Assembly: GCA_900016675.1 (NCBI GenBank)
Contig: LN483070.1
Coordinates: forward strand, 1,302,001-1,366,000
Source: Arthrobacter saudimassiliensis
GTDB lineage: Bacteria > Actinomycetota > Actinomycetes > Actinomycetales > Micrococcaceae
Length of the DNA stretch: 64,000 bases
Direction: 5' to 3'
Below the pieces are notes generated by a model that had not been told where the DNA came from, made no database searches, and saw only the letters and a program-made list of their open reading frames with translations. The translations under genes and the position numbers were made by a program. This document shows, piece after piece, positions 1 to 64,000 of the stretch. Every line of letters starts with the position of its first letter. Position 1 is the stretch's first letter.

Positions 1-917
1 CGGTCGGTCAGGTCCACGACGTCGGAGATCCCGGCGAGCTTCTTGGAGGTGACGGCGTCCTTGATCTTCTCGATCACCTTTTCCGGGCCCACCATGTACG
101 GCAGTTCGGTGACCACCAGGCCGGTCCGCCGGGGGCTGATCTGTTCGATCTCCACCTTCGCGCGGGTCCGAAACGAACCGCGCCCGGTGGCGTAGGCGTC
201 TCGGATGCCGTCCAGGCCCACGATCCGTCCGCCGGAGGGCAGGTCCGGCCCGGGCACGAAGCGCATGACGTCTTCCAGCGTGGCGTCCGGGTGCAGGATC
301 AGGTGCCGCGCGGCGGCAATGACCTCGCCCAGGTTGTGCGGGGCCATGTTCGTGGCCATGCCGACGGCGATGCCGGAGGCGCCGTTGACCAAAAGGTTCG
401 GGAAGGCGGCCGGCAGCACCTCGGGCTGCTGCAGCTGGTTGTCGTAGTTCGGAACGAAGTCCACGACGTCTTCGTCGAGGTGGCTGGTCAGGGTCAGGGC
501 CGGGGCGGCCAGGCGTGCCTCGGTGTACCGGGCGGCGGCCGGGCCGTCGTCGAGCGAGCCGAAGTTGCCGTGGCCGTCGATCAGCGGCAGCCGCAGCGCC
601 CAGTCCTGCGCCATGCGGACCATCGCATCGTAGATGGCGGTGTCGCCGTGGGGGTGCAGCTTGCCCATCACCTCGCCCACCACGCGGGCGCTCTTGACGT
701 GTCCGCGGTCCGGGCGCAGGCCCATCTCCGCCATCATGTACAGGATGCGCCGCTGCACCGGCTTCAGGCCGTCACGGGCGTCGGGAAGCGCACGCGAGTA
801 GATCACCGAGTAGGCGTACTCCAGGAAGGAGCCCTCCATCTCGCTGGTCACGTCGATATCGACGATGTTCTCAGCGATCTGCTCGGGAGGATTGGACGGG
901 GAGGAGCGCCGGGCCAT
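1..917 (-). CDS. parC: DNA topoisomerase IV subunit A (ParC), 5' part only
   Basis: Breakage-reunion subunit of a type IIA topoisomerase that decatenates or relaxes chromosomes with its ATPase partner. Only the first 305 codons lie in the window; the rest runs off the left edge. Visible are the N-terminal winged-helix region with [19 protein letters not shown], the [17 protein letters not shown] stretch and the catalytic tyrosine Tyr131 in AARYTEARL. The wording [13 protein letters not shown] and [16 protein letters not shown] is that of the actinobacterial ParC-type protein rather than GyrA. The ATG at 917 gives the usual MARRS start followed by [16 protein letters not shown]. It is divergent from the GNAT fusion gene, 151 bases away. 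Confidence 0.93.
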
Positions 918-1068
918 GCTGGGGTTGTGTCCTTGCGGTCGGTTGGGCGGCCCCGCCGGCGCCGGCCCGACATGCGCCGCGGCCCGCGGCGGCACGCCGG
1001 GGCCAGGCTGACGGACCCGCCCGGCAGGTTTGCTGACAGTGCGGGAAAAATCCCACTACCCTGAGTCT

Positions 1069-3765
1069 ATGGCGGACCAGGGACAGTACCCCGAACATTG
1101 GGAAGCGGACATCGTGTTGCGCGACGGCGGCACGGCCCACCTCCGGCCGGTGCATCCCGACGACGCCGAAGCGCTGCAGGCCTTCCACATGCGCCAGTCG
1201 CAGAACTCCATCTACCTGCGCTTTTTCACCTACAAGGCCAAGCTGAGCAGCCGGGAACTGGCCCGCTTCACCAAGGTCGACCACCGGGACCGGGTGGCGC
1301 TGGTGGTGACCATCGGCTCCGAGATCGTCGGCATCGGCCGGTATGACCGCCTCGACGACCCGGCCGAGGCCGAGGTTGCGTTCAATATCTCAGACGACCA
1401 CCAGGGCCGGGGCCTGGGCTCCATCCTGCTGGAGCACCTGGCCGACGCCGCCCGCGAAAACGGGATCCGCCGGTTCTCCGCCGAGGTGCTGCCCGAGAAC
1501 CGGAAGATGATCGGCGTCTTCGCCGACGCCGGCTACGAGGTGCGCCGCCACTTCGACGACGGCGTGATCGCCCTCGACTTCAACATCGACCCCACCGAGA
1601 AGTCCCGGGCGGTGATGGAAGCCCGCGAGCACCGCGCCGAGGCGCGCAGCGTCGCGGACCTGCTGGCGCCGTCGTCCCTGGCCGTGATCGGCGCCAGCCG
1701 GGAATGGGGCACGGTGGGCTACCAGCTGCTGGAGCACATCGTGGAGGGCGGCTTCAACGGCCCGGTCTACGCGGTCAACCCGGAGGCCTTCGAGCTGGCC
1801 GGCATGGTCTCCTACGCGCGGATCGCCGAAGTGCCGGAGCCGGTGCAGCTGGCCGTCATCGCGGTGCCCTATGAGCAGGTCCTGCCGGTCGTCGATGAGT
1901 GCGCCGCGGCCGGCGTGAAGGGCCTGCTGGTGGCCACCGCGGGATTCGCCGGCGACGGCGAACGCGGCCTGGCGCGGCAGCGGGAGCTGGTCCGGCGGGC
2001 CCGGGCGAACGGCATGCGCGTGGTCGGCCCGGCTTCGCTGGGCATGATCAACACCCGGCCCGGGGTATGCCTGAACGCGTCCATGGCGCCCGCGCTGCCG
2101 CCGCGCGGCGGGCTCGGCCTGTTCAGCCAGTCGGCCGCCATCGGCGTGCTGCTCTACGCCGCGGCGCAGCGGCGGTCCCTGGGCATCTCCTCGACCATTT
2201 CCGCCGGCAACCGGGCCGACGTGTCAGGCAACGACGCCATGCAGTACTGGGAGGACGACGCCGACACCCGCGTGGTGGGCCTGTACCTCGAATCGGTGGG
2301 CAACCCCCGCAAGTTCTCCCGGATCGCCCGCCGGCTGGCCATCTCCAAGCCGGTGATCGTCGCCAAGTCCGACGTCACCGGGCTGCGGCTGCCGCCCGGG
2401 CACGCCGTCCGCACGACCCAGGCCCCGCCCGGGGCGCTGGACGCCATGTTCCGCCAGTCCGGCGTGATCCGGGTGGACACCAACGAACAGCTCATGGACG
2501 TGGCGCAGATCGCCGTCAGCCAGCCGCTGCCGCGCGGTCGCCGGCTGGCGGTGTTCAGCAACTCCGCCGCCCTGGGCCGCGTGGTCGCGGACGCCGCCGT
2601 GTCGCTGGACCTTGAGGTGGCCCGGGTCGAGGCGGACCTGGAGCTGGACACCGGCATGAGCGTTGCCCTGCCGCAGCTGCGCGCCACCATCACCAAGGTG
2701 ATGGGCGACGACGCCGTCGACGCCGCCGTCGTGACGCTGCTGCCCTCGACGGGGCTGACCATGGACGCCATCGCCGACTGCCTCGCCGAATGCGTGGAGG
2801 AGCTCGGCAAGCCCGTGGTGGCCGCGTTCACCGGCATCATGGAACCGATGGCCCATGTGGAGGGCCTGCTCGCCACCCGCGACGACGGCGGCAACGGCCG
2901 CCAGCACGGGCTGCCCTGCTTCTCCAGCCCGGGCGCGGCCGTCAGTGCCCTGGCCGCCGTGATGCGGTACACGGAGTGGGCCTCCCGCGAGCACGGCCAC
3001 TTCGTGGAACCGGAGAACACCGACCCGGCGGCGGCCCAGGAACTGATCGACGCGCTGATGGACCAGGTGCCGGGGGACCGGCTGATGCGCCTGGACGCCG
3101 CGCAGACGGCACAGCTGCTGAGCTGCTACGGGGTCTCCGTGCTGCCTTCCGTTCCGTTCCGGACCGCCGACGAGGCCGTGGCCGCCGCCGACCGGCTGGG
3201 CTGGCCGGTGGCGATCAAGACCATGGACGAGCACCTGCGCCACCGCCTGGACCTGGGCGGGGTGCGCCTGAACATCTCCACGCCGGAATCGCTGCGCCGC
3301 AACATCGAGCACATGCACCAGGCCCTGGCCCCGTACGGCAGCTTCGAGCTGGAGGTGCAGGCGATGGCGCCCACCGGGCAGGGCTGCACCATCCGCGCCA
3401 TCGAGGATCCGCTGCTCGGCCCGGTGCTGTCCTTCGGGCTGGCCGGCGATGCGGTGAACCTGCTGGACGACTGGGCACACGGCATTCCGCCGCTGACCGA
3501 CGTCGACGTCGCGGACCTGATCCGTGCCCCGCGGGCCTCGAGCAAGCTGTTCGGCTACCAGGGCCTGCCGCCGGCCGACGTCGGGGCCCTCGAGGACCTG
3601 GTGGCGCGCCTGGCCCTGCTCAAGGACGAGCACCCGCAGGTGGCCCTGCTGGAGATCAACCCGGTCCTGGTGTCCGGGAACGGGGTGACGGTGCTCAGCG
3701 CGGACATCCGGCTGGGCAACCCGCAGCGGCGCACCGACAGCGCCAGGCGGGCGCTGCGCGGCTGA
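1069..3765 (+). CDS. GNAT acetyltransferase fused to acyl-CoA synthetase-like (NDP-forming) domains, Pat-type
   Basis: 898 residues. Residues about 10-165 are a GNAT domain (YLRFF, then EVAFNISDDHQGRGLGSILL, the acetyl-CoA loop). From about 185 follow a CoA-binding Rossmann domain (LAVIGASREWGTVGYQLLEH), succinyl-CoA-ligase-like flavodoxin domains (GLFSQSAAIG, ISAGNRADVSGND) and a C-terminal ATP-grasp half (WPVAIKTMDEHLRHRLDLGG ending in LLEINPVLV). This order, GNAT first, is known from actinobacterial protein lysine acetyltransferases that control acetyl-CoA synthetase. At the place where ADP-forming synthetases carry the phosphorylated histidine of an SHTGALAG-type motif, this protein reads QAPPGALD, so the ligase part is probably regulatory. 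I chose the ATG at 1069; an in-frame upstream start at 1030 adds 13 residues unlike the family. Confidence 0.86.
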   Translation: MADQGQYPEHWEADIVLRDGGTAHLRPVHPDDAEALQAFHMRQSQNSIYLRFFTYKAKLSSRELARFTKVDHRDRVALVVTIGSEIVGIGRYDRLDDPAEAEVAFNISDDHQGRGLGSILLEHLADAARENGIRRFSAEVLPENRKMIGVFADAGYEVRRHFDDGVIALDFNIDPTEKSRAVMEAREHRAEARSVADLLAPSSLAVIGASREWGTVGYQLLEHIVEGGFNGPVYAVNPEAFELAGMVSYARIAEVPEPVQLAVIAVPYEQVLPVVDECAAAGVKGLLVATAGFAGDGERGLARQRELVRRARANGMRVVGPASLGMINTRPGVCLNASMAPALPPRGGLGLFSQSAAIGVLLYAAAQRRSLGISSTISAGNRADVSGNDAMQYWEDDADTRVVGLYLESVGNPRKFSRIARRLAISKPVIVAKSDVTGLRLPPGHAVRTTQAPPGALDAMFRQSGVIRVDTNEQLMDVAQIAVSQPLPRGRRLAVFSNSAALGRVVADAAVSLDLEVARVEADLELDTGMSVALPQLRATITKVMGDDAVDAAVVTLLPSTGLTMDAIADCLAECVEELGKPVVAAFTGIMEPMAHVEGLLATRDDGGNGRQHGLPCFSSPGAAVSALAAVMRYTEWASREHGHFVEPENTDPAAAQELIDALMDQVPGDRLMRLDAAQTAQLLSCYGVSVLPSVPFRTADEAVAAADRLGWPVAIKTMDEHLRHRLDLGGVRLNISTPESLRRNIEHMHQALAPYGSFELEVQAMAPTGQGCTIRAIEDPLLGPVLSFGLAGDAVNLLDDWAHGIPPLTDVDVADLIRAPRASSKLFGYQGLPPADVGALEDLVARLALLKDEHPQVALLEINPVLVSGNGVTVLSADIRLGNPQRRTDSARRALRG

Positions 3766-3846
3766 GCGGGGCTCCGGCGGCGCGGCTGCCCACAGCCCGG
3801 CGCGTCCGTTTAGGTGATGGGGGCCGGCACGGGGGAAACTGGTTGC

Positions 3847-4512
3847 ATGGCTCCGCTACTTTCCGCTGCCCGACGCAGCCTCGACGCTTCGATCGAACGG
3901 GCGGGTTTCTACCCGACCCTGCTGGCCGACGTCGTCCATGACGCCCTGGACGACCGCGAGCCGCTCTCGCACCTGATCCACCTGGAAACCCATTTCGACC
4001 GCACCGAGGTGCACCGGCACATCACCGTGCTCGTGCTCACCGAGGACATGCTGGTGGTCACCCATGTCGATGACCAGCAGCTGGATGACGCGGGCGAGCA
4101 GATGATGGCCCAGGTCTCCACCGAGTCGGTGCCCGTGGCGCAGATCCGCTCCGTCGTCCTGGGCTACATCTACGCCCAGCCGCAGAACTACAAGCCGTCC
4201 GACCAGGCCCGCGAGCTCACCCTGGCCATTGCCTGGTCCGGCGGCCAGCGACTGGACGTGGGCCCGGCCGGCTGCGCCGACCCCCAGTGCGACGCCGACC
4301 ACGGCTACACCGGCACCGTCGCCCAGGAGGACATCGTCCTGCGGGTCAGCGCCGAGGCCGACGGGCTGCAGGCGGTGCAGAACGCCAAGGCGTTCGCCCG
4401 GGCGCTGCGCAAGGTCAACACCGACGCCACCACGGCGGCGCGGCCGCTCGACGCCGGGCTGGACCGCCGGATGCCCGGCGTGCGGTTCAACCGCGGCCAC
4501 CACCAGCGGTAG
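3847..4512 (+). CDS. DUF5998 family protein
   Basis: 221 residues, soluble, function unknown. The start AARRSLDASIERAGFYP followed by LLADVVHDALDDRE and HLIHLETHFDRTEVHRHITVL is the pattern of the DUF5998 family of actinobacteria. The ATG at 3847 gives the expected N-terminus. Four cysteine/histidine residues in the stretch GCADPQCDADHGYTG could bind a metal, but this is only a suggestion. The next gene begins five bases after its stop, so the two are translationally linked; the same pairing of DUF5998 with a phosphodiesterase-like gene is usual in Arthrobacter relatives. Confidence 0.82.
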   Translation: MAPLLSAARRSLDASIERAGFYPTLLADVVHDALDDREPLSHLIHLETHFDRTEVHRHITVLVLTEDMLVVTHVDDQQLDDAGEQMMAQVSTESVPVAQIRSVVLGYIYAQPQNYKPSDQARELTLAIAWSGGQRLDVGPAGCADPQCDADHGYTGTVAQEDIVLRVSAEADGLQAVQNAKAFARALRKVNTDATTAARPLDAGLDRRMPGVRFNRGHHQR

Positions 4513-4517
4513 CGGCG

Positions 4518-5693
4518 GTGCTCCAGGACACCGGTTCAGCCCAGGACCTGCCGGCGGCACCGCGGTTCGGTTCCCGGACCGTCGCGGAGGTGCTCTCCAG
4601 CGCGGCCGCCGTCGTCGGTGTGCCCGGATTCGCCAACGCGCTGGCGCTGCCGTCCGCCCGCCGGGTCTGCGTGGTGATGGTCGACGGCCTCGGCCAGTCC
4701 CTGCTGCGGCAGCGGGCCGGCCACGCCCCGTTCCTGCGCGGCCTGGCCTCCACCGGCCGGACGCTCTCGGCGGCCTTTCCCACCACGACGGCGGCGTCGC
4801 TGGCCTCGCTCGGCACCGGGCTGCCGCCCGGACGGCACGGCATGGTCGGCTACGACGTGCTGGACCCGGAGCAGGACCGCGTGGTCAACCAGCTCGGCGG
4901 CTGGGATCCGGGGGTGGATCCGGCAGCCTGGCAGCCCCACCCGACCGTCTTTGAACGCGCCGAGCAGCACGTGCCCACGGTGACCGTCTCGCTGCCGCGG
5001 TTTGCCGATTCGGCCATGACGCGGGCGGCGCTGCGCGGAGGCCGGTTCATCTCCGCGGAGGGGACGCATGCCCGGGTCGCCGCCGCCGCGGAGGCGCTGG
5101 CGTCCGAGAAGAGCATGCTGATGTACCTGTACTGGAACGAGCTGGACAAGGCCGGGCACCGGTACGGCTGCCAGTCGGGCCGCTGGGGGGACCAGCTGGA
5201 GGAGCTCGACGGCGCGCTGCGCACCCTGGTCCGCCGGGTGCCGGCGGACACCCTGGTGGTCCTGACCGCCGACCACGGCATGCTCGACGTCGAGGCCCGG
5301 CACCGGTACGACTTTTCGGCCGACCCGGAACTGGTGGCCGGGGTCCGGCACACCGCAGGGGAGCCGCGGATGCTTCACCTCTACCTGGAGCCCGACGCCA
5401 CCGAAGCCCACCGCGACGCGCTGCTCGCGGCGTGGCGGCGCGCCTACGGCAGCCGGGCGTGGATCCTCACCCGGGACCAGGCACTGGCGGCCGGCCTCTT
5501 CGGCGCCGGGGTCGATCCGGCCGTCCGGCCGCGGATCGGCGACGTGCTGGTGGCCGCGCGGGAACCGATCGCACTGTTCGACACCCGCCGGCAGCCCGGG
5601 ACCGCCCTCGAGATGGTGGGCTATCACGGATCGCTGACCAGGGCCGAGCGTGAGGTTCCGCTGCTGACCCTGGCGGTTCCGGGCCGCCGCTGA
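4518..5693 (+). CDS. Alkaline phosphatase superfamily protein (nucleotide pyrophosphatase/phosphodiesterase type)
   Basis: 391 residues from a GTG start placed five bases after the DUF5998 stop. The metal-binding and catalytic pattern of type I phosphodiesterases is present: VVMVDGLGQSLL near the start, the nucleophile segment FPTTTAASLASLGTGLPPG (Thr89-Thr91), GRHGMVGYDVLDP, YWNELDKAGHRYG, and LTADHGMLD for the second metal site. It should hydrolyse a phosphodiester or pyrophosphate bond; the substrate cannot be told. No signal peptide or membrane segment is evident, so it is probably cytoplasmic. The frame is open further upstream within the DUF5998 gene, but that part is the other gene read out of frame. 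Confidence 0.85.
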   Translation: MLQDTGSAQDLPAAPRFGSRTVAEVLSSAAAVVGVPGFANALALPSARRVCVVMVDGLGQSLLRQRAGHAPFLRGLASTGRTLSAAFPTTTAASLASLGTGLPPGRHGMVGYDVLDPEQDRVVNQLGGWDPGVDPAAWQPHPTVFERAEQHVPTVTVSLPRFADSAMTRAALRGGRFISAEGTHARVAAAAEALASEKSMLMYLYWNELDKAGHRYGCQSGRWGDQLEELDGALRTLVRRVPADTLVVLTADHGMLDVEARHRYDFSADPELVAGVRHTAGEPRMLHLYLEPDATEAHRDALLAAWRRAYGSRAWILTRDQALAAGLFGAGVDPAVRPRIGDVLVAAREPIALFDTRRQPGTALEMVGYHGSLTRAEREVPLLTLAVPGRR

Positions 5694-5742
5694 CCGGACC
5701 GGAACGCTCCGGCCGGCGGCTCCCACGGCGGCTCACGGTGCC

Positions 5743-5773
5743 GGCGCCGCCGGCCCTGTTCGGCCGGCGCGCC
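5743..5773. terminator. Hairpin between convergent genes
   Basis: GCCGGCC (5749-5755) pairs with GGCCGGC (5762-5768) around a 6-base loop, and the stem extends outward with one bulge. It lies between the phosphodiesterase-like gene and sepH, which converge, so it could serve both. Confidence 0.5.
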
Positions 5774-5782
5774 TGCGACCGG

Positions 5783-7111
5783 TCAGTCGCTCTTGGTGCC
5801 GAAAACGATCTCGTCCCAGCTGGGCACGGAGGAGCGCTTGGGCTTGATCGTCCGGCGCTCCCGGGCGTTTTCCTCGCCGCGGCGTCCGCTGCGGGCCTCT
5901 TCGGCCTCCTCGTGCCCGGGCGCCGGCTCAACCTTGTCCCAGGGGAAGCCGCCGCTGCGGGCCCCGGCCCGTGCCGGTGCCGGCTCCGCGCGGTCCGCCG
6001 CCGGCTGGACGGCTTCTTCCTCAGCCTGGTCCTCCGCGCTGTCCGCTTCATCGCGGCCGGTGTCGGCGGGTTCGGCGGGCTCCGCGGGGACGGCGGCGCG
6101 ACGGCGGAAGGGCCGTGCGAGGAGGGTGATCTCACGCGTCGGTTCGCTGCCGGCCGGCAGGTGCAGCGGATCGGCCTCATCGGCGTCGTCGGCCGGGGTC
6201 ACCAGGTTGAGGCGGCCGGTGCGCGGAGCGGCCGTTCCGTCGTCATCGGGTGCCTGGCCCGGGCGCGGATGGGCAGCGGGAATGCTGCCCTTGGCGAGCA
6301 TGGCCGCCAGGGCGTCATCGGCGTCCTCATCCGCTCCGAGCCGCTGGCCTCGCCGGGAGCGCAGGACGCTGAGCAGGTTGTCGGTGTCGTCGGGATCGGC
6401 GCCCTCGGCCTCCGATTCCGCTTCGATGTCGAACACCCGGTCCGCCACGGCCGAGAGCCGGCGGGCGGGAACGGGGGAGTCCAGCGGCTCCAGCTCGCTG
6501 AGCAGCTGGGCCCAACGGTTGGCGTTGGAGACGCTGCGCCGCAGCGGGCTGAAGATCCACTTGGCGGGAGGCTCCTCGCCCACGGAGACCGCGGAGTCCT
6601 CCGGCAGGGAGAAACCGGCCACCACTTCCCAGGAATTGTCCGGACGCCGCCAGGCGTCCCACTCCACGTCTTCGGGGTCCACCGCGAAATCGCGCAGCCG
6701 GTAGGCGACCATCTCGCCCAGGCTGACCGGACGCTCGCCGAACGCCGTCCGGTGCCGTTCGCCGGGAGCGGCGCCGGGGGCAGCAACCTCCACGCCCTGG
6801 GCCTGACGGGCAATGTAGTCCCGCTCGGCCCGGACCGGGCCTTCGTAGCGCAGCACGTGGGCCAGGTCGTGTCCCGAAAGGCGGGCAACCTCCTCGGCGC
6901 TGGCGCCGGCGCGGATGCGGGCCTGGATGTCGCGGGGCGTCATGGTGGGGCCGTCGGACGGCTCGCCCGCCTGGACGGGCCGATGCGTCGGGCGGTTGGC
7001 GGCAACCCGAAGCGCCTCATCGATGCGCAGCCGGAAGGTTTCGCCGCCCTTGCCGCTGAGCAGCAGGTGCTCCCCATCTTCGTGGACCCCGACGAGCCGC
7101 AGATCCTGCAT
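5783..7111 (-). CDS. sepH: SepH-like cell division regulator (DUF3071)
   Basis: 442 residues. The N-terminus MQDLRLVGVHEDGEHLLL begins a DUF3071 domain whose helix-turn-helix is visible at about residues 57-95 (TMTPRDIQARIRAGA then SAEEVARLSGHDLAHVLRYE). The rest is an acidic, low-complexity tail ending in FPWDKVEP and a basic patch near the end. SepH of Streptomyces binds FtsZ and stimulates its assembly; the same role is inferred here. The ATG at 7111 is preceded by GGAGG at a suitable distance, while the longer open frame to 7150 adds residues not in the family. Confidence 0.85.
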   Translation of the reverse strand: MQDLRLVGVHEDGEHLLLSGKGGETFRLRIDEALRVAANRPTHRPVQAGEPSDGPTMTPRDIQARIRAGASAEEVARLSGHDLAHVLRYEGPVRAERDYIARQAQGVEVAAPGAAPGERHRTAFGERPVSLGEMVAYRLRDFAVDPEDVEWDAWRRPDNSWEVVAGFSLPEDSAVSVGEEPPAKWIFSPLRRSVSNANRWAQLLSELEPLDSPVPARRLSAVADRVFDIEAESEAEGADPDDTDNLLSVLRSRRGQRLGADEDADDALAAMLAKGSIPAAHPRPGQAPDDDGTAAPRTGRLNLVTPADDADEADPLHLPAGSEPTREITLLARPFRRRAAVPAEPAEPADTGRDEADSAEDQAEEEAVQPAADRAEPAPARAGARSGGFPWDKVEPAPGHEEAEEARSGRRGEENARERRTIKPKRSSVPSWDEIVFGTKSD

Positions 7112-7413
7112 GAAAAATCCTCCAGCCGGTAACAAGTTCCTTCTTGACACAATGCCATTTTCCGGGGGGAAAACCTACGCTTTGCCCGGGTGTGGCGCGG
7201 ATCCGCGGGCCCGCCCGGGGCAGGGCAGGTGATCCGGGCCGCCGGCCGGCGCCTCGTTGCTCACAAACTCCAATAAATGGCTCACACCGGGCACGAAGCG
7301 GAGAGGGACCGCGTTGTACTCCTCAGCCGCTTCGGGTCCGCCAGGTCCGGGGGCGGCCGGCTGCGGCGCAGGTGCGCCGCCGTCCCGACTCCAAGGAACG
7401 CTGAGAACGGATT
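7112..7413. other. Divergent intergenic region between sepH and DUF4193 gene
   Basis: About 300 bases without a gene I can support. It holds a TTGACA hexamer at 7144-7149 and just after it an inverted repeat TTTTCC-GGGG-GGAAAA (7158-7173), which could be a promoter with an operator for either direction. No clear -10 hexamer sits at the right distance on the plus strand. The remainder is GC-rich and I see no other structure. Confidence 0.35.
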
Positions 7414-7713
7414 ATGGCAACAGACTACGACGCTCCGCGGAAGTCCGAAGAGGACATCAAGGAGGACTCCCTCGAGGAGCTCAAGACCCGCCGCACCGAG
7501 ACCCGGTCTGCGGTGGTGGACGAAGACGAAGCGGAGGCGGCGGACGCCTACGAGCTGCCGGGAGCGGACCTCTCCGGCGAAGAGCTGCTGGTCCGCGTGC
7601 TTCCGGCGCAGTCGGACGAATTCACCTGCGCCTCATGCTTCCTGGTCCGGCACCGCTCGCAGATAGCGGCCGAAAAGGACGGCCTGCTCTACTGCAGCGA
7701 CTGCGCGGGCTGA
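7414..7713 (+). CDS. DUF4193 domain protein, small zinc-ribbon-like
   Basis: 99 residues. The family signature is complete: the N-terminus MATDYDAPRKSEEDIKEDS, an acidic middle, and two CxxC pairs, TCASC (Cys72, Cys75) and YCSDC (Cys94, Cys97), that probably bind one zinc. DUF4193 proteins are small, soluble and widespread in actinobacteria; their role is unknown. It is the first gene right of sepH and stands alone, facing the convergent DUF3093 gene. Confidence 0.9.
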   Translation: MATDYDAPRKSEEDIKEDSLEELKTRRTETRSAVVDEDEAEAADAYELPGADLSGEELLVRVLPAQSDEFTCASCFLVRHRSQIAAEKDGLLYCSDCAG

Positions 7714-7738
7714 CGCCGGCGCGCCCGGCCGCCGCAGC

Positions 7739-8215
7739 CTAGTCCCGGCGGCCGGTCCGCAGGGCCGCCGCGAGCTGTTCGGGGCGGCGCGTGGAGGTCA
7801 GCCAGTAGGGCGTGCGGTCCGCGGGGTCGGTGATTTCGATCCGCACCACGGGGGAGATCCATCCCCGGATGCACAGGTAGGCGATGCCGTTCAGGCGGGT
7901 GCCCCGCTCGGCCGTGGCTTCGTCGCCGGTGAAGGCCTCGACGTCGCCCACGAAGCGGCGCTCGATCTGCGCGCGCCCGACCCGCAGGGTCGTCGGGGTC
8001 ACCTCGATCACCGGGGTGGAGAGCAGCAGCAGCACCGTCATGATGATCGCCGCCACGATCGCCGCAATGATCCCCGCCTCCAGGCTGATGGGCACGAACA
8101 CCAGCACGCACGAGGCGGCGATGCCGGCCACGACCACCCAGATCCAGAACGACGGCAGCAGCCGTTCGGTGTAGATCGGGGCGGTGGGGGAGGTCTGCTG
8201 TGCGGAGTTGGACAT
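7739..8215 (-). CDS. DUF3093 family membrane protein
   Basis: 158 residues from the ATG at 8215. Two membrane segments lie near the N-terminus (FWIWVVVAGIAASCVLVFV and a second at about residues 45-65, IIAAIVAAIIMTVLLLL), followed by a soluble domain with TPTTLRVGRAQIERRFVGDV and a WISPVVRIEITDPAD segment. This is the layout of DUF3093, a PH-like domain on a membrane anchor, found next to dut in actinobacteria. Function unknown. It converges on the DUF4193 gene and diverges from dut. Confidence 0.85.
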   Translation of the reverse strand: MSNSAQQTSPTAPIYTERLLPSFWIWVVVAGIAASCVLVFVPISLEAGIIAAIVAAIIMTVLLLLSTPVIEVTPTTLRVGRAQIERRFVGDVEAFTGDEATAERGTRLNGIAYLCIRGWISPVVRIEITDPADRTPYWLTSTRRPEQLAAALRTGRRD

Positions 8216-8399
8216 GGTCCCAGCATCCCACCTCGGCCGCAGGATTTCATATCGGACCGCCGGGGCCGGGCGCTGCCGGTGCCGCCCGGCACCGGGCCGG
8301 TGAAGGCCGAGGCTGCGGCCGGCCGGACCGGCTAAAGTAGGGTGCTGCGGCCGCGTGCCGCGGCCACGCTCGGTACGACAAGGCAGGAACAGGCACAAA

Positions 8400-8876
8400 A
8401 TGACGGCTACGGACTCCGGTGCCACCATGACGGTGAAGTTGAAGATGCTCGACGACGGCCTCGCGGCCCCCGCCTACGCCCACCCGGGCGACGCAGGCGC
8501 GGACCTGTGCACCCGTGAGGACTTCACCCTCGGACCGGGGGAGCGCCGGCTGGTCCCGACGGGCGTCAGCATCGCCCTGCCGTTCGGCTATGTCGCCCTG
8601 GTGCACCCCCGTTCGGGGCTGGCTGCCAGGCACGGCGTCACCGTCCTCAACGCGCCGGGAACCGTCGATGCGGGGTATCGGGGTGAAATCTCGGTCACAC
8701 TGGTGAATACGGACCGAACGGAGCCGGTCAGCTTCCGCCGCGGCGACCGGATCGCCCAGCTGCTGATCCAGCGGGTGGAGACCGTCCGGTTCGACACCGT
8801 GGATGAGCTGGACGGCACGGCGCGCGGCGCCGGCGGATTCGGCTCCACCGGCGGCTTCGGCGCAGGTCCGCGCTAG
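8400..8876 (+). CDS. dut: dUTP diphosphatase
   Basis: 158 residues. Hydrolyses dUTP to dUMP and pyrophosphate, keeping uracil out of DNA and feeding dTMP synthesis; trimeric family. All five motifs are present: GDAGADL (residues 30-36), [11 protein letters not shown] (69-79), [11 protein letters not shown] (87-97, with the catalytic Asp90), GDRIAQLLI (115-123) and the C-terminal [10 protein letters not shown] (142-151). The ATG at 8400 has an AGGCAGGA stretch upstream; an in-frame ATG at 8355 adds 15 basic residues not expected. Confidence 0.95.
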
Positions 8877-8918
8877 CCCCGGACCACTGGTCCCACCCAC
8901 TACGGAAAGGAACCGGCC

Positions 8919-9614
8919 ATGGCATTTGGGCGCCGGAAGAAGAACGCGGAGCGCCGGCCTGACGAGGCTGCCGCAGTCCCCTCGGACAGCGAAACCGAAG
9001 AGCACGACGACGACGCCGTCGGTCCCTGGGATGAAGCGGACCGGCCCGGCGAGGAGGGCTACATCGACCTCGGAGCCCTGCGGATCGCGGCCACCCAGGG
9101 GCTGCAGCTGCGCCTGGAAGTGGAGGAACGCAGCCAGCGCGTCGTGGCCGTGACCCTGGACTTCGAAGGCTCCAGCCTGCAGCTGCAGGCCTTTGCCGCA
9201 CCCCGTTCCGAGCAGCTGTGGGACGAGATCCGCGGCCAGATCAGCGCCTCCGTCGCGTCGCAGGGCGGCACCGTCGACGAGCTGGAGGGCCCGTTCGGCA
9301 CCCAGCTGCTGGCCAAGGTTCCGGCGCAGGCCCAGGACGGCTCCCGCGGTTTCCGGGTGGCCCGCTTCGTGGGCGTGGACGGACCCCGCTGGTTCCTGCG
9401 CGGCGTCTTCGGCGGACCCGCCGCCGTGGACCCGAAGGCGGCGGCCGCCCTCGAAGACGTCTTCCGCAACGTGGTCGTGGTCCGCGGGGAACAGCCGCTG
9501 CCGCCGCGGGACCTGCTGCAGCTGCGCCTGCCCCGTGACGCCTCGCCGCTGCCGCGCCGCAAGGAACCGCCGGTTCCGCCGCAGCGCGGCCCGGAGATCA
9601 CCACCATTGGCTGA
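8919..9614 (+). CDS. DUF3710 domain protein
   Basis: 231 residues. Starts MAFGRRKK, then an acidic stretch, then the DUF3710 domain (YIDLGALRIAATQGLQLRLE, FVGVDGPRWFLRGVFGG). Soluble, function unknown. It always sits next to dut in actinobacteria. The start has GGAAAGGA upstream. Its last codons overlap the TTG start of the following OB-fold gene, so translation is coupled. Confidence 0.88.
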   Translation: MAFGRRKKNAERRPDEAAAVPSDSETEEHDDDAVGPWDEADRPGEEGYIDLGALRIAATQGLQLRLEVEERSQRVVAVTLDFEGSSLQLQAFAAPRSEQLWDEIRGQISASVASQGGTVDELEGPFGTQLLAKVPAQAQDGSRGFRVARFVGVDGPRWFLRGVFGGPAAVDPKAAAALEDVFRNVVVVRGEQPLPPRDLLQLRLPRDASPLPRRKEPPVPPQRGPEITTIG

Positions 9615-9957
9615 GCGCGCCGCCGGCCCGGCGCCCCGCCCGTGCGGTGTCGCCGAGCTTCCCCGGCGCGGCCGCGTGCGCTGCAGCGGCTACGTCCAGG
9701 CCCTGACGCTGGTGCCGGCCTCGGAGCCGCCGCGCTTCACCGCCTACGTGGAGGACGCCCCGTCCGCACCGGACGGTCCCTCCGCCCGAGCCCCGCGCCG
9801 CCGGGTCCGCCTGGTGTGGATCGGGCAGCGCCGGATCAGCGGCATTGAGGCCGGCACGCTGCTGGCCTTCGAAGGCATGGTCAGCACGGCGAAGGGCCTG
9901 CCCACCATCTACAACCCCCGTTACGAGATCCTCGGACGCCCGGAGGGCACAGCATGA
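9607..9957 (+). CDS. OB-fold nucleic-acid-binding protein
   Basis: 116 residues from a TTG start that overlaps the last codons of the DUF3710 gene. The pattern GRVRCSGYVQALTL, then FTAYVEDA, RVRLVWIGQRRISGIEAG, LAFEGMVS and YNPRYEILG is that of a single OB-fold of the RecG-wedge type, as in the short OB proteins that follow DUF3710 in actinobacteria. It ends in an ATGA overlap with the DUF3159 gene. The start was chosen because the upstream open frame is only the DUF3710 gene read out of frame. Confidence 0.8.
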   Translation: MAERAAGPAPRPCGVAELPRRGRVRCSGYVQALTLVPASEPPRFTAYVEDAPSAPDGPSARAPRRRVRLVWIGQRRISGIEAGTLLAFEGMVSTAKGLPTIYNPRYEILGRPEGTA

Positions 9958-10703
9958 GCAAGGAACCAGGCAGCACTCCCGGCCCGGCCGGCGAACCGCC
10001 CGCCCCGTCCGCCGCCGACCTCGCCCGGCAGTACGCCGAGCGGGCCGGCGTGGAGCGCCGCGGCGACGGGCAGATCGACGTCCTGGCCTCCGTGGGCGGC
10101 GTCCGCGGGCTCGCCGAGGCCGTGGTGCCCGGGCTGCTGTTCACCGTCCTGTTCACCGCCGGCGCAGGCCTGGGGGCGGCCCTGACCGTCGCCGTCGTCT
10201 CCGCCGCCGGGTTCTCGGTCGCCTCCCTCATCGCCCGCCGGCCGCTGATGCAGTCCCTCACCGGCCTGATCGGCGTGCTCATCTGCGCCGTCTTTGCCCT
10301 TCGCAGCGGCAGCGGGACCACATACTTCCTCCCGGGGTTCTACACCAACGGCGCCTACGTCCTGGCCTTCATCGTCTCGATCGCGGTCCGCTGGCCGGTG
10401 GCCGGACTGCTGTTCGGGTTCATCCGCGGCGAGGGCATCGAGTGGCGTGCCAGCCGGGCCAGGGTGCGCTCCTACCAGCTGGCCACCTGGATTATCGCCT
10501 CCGTGTTCGCGCTGCGCCTGGCCGTCCAGCTGCCGCTCTACCTGGCCGACAACGTGGCCGCGCTGGGCACCCTGCGCCTGGCGATGGGCGTGCCCCTGTA
10601 CGCCCTGGGCCTGTGGCTGGCGTGGATGGTCTCCCGCCCGCCGGTGCCGGCCGCTCCGGGCGGCGCCGCCGAGGAACCCGGCAACGACGGCGCCGGGCGC
10701 TAG
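9954..10703 (+). CDS. DUF3159 family membrane protein
   Basis: 249 residues. A proline-rich cytoplasmic head (about 45 residues) leads into DVLASVGGVRGLAEAVVPGL and then five to six membrane segments, with ARRPLMQSLTGLIGVLICA and FIRGEGIEWRA as conserved landmarks of DUF3159. Function unknown; some relatives resemble intracellular-septation-type proteins. Translationally coupled to the OB-fold gene by ATGA, and its stop overlaps the convergent TrkA gene by four bases. Confidence 0.85.
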   Translation: MSKEPGSTPGPAGEPPAPSAADLARQYAERAGVERRGDGQIDVLASVGGVRGLAEAVVPGLLFTVLFTAGAGLGAALTVAVVSAAGFSVASLIARRPLMQSLTGLIGVLICAVFALRSGSGTTYFLPGFYTNGAYVLAFIVSIAVRWPVAGLLFGFIRGEGIEWRASRARVRSYQLATWIIASVFALRLAVQLPLYLADNVAALGTLRLAMGVPLYALGLWLAWMVSRPPVPAAPGGAAEEPGNDGAGR

Positions 10704-11386
10704 GCCGCTCCTTCGTCTCCCGCGCCGGTGCGCCCGCCCAGCACCGCCCGCAGCTCGTCCTCGGCGGCGATGGCCGTCACGAAGAACAGCTCGTCGCCGG
10801 GCTCGATCACGTCGTCGGGGCTGGGCGTGATCGGAACGTCGTCGCGCAGGATGGCGACGACGGTCGAGTCCGCCGGCCAGGACACCTCACCGAGCGTGCG
10901 CCCGGTGAGCACCGAACCGTCCGGAACGGTGAACTCCACCATGGAGGAGACCCCGGTCTGCAGCGTCAGCAGCCGCACCAGGTCGCCGACCTCCACCGCC
11001 TCCTCGACCAGGGCGGTCATCAGGCGCGGGGTGCTGACGGCGACGTCGACACCCCAGGAGTCGTCGAACATCCAGTCGTTCTTCGGGTTGTTCACCCGGC
11101 CCACCGTGCGGGCCACGCCGAACTCGCTCTTGGCGAGCAGGGAGAGCACCAGGTTCGCCTTGTCGTCGCCGGTTGCGGCGACGACGACGTCGGCGTCCTC
11201 CAGGCGGGCGTCCTGCAGGGTGCTGAACTCGCACGCATCGCCGATCAGCCAGCGGGCGCCGACGACTTCGCTGCGTCCCACCGCCTCGGGTTTCCGGTCG
11301 ATCAGCAGCACGTCGTGGCCGTGGGAGAGCAGCTCCCGCGCGATGGAGGAACCGACGCTGCCTGCTCCGGCAATCACTACCCGCAT
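10700..11386 (-). CDS. TrkA-type potassium uptake regulator, second of pair
   Basis: 228 residues: an RCK_N Rossmann domain (GAGSVG at residues 7-12, acidic Asp30 after the second strand, as in NAD-binding forms) and an RCK_C domain from about residue 140 (GSVLTGRTLGEVSWPADSTV). TrkA proteins bind nucleotides and gate a membrane channel on the cytoplasmic side. It starts directly next to the stop of the preceding trkA gene, so the two form one operon. Confidence 0.88.
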   Translation of the reverse strand: MRVVIAGAGSVGSSIARELLSHGHDVLLIDRKPEAVGRSEVVGARWLIGDACEFSTLQDARLEDADVVVAATGDDKANLVLSLLAKSEFGVARTVGRVNNPKNDWMFDDSWGVDVAVSTPRLMTALVEEAVEVGDLVRLLTLQTGVSSMVEFTVPDGSVLTGRTLGEVSWPADSTVVAILRDDVPITPSPDDVIEPGDELFFVTAIAAEDELRAVLGGRTGAGDEGAA

Positions 11387-12061
11387 CTACCTGTTGCCTC
11401 CGTCCGGCCCCTTGGCCAATATGCGCGAGATCTCCGCGGTGCGCTCCACGGCCATCATGGCGTGCACCGTGTCTCCCTGCTGGTACCGCGTTCCGGCACC
11501 GGGCAGGATGCCTTCCCCGAACCGGGTGAGGTAGGCGATCCGGACATCGGCGGCCGCCTCGATCATGCTGAGCGGCCGGCCCAGCCAGTCTTCGGCCAGC
11601 GTCAGTTCGCCCAGGATCAGGCGTCCGGAGGATTCCCGGAAGTCTCCGTTGATGCTCTGTTCGGGCAGGATCCGGCGCAGCACCTGGTCCGCGCTCCAGC
11701 GCACGGCCGCGACGGTGGGGATGCCGAGGCGCTGATAGATCTCGGCCCGGCCGGGATCATAGATCCGGGCCACCACGTGCGGAACGTGGAAGGTCTCGCG
11801 GGCCACCCGGGTGGCCAGGATGTTGGAGTTGTCGCCGCTGGAGACCGCGGCGAAGGCGTAGGCCTGGTCGATGCCGGCCTCCTGCAGGGTGTCCCGGTCG
11901 AAGCCGACACCGGTCACGCGCCGCCCGGAGAAGGTGTGGCGCAGCCGCCGGAAGGCACTCTCGTCCTGGTCGATCACCGCCACCGAATGGCCGGCATTGT
12001 CCAGGGTGTGGGCCAGCGTCATCCCGACCCTGCCGCACCCCATGATCACGTAGTGGGCCAC
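11387..12061 (-). CDS. TrkA-type potassium uptake regulator, first of pair
   Basis: 224 residues from a GTG at 12061 that has GAGGTGG seven bases upstream. RCK_N with GCGRVG at residues 8-13 and Asp31, then RCK_C from about residue 135. Related to but distinct from the next gene; the two proteins probably form a heteromeric gating ring. In relatives a permease-like transporter gene commonly lies just upstream of this pair; here the upstream neighbour is the methyltransferase gene, divergent and 181 bases away. The frame is open far upstream but carries no family sequence there. Confidence 0.87.
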   Translation of the reverse strand: MAHYVIMGCGRVGMTLAHTLDNAGHSVAVIDQDESAFRRLRHTFSGRRVTGVGFDRDTLQEAGIDQAYAFAAVSSGDNSNILATRVARETFHVPHVVARIYDPGRAEIYQRLGIPTVAAVRWSADQVLRRILPEQSINGDFRESSGRLILGELTLAEDWLGRPLSMIEAAADVRIAYLTRFGEGILPGAGTRYQQGDTVHAMMAVERTAEISRILAKGPDGGNR

Positions 12062-12242
12062 GCCCGTTCCACCTCGGTTTTCCCGGCCGCCTGCGCGGGC
12101 GGCCGCTGCGCTGCCCGGCGGCTGCGGCATGCCGCGCCGGGCTGATACGTATCGAAAGCTTAGTTGAGGGCGGAGCCATTCCGCCTCCGCGGCGCCGCCG
12201 TGGTGAGATGGAGTCATCGAGCAAGGAAGAAGCACCGGCACC

Positions 12243-13571
12243 ATGAACGGCACAACGAACGTGAACACAGACAAGCAGGGCACCCTCGAGCTCACCGTCG
12301 AGGCCCCGGCGCACGGCGGCCACTTCGTGGCGCGGCATGAAGGGCGTGTGGTCTTCGTCCGCCATGCGCTGCCCGGCGAGCGGGTCAGGGCGCGCCTGAC
12401 CGACGGCGGCCCGGACGCGAAATTCTGGCGCGCCGACACCGTGGAGGTGCTGGAGCCGGCCGACGGCCGGAGGGAGCATTTCTGGGCCGAGGCCGATGCG
12501 CTTCGCGCCGCCGCCGAGGGCCGGCTTCCGGTGGGAGGCGCCGAGTTCGGGCACATCGACCTGGCCGAACAGCGCCGGCTCAAGGCCCGCATCTTCGAGG
12601 AGCAGCTGGCCCGGCTGGCCGGGATGGACCGCGCCGTCGAGGTGGAGCCCGCCCTGGCGGAGGCGCCGGACGGGCTGGGCTGGCGGACGAGGGTGTCCTT
12701 CTCCGTGACGCCCGAGGGGAAGCTGGCCATGCACCCCCACCGTTCCGAGGCCCTGGTCCCGGTGGAGGAAATGCCCCTGGCCGTGCCGGCGGTCAATGCG
12801 CTGAACCTGTGGAAGACGGACTTCACCGGCGTCGAACGGGTGGAGGTGGCGGCTCCGGCGGCCGGCGACGATCCGCTGGTCCTGCTGATCCCGGCCGCCG
12901 GAACCCGCGCCGCACGCCTGTCCCGGATTGCCGCCGACCTGCCGGGGACCTGCTCGGTGGCCGCCTGGGAACCGGACACCCACCGGCTGACCCGCCTGCG
13001 CGGCCGGACCTGGGTGCGTGAGGAAGCCGCAGGCCACCATTACCGGGTCACGGGCGCGGGCTTCTGGCAGATCCACCGCACCGCCCCGCAGACCCTGGTC
13101 GGCGCCGTGCTCGAGGGCCTGCAGCCGGAGCCGGGGGAGCGCGCCGCGGATCTGTACGCCGGGGCCGGGCTGTTCACCGGCCCGCTGGCGGCCGCCGTCG
13201 GGCCCGGCGGCTCGGTGCTTTCCGTCGAAGGCTCACCCGGCACCAGCCGCGACGCCCGGAAGAACCTGTTCGACCAGCCCCAGGTCGACATCGTCCAGGG
13301 CCGGGTGGACCGGGTGCTGGGCCGCGACCGCCGGGCCCTGGACCTGGTGCTGCTGGACCCGCCCCGGGCCGGCGCGGGAAAGCAGGTCATCGCGCAGATC
13401 GATGCGGCCGCCCCGCGCGCCGTCGGCTACGTGTCCTGCGACCCGGCGTCGTTCGCCCGGGACCTGGGTTACCTGCGCCGTTCAGGGTGGGAACTGCGCG
13501 CGCTGCGGGTCTTCGATCTGTACCCGCACACCCACCACATGGAGTCCTTTGCCGTCCTGACGCGGGGCTGA
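12243..13571 (+). CDS. Class I SAM-dependent RNA uridine-5-methyltransferase (TrmA/RlmD family)
   Basis: 442 residues. N-terminal TRAM domain (TLELTVEAPAHGGHFVARH, VFVRHALPGERVRARL), an iron-sulfur-free middle, and a C-terminal methyltransferase fold with ADLYAGAGLFTGPLA (SAM loop), LVLLDPPRAGAGK (motif IV) and the catalytic cysteine Cys399 in YVSCDPASFARDL. Methylates C5 of a uridine in rRNA or tRNA; which one cannot be told. AAGGAAG lies upstream of the ATG. Divergent from the trkA pair. Confidence 0.88.
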   Translation: MNGTTNVNTDKQGTLELTVEAPAHGGHFVARHEGRVVFVRHALPGERVRARLTDGGPDAKFWRADTVEVLEPADGRREHFWAEADALRAAAEGRLPVGGAEFGHIDLAEQRRLKARIFEEQLARLAGMDRAVEVEPALAEAPDGLGWRTRVSFSVTPEGKLAMHPHRSEALVPVEEMPLAVPAVNALNLWKTDFTGVERVEVAAPAAGDDPLVLLIPAAGTRAARLSRIAADLPGTCSVAAWEPDTHRLTRLRGRTWVREEAAGHHYRVTGAGFWQIHRTAPQTLVGAVLEGLQPEPGERAADLYAGAGLFTGPLAAAVGPGGSVLSVEGSPGTSRDARKNLFDQPQVDIVQGRVDRVLGRDRRALDLVLLDPPRAGAGKQVIAQIDAAAPRAVGYVSCDPASFARDLGYLRRSGWELRALRVFDLYPHTHHMESFAVLTRG

Positions 13572-13790
13572 GCAGCCGCAGCACAACTCGCGGAGCGGCC
13601 GGAATACAGCCCCAACCAGGACCGAAACCGATAGGATGGGGAGCAGTTGTCCCGTTCCGCCTGGGGAAAGCCTGCTGCATAATATGGCCCGGCACGGCCG
13701 CCGGACTGTGAAATCGGCTCCCGCCGGCGCGCAGGCAGGTGCCCCGGCAGTGAAAACAGACCACCGTTTTGCCTGTCGCCCATAAGGGAG

Positions 13791-13812
13791 CCGGTTAGGA
13801 AAACCTAACTGG
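13791..13812. promoter_or_regulatory. Inverted repeat upstream of acnA, candidate operator
   Basis: CCGGTTAGG (13791-13799) and CCTAACTGG (13804-13812) are inverted copies with one mismatch around AAAA. It ends about 50 bases before the acnA start in an otherwise unstructured 293-base gap. The spacing and symmetry fit a dimeric repressor. It partly resembles half-sites of iron-regulator boxes (AGGTTAG) but is not a full match. Which protein binds is unknown. Confidence 0.4.
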
Positions 13813-13864
13813 CGGGTGGTGGAGCGCTGGACAAAGATAAGACGGTGGCGAGAGGAGTCCTGTT

Positions 13865-16693
<2,829 letters not shown>

Positions 16694-16732
16694 CAGCGCC
16701 AAGCGCAACCCGCCTCCTCTGAGGCGGCCCAG

Positions 16733-16787
16733 GGCCCCGGGCCCGGCCACCGTCCGCATCACGCGGACGGAGGCCGGGCCCGGGGCC
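16733..16787. terminator. Strong hairpin after acnA
   Basis: A 16-base perfect arm (16733-16748) pairs with 16772-16787; after one mismatch the stem continues eight more pairs (16750-16757 with 16763-16770) around the loop ATCAC. The symmetry suits termination of acnA transcription ahead of dxs. Confidence 0.75.
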
Positions 16788-16875
16788 TTCCGCGTGCCGG
16801 GGCCGGGCCGACGCGCTAAAGTTAACCGATGCGGCGGCGCTTACCGCCGCCCTTCGAACAAGGGAGGCAACCCTT

Positions 16876-18849
16876 TTGGGACTTCTGGAAACCATCCAAG
16901 ATCCCCGGGACCTTAGCCGGCTTTCCCAGCGGCAGCTCGAGAGCCTGGCTGAAGAGATCCGTGCATTCCTCATCCGGAACGTGGCACAGACCGGCGGGCA
17001 CCTCGGCCCCAACCTCGGCGTGGTGGAACTCACGCTCGGCATGCACCGTGTCTTCGACTCCCCGCGTGACAGTTTCATCTTCGACACCGGACATCAGTCG
17101 TACGTCCATAAGATCGTCACCGGCCGCCGCGACTTCGGCACGCTGCGCCAGCAGGGGGGCCTGTCCGGCTACCCCTCCCGTGCCGAGTCGGTCCACGACA
17201 TCGTGGAAAGCTCGCACGCCTCATCCTCGCTGTCCTGGGCGGACGGGATTTCCCGTGCCCGGCAGCTCTCCGGGGAATCCGAGCGCTACACGGTTGTCCT
17301 GGTGGGCGATGGAGCCCTCACCGGGGGCATGGCCTGGGAGGCCCTGAACAACATCGCCGCCGACCAGCGGCGGCGCGTGGTCATTGTCGTTAACGACAAC
17401 GGACGCTCCTACGCGCCCACCATCGGCGGCGTCGCCGACTATCTGGCTTCCCTGCGCCCCACGCTCGACTCGGTGCGCACCCACCGTGTCTATGAGCGCA
17501 CCCTGAACTTCTGGAAGAGCCGGCTTCAGAACGGCGGCCCGATCGGCCGCCTGGCGTACCACAGCCTCCACGCGGCGAAGAAGGGCATTAAGGACTGGTG
17601 GGCTCCGCAGGGCCTGTTCGAGGACCTGGGCCTGAAATATGTCGGTCCCGTGGACGGCCACGACCTGGGCGCCGTCGAACAGGCGCTGCAGAAGGCGCGT
17701 AACTACGGCGGTCCGGTGATCGTCCATGCCATCACCGAGAAGGGCCGCGGCTACGCTCCGGCGCGCGCCGACGTCGCCGATCAGTTCCACGCGGTGGGCG
17801 TGATCGACCCGGAGACCGGTGCGCCCGTGGCCCCGGGCGGCAAGGAGTCCTGGACCTCCGTCTTCGCCACCGAGATCGCCCGGATCGCCGAGGAACGGCC
17901 CGACATCGTGGGCATTACCGGCGCGATGCTCATTCCCGTGGGCCTGCACCGGTTCGCCGAGAAGTACCCGGAGCGGGTCTTCGACGTCGGCATCGCCGAA
18001 CAGCATGCCCTCGCCTCCGCCGCGGGCATGGCCTACGGCGGGCTGCACCCCGTGGTGGCCGTCTACGCGACGTTCCTGAACCGCGCCTTCGACCAGCTGC
18101 TGATGGACGTGGCCCTGCATAAGGCCGGGGTCACCGTGGTGCTCGACCGTGCAGGCGTGACCGGTCCCGACGGCGCGAGCCATCACGGTATGTGGGACAT
18201 GTCCATGCTGCAGATCATTCCCGGCCTGCACCTCGCCGCCCCGCGCGATGCCACCCGGCTCAAGGAGGAGCTGCGGGAGGCGGTACGGATCTCCGACGCG
18301 CCGAGCGTCGTGCGCTTCTCCAAGGGCACGGTCGGGCCCGACGTCGACGCCGAGGAACGCACCGGGGACGGCGTGGACGTCCTTCGCCGGCGCCGGACCG
18401 ACGGCGACAACGCCGACGTGCTCATCGTCACCGTGGGCGCCATGGCCGAGATGGGACTTGAGGTGTCGGAGCGGCTGGCCGCGCAGGGGATCAGCTCCAC
18501 CGTGGTCGACCCCCGGTGGGTGCTCCCGGTGCCGCGCTCCATCATCAGCCTCGCCGCCGAACACCGGATCGTGATCGTCATCGAAGACGGCGTCCGGGCC
18601 GGCGGCGTCGGCTCCCGCATCCGGCAGGAAATGCGCGCCGCGGGCGTGGACACGGCACTGAACGAGGTGGGCCTGCCGGTGGAGTTCCTTGACCACGGCA
18701 CGCGCGCCGAGGTGCTCGAGAGGGTGGGCCTTACCGCCCGCCAGGTTGCCCAGGACGTCACCGCGCAGGTGCTCGGAACCAAGGTTCCCTTTGCCCGGCC
18801 GCTGCCGGGACAGGAGCTGCCCACCGGGCAGATACCGAAGATCCAGTAG
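16876..18849 (+). CDS. dxs: 1-deoxy-D-xylulose-5-phosphate synthase
   Basis: 657 residues from a TTG start with GGGAGG upstream. First step of the MEP isoprenoid pathway: thiamine-diphosphate-dependent condensation of pyruvate and glyceraldehyde 3-phosphate. Visible: [15 protein letters not shown], the ThDP motif [16 protein letters not shown], the transketolase middle domain with [18 protein letters not shown] and [15 protein letters not shown], and the C-terminal domain. The N-terminus [13 protein letters not shown] matches the family, which decides for the TTG. Confidence 0.95.
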
Positions 18850-18894
18850 CCGCCGGCCGCCGGCCGGGGGCAGTGAGCGAAGGATGGAAACACC

Positions 18895-19740
18895 ATGGCA
18901 CAGAACCTTCCCGCACTCGCTGTCACCGGCGCCACCGGCGCGCTGGGCGGTGCCGTCGCCCGCCTCCTGGCCGAGGCCGGCGTCGGGCACCGGCTGCTGG
19001 CCCGCCACCCGGCGCGGCTGCCCTCGCTGCCCGATGTGCCGGTCTACGCCGTCACCTACGCGGACCGCCCCGCCGCCGAGAAGGCGCTGCGCGGCGTCGA
19101 GGTCCTGTTCATGGTGTCCGTGGAGGAACACCCGCGCCGGTGGGAGGAGCAGCGGACCTTCGTGGACGCGGCCGCCGAGGCCGGCGTACGGCACATCGTC
19201 TACACCTCGTTTATGGCCGCCGCTCCGGACGCCGTGTTCACCCTGGCCAGGGACCACTGGGACACCGAGGAGTACATCCGCGGGCACCGGATCACCCACA
19301 CCTTCCTCCGTAACTGCCTGTATCAGGACGTGCTGCCGGGCTTCGCCGGGCCCGACGGCGTGATCCGCGGGCCCGCCGGGGAAGGCAGGCTTGCCGCCGT
19401 GGCCCGCGCCGACGTCGCCCGTGCCGCGGCGAGGATCCTTGCCCGGCCGGAGGATCACCGCGACCGGACCTACACGCTGACCGGCCCGCAGGCGCTGAAC
19501 TTTTCCGAGATCGCCGCGATCCTGACCCGGGTCACGGGGTCCCGGGTCAGCTACCACAACGAAACCCTTCCCGAGGCGATCGAATCCCGGCAGGCGGCCG
19601 GTGCCTCGCCATGGCAGGCCGAGGCCTGGGCCAGCACCTACGCCGCCGTTGCCGCGGGACAGCTCTCCTCCGTCAGCCAGGACGTGGAGCAGCTGACCGG
19701 CACGCCGCCGATCCGGCTTGAACGCTATCTGCTTCAATGA
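18895..19740 (+). CDS. NmrA-like NAD(P)H-binding oxidoreductase/sensor
   Basis: 281 residues. An atypical SDR of the NmrA group: Rossmann glycine motif TGATGALGG near residue 13, short substrate half, FMVSVEEHPRRW, HIVYTSFMAA, and the FLRNCLYQDVLPGF segment followed by a TLTGPQALNFSEIA region typical of the QOR2/NmrA type. Binds NAD(P) and may reduce quinones or sense redox state; the substrate is not apparent. AAGGATGG precedes the ATG. It follows dxs by 45 bases. Confidence 0.78.
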   Translation: MAQNLPALAVTGATGALGGAVARLLAEAGVGHRLLARHPARLPSLPDVPVYAVTYADRPAAEKALRGVEVLFMVSVEEHPRRWEEQRTFVDAAAEAGVRHIVYTSFMAAAPDAVFTLARDHWDTEEYIRGHRITHTFLRNCLYQDVLPGFAGPDGVIRGPAGEGRLAAVARADVARAAARILARPEDHRDRTYTLTGPQALNFSEIAAILTRVTGSRVSYHNETLPEAIESRQAAGASPWQAEAWASTYAAVAAGQLSSVSQDVEQLTGTPPIRLERYLLQ

Positions 19741-19758
19741 ATCTTCGGTGAACAGACG

Positions 19759-19792
19759 CCGGGATCCCTTCCGCCCTCTGGCGGGTTCCCGG
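19759..19792 (+). terminator. Hairpin after the NmrA-like gene
   Basis: Outer arms CCGGGA (19759-19764) and TCCCGG (19787-19792) enclose an inner CCGCC/GGCGG stem (19771-19775 with 19780-19784). Moderate strength, placed just after the stop. Confidence 0.45.
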
Positions 19793-19814
19793 AGCCCGGG
19801 ACTAGGGTCGGGGC

Positions 19815-20195
19815 ATGGAGAGTGACATGCATCCCTATGCCCATGTACCCGGCCAGGACGGCGGGCCGGCAGTAGGCCTCGGCGAAACCCCGGAGGACAT
19901 CGCCCGGTTCCTGGCGGACTGCACCGTGGGCGGCCTCGACGACACCGCAGCCACGCCCGCCGCCGACCTCTACGGCATGTACATCATCTGGTGCGAACAG
20001 GCCGGCAGCATCCCGGCTTCGATGCAGGCCTTCTCCGCGGCCGCCCGCGGGCAGGGCCTGGAACCGCAGCGGCGGCACCAGGAACAGGTGTACCCGGGAG
20101 TGCTGCCCACCGGGCCGATTCCGATCCAGTACATCCTGGAGACGGATAAGCCGCCCAGCCTCAACAGCTCCCTGAACCTGCTTCCCGGGACCTGA
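19815..20195 (+). CDS. Small protein resembling primase-associated winged-helix domains
   Basis: 126 residues (122 if the ATG at 19827 is used). Hypothetical. The middle reads FLADCTVGG, then ADLYGMYIIWCEQAGSIP, then MQAFSAAARGQGLEP, which follows the LYxxYxxWCExxGxxPxSxxAFxxxLxxxG pattern of the DNA-binding helix-turn-helix tail of phage and plasmid primases of the D5 type. There is no primase domain. The C-terminal 40 residues (GVLPTGPIPIQYILETD) have no match I know. No membrane segment. Flanked by a terminator on the left and an independent aldo/keto reductase gene on the right. Confidence 0.6.
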   Translation: MESDMHPYAHVPGQDGGPAVGLGETPEDIARFLADCTVGGLDDTAATPAADLYGMYIIWCEQAGSIPASMQAFSAAARGQGLEPQRRHQEQVYPGVLPTGPIPIQYILETDKPPSLNSSLNLLPGT

Positions 20196-20219
20196 ATCCG
20201 GCTTGGTAGCGTAGGGCCC

Positions 20220-21197
20220 ATGACCTCTTACACACGACTGGGCCGCTCCGGCCTGACCGTTTCCACTGTGGGCCTGGGCTGCAACAACCTCGGACGCCCC
20301 GGGACCGTGACCCGCACCCAGGAAGGCACCGACGCGGTGGTGAACGCCGCCATCGATGCCGGCATCACGCTCTTTGACGTGGCAGACAGCTACGGGGCCC
20401 ACCCCGGCCTGAGTGAGGAGATGCTCGGCAAGGCGCTGGGCAGCCGCCGCCAGGACGTGGTGGTGGCGACCAAGTTCGGCATGGATATGGGCGGGGCGAA
20501 CGGGCCCGACTTCGGTGCACGCGGCTCCCGCCGCTACATCGTCCGGGCCGCTGAAGCGTCGCTCCGCCGGCTGGGCACGGATTGGATCGACCTCTACCAG
20601 TTCCACACCCCCGATGACCTGACGCCGATCGAGGAGACGCTGGCTGCGCTCGATGATCTGGTGACTGCAGGAAAGGTCCGCTACATCGGGCACAGCAACC
20701 GGGCCGGCTGGCAGATCGCCGAAGCCGAGTTCACGGCCCGGATGGGCGGCTACAACCGGTTCATCTCCGCCCAGAACCACTACAACCTGCTGGACCGCCG
20801 CGCCGAGCTGGAAGTCACTCCGGCGGCGGAGGCCTACGGCCTCGGCGTGCTGCCGTACTTCCCGCTCGCCAACGGCCTGCTGACGGGCAAGTACTCATCC
20901 GGTCAGGCCCCCGAGGGCAGCCGCCTGACCCACTCGCGGCAGAACCTCCTGGAGAAGGCCGATCTTGAGCAGCTGGCGGAATTCGGCGCCTTCGCCCGGG
21001 ACCGCGGGCTGACTGAAGTGCAGGTTGCCTTCTCCTGGCTGGCGTCCCGCCCGTCCGTGGCCTCCGTTATCGCCGGGGCGACCAAGCCGGAACAGGTGAA
21101 GCAGAACGCCGAAGCCGCGTCCTGGGTCCCCGATGAGAAGGATCTCGAGGAGCTGGACCGGATCTTCCCGAAGACGCCGAAGGTGGCCTTGTTCTAG
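20220..21197 (+). CDS. Aldo/keto reductase
   Basis: 325 residues, a full-length TIM-barrel NADPH-dependent reductase. The catalytic tetrad is in place: Asp53 and Tyr58 (LFDVADSYG), Lys85 (VVATKFG) and His129 (LYQFHTPD). VRYIGHSNRAGWQI and VIAGATKPEQVKQN complete the family pattern; it is closest to the Tas/YajO-type general reductases. Substrate unknown. A perfect 12-base hairpin follows the stop. Confidence 0.9.
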   Translation: MTSYTRLGRSGLTVSTVGLGCNNLGRPGTVTRTQEGTDAVVNAAIDAGITLFDVADSYGAHPGLSEEMLGKALGSRRQDVVVATKFGMDMGGANGPDFGARGSRRYIVRAAEASLRRLGTDWIDLYQFHTPDDLTPIEETLAALDDLVTAGKVRYIGHSNRAGWQIAEAEFTARMGGYNRFISAQNHYNLLDRRAELEVTPAAEAYGLGVLPYFPLANGLLTGKYSSGQAPEGSRLTHSRQNLLEKADLEQLAEFGAFARDRGLTEVQVAFSWLASRPSVASVIAGATKPEQVKQNAEAASWVPDEKDLEELDRIFPKTPKVALF

Positions 21198-21212
21198 CGC
21201 TTCCGGGATGCC

Positions 21213-21242
21213 TGTTCCGCCGGGATCCGGCCCGGCGGAACA
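21213..21242 (+). terminator. Hairpin after aldo/keto reductase gene
   Basis: TGTTCCGCCGGG (21213-21224) and CCCGGCGGAACA (21231-21242) form a perfect 12-pair stem with a 6-base loop, 16 bases past the stop. Confidence 0.7.
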
Positions 21243-21298
21243 AGTGTCCTAAGGGTGCTGATTATTATTCGGATGGGGTCCGCAGCTAGGGTCGAAGG

Positions 21299-23875
21299 GT
21301 GAGCACTTCCACCGGATCCAAGCAGCAGCGGCCGTCCTCCCGGCCCGCCCCCGCCTCCGCAGCCACACACGCCGGCATGGTCCGCGTCCGCGGGGCAGAG
21401 GAGAACAACCTGCGCGGCGTCGACGTCGACATTCCCCGGGACGCGATCGTCGCCTTCACCGGAGTCTCCGGCTCCGGAAAGTCGTCCCTGGCGTTCGGCA
21501 CCATCTACGCTGAAGCCCAGCGCCGCTACTTCGAGTCCGTGGCTCCGTACGCCCGGCGGCTGCTCGCCCAGGGACACAATCCGAAGGTCGGACAGATCAC
21601 CGGACTGCCGCCCGCCGTCGCGCTCCAGCAACGGCGCGGAACCCCGAGTTCCCGCTCGACGGTGGGTACGTTGACCACGCTGTCCAACTCCATGCGGATG
21701 CTGTTCTCGCGCGGGGGAACCTACCCGGCGGAGCTCGAGCCCGGGAGCCTGGACTCCGATGCGTTCTCGCCGAATACCGCCGCCGGCGCCTGCCGGGAGT
21801 GCTCCGGCCTCGGCGTCGCGCACACCGTGACCGAGGAGTCGCTGGTGCCGGACCCCAACCTCACCATCCGCGAGGGCGCGATCGCCGCCTGGCCGGGGGC
21901 GTGGCAGGGCAAGAACCTGCGCGACATCCTGATCCACCTGGGCTACGACGTCGACGTGCCCTGGCGGAAACTGCCGAAGAAGGACCGGGACTGGATCCTG
22001 TTCACCGAGGAACAGCCGGTGGTGACCATCACCCCGCAGCGGGACCGGGTGGCCAAACCGTACAAGGGCCGGTTCTGGAGCGCCCGCAGCTATGTGCTGC
22101 ACACCCTCGCCGACTCCGCCAGCGCGAAGATGCGTGACCGGGTGCTGGAGTACATGGTGTCCGGCCCGTGCCCGGTCTGCGGGGGAGCGGGCCTGCGTCC
22201 GGAAGCCCTGGCCGTAACCTTCGCCGGCCGCAGCATCGCCGAGCTGAACGGCGCCACGCTGGGGGAGCTGGCGGACATCATCCGGCCCACGGCGGAACTG
22301 CAGGACGCAGGCACCGCGTCCCGTTCCGCGGCCTCCAACGAACACACCGAGGTGGCGGTCACCATCACCCGTGACCTCCTCGCCCGGATCGACGTGCTGA
22401 TCAGCCTGGGCCTGGGATACCTGAGCCTGGCCCGTGCCACTCCCACCCTGTCCCCGGGGGAGATGCAGCGGCTGCGAATCGCCACTCAGCTGCGCTCGGG
22501 CCTGTTCGGGGTCGTCTACGTCCTGGACGAGCCTTCGGCGGGACTGCACCCGGCAGACGCCGAGCCGCTGCAACAGGTGCTGCAGGAGCTGCGCGACGCC
22601 GGCAACTCGGTCTTCGTCGTCGAGCACAACATGGACGTGGTGCGCAGCGCCGAGTGGGTCGTCGACGTCGGTCCGCAGGCCGGCGACGGCGGCGGTACCG
22701 TGCTGTACAGCGGCCCCGTGGCCGGGCTGGCCGACGTGGCGGACAGCGCCACCCGCCCGTTCCTGTTCGGGGAGGCCGAGCGGCCGGCGCCGCCGCGCCG
22801 CCGTCCCGGGCAGTGGCTGTCGCTGAAGGGCATTACCCGGCACAACCTCCGGGACCTGGACGCGGAGATCCCCCTGGGCGTGTTGACCGCTGTCACCGGG
22901 GTGTCCGGCTCCGGCAAGTCCACCCTGGTCAGCCAGGTCCTGGCCGAGACCGTGGGCACCGAGGTCAACGGCGCGCCGCCGGCAGCCGACGGGCAGGAGG
23001 ACGGCGAGGCCGGCCCCGACGCCGGGGCGGAGTCGGCCCGGGAAACCGCCGCAAGGGTCCGCAGCATTTCGGGCCTGGAACACCTGGACCGCCTGGTGCG
23101 GGTGGACCAAAGGCCCATCGGCCGCACGCCGCGATCCAATCTGGCGACCTACACGGGACTGTTCGACGCCGTGCGGAAGCTCTACGCCGATACGGACGAG
23201 GCGAAGGCACGCGGCTACACTGCCGGCCGGTTCTCCTTCAACGTGGCCGGCGGACGGTGCGAAACATGCCAGGGGGAGGGGTTCCTCGCCGTCGAGCTGC
23301 TGTTCCTGCCCGGCACCTACGGACCCTGCCCGGTATGCCACGGGGCCCGTTACAACGAAGAGACCCTCGAGGTCACCTACCAGGGCAGGACCATCGCGGA
23401 CGTGCTGGCCATGCGGGTCGAAACCGCCGCGGAGTTCCTGTCCGATGTGCCGGCCGCGGCGCGCAGCCTGGGCGCGCTGCTCGACGTCGGCCTCGGCTAC
23501 CTTCGGCTGGGACAGCCGGCGACGGAGCTCTCCGGCGGTGAGGCGCAGCGGATCAAGCTGGCCACGGAACTGCAGCGGGCCCGGCGCGGCCATACCCTGT
23601 ACCTGCTGGATGAACCGACCACCGGCCTGCACCCGCAGGACGTGCAGCTGCTGCTGGCCCAGCTGAACCGGCTGGTGGATGCCGACAACACCGTCGTCGT
23701 CGTCGAACATGCGATGGACGTGGTGGCGGCGGCCGACTGGGTGATCGACATGGGCCCGGCCGGCGGCGACGAGGGTGGCCGGATCATCTGCGCCGGCACC
23801 GCCGGGGATGTCGCCGTGTGCAAAGCAAGCCGCACAGCACCGTACCTGACCGCCGCGCTGGAACGCCTGGCCTGA
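21299..23875 (+). CDS. UvrA-like ABC ATPase lacking the UvrB-binding domain (UvrA2/DrrC type)
   Basis: 858 residues from a GTG start. Two complete ATPase halves: Walker A GVSGSGKSSLAF with signature LSPGEMQRLRIATQL and LDEPSAGLHPAD; then GVSGSGKSTLVSQV with LSGGEAQRIKLATEL and LDEPTTGLHPQD. The main zinc finger is present (CETCQGEG ... CPVCHGAR), as is the first (CRECSGLG ... CPVCGGAG). After TLTTLSNSMRMLFSRGGT the chain goes almost directly to the first zinc finger, so most of the UvrB-binding domain of true UvrA is missing. Such proteins are linked to resistance to DNA-binding drugs or accessory repair. It stands alone behind a terminator. Confidence 0.85.
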   Translation: MSTSTGSKQQRPSSRPAPASAATHAGMVRVRGAEENNLRGVDVDIPRDAIVAFTGVSGSGKSSLAFGTIYAEAQRRYFESVAPYARRLLAQGHNPKVGQITGLPPAVALQQRRGTPSSRSTVGTLTTLSNSMRMLFSRGGTYPAELEPGSLDSDAFSPNTAAGACRECSGLGVAHTVTEESLVPDPNLTIREGAIAAWPGAWQGKNLRDILIHLGYDVDVPWRKLPKKDRDWILFTEEQPVVTITPQRDRVAKPYKGRFWSARSYVLHTLADSASAKMRDRVLEYMVSGPCPVCGGAGLRPEALAVTFAGRSIAELNGATLGELADIIRPTAELQDAGTASRSAASNEHTEVAVTITRDLLARIDVLISLGLGYLSLARATPTLSPGEMQRLRIATQLRSGLFGVVYVLDEPSAGLHPADAEPLQQVLQELRDAGNSVFVVEHNMDVVRSAEWVVDVGPQAGDGGGTVLYSGPVAGLADVADSATRPFLFGEAERPAPPRRRPGQWLSLKGITRHNLRDLDAEIPLGVLTAVTGVSGSGKSTLVSQVLAETVGTEVNGAPPAADGQEDGEAGPDAGAESARETAARVRSISGLEHLDRLVRVDQRPIGRTPRSNLATYTGLFDAVRKLYADTDEAKARGYTAGRFSFNVAGGRCETCQGEGFLAVELLFLPGTYGPCPVCHGARYNEETLEVTYQGRTIADVLAMRVETAAEFLSDVPAAARSLGALLDVGLGYLRLGQPATELSGGEAQRIKLATELQRARRGHTLYLLDEPTTGLHPQDVQLLLAQLNRLVDADNTVVVVEHAMDVVAAADWVIDMGPAGGDEGGRIICAGTAGDVAVCKASRTAPYLTAALERLA

Positions 23876-23898
23876 GGACCGGCGGCCCCGGCGCGGTC

Positions 23899-24708
23899 TC
23901 AGCCGCGGCGGAACCCGCCTTCGCTGCTGATCGTCTGGCCCACCACCCACCGGCCCTCGTCCGAGACCAGCCAGGCAATCAGGCGCGCCGGGTCATCGGG
24001 CGCACCCATCCTGCCCGCGGGGAACGCGGCACGGACATCCTCAAGGACCTCCAGCGGGCGGTCCGCGTTTTGGGCGTCCAGGTAACCGGTGTTGACCGGA
24101 CCGGGATTGACGGTGTTGAGCAGGATGCCGCGGTCAGCGAGGTCGGCAGCCACCGAGGCGGTGACCCCGGCCAGGGCAGCCTTCGAAGCGGCGTACGCGA
24201 TTTCACCGGGCATCGGTCCCAGGAGCTGCCCGCTGGTGAACCAGATCACCCGGCCGCCCGGGCGTCCGTCATGCTGGTCGGCGAAGCGGGCCGTGGCCAG
24301 GAGGACGGACCTGGCGTTGACGGCCCAGTGCGTATCGAGCATCTCTGCGTCCAGGGACTGAAGGGGACCGTCCCCGCCGCTGCGCGCGTGGTTGCAGACC
24401 AGGATGTCCAGATGGCCCAGCGTGGAGGCCGCGGCGTCGAGCATGGCTGCGGGGGCGTGGGGATCGGCGAAATCGTGCTCGCCGTGCGCCAGCCGGGCTT
24501 CGGGCTGCAGGCGGTCGCGCAGCCCGTCCATGACGGCGTCGACGTCGTCCCCGCCCCAGGGCTGCTCGGCGTCGTGCGGCGCGTAATGCTGCAGGTACAG
24601 GCTGGCGCCCATGTCCGCCAAGCGGCCGGCAACGGCATAACCGATGCCGGCACGGCGGCTGACGCCTGTCACGACGGCGGTACGTCCGGCCAGGGGAGGT
24701 GAAGTCAT
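23899..24708 (-). CDS. SDR family oxidoreductase
   Basis: 269 residues. Classical short-chain dehydrogenase layout: TGVSRRAGIGYAVAGRLA cofactor motif, LDILVCNHARSG, active-site Ser in WFTSGQLLG and YAASKAAL for Tyr/Lys, then TVNPGPVNTGY and a C-terminal GQTISSEGGF. The motif VSRRAGIG in place of TGxxxGIG groups it with the FabG-like set often annotated as 3-oxoacyl reductases. Substrate unknown. Converges on the UvrA-like gene with only 23 bases between. Confidence 0.88.
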   Translation of the reverse strand: MTSPPLAGRTAVVTGVSRRAGIGYAVAGRLADMGASLYLQHYAPHDAEQPWGGDDVDAVMDGLRDRLQPEARLAHGEHDFADPHAPAAMLDAAASTLGHLDILVCNHARSGGDGPLQSLDAEMLDTHWAVNARSVLLATARFADQHDGRPGGRVIWFTSGQLLGPMPGEIAYAASKAALAGVTASVAADLADRGILLNTVNPGPVNTGYLDAQNADRPLEVLEDVRAAFPAGRMGAPDDPARLIAWLVSDEGRWVVGQTISSEGGFRRG

Positions 24709-24775
24709 TCGGCCATGCTACTTGGGCCCAAGAGCCCCGCAGGGATGCCCGCCGACCACGGTGTCAGAAACCGCG

Positions 24776-25561
24776 TCAGCGCCGAGTGTTGAGGCGGGTT
24801 GCTTCCGCCTCCGGCCCCGTGACCCACGCGGGGCCATATGACGTCAGCACGGGAGACGCGAAGAATTCCGTGAGGGCAGCCTCGGCGGCGCCCAAGTCAT
24901 GAACCAACCGTAATGGCATGAATGCCTTCGCATTGCCCATTGACACCTCTATCGAAGGTGCCGCATTCGGTTGATCGCGTGACAGGACAGCCCAGGCGCC
25001 GTCGTCAGCCGTATTGGAGCTTCTATGACATACGAATCCAATACCGCCGCCGCCTGCCGCCTCAAACCCTGCGGATTCATAGAGGACCGTCAGCCTGCCA
25101 TTCGAGCCGGGAGTGTCCAGCATGCGCAGGGCCGCCAGGGCAGCTTCGCGGGCTGCGTCGGTGCCGCTGAACGCGCGCCCGTCGACGGCCCACTCAGGTG
25201 GGTTGGCTGACCGACGGCCTGTCTTTCTGGACCGCAGACCTGCCCCGAAGTTGGTTCCGGCTACGAAACCGCCAAACCATGCCAAGGCAGGGGCCGCGGA
25301 CAACCAGAACCACCCGCCGATAAACACCAGGAAAACGAGAGGGCTGGTCCATCGCTTGGCCGGGGCAAAGCCCAGAAACCATACGCCGAGGACGAGGCTG
25401 GACAGCAAGGCGGGTATCCACGCCGAAGGTATTTCCGCCTTCGGCGCATACAGCAAAAACAGAACGGTAGCCATCAGGAAGAATGCGCCGATAATGCAGT
25501 TAGCCAGGCCCGAGCCTGCCAGGCGGGCTCCGTTACGGACTTTTCGAGGGCCTGATTTCAT
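24776..25561 (-). CDS. Putative immunity protein: four-TM anchor plus soluble domain (second copy)
   Basis: 261 residues (ATG at 25561; a TTG one codon earlier is possible). No family recognised with certainty. The first 110 residues hold about four membrane segments (CIIGAFFLMATVLFLLYA; WIPALLSSLVLGVWFLGFA; SPLVFLVFIGGWFWLSAAP; LAWFGGFVAGTNFGAGL); the last 140 are soluble. The soluble part GRLTVLYESAGFEAAGGGGI ... DDGAWAVLSRD ... LVHDLGAAEAALTEFF aligns with the next gene upstream (25616-26386), so the two are paralogues. The ending, a conserved proline, helix xAxxALxxFF and xW, recalls Imm1-type immunity proteins, but this is a weak resemblance. Position two genes after the RHS toxin supports an immunity role. 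Base composition is less GC-rich than the housekeeping genes around. Confidence 0.55.
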   Translation of the reverse strand: MKSGPRKVRNGARLAGSGLANCIIGAFFLMATVLFLLYAPKAEIPSAWIPALLSSLVLGVWFLGFAPAKRWTSPLVFLVFIGGWFWLSAAPALAWFGGFVAGTNFGAGLRSRKTGRRSANPPEWAVDGRAFSGTDAAREAALAALRMLDTPGSNGRLTVLYESAGFEAAGGGGIGFVCHRSSNTADDGAWAVLSRDQPNAAPSIEVSMGNAKAFMPLRLVHDLGAAEAALTEFFASPVLTSYGPAWVTGPEAEATRLNTRR

Positions 25562-25615
25562 CAAAGGAGCATATCCTGCAGGCGGTCATCGCCGAACGGT
25601 GCGGTCCTGCCGGAC

Positions 25616-26386
25616 CTAGCCAAACCGCAGGTCGAGCACATCCGGTCCATCGGACCAGGGCAGCGCGGGGTCGGGCCCACGGTAGTGGAAAAAGCCCCGC
25701 AGTGCCTGCTGCGCGGATTTCTGATCGTGGACCACCCCGGTGGGCGCATAGGCCCGTCCCGTAGGAATCCTGATTACCGTCTCCGCCTTATCGACGTCGG
25801 TTCCGAGAATCCTCCAGCTGTCATCGTCGGAGTAGTCGGATGTGCAGTGGATGATGTATCCCGCTCCCGGGTTCCCCACCGCTTCGAAGAGCGCGTTGTT
25901 GTACTGGACGGTGAAACGCCCTGACGCCGCACTGTCCCAACCGTCCAGCCCGTCCAACGCGGAGGCTTTGGCAACGGAGGTCGTGGTCTCCTCGTGTCCG
26001 TTGACCAGCCAGGTGTTGGTAACCACTTTGTGGGCCCTCAGCCGGAGTCCCTCCTGAACCACCTGACCCAGAAGCGAGCCGCCGGCGTTGGCCGGGATGA
26101 CCATCGCCGCCAACGCCGACCACGGCTCCGGCATCTGCAGGAGGAGGATGTATTCCGCTATGACAAGCAGCGCCAGGACAAGGACCCCTTTGGAAGCAGG
26201 CAAGCCGGCGATGACGGCGGTGCCACCCGCCAGGCCCCCCGCCAGAAGGAGGAAAAACTCGGCCGGCGGCAGCCCCCCAAGCGAGACGGAGACACCGGCG
26301 ATCAGCACCACCACCCCGAGGGCTACCAAAAGCAGCCTGGGCCAGGCGTAGGGCATCAGGACGCTGAGCCAGCGGTTGTTCTTCAC
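25616..26386 (-). CDS. Putative immunity protein: four-TM anchor plus soluble domain (first copy)
   Basis: 256 residues from a GTG at 26386 with GGATAGG upstream; it begins 20 bases after the RHS stop, so it is surely co-transcribed with it. Membrane segments at about residues 14-35 (LLLVALGVVVLIAGVSVSL), 38-58, 65-85 and 88-105; a soluble C-terminal domain follows. GRFTVQYNNALFEAVGNPGAG, DDDSWRILGTD, GVVHDQKSAQQALRGFF and PWSDGPD match the neighbouring paralogue position by position. Immunity to the RHS tip is inferred from gene order. Membrane anchoring would suit a toxin that acts at the membrane. Confidence 0.6.
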   Translation of the reverse strand: MKNNRWLSVLMPYAWPRLLLVALGVVVLIAGVSVSLGGLPPAEFFLLLAGGLAGGTAVIAGLPASKGVLVLALLVIAEYILLLQMPEPWSALAAMVIPANAGGSLLGQVVQEGLRLRAHKVVTNTWLVNGHEETTTSVAKASALDGLDGWDSAASGRFTVQYNNALFEAVGNPGAGYIIHCTSDYSDDDSWRILGTDVDKAETVIRIPTGRAYAPTGVVHDQKSAQQALRGFFHYRGPDPALPWSDGPDVLDLRFG

Positions 26387-26406
26387 TTCACCTATCCTGC
26401 GTATCC

Positions 26407-29400
26407 TCAGTTCCCGGTAACGATGAGCCTGCCCAGATCCAGCCCGCCTCCCACACCGGCGCCCAAGCCGGCGGAACGCCAGAGCGCAACGCCGTTCGGA
26501 CCGCCGGCGAACGCGCCCGTCCATGTGCTGGGGTTCGTACGGGCAGCCTGTGACAAAGTGCTGGAAGCCGTGGGCCCCCCGCCCAAATGGGACAGGAAAC
26601 CACCGGTCGTTGCCGACCATGCCAGATCCCCGGCGCTGATTTCTTCCCCGGAGATCATCTTATCGGTGAGTGTGCCGGCCACCGCTCCGCCGCTGCTCAG
26701 CGCTGTCTGGCTCCAAAACGCGGGCGCTGTCTGCCGTGCCGCGCCGCTGGCCAGGGTGTAGGCCGAGTGGCCTCCCGCCTTGGCGAGAGTCCCTCCGGCG
26801 GGGCCGGCGAGGCCGCCCACCGCACCGCTGATTCCACCGCCGATCATGGCCCCGGCGAGCCCGCGCCAGCTGTCTATGCCGCCGTTCTTGGCGACATGGA
26901 TTGCGCCGCCTGACACCGCACCCACTGTACCGTTGACACCTGCGTTGACGGCGACGTAACCACCGAGCCGTGACACGGAGGCTGAGGTCGCCATAGCTGC
27001 ACGGGCAGCGCCGAAGGCTGCGCCGCCCAGGGCACCGGTGATCCCGAAAGCGGCCGACTGGGCCCAGTTGACGCTGCCGCTGGTGGCTTTCTGAATGACG
27101 ACGTCGGCTCCGAAGCTCATCAGCCCCAGTCCGGCCACCTGGCCGCCGGGCACAAACATCAGGGCGGCACCACCGACGACAGCCACCCCGCCGACGATGT
27201 ACTCCCAGTTGTCCTTCATCCAGCCCCCGGCGGCGGCGAGGGCGCCCTGGCTCTGCCCGTCGTAGGCCTTCAGCTCCTCATCGGTCATGGGGCGCAGGCC
27301 GGTGGGGTCGCTGGTGTTGAGGGGGTTGTTGCCGGCGTAGGCGTAGGGGTTGCCGTCCCACCCGGCCCCGAGCACGGGCGGAAGCGGGTCGGTGGAGAGG
27401 AACCCGGGCGTCGAGGGGTCGTACGCCCGCCGCCCAAGCCATTCCAGGCCGGCGACGCCGAGCCCGCCGCCGGCGGTGAGGCTGAGTTCCGGGGGAAGGG
27501 CAGGGGCCGCCAGGGCGCCGAGCGTGCTCCCACCGACCTGCGCAGCGGCTCCCGGCTGCGGAACCGGTGACGCGCCGACGACGGCCCAGGGATCAGCCGG
27601 ATCGGTGGGGCGGGCGGCTCGCCAGGTGGGGGAGAGCCAGGTGCTGCCGACGCCGGTGATGCCGCCGGGCAGGTTCAGGACCTGCTGGTCGGCGATGCCG
27701 GCGAGGGTGGGAATGGGGTTGGCAGTGTCCCACCACAGGTCGCAGCCGTCGACGCCGGCCAGCTCGCCCAGGGCGTCGACCCACAGCAGGTGACGGGAAG
27801 CGACGTGTCCGCTTGGTGAGCGTTCGACGACCTCCTCAAGGTAGCCGGTGGGGCCCCAGGCGTAGTCCGTCGAGGACCCGTCGGCGCGGATAAGGCGGGT
27901 CCGCCGGCCCAGCCCGTCATACACGTACTCAGCGCCGGATCCATCGGAAGTGAGGACGGCTGCGAGCTGGCCTGACGAGTCGTAGTCGTAGGTCCGGGTT
28001 CGGGCCGGGCTCAGTTCGCGGATCAGGCGGCCGCCGGCGTCGTACTGCCATTCCGACACCGTGTCGGACACGGTTGATGGCAGGCTGCCGTCCTGCCCGG
28101 TGGTGGCGGCGGCGACCAGTTGCCCGGCGCCGTCGTACGCGTACCGGGTGGTGGTTCCGGCGCGGGTGAGGGCGGTGATCCGTCCGTCGTCGTCTCTGCC
28201 GATGAGGGTGATGTCGGTGCCGGTGCCGGTGGTGGTGCGGGTGTGTTCGGTGAGGTGGCCGTGGCGGTAGGCCCAAGCTTGGATGAGGTCGCCGGCGGTG
28301 GCGGTGGTCAGCCGGCCGGAGGCGTCGTAGGTGAAGGCGGCCTCACCGAGGCGGGGGTTGGTCACCGTGACCACGCGGCCTGCCGGGTCGCGGGTGTAGG
28401 TGGTGGTGGTTCCGGTGGGGTCGGTGTAGGCGGTGCGGTTTCCGTCCGCGTCGTACGCCCAGGTCATGCCCTGGGCGCCGCGGGTGCGGGAGGTGAGCTG
28501 GCCGCGCCGGTTGAATCCGAGTTCGTGCTCGATGACGAGCCCGTCGGTGCCGGTGGAGTCCGCGATCACGATGCGCCGGTTGAGCTTGTCCCGCCGGATT
28601 TCGGCCAGGACCCGCCCGTTGTAGGAGGTGCTTTGTTCCTGGCCGGCGGTGTCGTAGGTCCAGGTGGTGGTGTTCCCGTCCGGGTCGGTCTGGGACAGCT
28701 GCCGGCCGGCGGGATCATAGGTGGCGGTGGTGACCCGGCCCAGCGGGTCGGTGACGGAGGAGACCTGGTCGGTGTCGGTGTAGGTGCGGGTGGTGACCCC
28801 GCCCAACGGGTCGGTGATCTTCACCAGCCGGCCGCGGGTGTCGTACTCGAACCGGGTCCGCCCGCCGACCCCGTTGATCGTTTCGATGAGTTCACCGGCT
28901 TGGTTGTATTTGAAGCGGCGGGTGCCGTACCAGGTGTCCTGGGCGAAGGTCAGCCGCCCGACCTTGTCATACCCGTACCGGGCCGTGCCCTGGCCGGGGG
29001 TCCGGCGGCCGGTCAACCGGCCCGCCCCGTCATAGGTGAAGGTCTCGGTTTCCCCGGTCGGCAGGATCCGCGCGATCACCCGCTGGTCCGCGTCGTACAC
29101 CAGTTCGGTGACCGCCCCCAACGGATCGACCGTCTTCCACGGCCGGCCGCAGGCGTCGTATTCGTAGCGGGTGACCGCCCCCGTGGGGGAGGTGATGGAG
29201 GTGATCCTGCCCGCAATGTCCCGGGCCAGGACGGTGAGCCCGCCTTCCCCGTCCAGCAGCTCGACCGGGTTCCCGGCGGCATCGTAAGTCACCAGTTCGG
29301 CGGTGCCGTCTTCGGACTGGACCCGGGTGGGGCGCCCGTACTCGTCGAAGGTGTAGGTGGTGGACGCGAACGCGTCCCGCAGGGTGGCGGTGCCGGTCTT

Positions 29401-32025
29401 CCGGTCCGTGGCGGCGTCGGCGCGGACCCCGGTCGGGTCGATGACGGCGGTCAGGTTCCCGACCGTGTCGTACTCACGGAGCCAGTCGTGCCCGGCCGGG
29501 TCGGTGATCCGGGTCAGCCGGGACAGGGAGTCGTGGGTGAAGCCCCAGCGGGCGCCGTCGGGCAGGACCGCCGCGGACACGTTGCCCAGGTCATCAAACA
29601 CCCGCTCCACGGCCCGGCCCAGCGGATCAATGGTGCGCACCAGTTCCCCGTTGCCCGCGTACTCGAGTGTGGTGCGGCCCCCGTCCGGGGCAATCACGGC
29701 GGTGAGCCGGCCCGCGGGATCGTGCTCGAAGGACCAGACCGCCCCGTCCGGGTCCTGGCGCCGGGACAGCTGCCCGGCCGGGGTATAGGTGTAGCGGGTG
29801 AGGGCGCCGGAGGGGGTGGTCGCTTCCACCGGCCGGCCGGCCTGGTCGCGGACGATGACCGCGGTGTCCCCGGCCGCGCTGGTGGTGGCGATCAGGTCAC
29901 CAAACTGGTCGTAGGTGAAGCCGATGGTGACCCCGGCCGGGTCGGTGACCTGCACCAGCAGGCCGGCCTCCCACACCAGTTCGGTCCGCCCGCCCAACGC
30001 GTCGGTGATGACGGACGGGTCGCGGGTGATCTCATCGGCGTAGTCGTAGGTGATGACCGACCCGGTGTCGGTGACCAGGGTGGTGAGCCGGTCCTGCTCG
30101 TCCCACCCGTAGGTGAAGTCCGCGCCCTCCGGGGTCACCGTGCGGGTTCGGCGGCCCCGCTCGTCGTAGGCGTGCACGGTGACCGACCCGTCGCGTTCGG
30201 TGAAGGAGACCAGGTTCCCGTACTTGTCGTAGGCCATGGACTGGCGTTCATCATGCGAGTCCCGGACCCCGACCAGCCGGCCCCGGGCGTCAGCGATCCA
30301 CGAGTTCGAGCGGGTGCCGTCCTCGTCCGAGACCACGGTCACCCGGCCGGGCAGGTACGCGAACCGGGTCCGCCGCCCATGCTGGGTCACCTGCAAAACG
30401 ACCCGGCCGGACGCGTCGTACGTGTTTTCCGCTTCCAGTACCCCGGCGGCGGAGTACACGGCGTCGACCAGGCCCGCCTCGTTGATCCGGTACCGGCGGG
30501 TCCCCGCCGCCGACGTGACCTCGGTCAGCCGGCCGGCGTCGTCATACCCGTACTCCACCCGACGACCGTCCGAAGCCCGCACCACGGCCACCCGGCCGCC
30601 CACATACTCCACGTCCAGGAACCGGCCCCGCACATGCCACAACCGCGACACCACACCCATGCCCTCGGCGGCCTGCTCGCGCTGCACCGAGACGGTGCGG
30701 CCGGGCCCGGAGCCGGTGCCCAGCCAGGCACCGGTGAGGGTGTAGGCCCACCAGGACCCCTTGTTGTCCCGGACCACCATGAGGTGGCCGGTCCCGGCAG
30801 GAACCGACGCCAGTTCCGCCAGGGAGGGCGTGTCGGCCGGTTCGCGGGAGAGCCAGTAGTTCTCCTCCACCGCCCGGCCCCAACCGTCACCCTCGCGGGG
30901 GAAGTCCACCGCCCGACCGTCGGCCATCACCCACCGGCAACCCTCGTCACTGAACACCAGGTGCTGATCCAGCACCGAGGACCAGCCCGGACCAAACACC
31001 CCCGGCGCCGCCGAAACTTCATCGGCGTCCTGGCCCGTCACGGCCAGCGAGTTATACATCCGGGAGAGCACCAGGTTCGACGCGACCCCGGCGAAACCCA
31101 GGTCGGTTTCCGGCTCAATGAAGTTGCCCGTCGCCGTGTTCACCGGATCATTCGCATACCCGGTCGTCGGCTTCGCGCCCCACGCCGTCGGCGGATCAAT
31201 CTGCAGCGACGCCCGGGTGGCACTCACTCCCGCCGCGGCCAGCGCCTCCGCCAACGCCGCATCGGACACCGTCGACACATTCCCCTCACCACCGGCAGCA
31301 GCAAACGCGTCCGCCACCGTCACCGCCCACACCGCATCCGCCTCATTGGCTTCCAGGTATTGCCGGAAGGCGCGAATGACGCCGCCTGCGTCGATGTGGC
31401 CCCAATTGCACTGGGCGGCAAAGGAGGCCAGGTGGCCTTCCAATGTTCCCGGCGTGGCAGCCAGAGCGTCATCGAGAGTGCGGGAACGGGCGGCAAAGGT
31501 GCGCAGATGGGCCGGTCGCGCCGAGGAAGTGCCGCCTCCGGCATCGCCTCCGCTGCCCGGGGCGGGGGTCTGCCGGACCCCGTTGGCGGGGGCTGCCTGG
31601 GGAAAGGAAGGCGCGGGTGCCGGGTCCATGTTCGGCCGCGGGTCCGCGCCCCAGATCCAGTCCCCGATCTCCTCCAGCCAGCTGCGGTCGTTGTTCCGGC
31701 GGACCCAGGCGTTGTTCTCCTCCCGGCGGGCGTCTTCTTCCCTCGCTGCCGTGACCATGACGTCGACGTAGCCGGCGACGGTCCTCAGGGCGTCAGCGAG
31801 GGCGCCGGCATCCTGGCGGGCGACAGCGGCGTTGGCCTGGAAAACTTCGGAAAAGCGGCCCAAAAAGTCCTGTCCAGCGTCCGTGGCGTAGGAAAGGCGA
31901 GGACCCAACTGCATTTCGAGCCGCGACGCTGCGGACTCGAAGGCCGACTTCATTTCGGCTGCCACGCTGTACACGAACCGTCCACGCGAATCGTCCGGCA
32001 ACAACGGCATCTCAACGAACGTCAC
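26407..32025 (-). CDS. RHS-repeat polymorphic toxin with WXG/LXG-like N-terminus and glycine-rich C-terminal tip
   Basis: 1872 residues, GTG start (an ATG five codons on is the alternative). Residues 1-120 are helical with LEEIGDWIWG at the end, an export region of the WXG/LXG kind; a Pro/Gly linker follows. At about 290 DPVNTATGNFIEPETDLGF opens a DUF6531-type domain, then about 30 YD repeats (RxxYxYDxxGR type) to about residue 1450. The RHS core ends in GRRAYDPSTPGFLSTDP and NPYAYAGNNPLNTSDPTGL at residue 1577, the usual self-cleavage point. The 295-residue tip starts with a pretoxin segment (EELKAYDGQSQ, WEYIVGGVAVVGGAALMFVP) and stays rich in Gly and Ala to its end. I see no nuclease, deaminase or ADP-ribosyltransferase motif. 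It follows a WXG100 gene and precedes two membrane proteins. Secretion by an ESX system encoded elsewhere is inferred. Confidence 0.9.
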   Translation of the reverse strand: MTFVEMPLLPDDSRGRFVYSVAAEMKSAFESAASRLEMQLGPRLSYATDAGQDFLGRFSEVFQANAAVARQDAGALADALRTVAGYVDVMVTAAREEDARREENNAWVRRNNDRSWLEEIGDWIWGADPRPNMDPAPAPSFPQAAPANGVRQTPAPGSGGDAGGGTSSARPAHLRTFAARSRTLDDALAATPGTLEGHLASFAAQCNWGHIDAGGVIRAFRQYLEANEADAVWAVTVADAFAAAGGEGNVSTVSDAALAEALAAAGVSATRASLQIDPPTAWGAKPTTGYANDPVNTATGNFIEPETDLGFAGVASNLVLSRMYNSLAVTGQDADEVSAAPGVFGPGWSSVLDQHLVFSDEGCRWVMADGRAVDFPREGDGWGRAVEENYWLSREPADTPSLAELASVPAGTGHLMVVRDNKGSWWAYTLTGAWLGTGSGPGRTVSVQREQAAEGMGVVSRLWHVRGRFLDVEYVGGRVAVVRASDGRRVEYGYDDAGRLTEVTSAAGTRRYRINEAGLVDAVYSAAGVLEAENTYDASGRVVLQVTQHGRRTRFAYLPGRVTVVSDEDGTRSNSWIADARGRLVGVRDSHDERQSMAYDKYGNLVSFTERDGSVTVHAYDERGRRTRTVTPEGADFTYGWDEQDRLTTLVTDTGSVITYDYADEITRDPSVITDALGGRTELVWEAGLLVQVTDPAGVTIGFTYDQFGDLIATTSAAGDTAVIVRDQAGRPVEATTPSGALTRYTYTPAGQLSRRQDPDGAVWSFEHDPAGRLTAVIAPDGGRTTLEYAGNGELVRTIDPLGRAVERVFDDLGNVSAAVLPDGARWGFTHDSLSRLTRITDPAGHDWLREYDTVGNLTAVIDPTGVRADAATDRKTGTATLRDAFASTTYTFDEYGRPTRVQSEDGTAELVTYDAAGNPVELLDGEGGLTVLARDIAGRITSITSPTGAVTRYEYDACGRPWKTVDPLGAVTELVYDADQRVIARILPTGETETFTYDGAGRLTGRRTPGQGTARYGYDKVGRLTFAQDTWYGTRRFKYNQAGELIETINGVGGRTRFEYDTRGRLVKITDPLGGVTTRTYTDTDQVSSVTDPLGRVTTATYDPAGRQLSQTDPDGNTTTWTYDTAGQEQSTSYNGRVLAEIRRDKLNRRIVIADSTGTDGLVIEHELGFNRRGQLTSRTRGAQGMTWAYDADGNRTAYTDPTGTTTTYTRDPAGRVVTVTNPRLGEAAFTYDASGRLTTATAGDLIQAWAYRHGHLTEHTRTTTGTGTDITLIGRDDDGRITALTRAGTTTRYAYDGAGQLVAAATTGQDGSLPSTVSDTVSEWQYDAGGRLIRELSPARTRTYDYDSSGQLAAVLTSDGSGAEYVYDGLGRRTRLIRADGSSTDYAWGPTGYLEEVVERSPSGHVASRHLLWVDALGELAGVDGCDLWWDTANPIPTLAGIADQQVLNLPGGITGVGSTWLSPTWRAARPTDPADPWAVVGASPVPQPGAAAQVGGSTLGALAAPALPPELSLTAGGGLGVAGLEWLGRRAYDPSTPGFLSTDPLPPVLGAGWDGNPYAYAGNNPLNTSDPTGLRPMTDEELKAYDGQSQGALAAAGGWMKDNWEYIVGGVAVVGGAALMFVPGGQVAGLGLMSFGADVVIQKATSGSVNWAQSAAFGITGALGGAAFGAARAAMATSASVSRLGGYVAVNAGVNGTVGAVSGGAIHVAKNGGIDSWRGLAGAMIGGGISGAVGGLAGPAGGTLAKAGGHSAYTLASGAARQTAPAFWSQTALSSGGAVAGTLTDKMISGEEISAGDLAWSATTGGFLSHLGGGPTASSTLSQAARTNPSTWTGAFAGGPNGVALWRSAGLGAGVGGGLDLGRLIVTGN

Positions 32026-32148
32026 TGTCAGGGCCCCCAGATAAAAACACAGCTTGAATGGAAAGACGGGTCGGGTCGACGGTGTGGAGCGAGCACGTTG
32101 CTTATTGCTCCGTCGTCAACCGTCCGAAAAAGGTATCAAGTACCGGGA

Positions 32149-32209
32149 GCGCCAAGGGGCCGGGCATCCGGCATGCCGCAGGAGCGGCGGGAATGCCCGG
32201 CCCTGGCGC
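32149..32209 (-). terminator. Strong hairpin between the WXG100 gene and the RHS gene
   Basis: GCGCCA and GGCCGGGCAT (within 32149-32167) pair with ATGCCCGGCC and TGGCGC (within 32193-32209), with two unpaired bases on one side. On the minus strand a TTTTT tract follows about 18 bases after the stem. It ends about 120 bases before the RHS start, so it would limit read-through from the WXG100 gene into the toxin. Confidence 0.5.
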
Positions 32210-32223
32210 GTGGGCACGTACGC

Positions 32224-32505
32224 TTAGGCGCCGCCGCCGGCGGAGAAGATGTTCTGCGAGATCTGCTGCAGCTGAGAACGCAGCTGCTCGAGCTCCTCGC
32301 GGGCCTTGTCGAGGGCGGCTTTGGTCTCGGGCCAGGTCGAGCCGCGGAACTGTGCCGCCAGCGGGCCGTCCCACACGTTCGGATCAGAAAGGATCTTGCC
32401 CTGCGCGTCCAGCGCCGAGATCTGATCCGTGAAACCGCCGTTGATGATCGACTGCACCTGGTTGATCGCAGTCTTCGCCTGCTCCGTGGACAACACCCGA
32501 GACAT
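32224..32505 (-). CDS. WXG100 family (ESAT-6-like) protein, copy 1
   Basis: 93 residues from the ATG at 32505, which has GAGGGGGA upstream. A helical hairpin with the WxG turn in DPNVWDGPLAAQFRGSTW and a second helix AREELEQLRSQLQQISQNIF. Such proteins are exported as dimers by type VII (ESX) systems and often pair with large toxins bearing a related N-terminus. It differs from copy 2 (34283-34564) at only two residues (P/T and S/G). It is directly upstream of the RHS gene and in the same direction, so it is the likely export partner. Confidence 0.9.
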   Translation of the reverse strand: MSRVLSTEQAKTAINQVQSIINGGFTDQISALDAQGKILSDPNVWDGPLAAQFRGSTWPETKAALDKAREELEQLRSQLQQISQNIFSAGGGA

Positions 32506-32564
32506 GGAAATCCCCCTCAAAAAAATGTGTACCGGCTCTGCAGGCCGGCACCGGACGAAGGAAC

Positions 32565-32592
32565 CTTATCAATTGGAGCTGGCGGGTTCCAA
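32565..32592 (-). promoter_or_regulatory. Candidate promoter of WXG100 copy 1
   Basis: On the minus strand TTGGAA (32592-32587) and GATAAG (32570-32565) are 16 bases apart, about 60 bases upstream of the ATG. A comparable TTGGCT/GCTAAG pair precedes copy 2 at a similar distance, so the promoter region seems to have been duplicated with the gene. Neither hexamer pair is a strong consensus. Confidence 0.35.
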
Positions 32593-32703
32593 GAAGATGA
32601 ACAGGGGCCGGCACTCTGAAGGCATGCCGCCGCCGGAGGATACCGAGCGTCGAGGCGCCGCGCCTGGACCACGGCCTGGGGTCGGACCCGCCACCGGCTG
32701 CGG

Positions 32704-32988
32704 TCATTCCTCCAATTGGCAAGGCATGGCTACCGCTTCGCGCGGTGAAACCTGCGGAGATAGCCAGGGGATGGGCAGGCGAAGGTAACCTGACCGGAAC
32801 TGTACCGTCTTGGTGGAGAAACACCGTCGTGCGGGTCCCATAAGGCCCGTTCGAAGCCCCCCTATCTTGAGCGCCGGGTACTTCTCAAAGCGGCTCTTGA
32901 CCACAGAAACATTGCGGCCACTGAAGGTGAGTTCCCCGCCCCCTTCGATCTCGATGAACAGTCCCCTTTGATTCGATGTGCATTGGAG
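32704..32988 (-). pseudogene. Decayed gene fragment, possibly DUF4429-like
   Basis: An open stretch on the minus strand reads IEIEGGGELTFSGRNVSVVK followed by SRFEKYPALKIGG, then loses protein-like character. The only nearby ATG (32982, MHIESKG) is in another frame, so a frameshift lies at a GGGG run near 32970. The pattern G-x-L-x-F-x-G-x-x-V-x-V resembles the start of DUF4429/PH-like short proteins; this is tentative. Too short and broken to be a working gene as written. Confidence 0.35.
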
Positions 32989-33296
32989 TCAGTTCGGAGT
33001 TGCATGGCCGGACGTAGCTGACTTGGCGGCTGCTGACTCATAAGCCGCGATAGCTGGGACTGCCTCACCTTCTGTCGCCAGCATCCCGCCATCGGCCAGC
33101 AGGTCTATCACTGCATACCCGGTGTCTGTCTTGGTGAGCGCCAGGAAGGGTGGGCGCCCGCGCTGCCGAAGGCCGGCCGGCTATGGAGTCGGGCGGACGG
33201 ACGGTCATTGCTTGAAGAGGCGTTCCTTTCGGAATCCCGAAACCGGAAGCCGTCGTCGAACTCTTCAGGCAGTGCACGCCTGCCGGTTCGACTCAT
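32989..33296 (-). pseudogene. Frameshifted small gene
   Basis: ATG at 33296 abuts the TAA of the upstream membrane-protein gene and reads MSRTGRRALPEEFDDGFRF. Near 33145 (CCCACCC) the protein-like frame changes: FLALTKTDTGYAVIDLLADG followed by GMLATEGEAVPAIAAYES to a TGA at 32989. Joined by one frameshift this would be a protein of about 102 residues. Function unknown. Either a true decayed gene or a sequencing error in the source. Confidence 0.4.
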
Positions 33297-33662
33297 TTAT
33301 CCCTGGTTGGTTGGCTGAGGGAGCTCTATGACGCTTCCATCGGGTGCGCGCAGGATGAAGGGGGAACCGACCGTGGCATGAACTATGGGGCGGATCGTCA
33401 GAAGGAGGGTCATCAGGGCTCCTCCGAATACCAGCATCGATACGATCTGGTTTAGCAAGAGGGTCAAGCCAATGCACACACAGGCCAACAGTCCGGCAGC
33501 CAAGAGTGCCAGCCGGGCCAGTTTCCTGCGGTCCACGCCCACACTGACACCAGGCAGCTGCAGCTTTTGTGCCTGCCGGTCTTTAAGCAGAAAAAGTACC
33601 AACAGCGTCAGACAAAAAAGCACCACGGCGATGGCGGCCACAGCTGAAAGCACCACGTTCAT
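33297..33662 (-). CDS. Small membrane protein in the RHS/WXG100 island
   Basis: 121 residues, ATG at 33662 with GGAG six bases upstream. Three membrane segments: residues about 5-26 (AVAAIAVVLFCLTLLVLFLL), 47-68 and 72-92 (QIVSMLVFGGALMTLLLTI); a short tail reads FILRAPDGSVIELP. No family recognised. It lies between the two WXG100 copies and could be an orphan immunity protein left from an earlier toxin module. Less GC-rich than the housekeeping genes. Confidence 0.6.
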   Translation of the reverse strand: MNVVLSAVAAIAVVLFCLTLLVLFLLKDRQAQKLQLPGVSVGVDRRKLARLALLAAGLLACVCIGLTLLLNQIVSMLVFGGALMTLLLTIRPIVHATVGSPFILRAPDGSVIELPQPTNQG

Positions 33663-33760
33663 TTTCCACTCCGTTCTTAAGCGAATAGTCGTGCAGAAGG
33701 AACGCGAGCAAACATACCCTGCTGCCTTGGTTCAGTTGGGATTGACGATTCGAGTTTGTT

Positions 33761-34165
33761 TTATCCGGAGAGGACTCCGGCTTCAACCAGTGCGGAATGA
33801 GCGAGCAGGCACTGGGCATAGAGGATGCTAAGCAGGACAGGTGCACCTAGAGCATAAGTCAGCAATATTTCCACCTTCGGCACGGGCCGCGGATCATGCT
33901 TTCGACTCGGACGCCACGCAAACAAGGCGGCGATAGGTGGCAGGGCCACAGCCATCAAAACGGGAAAACCGTCCCCGCCAAAACGCCCGTTGTATGGTAT
34001 TGCTGTTCCTAGCGGTACGCTGAAAAGGACAACTGCTGCAATTGCTAGACACGCTATAAGGATGACAAGGGATAATACCTGAAAGAATTTATTCGCCCTG
34101 ACTCCAGGTCGGACCTCGCGCTCCGCGTATATGTGTTTCGGACTTGCCGAGTCTTCAACCCTCAA
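33761..34165 (-). CDS. Small membrane protein in the RHS/WXG100 island
   Basis: 134 residues from a TTG at 34165 (GGGGAC just upstream); no ATG start fits the frame near the 5' end. Three or four membrane segments: VLSLVILIACLAIAAVVLF, FPVLMAVALPPIAALFAW, and VEILLTYALGAPVLLSILYA. A short charged head contains IYAEREVRPG. No family recognised. Follows WXG100 copy 2 in the same direction, where a cargo or immunity gene would be expected. AT content is higher than in the surrounding genes. Confidence 0.55.
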   Translation of the reverse strand: MRVEDSASPKHIYAEREVRPGVRANKFFQVLSLVILIACLAIAAVVLFSVPLGTAIPYNGRFGGDGFPVLMAVALPPIAALFAWRPSRKHDPRPVPKVEILLTYALGAPVLLSILYAQCLLAHSALVEAGVLSG

Positions 34166-34282
34166 TTAGTCCCCATTTCACTCAATCCCCTTTTGTGTCG
34201 AAGTGCGAGATGCAGGCGGCCAGCGACCGCAGATGCCGAGACGGCGCGGCAGCCCGGCCCCGGCACCGGGAAATGCGCAGGC

Positions 34283-34564
34283 CTAGGCGCCGCCGCCCGC
34301 GGAGAAGATGTTCTGGGAGATCTGCTGCAGCTGGCCGCGGAGCTGCTCCAGCTCCTCGCGGGCCTTGTCCAGCGCCGCCTTGGTCTCGGTCCAGGTCGAG
34401 CCGCGGAACTGAGCCGCCAGCGGGCCGTCCCACACGTTCGGATCCGAAAGGATCTTCCCCTGCGCATCCAGCGCCGAGATCTGATCCGTGAAACCGCCGT
34501 TGATGATCGACTGCACCTGGTTAATTGCAGTCTTCGCCTGCTCAGTAGACAACACGCGCGACAT
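34283..34564 (-). CDS. WXG100 family (ESAT-6-like) protein, copy 2
   Basis: 93 residues, ATG at 34564 with GGGGGA upstream. Same WxG hairpin as copy 1 (NVWDGPLAAQF) and only two residue differences over the whole length; the DNA is close to 90 percent identical. The two genes are direct repeats 1.8 kb apart. No toxin gene follows this copy; instead two small membrane proteins and two decayed genes lie downstream. Confidence 0.9.
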   Translation of the reverse strand: MSRVLSTEQAKTAINQVQSIINGGFTDQISALDAQGKILSDPNVWDGPLAAQFRGSTWTETKAALDKAREELEQLRGQLQQISQNIFSAGGGA

Positions 34565-34636
34565 AAGAATCCCCCAATTCGTTGGCAGTCATGCTCCGCC
34601 GGACGCAGGCAATGCCGGCGGCCGAACGACAGGGAG

Positions 34637-34663
34637 CTTAGCAATATGGCCGGTTTAAGCCAA
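34637..34663 (-). promoter_or_regulatory. Candidate promoter of WXG100 copy 2
   Basis: Minus strand TTGGCT (34663-34658) and GCTAAG (34642-34637), 15 bases apart, about 75 bases upstream of the ATG; counterpart of the pair before copy 1. Confidence 0.3.
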
Positions 34664-34675
34664 GGAATGAAAAAT

Positions 34676-34754
34676 GCGCCGGACGGCCCGCCCGGCTGCC
34701 GCCACGTTTCCTGGAATGGGAAATGCGGCAGCAGCCGTCCGGTCCGTCCGGCGC
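34676..34754 (-). terminator. Nested hairpin terminator of the fatty-acid oxidation operon
   Basis: Outer arms GCGCCGGACGG (34676-34686) and CCGTCCGGCGC (34744-34754) enclose GCTGCCGC/GCGGCAGC (34695-34702 with 34725-34732) and TTTCC/GGAAA at the tip. On the minus strand an ATTTTTC tract follows, as in intrinsic terminators. Confidence 0.75.
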
Positions 34755-34773
34755 GCGTTAATGCGAGGCGAAC

Positions 34774-36912
34774 CTACACGGAAGCCGGTTCCCGCTCGGC
34801 GTGGAAGCGGCGCCCGAGGACCCGCTCCGAGGCGCCCACCCGGTCCAGATACGGGGTGATGCCGCCCAGGTGCATCGGCCAGCCGGCCCCCAGGATGACG
34901 CACAGGTCCACGTCTTCGGGCCCGGCCACCACGCCTTCCTCGAGCATCAGCCCGATTTCCTCGGCGAGGGCGTCCTGCGCACGGCGCAGCACCTCCTCGG
35001 AGGTGGAGGGGGAGTCGCCGAATTCAAGCAGGTCCAGCGTCTCCTGCGGAATGTACTGCGAGCCGTCCCCGCCCTGCTGCCACAGCGATTTGATGCCGTT
35101 GTCGATGAGCTTCTGTTGGTTGGCGGAGACGTGGAACCGGTCGCCGAACGCGGCGTGCAGGGATTCCTGCACGTGCTGGCCCACCGGCAGGCCCACCAGG
35201 GCCAGCAGGTTGAACGGCGTCATGGGCAGGCCCATCGGGCGCAGCGCGTTGTCCGCGACGGCGGCGTCGGTGCCCTCGTCGAAGACCTTGGTGATCTCGC
35301 CGAACATGCGGCCCAGGATGCGGTTGACCACGAAGGCGGCCGCGTCCTTGACCAGCACGGCGGTCTTCTTCAGCTGCTTGGCCAGGGCAAAGGCGGTGGC
35401 CAGGACAGCGTCGTCGGTCTTCGGCGCACGCACGATCTCCAGCAGCGGCATCACGGCCACCGGGTTGAAGAAGTGGAAGCCGATCACCCGCTCCGGGTGC
35501 TGCAGATCCGCGGCCATCTCAGTCACGGACAGCGAGGACGTGTTGGTCGCCAGGATGCACTCGGGGGAGACCACGGCCTCCACCTCGGCGAACACCTGCT
35601 TCTTGACGCTCATCTCCTCGAACACGGCCTCGATGACGAAGTCCGCATCCGCGAACACGTCCTTGGACACCGAGCCGGTGACGAGCGCCTTGGTGCGGTT
35701 CGCGGCGTCGGCGGACATCCGGCCCTTCGCGGCCAGCTTGTCCACCTCGGCGTGCACGTAGCCCACGCCCTTGTCCACCCGCGCCTGATCGATGTCGGTC
35801 ATGACGACCGGCACCTTCAGCTGCTTCGCGAACAGCAGCGCCAGCTGGCTGGCCATCAGGCCCGCGCCGACGACGCCGACCTTGGTCACCGGGCGGGCGA
35901 GCTTGGGATCCGGGGCGCCGGCGGGCTTCTTGCCGCGCTTCTGCACCAGGTCCAGGAAGGCGTAGACCGTGTCGGAGAACTGCGGAGTCTGCATCAGCTC
36001 GGCCAGCGCGTCGCATTCGGCCTCGCGGGACTGCTCCTCGGTCCAGTTCTTTCCGGCCTCCATCAGGTCCAGGACCTTGGCGGGGGCGGGCGCGGCATTG
36101 GAGGTGCGCTTCTCCACGAAGGCGCGTCCGGCGGCGACGGCGGCGTCCCACTCGTCGGAGACGGCGGCCGGATCGGCGACGGCGTTGAGCCGGTTCACGG
36201 TCTCCTGGCCGGTGATCACGCGGGCCGCCCAGGCCAGGGACTGCTCCACGAAGTCCGCCGGCTCAAACAGTGCGTCGGCGATGCCGAGCTTGTAGGCGGC
36301 CGGGCCGCTGAGCGTGCGGTTGTTGCTCAGGGGGTTCTCGATCATCACCTTCACCGCGTTGGCCGGTCCGATCAGGCGCGGCAGCAGGTAGACCCCGCCC
36401 CAGCCGGGAACGAGACCGATGAACGCCTCTGGCAGCGACAGGGCGCCGGCTCCGGTGGAGACGGTGCGGTAGTCGGACTGCAGCGCGATCTCCAGGCCGC
36501 CGCCCAGGGCGACGCCGTTGATGAAGGCGAAGCTGGGCACGCCCAGGGTGCCGAGCTTCTCATAGACCTCGTGGCCCAGGGCCGCCATGGCCCGGCCGTC
36601 GGCCTCCCCGACCAGGGACTTGGTGGAGGACAGATCGGCCCCGGCGACCAGGTAATGCGGCTTGCCGGTCACGCCCACGCCCACGATCTCGCCGGCGTCG
36701 GCGCGGCCGCGCAGGGTGTCCAGCACGTTGCCCAGCTCGATGAGAGTGTTCGGGCCGAGGGTGGTCGGGCGCCGGTGATCGGCGTCGTTGTCCAGGGTGA
36801 TCAGCGCGAAAGTGCCGGCGCCGCCGGGCAGTTCCACGTCCTGGACGTAGGAATGGGTGACGACCTCGTTGGGGAACATTTCCGCCAGGCGGGTGAATTC
36901 GGAAGAAGTCAT
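34774..36912 (-). CDS. Fatty-acid oxidation complex alpha subunit (enoyl-CoA hydratase / 3-hydroxyacyl-CoA dehydrogenase)
   Basis: 712 residues. N-terminal crotonase domain (YLVAGADLSSTKSL, FINGVALGGGLEIALQSDYR, LPEAFIGLVPGWGG), then a 3-hydroxyacyl-CoA dehydrogenase part with the NAD motif VGVVGAGLMASQLA, ATNTSSLSVTEMA, HFFNPVAVMPLLEIV and its C-terminal domain. Catalyses hydration and dehydrogenation in beta-oxidation; forms a complex with the thiolase encoded just upstream (five bases between). The ATG at 36912 was taken because earlier sequence in the frame belongs to the thiolase gene. Confidence 0.93.
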   Translation of the reverse strand: MTSSEFTRLAEMFPNEVVTHSYVQDVELPGGAGTFALITLDNDADHRRPTTLGPNTLIELGNVLDTLRGRADAGEIVGVGVTGKPHYLVAGADLSSTKSLVGEADGRAMAALGHEVYEKLGTLGVPSFAFINGVALGGGLEIALQSDYRTVSTGAGALSLPEAFIGLVPGWGGVYLLPRLIGPANAVKVMIENPLSNNRTLSGPAAYKLGIADALFEPADFVEQSLAWAARVITGQETVNRLNAVADPAAVSDEWDAAVAAGRAFVEKRTSNAAPAPAKVLDLMEAGKNWTEEQSREAECDALAELMQTPQFSDTVYAFLDLVQKRGKKPAGAPDPKLARPVTKVGVVGAGLMASQLALLFAKQLKVPVVMTDIDQARVDKGVGYVHAEVDKLAAKGRMSADAANRTKALVTGSVSKDVFADADFVIEAVFEEMSVKKQVFAEVEAVVSPECILATNTSSLSVTEMAADLQHPERVIGFHFFNPVAVMPLLEIVRAPKTDDAVLATAFALAKQLKKTAVLVKDAAAFVVNRILGRMFGEITKVFDEGTDAAVADNALRPMGLPMTPFNLLALVGLPVGQHVQESLHAAFGDRFHVSANQQKLIDNGIKSLWQQGGDGSQYIPQETLDLLEFGDSPSTSEEVLRRAQDALAEEIGLMLEEGVVAGPEDVDLCVILGAGWPMHLGGITPYLDRVGASERVLGRRFHAEREPASV

Positions 36913-36917
36913 GGGTC

Positions 36918-38150
36918 CTAGGCCTCCGGATCGGTGGTGTAGTCGGGGTGGTTGGGGTTTTCCCAGATGACGGTGCCGCCCATGCCCAGGCCGATGCACA
37001 TGGTGGTCATGCCGTACCGCACCGAGGGATCCTCCTCGAACTGCCGGGCCAGCTGGGTCATCAGGCGCACGCCGGAAGAGGCCAGCGGGTGTCCGACGGC
37101 GATCGCTCCGCCCCAGCGGTTCACCCGCGGGTCGTCGTCGGCGATGCCGAAGTGGTCCAGGAAGGCCAGGACCTGGATGGCGAAGGCCTCGTTGATTTCG
37201 AACAGGCCGATGTCGGAGATCTCCAGGCCGGCCAGGCGCAGCGCCTTCTCGGTGGAGGGCACCGGGCCGAAGCCCATGACCTCGGGCTCGACGCCGGCAA
37301 ACGCCGACGCGACCATGCGCATCTTCACGGGCAGGCCCAGTTCCTCGGCGGCGTCGGCGGAGGCGAGCAGCGCCGTCGTCGCGCCGTCGTTCAGGCCGGC
37401 CGCGTTGCCGGCGGTGACCCGGCCGTGTGCCCGGAACGGGGTGCGCAGCTGCGCCAGGTCCTCCATGGTGGTGCCCGGCCGCGGCGGCTCGTCCCGGGTG
37501 GCCAGGGCCCAGCCCTGGCCCGGCTTCTTCACGGCCACCGGCACCAGGTCCGGCTGGATGTGGTTGCCGGCGTACGCCTTGGCCAGTTTCTCCTGCGAGG
37601 CGGCCGCGTAGGCGTCGGTGCGTTCCTTGGTGATGTGCGGGTAGCGGTCGTGCAGGTTCTCGGCGGTGTTGCCCATGTTCAGGGCTGCCGGATCCACGAT
37701 GCGCTCGGTCATGAAGCGCGGGTTCGGATCCGCGCCCTGGCCCATCGGGTGGTTGCCCATGTGCTCGACGCCGCCGGCGATCACGACGTCGTAGGCGCCG
37801 ACGCCGATGCCCGCAGCGGTGGTGGTGACGGCGGTCATCGCGCCGGCGCACATGCGGTCGATGGCGAAGCCCGGAACGGTCTGCGGCAGGCCGGCCAGCA
37901 GGGCCGCGGTGCGGCCGATGGTCAGGCCCTGGTCACCGGTCTGGGTGGTGGCGGCGATGGCCACTTCGTCGATGCGGTCCTTGGGCAGCTGCGGGTTGCG
38001 GCGGAGCAGTTCGCGGATGCACTTGACCACCAGGTCATCGGCTCGCATGCCGTGGTACATGCCCTTTTCACCGGCCTTGCCGAAGGGTGTGCGCACGCCG
38101 TCCACGAATACAACGTCCCTGATCTGCCGGTTCCGGCTCTGTGGGCTCAC
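36918..38150 (-). CDS. Acetyl-CoA C-acyltransferase (FadA-type thiolase)
   Basis: 410 residues from a GTG at 38150 with AGGAG seven bases upstream; a longer open frame to 38228 lacks a ribosome site. Nucleophile Cys101 in DRMCAGAM, NEAFAI, GGAIAVGHPLASSG (His) and CIGLGMGG (second Cys). Cleaves 3-ketoacyl-CoA; partner of the alpha subunit downstream. A palindrome 52 bases upstream is the likely control site. Confidence 0.93.
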   Translation of the reverse strand: MSPQSRNRQIRDVVFVDGVRTPFGKAGEKGMYHGMRADDLVVKCIRELLRRNPQLPKDRIDEVAIAATTQTGDQGLTIGRTAALLAGLPQTVPGFAIDRMCAGAMTAVTTTAAGIGVGAYDVVIAGGVEHMGNHPMGQGADPNPRFMTERIVDPAALNMGNTAENLHDRYPHITKERTDAYAAASQEKLAKAYAGNHIQPDLVPVAVKKPGQGWALATRDEPPRPGTTMEDLAQLRTPFRAHGRVTAGNAAGLNDGATTALLASADAAEELGLPVKMRMVASAFAGVEPEVMGFGPVPSTEKALRLAGLEISDIGLFEINEAFAIQVLAFLDHFGIADDDPRVNRWGGAIAVGHPLASSGVRLMTQLARQFEEDPSVRYGMTTMCIGLGMGGTVIWENPNHPDYTTDPEA

Positions 38151-38201
38151 GTCCAACTCCTCTTTGAGAGATATGAAATACGGCACAAGGTCCGCCTCGA
38201 T

Positions 38202-38217
38202 GTTACTCGTGAGTAAC
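38202..38217. promoter_or_regulatory. Palindromic operator upstream of the beta-oxidation operon
   Basis: GTTACTC (38202-38208) and GAGTAAC (38211-38217) are perfect inverted copies with GT between. Sequence and size suit a TetR-family dimer, the usual class for actinobacterial fatty-acid degradation repressors. A half site TTACTT occurs 90 bases to the right (near 38309). No regulator gene is next to it. The 277-base gap between the thiolase and the methyltransferase genes holds no other feature I can support. Confidence 0.55.
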
Positions 38218-38427
38218 TTAGCCTGCAACAGTGCAGCCGTGCCGGCGGCCGCCGAGCTGCCGGCCGTCGGGCGGCGCGCCCCCGAGCGACCGCGAGGGGG
38301 CGGGAAATGTTACTTGGCCCACACTATACTGAGCGGTCGGTTACCTGAAGGGGGAGGGGCAAGCGTCTTTACACAAGGACGAGTAGCCGCGCGGGATGGG
38401 CAGGCAGGGGCGGACGGCGGGGCCCGG

Positions 38428-39090
38428 TCAGGCAGGACGGCGGGCCGCGTGCAGGACGGTGTCCTGCACGGTGACACGTTCGCCGTCCGGGCCGGGCACC
38501 TGCCTCGGCCGGGCTTCGGAGGCGAGGACCTGCCACAGGGCCGGATCCAGTGCCGCCCGCAGGTCGCGGGGGGCAGGCAGCAGGCCCGGATCGGGCCGGG
38601 GCACTCCGGCCCGGGCGTCATCGGGGTGATGCGCGACGACCAGCAGGACACCGCCGGGAGCCACGGCGGCCGCAGCGCGGCGGAGCACCGGCCGGAAACG
38701 CTCCGCCGGCAGGTGCAGGAAATGCATGCTGACCAGGTCGAAGCCGCCGGCCGTCGGCAGCCAGGTGGCCACGTTGCGGTGCAGCCACCGGGTGCGGCCG
38801 GCGAGCCGCCCGCCGGCTTCATAGGCCTGGATCGCGGCGCGGCGCAGGGCGACGGGAGAGACATCGACGCCGGTGACCTCCCAGCCGCGGCCTGCCAGCC
38901 AGATCGCGTCCGCCCCCTCACCGCAGCCAAGGTCCAGGGCGCGGCCCGGCTGGAGCGCTTCAGCGGCGGCGACCAGCGTCGGATTGGGTTCGCCGCTCCA
39001 GACGGGACGGCCGGAGTACCGCCGATCCCAGATTTCCTGGTCTGATTGCGTCTGCATTGCCGTCCCGCTCCTCGTGCCGTCAGCCTCCAT
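38428..39090 (-). CDS. Class I SAM-dependent methyltransferase
   Basis: 220 residues (ATG 39090; an ATG at 39057 giving MQTQSDQEIWDRRY is equally possible and starts closer to the family). SAM motif LDLGCGEGADAIWLAGRGWEVTGVD with the acidic residue after strand 2, then FDLVSMHFLHLP and PGGVLLVVAHHPDD. The start EIWDRRYSGRPVWSGEPN is that of the tellurite-resistance/UbiE-like small methyltransferases. Substrate unknown. Confidence 0.85.
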   Translation of the reverse strand: MEADGTRSGTAMQTQSDQEIWDRRYSGRPVWSGEPNPTLVAAAEALQPGRALDLGCGEGADAIWLAGRGWEVTGVDVSPVALRRAAIQAYEAGGRLAGRTRWLHRNVATWLPTAGGFDLVSMHFLHLPAERFRPVLRRAAAAVAPGGVLLVVAHHPDDARAGVPRPDPGLLPAPRDLRAALDPALWQVLASEARPRQVPGPDGERVTVQDTVLHAARRPA

Positions 39091-39192
39091 CCTTTCGGTT
39101 CGGCGTACCCAACGGCAAGTTCACTGAGGATCGGGACGCGGCGGATGCGGCGGGGGGCCCGTCGCCGCGCTGCGCGTGGCAGACTGGCGGCC

Positions 39193-39690
39193 ATGAGCGA
39201 CGCGATGGCCGGGAGCCCTGATTTTGAAGCCGCAGCGGTGCTGTGGGACGAGTATGCGCAGGCTCGGCCCGAGCAGGCGGCCGCCGATCCCGAGTACGAA
39301 GTGGAGATGTTCGGCGACGGACCGGAAACGGCCGACGCGCTGCTGGAACTGGTCCTGACCGGCCACAAGCGCGCAACCTCGTCGCTGGTGGCCGAGTATC
39401 TGCAGGAGGGGGCGCAGCTTCCGCGCATCGGAGCGCACTGGATTGCCTGCGACGGGCAGGGGCGGCCGCGCGCAGTGCTGCGGACGGTGGAGCTGAAGCT
39501 GGGCACCTTCACGGACGCCGATGCGGACTTCGCCCGCGACGAGGGGGAGGACGATGGATCGCTCACGGCTTGGCGGCACGCCCACCGGACCTTCTGGGAG
39601 CGCACCGCGGCGGCCCGCGGAGCGGCTTGGAGCGAGGCGGAGGAGATCGTCTTCGAGCGTTTCGACCTCGTCTGGCCGGCGTCTCTCTGA
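39193..39690 (+). CDS. ASCH domain protein
   Basis: 165 residues from the ATG at 39193. FGDGPETADALLELVLTGHKRATSSLVAEY and LPRIGAHWIACDGQGRPRAV, then FTDADADFARDEGEDDGS and W-R-x-x-H-R-x-F-W are the ASCH (PUA-like, RNA-binding) fold as found in the RmtC-like/YqfB group. Probably binds RNA; some members are amidohydrolases of modified cytidines. Single gene. Confidence 0.85.
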   Translation: MSDAMAGSPDFEAAAVLWDEYAQARPEQAAADPEYEVEMFGDGPETADALLELVLTGHKRATSSLVAEYLQEGAQLPRIGAHWIACDGQGRPRAVLRTVELKLGTFTDADADFARDEGEDDGSLTAWRHAHRTFWERTAAARGAAWSEAEEIVFERFDLVWPASL

Positions 39691-39820
39691 GTCACCGGCA
39701 CCTCGCGGGCCGGCCCCCGCAGCGGGGCGGCTTGTCCGCGGGCGCTGTTGCCGGTGACCCCCGGCGGCCGAAATACTGGCTGGAGTGCAGCGGTTCCCAC
39801 ACGGAAGGACGGTGCTGACC

Positions 39821-40402
39821 ATGGGGCGGGAAGCTGAGGAGCGGCGTCGGCGGCTGGAACGGATCGCCGGAGTGCGGGCCAGCGGCGATGCAGAATACGG
39901 CCGGGATGCGCAGGAGGACGAGAAGCGGCGGGTGGACCCTGCCGCGCGGGCGGATTACCTGGTCCGCGACGCGATGGCGCAGGGAGCCTTCGACAACCTG
40001 AAGTACGCCGGCAAACCGCTGCCGCAGACGGTCGGCGATCCGGATCCGGACTGGTGGCTCAAAGGACTGATCCAACGCGAGAACCTCACCGGCCTTGGGC
40101 CCCGTGCCCTGCTGCTGCGCACCGAGGACGCCGAACTAGACGAGACGCTCGACCGGCGGTACACCGAGGCCCAGGTGCGGGCCGTGGTCGAGGATTTCAA
40201 CGCCCGGGTCATCGATGCCCGGCGGCAGCTCCAGGGCGGTCCGCCCGTGACCACCAAGCTGCGCGACGTCGAGCAGGAGGTGCGGCGCTGGCAGGAACGG
40301 CGCCGGGTGCGCGCCGATGCTGCCCGGCAGGCACGGGAGGCCGAGCAAGCGGAAGCCGCGGCGGCCCGGCGTCGGCGCTGGCGCTGGCTGCGCCGACGCT
40401 GA
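39821..40402 (+). CDS. DUF1992 (DnaJC28-like) domain protein
   Basis: 193 residues, ATG at 39821. The domain is at about residues 40-110: AARADYLVRDAMAQGAFDNL, YAGKPLP and DPDWWLKGLIQRENLTGLGP, the DUF1992 signature. The C-terminal 90 residues form a charged, arginine-rich helix with a coiled-coil look. Function unknown in bacteria. Confidence 0.87.
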   Translation: MGREAEERRRRLERIAGVRASGDAEYGRDAQEDEKRRVDPAARADYLVRDAMAQGAFDNLKYAGKPLPQTVGDPDPDWWLKGLIQRENLTGLGPRALLLRTEDAELDETLDRRYTEAQVRAVVEDFNARVIDARRQLQGGPPVTTKLRDVEQEVRRWQERRRVRADAARQAREAEQAEAAAARRRRWRWLRRR

Positions 40403-40436
40403 GCGGCGGCATCACACCGTCTGTCAGCCGCGCCGG

Positions 40437-41000
40437 TCAGTCGCCGGTGGCCGGAAGCGGGGGCGGCGGAGAGCGCAGGCGCAGCCAGGCGCCCACGCAG
40501 GCCACGGCCAGCACCCAGAACGCCAGGGTCGGCGGCAGCCACGGCACCAGCAGGAACCGCTCCTGGACGGCGGCGAACGCCGCCAGCAGGGCCACTGAGG
40601 ACAGCATCAGCTGCCCGGTGCTCAGCCCCACCAGGAAGAGGAACACGGGATAGAAGTAGCTGAACGCGCTGCCGCCGAGGGTCAGCACGGCAAACGCCAG
40701 CGCAAGGGCCAGCAGGAACATGGCCGGCCCGGCGACGCCGCGCGCCCCCTGGCGGCGCTCCCAGCGCAGCAGGAGCACCCAATACGCCAAGGCCAGCGCG
40801 GGGACAAGCGCAGCCGACAGCGCCGAGACCACCTGGCGTTCCATCGGCATCAGCCCGGCCGAGAGCAGCATCTGCAGGGGCTTGACCACGTGCACAGCCG
40901 CTGCGACGGCGACGACGGCGACCGCGTATCGTCCGGCGGCCGCGGCCGCCGGACTGAACCGATACAGCCGGGAACGGCCCTGGGCCTGGTCCGCGCTCAT
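40437..41000 (-). CDS. Integral membrane protein, unknown
   Basis: 187 residues, about five membrane segments (AVAVVAVAAAVHVV; VSALSAALVPALALAYWVLL; GPAMFLLALALAFAVLTLG; FLFLVGLSTGQLMLSSVALLA; LAFWVLAVACVGAWL) with a short basic head. No family recognised. Nearest neighbour is rnd, transcribed in the same direction 97 bases upstream. Confidence 0.65.
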   Translation of the reverse strand: MSADQAQGRSRLYRFSPAAAAAGRYAVAVVAVAAAVHVVKPLQMLLSAGLMPMERQVVSALSAALVPALALAYWVLLLRWERRQGARGVAGPAMFLLALALAFAVLTLGGSAFSYFYPVFLFLVGLSTGQLMLSSVALLAAFAAVQERFLLVPWLPPTLAFWVLAVACVGAWLRLRSPPPPLPATGD

Positions 41001-41097
41001 CTGCCGCCTTTCCGCCGCCGTTCACCCTGCCCCACCAGCCTAGCGTCGGAGCCGTGCGGGCAGCTCCACCGGCCCGACCGGCCGGGACCGCCGCGGC

Positions 41098-42399
41098 TCA
41101 GCCCCGCGAATCGGCGCCGCTGTCCTTCTCGGGCAGGGGATCGGGGTCCAGGAACGCCACGGTGATCACGGCCGCTGTATGCCGGATCTGCCATTCACGC
41201 GCGCCCAGGTCCCGCAGGGCCTGGCTGATGGTCTCCAGGTCGATCGGCGTCGGCGGCCGCCAGGCCACGCGGCGCAGGTAGTCCGGGGTCAGCAGGTTTT
41301 CCACCGGCAGGTCCAGCTGGGCCGCCGTCGCGGCGAGCCGGGTCTTGGCCGTCTGCAGCCGGGCCGCGGCCTCGGGATCCGTGCGGGCCCAGGTCCGGGG
41401 CGCCGGCGGTGCGTTCGTGGGCACGTGCAGCGGCGGCAGGTCCTCCGCGGAGCGGGCTGCGGAAATGCAGCGCAGCCACCGCGGCGCCTCGCGCTGCGCG
41501 GCCCGCCCGTGGAAGCCCGGGGTGTTCAGCAGCTGCGGCACCGTGGCGGGCATGGCCCGGGCGGCGGCGATGATGGCCGAATCCGGAATCAGCCGGCCCG
41601 GAGCGGTGTCGCGCCGTTCGGCCAGCTGCTCGCGTTCCAGCCACAGTTCACGGACGGCGGCCAGCTGGCGCCGGTCCTTGAGCTGGTGCAGTCCGGAGGT
41701 GCGCCGCCACGGATCGGTGCGCGGCGGCGTCGGAGCCGCGAGCCGAACCGCCTCAAACTCCTCCTCGGCGAAACCGAGCTTGCCCGCGTCCTGGAGCAGG
41801 CGGATCAGTTCGACCCGCAGATCGGTCAGGACCTCGACGTCGAGGGCGGCGTACCGCAGCCAGGGTTCAGGCAGCGGCCGGGTCGACCAGTCCGCCGCCG
41901 AGTGCTCCTTGGCCAGGGTGAAGCCGAGCAGCTGCTCGATGACGGCGGCCAGTCCCACGCGCGGCAGCCCGGCCAGCCGGGCGGCCAGTTCGGTGTCGAA
42001 CAGCCGGTCCGGGCGCATGCCGAGGGCGGCCAGGCAGGGCAGGTCCTGATTGGCGGCGTGCAGGATCCACTCCGTTCCGCGCAGCGCCTCGTCGATGATG
42101 CGCAGGTCGGAGAAGGGCTCCGGGTCGATCAGCCAGGTGCCGGCGCCTCCGCGTCGGATCTGCACCAGGAAGGCGCGCTGGCCGTAGCGGAACCCGGAGG
42201 CGCGTTCGGCGTCCACGCCGGCGGGGCCGGTGCCTGCCGCCAGCGCGGCCGCGGCGCGTTCCAGGCCCTGCGGGGTGTCGATGATCAGGGGAACCCCGTC
42301 CCGCGGGGCCTCAAGCAGGGGCAGGGGCTGCTCCGGGGGGCCGGCGTCGGCATCCGTGTCGGGGGTGCGGGCAGCGGCAGCGGGGGTTTGGGCGGTCAT
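41098..42399 (-). CDS. rnd: Ribonuclease D
   Basis: 433 residues. 3'-5' exoribonuclease for tRNA/RNA 3' ends. DEDDy exonuclease motifs are present: GVDAERASGFRYGQ (ExoI), HAANQDLPCLAALG (ExoII, with Asp), and YAALDVEVLTDL (ExoIII with Tyr and Asp). An HRDC domain follows (TSGLHQLKDRRQLAAVRELW, PGRLIPDSAIIAAARAMP), then a C-terminal domain. Neighbour DUF3000 is the usual upstream gene in actinobacteria. Confidence 0.93.
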   Translation of the reverse strand: MTAQTPAAAARTPDTDADAGPPEQPLPLLEAPRDGVPLIIDTPQGLERAAAALAAGTGPAGVDAERASGFRYGQRAFLVQIRRGGAGTWLIDPEPFSDLRIIDEALRGTEWILHAANQDLPCLAALGMRPDRLFDTELAARLAGLPRVGLAAVIEQLLGFTLAKEHSAADWSTRPLPEPWLRYAALDVEVLTDLRVELIRLLQDAGKLGFAEEEFEAVRLAAPTPPRTDPWRRTSGLHQLKDRRQLAAVRELWLEREQLAERRDTAPGRLIPDSAIIAAARAMPATVPQLLNTPGFHGRAAQREAPRWLRCISAARSAEDLPPLHVPTNAPPAPRTWARTDPEAAARLQTAKTRLAATAAQLDLPVENLLTPDYLRRVAWRPPTPIDLETISQALRDLGAREWQIRHTAAVITVAFLDPDPLPEKDSGADSRG

Positions 42400-42502
42400 A
42401 AGGATTCCAGTCTATCGAGAGGGAGGCCATCCGCGCCGTCGACGGCGCCTTGGCTGCGTCAGGCCGCCGGATCGGCTCCGCCGCGGCGGGCGGCGGCGGG
42501 AG

Positions 42503-43126
42503 CTACGGGCGGCGGCGCGGCAGCGGGGTGACGCCCTCGGGCAGCGGCGGCAGGCCCGCGAACGAGCACACCATGTCCGACCAGGCCTCCAGATGGGCGC
42601 GCACGGCCGGGCCGGACGGCGTCCAGGACGCCCGCAGCTCGATGTCGATCGCCCCGCCGCGCCCGGACAACGTACCGAAGCTCTCGGAGAGGATGCGGGT
42701 GGCGGTGCCGCCGGCCGAGGTGTAGGCCGCGCCGTGCTGTTCCAGCGCCTCCACCAGCCACGTCCAGGCGACCGGCCCGAGCAGCTCGTCGTTGCCCATG
42801 TCAGGCTCCAGCTCGGCCCGGATGTAGGTGACCACGCGGAACGTGCCGTTCCACACCGGCGACCCCTGCGGGTCGTGGAGCAGGATGAAGCGTCCGGTGG
42901 CCAGTTCGGGCTCGCTGCCCGGATCCGGCAGGCCCAGCCGGCGCCGTCCGCCGCCCGCACCCGGAGCCCGGACCTCGGCGCCCAGGGACACGGCGAACGG
43001 AGCCAGTCGCGTGGGGGCCGGGATCTCTTCGAGCAGCAGCTCGGGCCTGCACTCGGCGCGGCGCAGGTCGCCCAGTGCGGTCAGGAAATCCGGGGGCACC
43101 TGGGAGAGGTCACCAATTGCACTCAC
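42503..43126 (-). CDS. DUF3000 domain protein
   Basis: 207 residues from a GTG at 43126. LPRRAECRPELLLEEIPAP-type start (FLTALGDLRRAECRPELLLE), FAVSLGAEV, TGRFILLHDPQGSPVWNGTF, and DMGNDELLGPVAWTWLVEAL are the DUF3000 signature. Soluble, function unknown; always next to rnd. Confidence 0.87.
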   Translation of the reverse strand: MSAIGDLSQVPPDFLTALGDLRRAECRPELLLEEIPAPTRLAPFAVSLGAEVRAPGAGGGRRRLGLPDPGSEPELATGRFILLHDPQGSPVWNGTFRVVTYIRAELEPDMGNDELLGPVAWTWLVEALEQHGAAYTSAGGTATRILSESFGTLSGRGGAIDIELRASWTPSGPAVRAHLEAWSDMVCSFAGLPPLPEGVTPLPRRRP

Positions 43127-43240
43127 CCCCGCAGATTACGGCCGGCCGGGCACGGCAGGTGGGCAGGCTCGCCGCCGTGTCCCATTCGTTACGTGATCCA
43201 GCTTACGCCGGGCCCGGCAACGGCCGAAAGGAAGGGGCCG

Positions 43241-44326
43241 CTAGTGTCCGCCGCCGACCGGCAGCCCGGCCGCGGCGACCTCCCGGGCAATGGCCTCCGC
43301 GAAGGCGTCGACGTCCTCTTCGCTGGTGTCGAAGGTGCACATCCAGCGCACCTCGCCCGTGGCCTGGTCCCAGTCGTAGAACCGGAACACGCTGCGCAGC
43401 CGGTCCGCAACGCCGGCCGGGAGCGCGGCGAACACGGCGTTCGACTGTGTCGGCTGGGTGATCCGCACCCCGTCGATCCGCCCCACGGCATCCGCGAGCC
43501 GCCGGGCCATGGCGTTCGCGTGGGACGCGGAGCGGTGCCACAGGTCGCCTTCATAGAGGCAGATCAGCTGGGCGGACACGAAGCGCATCTTCGACGCCAG
43601 CTGCATGTTCAGCTTCCGCAGGTAGTCCAGGCCGGTGGACGCCTCGGGATTGAGCACCACGATGCATTCGCCGAACATCATCCCGTTCTTGGTCCCGCCC
43701 AGGCTCAGGATGTCCACGCCGGCGTCGGTGGTCATCTCCTGCAGGCTCACGCCCAGGGCGACGGCGGCGTTGGACAGCCTCGCGCCGTCCATGTGCAGCT
43801 TCATGCCGCGGGCGTGGGCATGCTCGGCAATCGCCCGGATCTCCTCCACCGTGTAGAGGGTGCCCAGCTCGGTGGACTGGGTGATGGACACCGCCAGGGG
43901 CTGGGCGCGGTGCTGGTCGCCCCAGCCCCACGCCTCCTTGTCGATCAGCTCGGGCGTGAGCTTGCCGTCCGGGGTCTCGACGGTCAGCAGCTTCATGCCG
44001 CCCACCCGCTCCGGGGCGGCGTTCTCGTCCACGTTGATGTGCGCCGTCGTCGGGCAGATCACCGCGCCCCAGCGGGGCAGCAGCGACTGCAGTCCCACCA
44101 CGTTGGCGCCGGTGCCGTTGAAGACCGGGAAGGGGCGGGCGCGGGGGCCGAAGCGTTCGGCGATCACCTGGTGCAGCCGTTCGGTGTAGGCGTCTTCCCC
44201 GTAGGCCACCTGGTGGCCGAGGTTGGCGGCGCTGAGCGCCGTCATGACCTCCGGGTGGACTCCGGAGTAGTTGTCCGAAGCGAAGGCGCGCAGGGCGATG
44301 TCATGCAGGGGAGCGTAGTCAGTCAC
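43241..44326 (-). CDS. Low-specificity L-threonine aldolase
   Basis: 361 residues. PLP enzyme of fold type I: ASDNYSGVHPEVMTAL, FNGTGANVVGLQSL (phosphate-binding), LHMDGARLSNA (Asp180) and the Schiff-base lysine Lys213 in LSLGGTKNGMM. Splits threonine to glycine and acetaldehyde. Last gene of the DUF6421-SDR-aldolase operon, 44 bases after the SDR. Confidence 0.92.
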   Translation of the reverse strand: MTDYAPLHDIALRAFASDNYSGVHPEVMTALSAANLGHQVAYGEDAYTERLHQVIAERFGPRARPFPVFNGTGANVVGLQSLLPRWGAVICPTTAHINVDENAAPERVGGMKLLTVETPDGKLTPELIDKEAWGWGDQHRAQPLAVSITQSTELGTLYTVEEIRAIAEHAHARGMKLHMDGARLSNAAVALGVSLQEMTTDAGVDILSLGGTKNGMMFGECIVVLNPEASTGLDYLRKLNMQLASKMRFVSAQLICLYEGDLWHRSASHANAMARRLADAVGRIDGVRITQPTQSNAVFAALPAGVADRLRSVFRFYDWDQATGEVRWMCTFDTSEEDVDAFAEAIAREVAAAGLPVGGGH

Positions 44327-44370
44327 GGTTCCAGTATCTCTCTTGCCGCCCCCGGATCGGGACGCACGGG

Positions 44371-45117
44371 TCAGCCGGCGGGGATGAGGCTGATCCGCCG
44401 GCCGTTCAGCCGGTCGGCGGGCTGCTCGAAAAGGTCGACGGCGGCCGCGGCCAGCCGGTCGACGTCGGTGTAGCCGGGGTAGGCCCGTTCGGGGTTTTCC
44501 CGGCGCATCCCCTCATCCACCAGGGCCTTGACCACGAAGACGACGGCGGCTGAGTGCAGCGGCACCGGATGGGCCTTCCGGCCCGGCTGGTCCTTCTGGA
44601 AGCCGTGGGCCAGTGCACGGACCCAGGCGTCGGCGGCGGCCTTGGCCGCAGCGTATCCGGCGCCGCCGGCCGTGGGGGAGTCCACCGCCGTGGAGGAGAC
44701 GATGGCCAGCCGGCCGCGCCCGGAGGCGGCCAGCTGGCCGTAAAAGCTGCGGCTGACGTTGCGCAGGGTGCGTAGGATATTGCGCTCCAGGAAGTCCCAG
44801 TCCTCGTCGCTCTGCCCGCCGATTCCGTTGCCGCCGCGCCAGCCGCCGACCAGGTGGATCAGGCCGTCCACCCCGCCGTAGGCCTCCTGCAGGTTCGAGG
44901 CCAGGGAGCGGACCTCGCCGGCGTCGGCCAGGTCGCAGGTGCGCAGGTCGATGTCCGTCAGGTGTCCGAGGGCGGCTTCCAGCCTCGGCCCGCTGCTGCC
45001 GACCGCGATGACCCGTGCGCCCGCGGCCGTCAGCGCCGTGCAGACGGCCACGCCGCTGGGGCTGCCTGCCCCCGCCACCAGGACGACGGCGCCCTGCGCC
45101 CCGCCGCCGGTGCTCAT
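44371..45117 (-). CDS. SDR family oxidoreductase
   Basis: 248 residues. VLVAGAGSPSGVAVCTAL (cofactor motif with a variant GAGSPSG), CDLAD, LIHLVGGWRGG, IVSSTAV (Ser) and YAAAKAA (Tyr/Lys). Overlaps the DUF6421 gene by ATGA. A conserved partner of that gene in Micrococcaceae; substrate unknown. Confidence 0.87.
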   Translation of the reverse strand: MSTGGGAQGAVVLVAGAGSPSGVAVCTALTAAGARVIAVGSSGPRLEAALGHLTDIDLRTCDLADAGEVRSLASNLQEAYGGVDGLIHLVGGWRGGNGIGGQSDEDWDFLERNILRTLRNVSRSFYGQLAASGRGRLAIVSSTAVDSPTAGGAGYAAAKAAADAWVRALAHGFQKDQPGRKAHPVPLHSAAVVFVVKALVDEGMRRENPERAYPGYTDVDRLAAAAVDLFEQPADRLNGRRISLIPAG

Positions 45118-46499
45118 GCCGGGCTGCTGCCGGTGATCCCGCAGGTGGACTCGATCACCGGAGCCATCTTTTTGGACAGCGCCTCGTAGAACATGGACAG
45201 CGGGAACTCGTCATCCATCACCAGGTCGGTCAGGGCCCGCGGCGGTCCGTCCAGCGGCAGCGCGTCCGGGCCCTTGGCCCAGGTGGAAGCCGGGTTCGGG
45301 GTCAGCGTGGCGGAGACCAGGTCGTAGGCGGCGAGCCAGTGCGCGATCTTGGGCCGGTCGATGGAGCGCCAGTAGAGCTCCTCGATGGCCGCCCCAAGGC
45401 GCACCACCACGGGGGCGACCTCGTCCCAGTCGATGCTGAGCTTGCCGTCGGTCCAGTGCAGGACGTGGTTCTGGTGCATCCAGGCGAAGAGGAGCTGGCC
45501 GCCCAGCCCGTCGTAGTTGCGTACCCGGGACCCGGTGATGGCGAAGCGGAAGATGCGGTCGAAGATCACCGCGTACTGCACCAGGGCGGCATGCCGGCGG
45601 GCATCGGGCGAGGCGTCCTCGTCCGCCTCGACGCGGACCGCTTCGCGGAAGGCGGTCAGGTCGCAGCGCAGCTCCTCGAGGGAGTACAGGAAGTAGGGCA
45701 TGCGCTGCTTGATCATGAACGGATCGAACGGAAGGTCCCCGCGCATGTGGGTCCGGTCGTGGATGAGGTCCCACATGACGAAGGTCTCCTCGGTCAGCCG
45801 CTGGTCGTCCAGCAGCTGCGCGGCGTCGTCGGGCAGTTCAAGGCTGGTGATCTCGGCGGCGGCGCGGAGTACCCGGCGGAACCGGGCGGCCTCGCGGTCG
45901 GCGAAGATCGCGCCCCAGGTGAAGGCGGGAGTGGAACGGACGGCAACGGTCTCGGGGAACAGCACGGCGGAGTTGGTGTCGTAGCCCGGGGTGAAGTCCA
46001 GGAAGCGGATGGGCACGAAGAGCTTGTTCGAGTATTCCCCGGCTTCCAGCTCGGCGACGAACTCCGGCCAGAGGACCTCCACGAGCACGGCTTCGACGAG
46101 GCGGTTGGAGCTGCCGTTCTGCGTGTACATCGGGAAGACCACCAGATGCCGCAGGCCGTGGGTGCGCTGCTGCTGCGGCTGGAAGGCCATCAGGGAGTCC
46201 AGGAAGTCCGGCTCGCCGAGGCCGGAGTCCACCCAGCGCTCGAAGTCGGCGACGGCCAGGTCCAGGTAGGCGGCGTCATGCGGGAAGAGCGGGGCGAGGT
46301 CCCGGATGGCGGCGGTGATCACGGCGATGAGGTCCGCGGCGTCCTGCCGGTGTTCCGGTTCCACCGAGCCGTCACTGTTCTGCAGCGGCTGCAGGGCCGT
46401 GGCGGCCTCTTTGAGCCGCCGCCACGCTTCGGTGGTTTCCGGGGAGGAGGACGTCCCGCCGGGTGCTGCGGCGGACGGTCGGACGGCGGTGGAGGACAT
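45114..46499 (-). CDS. DUF6421 family protein
   Basis: 461 residues, soluble, function unknown. Landmarks: HLVVFPMYTQNGS, VEVLWPEFVAELEAGEY, IRFLDFTPGYDTNSAVLFPE, and the H-x-x-x-x-x-H cluster in MWDLIHDRTHMRGDLPFDPF, whose histidines could bind a metal (my suggestion). A following downstream SDR and threonine aldolase make an operon; the grouping suggests amino-acid or aldehyde metabolism. A TTGC-TTAT-GCAA repeat lies upstream. Confidence 0.8.
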   Translation of the reverse strand: MSSTAVRPSAAAPGGTSSSPETTEAWRRLKEAATALQPLQNSDGSVEPEHRQDAADLIAVITAAIRDLAPLFPHDAAYLDLAVADFERWVDSGLGEPDFLDSLMAFQPQQQRTHGLRHLVVFPMYTQNGSSNRLVEAVLVEVLWPEFVAELEAGEYSNKLFVPIRFLDFTPGYDTNSAVLFPETVAVRSTPAFTWGAIFADREAARFRRVLRAAAEITSLELPDDAAQLLDDQRLTEETFVMWDLIHDRTHMRGDLPFDPFMIKQRMPYFLYSLEELRCDLTAFREAVRVEADEDASPDARRHAALVQYAVIFDRIFRFAITGSRVRNYDGLGGQLLFAWMHQNHVLHWTDGKLSIDWDEVAPVVVRLGAAIEELYWRSIDRPKIAHWLAAYDLVSATLTPNPASTWAKGPDALPLDGPPRALTDLVMDDEFPLSMFYEALSKKMAPVIESTCGITGSSPA

Positions 46500-46802
46500 G
46501 GCGCTGGCCCTTCCGAGACGGGGGAGCAGGCTCCCGCTGTGTGGCGGTGCAGCGACAGAGGCGCCGCTGCTGTGATGGCCACGACGCTAGCAATGGAGAA
46601 CGGTTGCTTATGCAAAAAGGTCCGACCCGTTAGGAAGTCGTATGCATGGGTGCGCTGCGAACGCGGTGACGCCCAACAGGACTGCAGCTCGGGCTCCCTA
46701 CGAGGGGGCACTGCGGACGTCCCCTGTCCGGAATGCGGGAGCGCCGGCCGGAGGGTGCATCTACGCTTGCCGTCAGGCGCGGGCGAGGCAGGGGAGGACA
46801 CC
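46500..46802. other. Divergent intergenic region with candidate operator
   Basis: About 300 bases between DUF6421 and the YdeI-like gene, noticeably AT-richer in the middle. TTGC-TTAT-GCAA (46604-46615) is a perfect short palindrome, and AGCAA (46589-46593) with TTGCT (46604-46608) forms a second inverted pair. Such TTGC/GCAA arrangements are common for Lrp/AsnC regulators. Nothing else is seen. Confidence 0.4.
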
Positions 46803-47384
46803 ATGGGAACGGCCGGGAGCGTGGAGGTGCTGGTGCTCGCGGATGCGCCGGCGTGGCGGGCGTGGCTGGACGAGCACGAGGCGACTTCCGACGGCGTGTG
46901 GCTCCTGCTGGCCAAGAAGGGCACCGTGGAGCCCACCTCCCTGAGCTACGCCGAAGCCCTGGATGAGGCCCTCTGCAGCGGATGGATCGACGGACAGCGG
47001 CAGGGCCACGACGCCGCCACATTCCGGCAGCGGTTTACCCCGCGCCGGGCGCGTTCGCTGTGGTCGGAGCGGAACCTGGGCCTGGTGGCAGGGCTGATCG
47101 CGCAAGGCAGGATGCGCCCCCGGGGCCACGCGGAGATCGACCGTGCCAAGGCCGACGGCCGGTGGGAACGGGCGTATCCCGGGCCGGGGCGGGCGGAGGT
47201 CCCCGAGGACCTGGCCGCCGCGCTTGCCGCCGTCCCCGGGGCGGCGGCGGCTTTTGCCGCCCTGACGGGACAGAACCGCTACGCCGTCCTGCATCCGATC
47301 ATCACGGCGCCGAACGCGGCCGTCCGCCGGCGCCGGGTGGCGAAGGCGGTCGGCCTGCTCGAACCCGGGGCTGGAACCGGCTAG
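46803..47384 (+). CDS. YdeI/OmpD-associated family protein
   Basis: 193 residues, ATG at 46803 with GGGGAGG upstream. AWRAWLDEHEATSDGVWLLL, YAEALDEALCSGWIDGQRQG and the F-x-x-R-F-T-P-R-R-A-R-S-L-W-S segment are the YdeI family signature; the C-terminal part is DUF1905-like (YAVLHPIITAPNAAVRRRRV). Role uncertain. Stop codon shares CTAG with the convergent prfC stop. Confidence 0.88.
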   Translation: MGTAGSVEVLVLADAPAWRAWLDEHEATSDGVWLLLAKKGTVEPTSLSYAEALDEALCSGWIDGQRQGHDAATFRQRFTPRRARSLWSERNLGLVAGLIAQGRMRPRGHAEIDRAKADGRWERAYPGPGRAEVPEDLAAALAAVPGAAAAFAALTGQNRYAVLHPIITAPNAAVRRRRVAKAVGLLEPGAGTG

Positions 47385-49081
47385 TAGGCGGTGCTGGTCG
47401 GCGCCGCCGTGCCGATGGGCGTCAGCTGCACGGACGAGTGGTTCTTTTCCACCCGGCGCAGCGCCCAGACGTCGTTGAACAGGGCCAGGAACTCGCCGTC
47501 GGAGCGCTGCAGCACCTCGGCGCCGTGCACGTTGGACAGCACCTCGGCGGCGTCAGGCGTGGTCAGCCGGGCGAGCGAGTAGGGCAGCTGCTCGTAGCGC
47601 ATGGGGGCGTTGAAGTCCTGGGTCATGCGGTCCTCGACCACTTCGAACTGCATGGGGCCGACGGCGGCCAGCACCGGCGCCTGGTCGCCGCGCCGGTCCG
47701 AGCGCAGCACCTGGATGATGCCCTCGTGCTCCAGCTGGTCGATCCCGCGGCGGAACTGCTTGTAGCGGCTGGGGTCCTTGGACCGGGCCACCCGGAAGTG
47801 CTCGGGGCTGAACAGCGGAATCGGCGGGTACTGCACCGGTTCCTCCAGGTACAGGCTGTCGCCGACCCGCAGCGCGGAGGCATTGACCAGCCCGACGACG
47901 TCGCCCGGCCAGGCCTCGTCGATGACCTCCCGTTCGCGCCCGAACAGGTGCTGGGCGTACTTGGTGGCGAAGGTCTTGCCGGTGTTGGCGTGCGTGACGA
48001 CCATCCCGCGTTCGAAGACGCCGGAGCAGACCCGGATGAACGCGACGTGGTCCCGGTGGGCCTTGTTCATGCCGGCCTGGACCTTGAACACGAAGCCGGA
48101 GAACGGGGCCTCGACCGGACGCCGGCCGCCGTCGCGGTCCTCGCGCGGGGAGGCCGGCGGGGCGATGTCGACCAGGGTGTCCAGGATCTGCTTCACGCCG
48201 AAGTTCAGGGCGGCGGAGGAGAAGAGGATCGGGGTGCCCTTGGCGGCCAGGAAGAGGTCGCGGTCGAACTCGGCGCCGGAATCGGTCACCAGCTCCACTT
48301 CGTCCTGGGCGGTGGACCAGGCGTCGCCCTCCTGCTCGGCGGCGGCGTCGAGGTCCAGGTGCTCCTCGAGGGCGAGCGAGGCGCCGGAGTTCTGCCGGGT
48401 GAACCGGACGAACTCCTCGCCGCGCAGGTCCCAGACGCCGCGGAAATCGCCCGAGAAGCCCACGGCCCAGGTCAGCGGCATGGGGGTCAGCCCGGTGCGC
48501 TCGTTGATTTCGTCCATCAGCGCCAGCGGATCCAGGCCCGGCCGGTCCCACTTGTTGATCACGGTGATGATGGGCAGGTTCCGGGCCCGGCAGACTTCGA
48601 AGAGCTTCATGGTCTGGGTCTCCAGGCCCTTGGCCGCGTCGATGAGCATGACGGCGCAGTCCACGGCGGCCAGGACCCGGTAGGTGTCTTCCGAGAAGTC
48701 GGCGTGGCCGGGGGTGTCGAGGAGGTTGATGACCGTATCCCGGTAGGCGAACTGCAGCGCCGCGGAGCTGATCGAGATGCCGCGGTCCTTTTCCATCTGC
48801 ATCCAATCGGAGACCGTCTCGCGGCGGTTGTCCTTGCCGTTGGTGGCTCCGGCGGTGCCGATCACGCGGGCATGCAGGGCCAGGGCTTCGGTGAGCGTGG
48901 ACTTGCCGGCATCGGGGTGGGAGATGACCGCGAAGGTGCGCCGCCGCGATGCCTCCCTGCGGATCTGGGCTGCTGCGGGGGCTGAGCTGGAGGTGGTGGA
49001 GGCCTGGGACACGAGGCTGCTTTCCGGTGACGGCTGAGGTTGGGGGTGCTGCGGAGGCGCAGCGAAAGGCTGCGGGGACAC
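47381..49081 (-). CDS. prfC: Peptide chain release factor 3
   Basis: 566 residues from a GTG. Ribosome-bound GTPase that recycles RF1/RF2. G motifs: HPDAGKST (G1), DTPGHADF (G3), NKWDRPG (G4); the switch region SWMQMEKDRGISI and the RF3 C-terminal domain (GPMQFEVVEDRM) are present. The first 40 residues (Pro, Ser, Ala-rich) extend beyond the usual start at RREASRRRTFAVISHPDAGK, so an internal start is possible. Confidence 0.94.
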   Translation of the reverse strand: MSPQPFAAPPQHPQPQPSPESSLVSQASTTSSSAPAAAQIRREASRRRTFAVISHPDAGKSTLTEALALHARVIGTAGATNGKDNRRETVSDWMQMEKDRGISISSAALQFAYRDTVINLLDTPGHADFSEDTYRVLAAVDCAVMLIDAAKGLETQTMKLFEVCRARNLPIITVINKWDRPGLDPLALMDEINERTGLTPMPLTWAVGFSGDFRGVWDLRGEEFVRFTRQNSGASLALEEHLDLDAAAEQEGDAWSTAQDEVELVTDSGAEFDRDLFLAAKGTPILFSSAALNFGVKQILDTLVDIAPPASPREDRDGGRRPVEAPFSGFVFKVQAGMNKAHRDHVAFIRVCSGVFERGMVVTHANTGKTFATKYAQHLFGREREVIDEAWPGDVVGLVNASALRVGDSLYLEEPVQYPPIPLFSPEHFRVARSKDPSRYKQFRRGIDQLEHEGIIQVLRSDRRGDQAPVLAAVGPMQFEVVEDRMTQDFNAPMRYEQLPYSLARLTTPDAAEVLSNVHGAEVLQRSDGEFLALFNDVWALRRVEKNHSSVQLTPIGTAAPTSTAY

Positions 49082-49296
49082 AGCCTTTCCAGTCTACCGG
49101 CTGTACAGGTCCCGGAGGTCCAGGGCGGGCCCCGCGAATGCCCTCCGGAAACTGCTGTCCCATCCAGTGGTGCGGCCCGGGACACAGGCGGGGTCCGCGG
49201 CCTAGGGTGGAGGCCGGTTACCTCCCCAACCGCCGGGACGCGCCGGGAAACTCCGGCAGCCTCCGGGGCGGCCGGTTCAACGAAAGGTTCACAGCA

Positions 49297-50463
49297 ATGC
49301 CTGAAGCGTTCATCATCGACGCCGTCCGCACCCCCGTCGGCAAGCGGAAGGGCGGACTGAGCGGCATCCACCCCGCGGACCTTGCCGCGCACGTCATCGC
49401 CGAGACGGTGCGCCGCGCCGGCATCGACTCAGAGGAATACGACGAGGTGATCCTGGGTGCCATCGACCAGGTCGGGCCCCAGGCGATGGACATCGCCCGC
49501 ACCTCCTGGCTGGCCGCCGGCCTTTCGGAACGCGTTCCCGGCACCACGGTCGAGCGCCAGTGCGGGTCCGGCCAGCAGGCGATCTCCTATGCGGCGCAGG
49601 CGGTGATGAGCGGCACCAGCGACCTGGTGATTGCCGGCGGTGTGCAGAGCATGTCCTCGGTGCCGCTGTCTTACGCCAATACGGCGGCGCGGGACCTGGG
49701 TTTCCCCAACCCGTTCGCCGGCTCCGCGGGCTGGGAACAACGCTACGGAGACCAGCAGGTCTCCCAGTTCATCGGCGCCGAGATGATGGTTCGGCAGTGG
49801 GGACTGACCCGCGAAGAGATGGAGGACTTCGCGGTCGAGTCCCATGTCCGGGCCATCGCCGCGCAGGCCGAGGGACGCTTCGACCGGGAAATCCTGCCGA
49901 TGAACGGCGTCACGGCCGATGAGGGCCCGCGGGACCCGGACCGCGCGAAGATCGCCACTCTGGCCCCGCTGGCCGAGGGAGGCGCCCTGACGGCGGCCAC
50001 CTCCTCCCAGATCTCCGACGCCGCGGCGGTGCTGCTGGTCGCCTCGGAGGCGGCGGTGCGCCGCTACGGCTTGAAGCCGCGGGCGCGCATCCACTCCATC
50101 ACGGCCCGCGGAGACGACCCCATCATGATGCTCAGCGCGCCCATCGAGGCGACCCGCCACGCGCTCAAGCGCACCGGAATGAGCCTGGACGAGATCGACC
50201 TGCTGGAGATCAACGAAGCCTTCGCCTCCGTGGTCCTGGCCTGGCAGCGCGAAGTCGGTGCCGACATGGCCAAGGTGAACGTCAACGGCGGCGGCATCTC
50301 CCTCGGCCATCCCATCGGTGCCACCGGCGCACGCATCATGACCACCCTGCTGCATGAGCTCGAGCGCACCGGCGGCCGCTACGGCCTGCAGACCATGTGC
50401 GAGGGCGGCGGACAGGCGAACGTCACCATCATCGAGCGGCTGGACGAGTCCTTCCGGCTGTAG
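49297..50463 (+). CDS. Acetyl-CoA C-acetyltransferase (thiolase)
   Basis: 388 residues from the ATG at 49297 (upstream open frame is antisense to prfC). Cys89 in VERQCGSGQQA, NEAFASV, GGGISLGHPIGATGA and CEGGGQANV are the catalytic loops. FPNPFAGSAGWEQRYG is typical of the PcaF/steroid-type branch. Probably degradative. Monocistronic; distinct from the FadA-type thiolase at 36.9 kb. Confidence 0.92.
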   Translation: MPEAFIIDAVRTPVGKRKGGLSGIHPADLAAHVIAETVRRAGIDSEEYDEVILGAIDQVGPQAMDIARTSWLAAGLSERVPGTTVERQCGSGQQAISYAAQAVMSGTSDLVIAGGVQSMSSVPLSYANTAARDLGFPNPFAGSAGWEQRYGDQQVSQFIGAEMMVRQWGLTREEMEDFAVESHVRAIAAQAEGRFDREILPMNGVTADEGPRDPDRAKIATLAPLAEGGALTAATSSQISDAAAVLLVASEAAVRRYGLKPRARIHSITARGDDPIMMLSAPIEATRHALKRTGMSLDEIDLLEINEAFASVVLAWQREVGADMAKVNVNGGGISLGHPIGATGARIMTTLLHELERTGGRYGLQTMCEGGGQANVTIIERLDESFRL

Positions 50464-50633
50464 CGGCACGAGCGGGACGACCGGGAAGCGGCCGACGACG
50501 GGCCGGGGCGCGGCGGGGGCCGCTCCCCGGCCCATGCCGTCCCCGGGCCGGGGCGTCCGGCGTGCAAGGGAGCAGCGCAGGGGGCGGTGAGCCGCTGAGC
50601 GCGCCCTGCGCCCGCGTCATATTCCGGCGATGT

Positions 50634-50662
50634 TTGACAGGTGACGCGGGCCACTCAAAACT
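50634..50662 (+). promoter_or_regulatory. Candidate promoter of the SnoaL/permease/cyclase operon
   Basis: TTGACA (50634-50639), 17 bases, then AAAACT (50657-50662). The -35 is consensus; the -10 is weak and lies inside the left arm of the palindrome, as expected for a repressed promoter. Confidence 0.45.
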
Positions 50663-50676
50663 GAGGTGTCAGTTTT
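50657..50676. promoter_or_regulatory. Perfect palindrome, operator of the SnoaL/permease/cyclase operon
   Basis: AAAACTGA (50657-50664) and TCAGTTTT (50669-50676) are exact inverted copies around GGTG. It stands out by its AT-richness. It is 78 bases before the first ATG of the operon. Confidence 0.65.
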
Positions 50677-50753
50677 CAAATATGCATCGCGTGTTTACCC
50701 AGCCGATGGCCGTCCCCGGCGCAGGCACGCGCTGCCCCGTCCGAAAGTCGGCC

Positions 50754-51191
50754 ATGAATCCCAGCCCCACACCCGTGACCGAAGACGAGGTCCTGGCCGC
50801 CGCAGCGGCCCTCGTCGAGGCCTTCGGTGCCACGCGCACCGATGAGTACTTCGCAGCCTTCAGCGCCGACGCCACCTTTGTGTTCCACACGGAAGACCGG
50901 CGGCTGGACAGCCGGGCCGAGTACGAAGCCCTGTGGAACTCCTGGCTCGCCGACGGCTGGTCCGTCACCGCATGCCGGAGCAGCGACATCCGGGTCCAGC
51001 TCCTGGGCGACGAGGCCGCGGTGTTCAGCCACACGGTACACACCACCGCAGGTGCCGCCGATGCCCGGGAGACCGCCGTCGAGCGCGAAACCATCGTGTT
51101 TGCCCGCCGCGACGGCCGCCTGCTTGCCGTCCACGAGCACCTTTCCGCCCTGTCCGCTTCCGCCCAGCCGTCCGCTGGCGCCGACGCCTAG
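50754..51191 (+). CDS. SnoaL/NTF2-like (DUF4440-type) protein
   Basis: 145 residues from the ATG at 50754; an ATG at 50682 lies only five bases after the operator and is less likely. An NTF2-fold: EDEVLAAAAALVEAFGATRT, DEYFAAFSADATFVFHTED, DRRLDSRAEYEALWNSWLA, VFSHTVHTTA and ERETIVFARRDGRLLAVHEH. Small ligand-binding or isomerase-like protein; substrate unknown. First gene of a three-gene operon. Confidence 0.82.
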   Translation: MNPSPTPVTEDEVLAAAAALVEAFGATRTDEYFAAFSADATFVFHTEDRRLDSRAEYEALWNSWLADGWSVTACRSSDIRVQLLGDEAAVFSHTVHTTAGAADARETAVERETIVFARRDGRLLAVHEHLSALSASAQPSAGADA

Positions 51192-51204
51192 ATTCGAGGC
51201 CCAC

Positions 51205-52629
51205 ATGACAAGCACATCCTCCGCCTGGTCGCGGCTCTCCCGCCGCCTGGACGAAGAATCCGAGGGTTACGGCCCGCTCCGCGGCACCCTCGGCACCGGC
51301 CGCATCGGCATGATCTGGCTGGCCGCCAACCTGGTGGTCACCACCCTGCTGACCGGCACCCTCTTCGTTCCGGGCGTCAGCTGGCCGCTGGCCCTGGGCA
51401 TGATCGTCCTCGGCACGGTGATCGGCGGCGCCGTGCTGGTGCTGGTGGGCAACATGGGCACCCGCACCGGCCTGCCCACCATGTCCCTGACCAAGGGCGC
51501 ATTCGGCCTGCGGGGTTCCTTCCTGCCCGTGGCCGCCAACGTCGTCATCCTGATGGGCTGGAGCTGGGTCCAGGCCATGCTCGCCGGCGTCACCGTCAAC
51601 TTCCTGGTCGAACGCGCCACCGGGTTCTCCAGCCCGGTCCTGTTCTCGGTGCTGTGCCAGCTGCTGGTCGTCGCGCTGGCGATCTTCGGCCACAAGGGCA
51701 TCGCCCGCGTGGAGCCCTGGCTGGCCCTGGTGATCCTGGCGATCATGGGCTGGATCTTCACCGTGGCGTTCACGACGTTCCCGGTGGCCGATTTCGCCGC
51801 CATCCCGGTCGATCCGGACGCCGGTCTGAGCGGCATCATCGTGCTGGACATCGTCATTTCCACCGCCATCTCCTGGACGGTGCTTTCGGCTGAGTTCAAC
51901 CGCCTGGCCCGCAGCCAGGCATCGGGGACCGTGGGCTCCGCCGTCGGCTACACCCTCTCCACCGTCCTCGCCATGGCCCTGGGCGCCACCGCCATCGGGT
52001 ACGTGGTGCTCGACGGCGGCGAAGCGGTCGGCTTCGATCCGGGCCTGATCGTGGGGGTCTTCGGCGCCCCGCTGGCCGTGGTCATCTTCCTGTCCGTCAT
52101 GGCCACCAACACGATGGTCGTGTACGGCATGGTCTCCTCCGTGGTGAACATGGTGCCCTCGCGGCGGATCCGCTTCCTGCCGACCGCCCTCGTGCTCGGC
52201 GCGGTGTCCATCCTCGGATCCACCTGGCTGGGCCTGCTGGACAGCTTCACCTCCTTCCTGACCGTGATCGGGGCGCTCTTCATTCCCGTCTTCGCGGTGA
52301 TGATCGCGGACTACTACCTGGTCAACAAGGCCTCCTACACCAGGGAGATCCTGCTCGGCAGCGGCGGCCGCTACTGGTACCGCAGCGGCGTCAACCCGGC
52401 CGCACTGCTGGCCTGGCTGGTCGGCGCGGCGGCCTCCCTGCTGCTGACCTACGTCCTGCCCAGCCCCGTGGGCGCCACCATCCCCACCTTCGTCCTCACG
52501 TTCGCCCTGTACCTGGTCTGGTGCGCCGCTGCCGGGAAGGTCGTGCGCGGCCGGCCGGCCTCACGGCACCTGAGCGACGCGGACCCCGCAGGCGAGGAAC
52601 CGGAAACGGCGACGCATGCGGGTCGTTGA
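51205..52629 (+). CDS. NCS1-family purine/cytosine permease
   Basis: 474 residues, about 12 membrane segments. RLDEESEGYGPLRGTLG leads into the first helix; GTRTGLPTMSLTKGAFGLRG and the W-x-x-x-Q-A in GWSWVQAMLAGVTVN are NCS1 features. Imports a nucleobase, hydantoin or related ring compound. Follows the SnoaL-like gene by 13 bases; its last 14 bases overlap the cyclase gene. Substrate is probably what the cyclase-family enzyme opens. Confidence 0.87.
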   Translation: MTSTSSAWSRLSRRLDEESEGYGPLRGTLGTGRIGMIWLAANLVVTTLLTGTLFVPGVSWPLALGMIVLGTVIGGAVLVLVGNMGTRTGLPTMSLTKGAFGLRGSFLPVAANVVILMGWSWVQAMLAGVTVNFLVERATGFSSPVLFSVLCQLLVVALAIFGHKGIARVEPWLALVILAIMGWIFTVAFTTFPVADFAAIPVDPDAGLSGIIVLDIVISTAISWTVLSAEFNRLARSQASGTVGSAVGYTLSTVLAMALGATAIGYVVLDGGEAVGFDPGLIVGVFGAPLAVVIFLSVMATNTMVVYGMVSSVVNMVPSRRIRFLPTALVLGAVSILGSTWLGLLDSFTSFLTVIGALFIPVFAVMIADYYLVNKASYTREILLGSGGRYWYRSGVNPAALLAWLVGAAASLLLTYVLPSPVGATIPTFVLTFALYLVWCAAAGKVVRGRPASRHLSDADPAGEEPETATHAGR

Positions 52630-53290
52630 TCTCAGCCACCCCCTCCGCACCGGGATGCAGGTCTTCCCCGGGGACCCGCAGGTCCGCATCAGCGGGGCGG
52701 CATCGGTACCGGCGGACGGCTTCGAGGTTGCCGAACTGCACCTGGGCAGCCACAGCGGCACCCACCTCGACGCGCCCCGGCACACCGTTGCCGGCGGTGC
52801 GGGAATCGATGAGCTGCCGCTGGAATGGCTGATCGGGCAGGCCCGGATCGTGCGGCTTCCCGAGGCGGCACCGCACTCAACCGTCAGCTGGTCCCAGGCG
52901 GCGGACCAGCTGACGGGGCTGGCGGCCGGAACCATCGTGCTCTTCGAGACCGGATTCTCCCGCTGGTTCGGCACCGAACGCTACCTGTCCCATCCGGTCT
53001 TCGACGCCGACATCGCCCGGATCCTGGTCGCCGCCGGGGTGCGGGTGGTCGGCTTCGACACCCTGAACCCGGACCCGACGCCGGATCCGGCGAACCCGGC
53101 CTCCGGTTCGCCGGACGGCGCGTCCGCGCTGCCGTTCCATGACGTGTTCCTGGGTGCCGGCGGGGCGATCATCGAAAACCTGGCCAACCTGGCCGAGGTC
53201 ACCTGGCCCGATCCGCAGGTCTCGGTGCTGCCGCTGCGGCTGGCCGGGGTCGACGGGTCCCCGGTCCGGGCGGTCGCCTTCCAACCCTGA
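52616..53290 (+). CDS. Cyclase-family metal-dependent hydrolase (kynurenine formamidase-like)
   Basis: 224 residues. The metal motif HSGTHLDAPRH is at residues 46-56, with DLSHPL at the start, GFDTLNPD and the C-terminal FHDVFLGAGGAIIENLANL. The family opens amide rings or hydrolyses formamides and isatin-like compounds. Together with the permease and NTF2-like protein it suggests uptake and opening of a cyclic amide; which is unknown. Confidence 0.88.
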   Translation: MRVVDLSHPLRTGMQVFPGDPQVRISGAASVPADGFEVAELHLGSHSGTHLDAPRHTVAGGAGIDELPLEWLIGQARIVRLPEAAPHSTVSWSQAADQLTGLAAGTIVLFETGFSRWFGTERYLSHPVFDADIARILVAAGVRVVGFDTLNPDPTPDPANPASGSPDGASALPFHDVFLGAGGAIIENLANLAEVTWPDPQVSVLPLRLAGVDGSPVRAVAFQP

Positions 53291-53296
53291 CGGCAC

Positions 53297-53335
53297 CCGG
53301 TGCCGGCGGCCGCGCCGTGGGGCCGGCGGCACCGG
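53297..53335. terminator. Hairpin between convergent cyclase and ATPase operons
   Basis: CCGGTGCCGGCGGCC (53297-53311) pairs with GGCCGGCGGCACCGG (53321-53335), one mismatch, loop of 9. It lies between the two converging stops and suits both. Confidence 0.7.
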
Positions 53336-53336
53336 C

Positions 53337-53927
53337 TCAGGACCGGTCCGCCGCCCAACGCAGCCGCAGGGTTTCCTCCATTTCCTGTTCCTCGATGCGC
53401 CGCACGATCTGGTCGAGGGTGCGTTCCAACCGGGGAATCCACCGGTTCTCCACCGCCCGCTGACGCGCCCGGGTTCCCTCCAGATCGGCTTCGACGAGCT
53501 CCAGGGCCCGCCGTGCCGCTGCAGACACCGCGGCGGTCCGCAGCGCCTCGGCATGGGACCGCGCGGCGAAGACCAACGCCGAGGAGCCCGCCTGGTCAGC
53601 GAAGGCGGGAAGCTCACAGCCGGCGGACGCGGGATACTCGATCCCCATGGACACCGCAGTCTGCAGGTGTACCCGCGCCCATGCCCCCGGCGCGGCTTCC
53701 CGGATACGCTCCATGCCGTCCAGTGCCGCGGACCGCTGCAGCCAGACCGCGGCGGCGCGGGCGGCCTCCTCCCAGGCCTGCTGCGCCTGCGCGGCCCGGC
53801 CCCGCAGCCGGGTGACCGTATGTTCCAGGATGCGCTGCTTGCGTTCGAGCAGCTCCGCGCCCCGCCGCGCCGTCTCCAGCCGGCGCTCCGCCTCGGCCCG
53901 GCCGGCCCGGCCGGTGGCCGGGCTCAC
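53337..53927 (-). CDS. ntpD: V/A-type ATPase subunit D (central stalk)
   Basis: 196 residues from a GTG that overlaps the B stop by four bases. Two long helices: residues about 3-65 (LETARRGAELLERKQRILEH) and the return helix RRALELVEADLEGTRARQRA, then VENRWIPRLERTLDQIVRRI EEQEM-type ending. The rotor shaft that fills the A3B3 ring. Last gene of the operon. Slightly short of the 200-220 usual. Confidence 0.88.
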   Translation of the reverse strand: MSPATGRAGRAEAERRLETARRGAELLERKQRILEHTVTRLRGRAAQAQQAWEEAARAAAVWLQRSAALDGMERIREAAPGAWARVHLQTAVSMGIEYPASAGCELPAFADQAGSSALVFAARSHAEALRTAAVSAAARRALELVEADLEGTRARQRAVENRWIPRLERTLDQIVRRIEEQEMEETLRLRWAADRS

Positions 53928-55438
53928 GCAGCGGCTCCGGGTGGTCCGTCGTCGCCCTCAGCCGTCCCGTCCGCGGCGTCGGGCACCGGCAGGTACCGGT
54001 CGACCAGCTCCGGGCTGAGCATGATCAGCTCCCGCCTGGGCAGCACGGAAAGGGCCCGCCAGGCCAGGTCGAACGTCTGGTCCAGGGTGCGCGCCTCGCT
54101 GCGGCCCTGGTTGAACAGCTCCTGCTCGACGGCAGTGCGGAACTCGATGTACGCCCGGTCGGTGTCGCTGAGCGCGGCGGTGCCGACCAGTTCGGCGAGC
54201 TCGGCGGCCTGCCGGGCGCGGGCCATGGCGGAGAGGATCTGCGCTGATACGTCGAGGTGGTCCTCCCGGGTCCGCCCGGCGCCGGCGCCGCTGCGCATCA
54301 GCCGGGACAGCGAGGAGAGCACGTCCACCGGGGGATAAATGCCGCGGGCGTCCAGTTCCGGCGACAGCACGACCTGGCCCTCGGTGATGTAGCCGGTGAG
54401 GTCCGGCACCGGGTGGGTCATGTCCCCGCCGGGCATGGTCAGCACGGGGACGATGGTCACCGAGCCCTCACGTCCGCGCACCCGCCCGCACCTCTCGTAC
54501 AAGGTGGCAAGGTCGCTGTAGAGGTTGCCCGGATAACCGCGCCGGGCAGGGATCTCCCGGCGGGCCGCGGACACCTCGCGGACGGCCTCGGCGTAGCTGG
54601 TCATGTCGCTCATCACGACGAGGACGTCGTCGCCGTTCTCATAGGCCAAATACTCGGCGATCGTCAGCGCGATGCGGGGCGTGAGGATCCGCTCGATCAC
54701 CGGGTCGTCGGCGGCGTTGAGCAGCAGCACCAGCTCCCCGGCGGCGGAACGCTCCTCGAGCCGGTCACGGATGTAGGCGATGTCGGAGTGCGTCATCCCC
54801 ATCGCCGCGAACACCACGCGGAACGGCCGGCCGGCGGTGGTGGCCTGCGCGGCAAGCTGGGTGGCCAGGGCCAGGTGCGGCAGCCCGGCCACGGAGAAGA
54901 TCGGCAGTTTCTGCCCGCGCACCAGGGTGGTCAGCGCGTCGATCACCGAGACGCCGGTCAGCACCGGATCCCGCGGCGGTTCCCGGTACACCGGGTTGAG
55001 TGGCCAGCCGCTCACCGGGGCCGCATCCTCCGCGGCCACCGGGGGCCCGCCGTCCAGCGGCTCGCCGCGGCCGTTGCAGACCCGCCCCAGCCAGCCGGTG
55101 CCCACGGCCACGTGCAGCGGCCGGCCCTCGAAACGGACCTGCAGCCCGCCCGGTGCCAGCCCTCCGGTGCCTTCCAGCACCTGCAGCACGGCGTCGCTGC
55201 CGGCCACCTCCAGCACCAGCGCGTGGCGGTCCGGGGCGCCGTCGACCTCGACGACGGCGAACTCGTCCCAGCCGACGCCCTGGACCCCGCCCATCACCAG
55301 CAGCGGGCCGCGCAGCTCCCGGACGTCGGTGTAGCCCACAAGGCGCCGCGCGGCTGCGAGCGCGGGATCCGCGCCGGCGGGACCGGCGCCGTCGGGGGCG
55401 CGCGGGTCCGGCCCGGGATGTCCGGCAGCGGTGCTCAT
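53924..55438 (-). CDS. ntpB: V/A-type ATPase subunit B (regulatory/non-catalytic)
   Basis: 504 residues. VFAAMGMTHSDIAYIRDRLE, LLLNAADDPVIERILTPR, VLVVMSDMTSYAEAVREVSA, RRGYPGNLYSDLATLYERCG and MPGGDMTHPVPDLTGYITEG are the B family signature. No P-loop (SVAGLPHLAL in its place), as in all B subunits. A Pro/Gly/Ala-rich N-terminal stretch of about 30 residues is extra. Confidence 0.95.
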   Translation of the reverse strand: MSTAAGHPGPDPRAPDGAGPAGADPALAAARRLVGYTDVRELRGPLLVMGGVQGVGWDEFAVVEVDGAPDRHALVLEVAGSDAVLQVLEGTGGLAPGGLQVRFEGRPLHVAVGTGWLGRVCNGRGEPLDGGPPVAAEDAAPVSGWPLNPVYREPPRDPVLTGVSVIDALTTLVRGQKLPIFSVAGLPHLALATQLAAQATTAGRPFRVVFAAMGMTHSDIAYIRDRLEERSAAGELVLLLNAADDPVIERILTPRIALTIAEYLAYENGDDVLVVMSDMTSYAEAVREVSAARREIPARRGYPGNLYSDLATLYERCGRVRGREGSVTIVPVLTMPGGDMTHPVPDLTGYITEGQVVLSPELDARGIYPPVDVLSSLSRLMRSGAGAGRTREDHLDVSAQILSAMARARQAAELAELVGTAALSDTDRAYIEFRTAVEQELFNQGRSEARTLDQTFDLAWRALSVLPRRELIMLSPELVDRYLPVPDAADGTAEGDDGPPGAAA

Positions 55439-57171
55439 GCCAGCTCCTGCAGGGTCCGGAGGAAGTCCGCTCCGCCGCGGGCTGCGCCGTCGGCGTCGTC
55501 GGGGCCCGTGTCCTCACGCAGCCGCAGCAGCGGGGTGAAGTCCATTTCCTCGATGCGGGCCGGCGGCACCCCGCGGCCCACCAGGTCCTGGCAGGCCTGC
55601 ACCGTGTCCAGCACGGCCTGCAGCAGCGCCGCGCCCTTGGCAGCGGAGCAGTAGCCGTCGTTGCGGCTCAGCGCGTTCTGCACCAGCACCCCGTCCCGCA
55701 GCAGCCGGGCGCCGAGCAGCACCATCTGTTCATGGCCGGGCAGGGACCCGGCACCGATGATCTCCGCCAGCGCAGCCACCCGATCCGCGTCGGCCAGCAG
55801 CAGCTGGGCCCGGGCGCGGCGGCCGATCCAGCCGGGGTCGCCCTGGTCCGCGTGCCAGCGCCCCAGTTCCTCGGCGTCCCGGGCGAAGGAGCCCCGCCAG
55901 CTGACGGCCGGATAGTGCCGTGAGTACGCCAGCTCGCGGTCCAGCAGCCACAGGGAGCGGACGAACCGCTGCGTGCCGGTGGTGACCGGTTCGCTCATGT
56001 CCCCGCCCGGGGGAGAGACGGCGCCGATCACGGTGACCGACGCCGTCGGCCCGCCCAGGGTGCGGACCCGCCCGGCCCGCTCGTAGAACGACGCCAGTTC
56101 GCTGGCCAGGTTGGCCGGGTAGCCCTCCTCGGCGGGCAGGTCCCCGTTGCGGTTGGCAAACTCGCGCAGCGCCTCCGCCCACCGGGAGGTGGAGTCGGCG
56201 ATGACCACGGCGTCGTAGCCCATGTCGCGGAAGAACTCGGCCACGGTGACACCGGTGTCGATGCACACCTCGCGGGCCATCATCGGCATGTTGGACGTGT
56301 TCGCGATGATCACCGTCCGGTCGATCAGCCTGCCGCCCGTGCGTTCGTCCTCCAGCTGGGAGAGCCCGTCGAGGACGTCGGACATTTCGTTGCCGCGCTC
56401 GCCGCAGCCCACGTAAATGATCACGTCGGCGTCGGAGTACTTGGCGATCTGCTGCAGCAGCAGGGTCTTGCCGGTGCCGAAGCCGCCGGGCACGGCGGCC
56501 GCGGAGCCGCGCGGCAGCGGGAACAGCAGGTCCAGCACGCGCTGCCCGGTGTGCAGCGGCACCGCTCCCGCCAGCCGCTCGCGGAACGGGCGCGGGCGGT
56601 GCACGGGCCACGGCTGGGCCAGCGGCACATCCGTGTCTCCGACCCGGGCGGCGGGATCGGCGGCGCGCACGCTGCCCTCCGCCAGCCAGTGCACCGTTCC
56701 GTGCAGGCCCGGCGGCACCAGGACCCGGAACTCGACGGCGCCCGCTCCCGCGACCACGCCGAGGACGGCGCCGGGACCGACGTCATCGCCCAGCCGGGCG
56801 GTGGGCCGGAACAGCCAGCGCTCGTCGAGCACGGCGGGATCGTCGGTGGCGGCCTGCCGGTCTGCGGAGAGCCAGAGCGGAGCGGTGGAGAGCGGGCGCA
56901 GCAGCCCGTCGAAGACCCGGCCGAGCAGCCCCGGGCCCAGCAGCGCGGACAGCTGCCGGCCGGTGGGCTCGGCCACGTCGCCGGCACGCAGCCCGCCGGT
57001 GTATTCGTAGGCCTGGAGGGTGGCGCGGCTGCCGCTGATGGAGACGGCCTGGGCGGCGATCCGTTCGTTGCCCAGGGCCAGCACCTCCAGCATGGACAGC
57101 CCCGGCAGCCCCTGGACCTCCACCAGCGGGCCGTTGATCCGGGTGACGCGGCCCGTTCCGTCGGGACTCAT
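55435..57171 (-). CDS. ntpA: V/A-type ATPase catalytic subunit A
   Basis: 578 residues, ATG at 57171 overlapping the E stop by ATGA (a GTG three codons earlier is possible). P-loop GGFGTGKTLLLQQIAKYSDA, YVGCGERGNEMSDVL (catalytic Glu), ADSTSRWAEALRE and PANLASELASFYERAG; the bulge domain around GTVHWLAEGSVRAADP. The P-loop GGFGTGKT has Gly for the usual Pro (GPFGSGKT). ATP hydrolysis/synthesis drives ion transport. Confidence 0.95.
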   Translation of the reverse strand: MSPDGTGRVTRINGPLVEVQGLPGLSMLEVLALGNERIAAQAVSISGSRATLQAYEYTGGLRAGDVAEPTGRQLSALLGPGLLGRVFDGLLRPLSTAPLWLSADRQAATDDPAVLDERWLFRPTARLGDDVGPGAVLGVVAGAGAVEFRVLVPPGLHGTVHWLAEGSVRAADPAARVGDTDVPLAQPWPVHRPRPFRERLAGAVPLHTGQRVLDLLFPLPRGSAAAVPGGFGTGKTLLLQQIAKYSDADVIIYVGCGERGNEMSDVLDGLSQLEDERTGGRLIDRTVIIANTSNMPMMAREVCIDTGVTVAEFFRDMGYDAVVIADSTSRWAEALREFANRNGDLPAEEGYPANLASELASFYERAGRVRTLGGPTASVTVIGAVSPPGGDMSEPVTTGTQRFVRSLWLLDRELAYSRHYPAVSWRGSFARDAEELGRWHADQGDPGWIGRRARAQLLLADADRVAALAEIIGAGSLPGHEQMVLLGARLLRDGVLVQNALSRNDGYCSAAKGAALLQAVLDTVQACQDLVGRGVPPARIEEMDFTPLLRLREDTGPDDADGAARGGADFLRTLQELA

Positions 57172-57688
57172 GCCGCCCACAGCCGGCTCACCTCAACGGG
57201 ATCGGCTGCCAGTTCCTGGCGGACCAGCGCCGGCAGGGACAGGTCCAGGGTGCGGGTTCCGGCGCGGGCGTGCAGCCCGCCCTCGGCGGCCTCGCTGATC
57301 TCCGCCTCCGGGCCGAGCAGCGCCTCGGCCCGGCGCCGCAGCGCCTGGAGCAGCGGGGGATAGCGCGGGTCGCTGCGCAGCGCCGCGGCCTGGGCGAGCA
57401 GTTCCTCGCGGAGGGCCGAGCGCAGTCGCTCCTGTTCGGCGAGCACCACGGCACCGGCCTCCCGCCGGGCCCGCGCCGACCGCAGGGCGGCCTCCGCGCG
57501 CCCTGCCTCCGCACCCTCTTCCCGCGCCTGCCGCACCGTGTCCGCGGCCCGACGCCGGGCGCGGTCGAGGATGCGGCCGGCCTCTTCTCCTGCCGCGAGG
57601 GTGATCCGCCGGGCCTCGATGCCGGCGTCGTCCGCGAGCGCCGAGCGCACCGGCGCCAGGGCCGGACCGGCGTCCCGGGGCAGCCCCG

Positions 57689-57692
<4 letters not shown>
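57168..57692 (-). CDS. V/A-type ATPase subunit E (peripheral stalk)
   Basis: 174 residues, GTG start overlapping the F stop. A long Ala/Arg-rich helix (AGEEAGRILDRARRRAADTV then RQAREEGAEAGRAEAALRSA), a globular end with RYPPLLQALRRRAEALLGPE. With the coiled-coil protein encoded at 60712-61176 it should form the outer stalk. Identified largely by helix pattern and operon position. Confidence 0.75.
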
Positions 57693-58404
<712 letters not shown>

Positions 58405-59769
58405 TCACTGGATCGGGGATGCCCGGTGGCGGTTTCCGCGGGGCCGCGGGCGGTGCCGGCCGGCGCCGGCGGTGGAACCGGCTGCGTCCGGGCCCGGGGC
58501 ACCGTCCAGATCCGGGGCCCAGGGGCGGAAGCGCCGCCCTTCGGCCTGGAAGACGCGGGAGAACAGTTCGTAGTACTCCAGGCGCAGCGCCTGGATGCCC
58601 GCCACCAGGCCCTCGAGGGCGAAGGTGACGGCGTTGCCGACAAGGAACACCAGCACCGCTGCCACGGCGCGCCAGTCCGGAGCCCAGAGCGCGGTGGTGC
58701 CGTCCCACACGACGCCCATCAGCGCGGCGTGCGTGAGCCCGAAAGCGGCCAGCCGGGCGAAGGAAACCAGGTTGGAGCCCAGCTGCACCACGGTGTCCAC
58801 CAGCTCCACGGACGCCTGCAGGCCGCCGCCCGCTCCGCCGCCGGATTCGGTGAAGAGGCCGACGAAGATGAAGCCCAGCGCCAGCACGCCCAGGACCGCC
58901 GCGGCGAGGACCAGGGGACCCGCGCCGGCGACGAGGCCCCAGGCCAGGAGGCCCACGGCCAGGAACAGTGCGGACCCGGCCAGCCCGGACCGGGCGTAGA
59001 GCGCGTAACCCCATCCGCCCTCGCGGATCCGGTTGACGGTGCCGAGCGCGTAGGCCCCGGCCAGCAGCACGGCGCCGAAAAGCACTGCGGCGATGAGCAG
59101 CGGTATCGGTTCCTCGAGCGGATCGAGCCAGAGCACGGGCAGCACGCCGGTGGGGCCGAAGAACTCGCCGTACAGGACCCCGAACACGACGGCGGCCAGG
59201 CCCGCTCCGGTGACGAACAGCCAGGCGCCCCGCCAGCGGCGCAGCCGGGCCACCCGGCCGGTGCGCAGCACCAGGCCCGCCGCCACCAGCGGCAGGCCCT
59301 GCCCGGCGTCGCCGAACATCATCCCGAACATGATCACGTAGGCCAGGGCAGCCAGCAGCGCGGGGTCAACGCCGCCGTAGGGAACCGTGGTGTAGGTGTC
59401 CACGAGCAGCCGTGAGGGCCGGGGGGCGGCCTGCTTCGAGCCGCCGCCGGCCAGCAGGGTCGGCGGGTCCGTGCCGCGCGGTTTCTTCAGCGGGACCAGG
59501 CCCGCGCCGCGCGGTGCGAGCGCACCGGCAAGGGCCGGCACGTCATGGGCGGGGGACCAGCCCGCCCACGCGGCGAGCGGACCGCGCACGACGGCGGCCG
59601 CCTCCGCCCGGTCCAGCTCCCCGGCGTCGGTGCCCGGCTCGTAGGGCAGGTCCAGTTCCAGGGTCCCGTGCCGGGCGACCTCGGTGAGCGCCTCGCGCCG
59701 GCGTTCCAGCGGGCAGACCAGCGAGACGCGCTCCATGCGCACCGGGGAGAGGTCCTCACGCCACGGCAT
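58405..59769 (-). CDS. ntpI: V/A-type ATPase subunit I (a), shortened
   Basis: 454 residues against 600-660 usual. The cytoplasmic head is only about 125 residues (MERVSLVCPLERRREALTEV at the start), then seven or eight membrane segments: YVIMFGMMFGDAGQGLPLVA, FGVLYGEFFG, and the key helix LGSNLVSFARLAAFGLTHAA with the essential Arg. GNAVTFALEGLVAGIQALRL and EYYELFSRVF close the core. A 40-residue Arg/Gly tail follows. Starts 14 bases inside the end of the C gene. Confidence 0.9.
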   Translation of the reverse strand: MPWREDLSPVRMERVSLVCPLERRREALTEVARHGTLELDLPYEPGTDAGELDRAEAAAVVRGPLAAWAGWSPAHDVPALAGALAPRGAGLVPLKKPRGTDPPTLLAGGGSKQAAPRPSRLLVDTYTTVPYGGVDPALLAALAYVIMFGMMFGDAGQGLPLVAAGLVLRTGRVARLRRWRGAWLFVTGAGLAAVVFGVLYGEFFGPTGVLPVLWLDPLEEPIPLLIAAVLFGAVLLAGAYALGTVNRIREGGWGYALYARSGLAGSALFLAVGLLAWGLVAGAGPLVLAAAVLGVLALGFIFVGLFTESGGGAGGGLQASVELVDTVVQLGSNLVSFARLAAFGLTHAALMGVVWDGTTALWAPDWRAVAAVLVFLVGNAVTFALEGLVAGIQALRLEYYELFSRVFQAEGRRFRPWAPDLDGAPGPDAAGSTAGAGRHRPRPRGNRHRASPIQ

Positions 59770-60715
59770 TGAGCACCTCGCTGGATCCGGTCTCGCCTGC
59801 CGCGGCGGCCAGCGCGGCCCGCAGGCGCCACGCGTCGGCCGTCAGCACCTCCACGGCGCCGAACACCACCTCCGGGCCCGGCACCCCCGAGCGCAGCAGG
59901 CGGAAACCCTTCGCCTCCTCCAGGACCGGCAGGGTGGATTCGGCCCGCCACAGGTCGGCGGGGGTGGACAGGTCTGCGAGCAGCGGTTGCAGCCGTGCGG
60001 GCAGGGCCGCGCGCAGTTCGGCCAGGCTCCGCGCCTCGGTCCAGCCGACTCCGAGGAGCGGCCGCAGCAGGGACACCAGGCGGGCGGCGGGCGGGGTGCC
60101 GCCGACCAGGCGGACCCGGGCTGCGAGCAGCGCCGCAGCCCGGGCGGTGCTGTCGGCTGCCTCCGGGGCCGCCGCGGCGAGCCGGCGCAGGCGCACCGCG
60201 GTGAGCACCGCGGGCAGGTCCGGGCCGGGGTCGCCCCATGGCGACCGCCGCAGCAGGTCGGCCAGCTCGGCGGGGGAATCCGCCACTGAGATCCGAGGCC
60301 AGGCGGTGGCGAGGCTGCCGAGCTCGAACGGCGCCGCTTCGCCCCGCCCGTCCGTGCCGGTCCGGCTCATCGGGGCGGGCGACGGCGCGGAACCCTGCGC
60401 CAGACGCCGGGCCAGCTGGATGATGTTGTCCGCCTCATAGGCGGCGGCGACGGCCCGCAGCAGCGCCGTGCCGCCCGGGGGAACCCAGCCGGCCAGCACC
60501 CGCACTTCCCAGAGCACCGAATCCCGGGTGGCCCGCTGGGCCGCGAGCAGGGTGTCGGCGGAGGCCAGCCGGGGACCGTATCCGGTCTCGCGGAGCAGGT
60601 CGAGCCCCGCGCTGAGGCTCCCGGACCGGGCCACCCGGTCGATCAGCCCGCTGCCGGCGCGGCGCCGGGCCATCGAGCGGGACCGGACGGTGGCGGCCAC
60701 CCAGTCCGAATTCAC
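59756..60715 (-). CDS. V/A-type ATPase subunit C (d)
   Basis: 319 residues, GTG start overlapping the previous stop. Three similar helical parts typical of the funnel-shaped C/d subunit: SADTLLAAQRATRDSVLWEV, AAAYEADNIIQLARRLAQG and LPVLEEAKGFRLLRSGVPGP. Joins the central stalk to the c ring. Identified from helix pattern plus position. Confidence 0.82.
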   Translation of the reverse strand: MNSDWVAATVRSRSMARRRAGSGLIDRVARSGSLSAGLDLLRETGYGPRLASADTLLAAQRATRDSVLWEVRVLAGWVPPGGTALLRAVAAAYEADNIIQLARRLAQGSAPSPAPMSRTGTDGRGEAAPFELGSLATAWPRISVADSPAELADLLRRSPWGDPGPDLPAVLTAVRLRRLAAAAPEAADSTARAAALLAARVRLVGGTPPAARLVSLLRPLLGVGWTEARSLAELRAALPARLQPLLADLSTPADLWRAESTLPVLEEAKGFRLLRSGVPGPEVVFGAVEVLTADAWRLRAALAAAAGETGSSEVLNAVA

Positions 60716-61176
60716 GCTGACCCGTCCCCGGCCGGTTCGTCCCGCGGCATCCCCGCCTCCATCCGCTCCACCATCCGGTCCAGGAGTGCGGCGGCGGTGG
60801 GCCCGAGCCGGCTGCGGCCCCGTTCCCTCAGCCGGCCCGCCCGGCGGCGCGCCTCGGCAAGCCGCCGCGCGTCGGCCGCCTCGACGGCCTCGGCTGCTTC
60901 CGCTGCGGCCGCCGCACGGGCAGCCGCGGCAGCCTGGCGGGAGCCCTCGAGGATCCCGGCGGCCTGGGTGCGGGCGGCGGCAAGGTGCCGGTCGGCGGCG
61001 CGGCGTGCCTCGTCGATCCGCCGGGCGGCGGCGTCGACGTCCGGCTGCAGGGCCGCGAACACCGGGCCCAGCTCCGCCTCCGGTCCCGGGCGGTCCTCGG
61101 CGGGAACGGCGGCCGGCCCTGCCGGTCCCGGGGCGCCGACGGGCCGGAAACGGTCCAGCAGGCTGCGCCTGGCCAT
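60712..61176 (-). CDS. Coiled-coil peripheral stalk protein (subunit G/H-like)
   Basis: 154 residues, ATG at 61176. A Pro-rich head then a continuous Ala/Arg/Glu helix (DEARRAADRHLAAARTQAAG; RQAAAAARAAAAAEAAEAVE) with LDRMVERMEAGM at the end. Pattern and place fit a G/H stalk subunit. Four bases after the ferritin-like gene and overlapping the C gene. Confidence 0.7.
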   Translation of the reverse strand: MARRSLLDRFRPVGAPGPAGPAAVPAEDRPGPEAELGPVFAALQPDVDAAARRIDEARRAADRHLAAARTQAAGILEGSRQAAAAARAAAAAEAAEAVEAADARRLAEARRRAGRLRERGRSRLGPTAAALLDRMVERMEAGMPRDEPAGDGSA

Positions 61177-61180
61177 CGGC

Positions 61181-61501
61181 TCAGTCGTCCGTTGCCCGGG
61201 CCTCGGCGGCTTCGCCGTTGCGGACGATGTCGCCGTCCACCAGCAGGATGCCGCGGGCAATGTCGCGCCACAGCGGCGTGCGGCGGAGCAGGAACTCCAG
61301 CTCCATGCAGAAGTGCTTGTATTCCTCGCCCAGTGAGTCATGCATGATGGCCCGGGATTCCGCATCCGGCTCCACGGCCATCCGCTGCACGTACCAGCCG
61401 ATCGCCTCGGCCTCCTCGGCCAGGGAGGCGCACATCCTGGCGAAGGTCCTGGTTTCTGCCGGCAGTTCTCCCGGCGGTTCGTGATACTGCTCGGTGCCCA
61501 T
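61181..61501 (-). CDS. Encapsulated-ferritin-type (EncFtn-like) iron-binding protein
   Basis: 106 residues, ATG at 61501, GGGAG upstream. Two helices: residues 16-45 and 46-75. The line-up with encapsulated ferritins is gap-free from HEPP (residues 7-10): ET, EEAEAIGWYVQR, then GEEYKHFCMELEFLLRR. The di-iron ligands E32, E62 and H65 of the Rhodospirillum protein correspond to Glu30, Glu60 and His63 here, and the aromatic pair to Trp36-Tyr37. No encapsulin targeting peptide is seen at the C-terminus, and no encapsulin gene in the window. It is the first gene of the ATPase operon, four bases from the next gene. Confidence 0.72.
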   Translation of the reverse strand: MGTEQYHEPPGELPAETRTFARMCASLAEEAEAIGWYVQRMAVEPDAESRAIMHDSLGEEYKHFCMELEFLLRRTPLWRDIARGILLVDGDIVRNGEAAEARATDD

Positions 61502-61700
61502 GACGGCTCCCTTGAAAGGCCGCCGGGCCGCTTGGGGCGGGCCCCGGCGGTGCAGATCAGTAACTCATCGAGCGTACGTTTCGCGCCGCAGGGCACACAA
61601 TGGGTCCCGCCCATTCCGGCCGGGGCCGGCCTGGGCCTGCGCCCGTGGCTGCCCCGCAGCAAACCGCCGTTCCCGGTCCTTCCTGCCCACGGCACAGCAG

Positions 61701-61730
61701 AGCCCCGGCAGCCGGGCGGCTGCCGGGGCT
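61701..61730 (-). terminator. Hairpin after msrB
   Basis: AGCCCCGGCAGCC (61701-61713) and GGCTGCCGGGGCT (61718-61730) form a perfect 13-pair stem with a GGGC loop, 11 bases after the msrB stop. The 240-base gap to the ferritin-like gene must also hold the ATPase operon promoter, which I could not pick out. Confidence 0.75.
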
Positions 61731-61741
61731 CCGGCAGGAAC

Positions 61742-62203
61742 TCAGGCCTGGGTGCCGGAGGCGTCGTCGCGCGGAACGAGCTTCAGCGACACGGAGTTGA
61801 TGCAGTAGCGCTGGTCGGTGGGCGTGGGGAAGCCCTCGCCTTCGAACACATGGCCGAGGTGCGAATCGCACGCGGCGCAGCGGACCTCGATGCGGTCCAT
61901 GCCCATCGACCGGTCGTGCAGGTACCGGACGCGGTCCTCGGCGAGGGGAGCGAAGAAGGACGGCCAGCCGCAGTGCGAGTCGAACTTCTCCGTGCTGGTG
62001 AACAGGTCGGCGCCGCAGGCCCGGCACTGATAGACGCCGGCGGTCTTGGTGTCCCAGTACTCGCCGGTGTAGGGCCGCTCGGTTCCGGCCTGCCGGAGCA
62101 CCTGGTATTCCTGCGGGGTGAGTTCGGCCCGCCACTGCTCATCGGTCTTCCGCACGGCGGCGGTGGCGGCGGTGTCCTGGGGGGAGGTCTCGGGTGTGGT
62201 CAT
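61742..62203 (-). CDS. msrB: Peptide-methionine (R)-S-oxide reductase
   Basis: 153 residues. Reduces R-methionine sulfoxide in proteins. Zinc pairs CRAC and CAAC, FDSHCGWPSF, GHVFEGEG and the catalytic Cys134 in RYCINSVSLKL. DEQWRAELTPQEYQVLRQAG at the start is the family pattern. Separated from the next gene to the right by 14 bases. Confidence 0.94.
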   Translation of the reverse strand: MTTPETSPQDTAATAAVRKTDEQWRAELTPQEYQVLRQAGTERPYTGEYWDTKTAGVYQCRACGADLFTSTEKFDSHCGWPSFFAPLAEDRVRYLHDRSMGMDRIEVRCAACDSHLGHVFEGEGFPTPTDQRYCINSVSLKLVPRDDASGTQA

Positions 62204-62217
62204 GACAGCGACAACGC

Positions 62218-62709
62218 TTAAGCGTCGCCAATAAATCCCGAACCGGAATACAGGTGGAGGACCGGAATGTGCAGCCGTTCCTGGGCTTCATTTGCCCAGT
62301 CGGTGCGCAGGGTGTCCTCCACCGCGTGCGGCGTCGTAATCACCACCGCCTGCCTGGCCCCGGTCCGGGCCGCGGCGTCGACGACGGCGGCCACCGGGTC
62401 GCCGTCCACCACGGTGCCCCGGGCCTGAAGTCCGGCCTCGTGCAGCAGGCGCAGGCTCGCAGCCAGGTCCCGGCCCGCCTCGCGCTGCTGCTCGGCGGGC
62501 CCCGGCCGGTCTGTCGAGAGGTTCCGGAATGCCTCGGCGAATTCCAGCAGGCTCAGCCTGTCGAGGAACTCCACCAGCAGGTTGCCGCCTGTTTCGGCGG
62601 GCACCAGCAGCTCGAAGGCGGCCGGTTCCACCTCGGCGAGGGACGCCAGGTTGGCGACGTCCACGGAGTTCAGGGCCTCTTCGGTCAGCACAAGGATCGT
62701 TCCGCTCAT
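62218..62709 (-). CDS. Universal-stress-like protein
   Basis: 163 residues (ATG 62709; a GTG two codons earlier is possible). Alternating pattern: TILVLTEEALNS, AAFELLVPAE, GLQARGTVVDGDPVAAVVDA, ARQAVVITTPHAVEDTLRTD and WANEAQERLHIPVLHLYSG. The second half has the UspA layout (VDGDP then a beta strand and LHIPVLHL) but the GxxGS nucleotide loop is not seen. Probably co-transcribed with msrB. Seen in Micrococcaceae as a hypothetical. Confidence 0.65.
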   Translation of the reverse strand: MSGTILVLTEEALNSVDVANLASLAEVEPAAFELLVPAETGGNLLVEFLDRLSLLEFAEAFRNLSTDRPGPAEQQREAGRDLAASLRLLHEAGLQARGTVVDGDPVAAVVDAAARTGARQAVVITTPHAVEDTLRTDWANEAQERLHIPVLHLYSGSGFIGDA

Positions 62710-62824
62710 GCGCACAGCCTAGTACCCGCCGCGTGCCCTCCCGGAGCGCGGAGGGAGCGAACCGGCGGCCGACACCGGCCTGCCGAAATGGGAACCCGCG
62801 GCTGAAGGAGGGTAGAAAGGTTCC

Positions 62825-64000
62825 ATGGTTAACACTGCTCCCGCCGCCGGCCTGCAGGCCCCGGATCCCGTCTCGCCGACGTCCGCCCCCTGGATGCGCT
62901 GGACCGCCCTGGGCGCCGGGGTCGGAGTGGCGGCTTCGACGGCCCTCCTGGCCGCCGCCAGCGGACTCGGCGTCTACTTCGCCCGCCAGGTCGTGACCCC
63001 CCGCCGGGTCCGCGACGAGAACCTCGACATCCTGGCCGTCACCACCTCCGCCGCGCACGGCCGCCAGGTCATCCTGCCGGCCAATGAGGAGACCACGGTG
63101 GACGGCACCTACAGCCTCTACTTCGACGGCGGTGCCGGGCACGCCCGGATCGGGGCGATCCGCTCCTACGTCCCGCGTGAAGGCACCGTCCAGCGCGACG
63201 TCGAGGAGGTCTACAGCGGAGACCTGGCCAAGGCCGTGCGCGGCTGGTGGAGCGGGTCCATCCATCCGAGCCCCGCGGCCGCCGGGTACCCCCAGCAGGA
63301 TGTGCTGATCCCGGTCGAGGGAGGCGAGGCGCCGGCGTGGCTGGTGCCGGCCGACGATGCAGACGCCTCCGGGACCGGTACCTGGGCCGTGATGGTGCAC
63401 GGCCGCGGCGCCGTCCGGGCAGAATGCATCCGCGGGGTGGGCGCGGCGCACGCCGCCGGCCTCACCAGCCTGCTCATCTCCTACCGCAACGACGGCGAAG
63501 CCCCCGACGCCGCCGACGGGCGCTACGGACTGGGGCTGACCGAATGGCAGGACGTCGAGGCGGCGATCCGCTACGCCCTCGAGCACGGCGCGCGCGACGT
63601 CGTGCTCTTTGGCTGGTCCATGGGCGGGGCCATCTGCCTGCAGGCGGCGGACCGGTCCGCGCTGGGCCGGTATGTCCGCGCCATGGTGCTGGACGGGCCG
63701 GTGGTCAACTGGGTCGACGTGCTGGCCTACCAGGCCCGCCTCAACAAGGTCCCCGTGCAGGCCGGGCGGCTGGGCCAGTGGCTGATCTCCAACCAGGCCG
63801 GGCGCACCCTCACCGGGCTGGCGGCCCCGCTGGACCTCAAGAGCATGGACTGGACGGCACGGGCCGACGAGGTGCGTACCCCCACCCTGATCCTGCACAG
63901 CGAGGACGACGACTTCGTTCCGGTCGGCCCGTCCGCCGAGCTGGCGCGGAAGAACCAGGAGGTGGTCACGCTGGAACGGTTCACCCGCGCCAGGCACACC
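62825..64000 (+). CDS. Alpha/beta hydrolase with N-terminal membrane anchor, 3' end outside window
   Basis: 392 codons up to the window end. A membrane segment at about residues 26-50 (WTALGAGVGVAASTALLAAA), then a 150-residue stalk with SLYFDGGAGHARIG, and a hydrolase fold: WAVMVHGRGAVRAE (oxyanion), nucleophile Ser265 in FGWSMGGA, Asp in LHSEDDDFVPVG; the histidine of the triad is probably the one in RARHT at the edge. Probably an esterase-like enzyme on the cytoplasmic or outer face of the membrane. Divergent from the universal-stress-like gene. Confidence 0.85.
   Translation, partial: MVNTAPAAGLQAPDPVSPTSAPWMRWTALGAGVGVAASTALLAAASGLGVYFARQVVTPRRVRDENLDILAVTTSAAHGRQVILPANEETTVDGTYSLYFDGGAGHARIGAIRSYVPREGTVQRDVEEVYSGDLAKAVRGWWSGSIHPSPAAAGYPQQDVLIPVEGGEAPAWLVPADDADASGTGTWAVMVHGRGAVRAECIRGVGAAHAAGLTSLLISYRNDGEAPDAADGRYGLGLTEWQDVEAAIRYALEHGARDVVLFGWSMGGAICLQAADRSALGRYVRAMVLDGPVVNWVDVLAYQARLNKVPVQAGRLGQWLISNQAGRTLTGLAAPLDLKSMDWTARADEVRTPTLILHSEDDDFVPVGPSAELARKNQEVVTLERFTRARHT

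Follow-up and report, generated by a model that had tools for sequence, protein, structure and literature searches.

Short EncFtn proteins without a tail have already been described as s-FLPs and were originally classed as non-encapsulated (PMC11202242). As characterized in that paper, s-FLPs lack a long disordered tail and a targeting peptide, and EncFtn rings form no storage cage. The metal center residues that we used for comparison are those given for the Rru_A0973 EncFtn in PMC5012862. Here, we analyzed a window of 64,000 nucleotides from Arthrobacter saudimassiliensis in which a gene for a protein of this kind heads the gene cluster for a V/A-type ATPase.

The gene, here referred to as FTN (61181 to 61501, minus strand), starts with ATG and encodes a protein of 106 amino acids. 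The initial annotation, made from the sequence alone, had likened this protein to encapsulated ferritins and suggested a profile search. In that search, FTN matched the Pfam family EncFtn-like (PF22277) with an E value of 3.2e-18 and 65.7 bits (curated cut-off, 27), which makes it a member of this family; the score for NCBIfam TIGR04535 (ferrit_encaps) was 68.8 bits and, thus, below the cut-off of 125. Using phmmer, residues 5 to 95 of FTN aligned without gaps to residues 7 to 97 of Rru_A0973 (E value, 2e-11). With the resulting offset of 2, E30, W36, Y37, E60, and H63 of FTN correspond to residues 32, 38, 39, 62, and 65 of Rru_A0973, in agreement with the gap-free alignment and the five metal center residues noted initially. 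FTN, therefore, has the di-iron ligand set (E, E-x-x-H, and W/Y near the center) as well as the entry-site residues E29 and E32. Among 103 distinct relatives, a count from which two rows of one frameshifted genome were excluded, E29, E30, W36, Y37, E60, and H63 were present in all 103 and E32 in 98.

An AlphaFold monomer model of FTN, built from a shallow alignment of nine close relatives, had a pLDDT of 79 and a pTM of 0.62. The best fold match of this model was 3k6c (NE0167 of N. europaea; TM score 0.72 by query, E value 3e-4), followed by Rru_A0973 (5da5), and 3k6c was also the best profile match. FTN ends soon after the core, and no targeting peptide was found at the C-terminus, as the initial annotation had stated. 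FTN fits the description of s-FLPs in PMC11202242 and is, therefore, a short tail-less EncFtn-type protein of a known kind. It is also under strong purifying selection (median dN/dS of 0.05 in 96 pairs from the genus with dS <1). Some copies in the genus (L053, L054, L110 to L113, and L120) have extended tails, giving proteins of 111 to 126 amino acids, without a targeting peptide; these tails are perhaps relics of a lost linker.

With the last base of the FTN stop codon at 61181 and the ATG of the following gene at 61176, four bases separate FTN from the first ATPase gene, as reported initially. This first ATPase gene (60712 to 61176, minus strand) encodes an alanine-rich protein of 154 amino acids that, judged by position alone, is presumably a peripheral-stalk subunit (G/H type). 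The protein had no informative match in Pfam or NCBIfam; the gene has the same place in the operons of the genus, and the start of the protein, MAR..LDRFRPVG, is conserved. The genes that follow, all on the minus strand, are for the subunits C (59756 to 60715; PF01992, E value 1e-4), I (58405 to 59769; PF01496, 1.5e-15), K (57931 to 58392; PF00137, 1.1e-15), F (57689 to 57934; PF01990, 0.011), E (57168 to 57692; PF01991, 0.016), the catalytic subunit A (55435 to 57180; NF003220, 614 bits with a cut-off of 470), B (53924 to 55438; NF003235, 590 bits with a cut-off of 349), and D (53337 to 53927; PF01813, 2.8e-25). Subunits I, K, A, B, and D scored above the Pfam cut-offs, while the matches for C, F, and E fell below the curated cut-offs, and the names of these three, therefore, lean on position. 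Besides this V/A-type ATPase (53337 to 61176), the genome has matches to F-type-like ATPase subunits at a second place (G000:C2:84294-87852). Upstream of FTN and outside the inferred transcript lies the gene for the peptide methionine-R-sulfoxide reductase MsrB (61742 to 62203, minus strand; PF01641 SelR, E value 1.7e-51), and a Usp-like gene, with a weak match, is also located upstream on the same strand as msrB. A search of the region 61100 to 62300 against Rfam gave no match.

We compared the locus across 29 genomes of the Arthrobacter group to which the window belongs. All 29 encode MsrB upstream of the locus, the ATPase A subunit scored over the cut-off in 27, and EncFtn was found in 26. 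Both genes were present in 24 genomes, and in all 24, FTN heads the ATPase cluster, which supports its proposed place at the head of the operon. The spacing of four bases was observed in the window only; the distance was 26 to 146 bases in 22 other genomes, arguing that tight coupling of the two genes is not general, and in G154 the script returned no distance. Two genomes (G100 and G155) have kept the order Usp-MsrB-EncFtn while the ATPase is gone, and three have the ATPase without an intact FTN, which is deleted in G058 and G149 with the ATPase directly after MsrB and truncated to a 29-codon frame before the ATPase in G167. In G164, the FTN reading frame is broken, as is the C subunit gene in the same assembly, so the frame break may be a sequencing error. 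In a tree based on MsrB and Usp, in which some forks are weak (support of 5.5/54 for the place of G149 and 64.3/73 for the pair inside the luteolus group), the losses are scattered; G058 and G167 are nested in groups that keep FTN, and the ATPase-less G100 and G155 cluster with A. luteolus, a species that has both genes.

Upstream of FTN, we identified a conserved promoter-like element (61568 to 61602, minus strand) that consists of TTGTGT (61600 to 61595), an 18-bp spacer, and TACGCT (61576 to 61571) followed by CGA. In the strict form CATTGT, 16 to 19 bases, CGTA, three bases, and TCGA, this block is present upstream of the locus in 28 of the 29 genomes; in the remaining genome (G151), we found by eye TTGTGC-17-TAACCT, which keeps the hexamers apart from an altered first base. 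The element matched once in the 3.55-Mb genome of the window and not in the reversed control. We read it as a promoter of the form TTGTNN-17/18-TANNNT, which we take to be sigma-A-like; alternatively, its upstream part could act for a regulator rather than for a sigma factor. A generic scan of the region for promoter and terminator consensus sequences found nothing. The element precedes the ATPase genes in the genomes in which FTN is deleted (G058 and G149) or truncated (G167), which argues for one transcription unit, and it precedes EncFtn alone in G100 and G155. In the simplest reading of these sequences, FTN and the ATPase genes would form one transcript from a predicted shared promoter. 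Of the 28 genomes that have the element in its strict form, eight (L050, L051, L107, L108, L122, L126, L127, and L129), all in the citreus/luteolus subgroup, carry an exact inverted repeat of 9 to 18 bases; its left arm overlaps or immediately precedes the −10 hexamer and, in several of them, a run of T comes after the right arm. This repeat, located ahead of FTN or the ATPase genes, could end the msrB transcript while sparing one started at the promoter.

Outside the genus, the picture is different. This ATPase was found in 31 of 295 genomes of the family, nine of them outside the genus, and in 14 genomes besides that of the window among 394 genomes of the class. None of the nine non-genus family loci has an EncFtn gene near the ATPase; at one of them (L166), the operon head lies near the start of the contig, and the genome has no PF22277 match anywhere. 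Among the 23 actinobacterial genomes outside the genus with this ATPase, 22 had no PF22277 match, and in the remaining one (G052), EncFtn is on another contig and adjoins an encapsulin gene, and hence a link between the ATPase and EncFtn was rejected for all 23. Conversely, the surroundings of EncFtn were screened at 67 named loci outside the genus and at five plasmid loci, and the fetched stretches, some of them shortened by the end of a contig, did not contain the gene for the ATPase A subunit. The linkage, for which a check in other genomes had been proposed, therefore holds inside the genus but not beyond it. In our literature search, which covered open-licence papers, no paper tied an EncFtn or ferritin-like protein to a V-type ATPase.

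EncFtn relatives differ in tail and neighborhood. In a sample of 149 genomes of the family, 26 have EncFtn, with 29 copies in total; outside the genus, there are 22 copies, of which 17 are tailed with an encapsulin gene in the fetched stretch (one interrupted by an assembly gap) and five are tail-less without one. Among the best 80 of 413 named relatives, 47 have an encapsulin gene within the locus; all 47 have at least 125 amino acids, and 46 have a targeting-peptide-like tail, while the 47th is interrupted by an assembly gap. The other 33 of these 80 comprise 13 from the genus of the window, 16 tail-less copies of 104 to 113 amino acids, three copies with a targeting-peptide-type tail but without a shell gene in the locus, and one cut by a contig end. 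None of the 16 tail-less copies has an encapsulin gene in the locus. These counts support that the tail goes with a neighboring shell gene and that FTN belongs to the tail-less type. The neighbors of 17 tail-less copies outside the genus and of the two ATPase-less loci of the genus, identified mostly by eye from translations, did not reveal a shared partner. An EncFtn gene tree from 90 columns was poorly resolved and did not show the genus copies as one clade; the tail-less copies need at least six label changes on it, a number for loose use only since the label "short" included cut or misassembled rows. On two conjugative plasmids of Bradyrhizobium (L172 and L173), the gene for a tail-less EncFtn of 104 amino acids and the iron exporter gene mbfA are oriented divergently, and the EncFtn gene is followed by cytochrome b. 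Copies from mycobacteria (L219 and L229) and Skermania (L210) have a targeting-peptide-like tail (e.g., LDVGSLKG) without an encapsulin gene within the fetched stretch and are possibly unlinked cargo.

Based on these data, we favor, with a probability of about 0.7, that FTN is a putative free-standing cytosolic ferroxidase coexpressed with the ATPase, which does not depend on it. From what is known of the family, FTN would form a decamer of dimers in which each dimer interface holds a ferroxidase center, and this ring would oxidize Fe2+ in the cytosol. Because EncFtn rings form no storage cage, FTN would act as an enzyme for protection against iron and peroxide rather than as a mineral store. 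Fe3+ could possibly be handed to another ferritin-family protein (PF00210), the gene for which is present in the same genome and with which the role of FTN may be redundant. Transcribed from one conserved promoter, FTN and the ATPase genes would rise and fall together, while neither protein would need the other. That each partner was lost without the other, FTN remaining without the ATPase in two genomes and the ATPase without an intact FTN in three, argues for shared expression rather than an iron-linked motor. Most simply, the neighborhood would have been present in the ancestor of the Arthrobacter group and later lost piecewise.

A functional link is the first alternative. FTN could be a working partner or a metal-responsive regulator of the rotary ATPase, e.g., by adjusting pumping in response to iron or oxidative stress. 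The unbroken adjacency in the 24 genomes with both genes, the promoter-like element common to both, and the strong purifying selection on FTN are consistent with this idea; nevertheless, we consider it unlikely, because conserved synteny inside a single genus is expected even without a function, the losses of single partners are nested in the tree, and both the ATPase genomes and the EncFtn loci outside the genus lack the pairing. For the same reasons, the suggestion in the initial annotation that an iron oxidase or metal sensor is coupled to a rotary ATPase was not borne out as a general system. The operon position is specific to one genus, and the operon is better supported than initially described and the coupling less so. 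In a narrower version, which we regard as quite improbable, a free EncFtn ring would work with the V/A-type ATPase from one promoter in the Arthrobacter citreus/luteolus/gandavensis group, tying iron oxidation or iron status to ion pumping; this arrangement would have become fixed in the group's ancestor, and a few species would have given it up later.

It is likewise improbable that FTN is a stray gene copy without remaining function, caught in the operon and in the course of decay. The deletions in G058 and G149, the truncation in G167, and the extended tails in the genus, which look like worn linkers, would fit such decay, but FTN is kept in 26 of the 29 genomes with a low dN/dS and all metal ligands, and the frame break in G164 may stem from a sequencing error.

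The shell question bears on the last alternative. Encapsulin, searched for as the single shell family PF04454, was found neither in the whole genome of the window nor in any of the 29 genus genomes, most of which are near complete, while 3 of 14 control genomes were positive, as expected. The absence of an encapsulin neighbor, noted from the start, thus extends to the entire genome, and the candidate explanation of an encapsulin gene elsewhere was rejected. Consequently, that FTN is cargo of an encapsulin whose gene is elsewhere or was missed is highly improbable and already largely refuted, since no tail in FTN or the other genus copies matches a targeting peptide, even though a shell gene adjoins 47 of the best 80 of 413 relatives and s-FLPs might still be encapsulated via an undefined sequence, as considered in PMC11202242.

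This genus is a clean natural case, in which a shell-less EncFtn occurs across a genus and the shell-bound form in sister genera, so that the role of the ring itself can be tested. Moreover, the lines in which FTN is deleted or truncated while the promoter is kept before the ATPase offer a ready comparison for the importance of the first gene to the ATPase. A link between iron and the ATPase would, if true, be a new kind of coupling; the evidence leans against it.

Compared with known systems, the ATPase operons of other Micrococcaceae have the same subunits, with A subunits that are 65% to 72% identical, but none of the nine loci has an FTN-like gene nearby or the promoter-like element (0/9 for each). 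The EncFtn proteins on Bradyrhizobium and Rhodopseudomonas plasmids are tail-less like FTN, have 104 amino acids and 59% to 65% identity to it, and lack an encapsulin gene in the fetched stretch; instead of a rotary ATPase, their neighbors are the iron exporter MbfA, cytochrome b, metal P-type ATPases, and CDF transporters. Classical EncFtn, or FLP-TP, with encapsulin (Rru_A0973, PDB 5da5) shares the gap-free alignment and the di-iron residues, while FTN has no SLGIGSLK-type tail and its genome no encapsulin gene. Closest is the s-FLP NE0167 (PDB 3k6c), which shares with FTN a length of ~95 to 106 amino acids, the lack of a targeting peptide, the fold, and the ligand set; NE0167 has 95 residues, while FTN, with 106, heads an ATPase operon.
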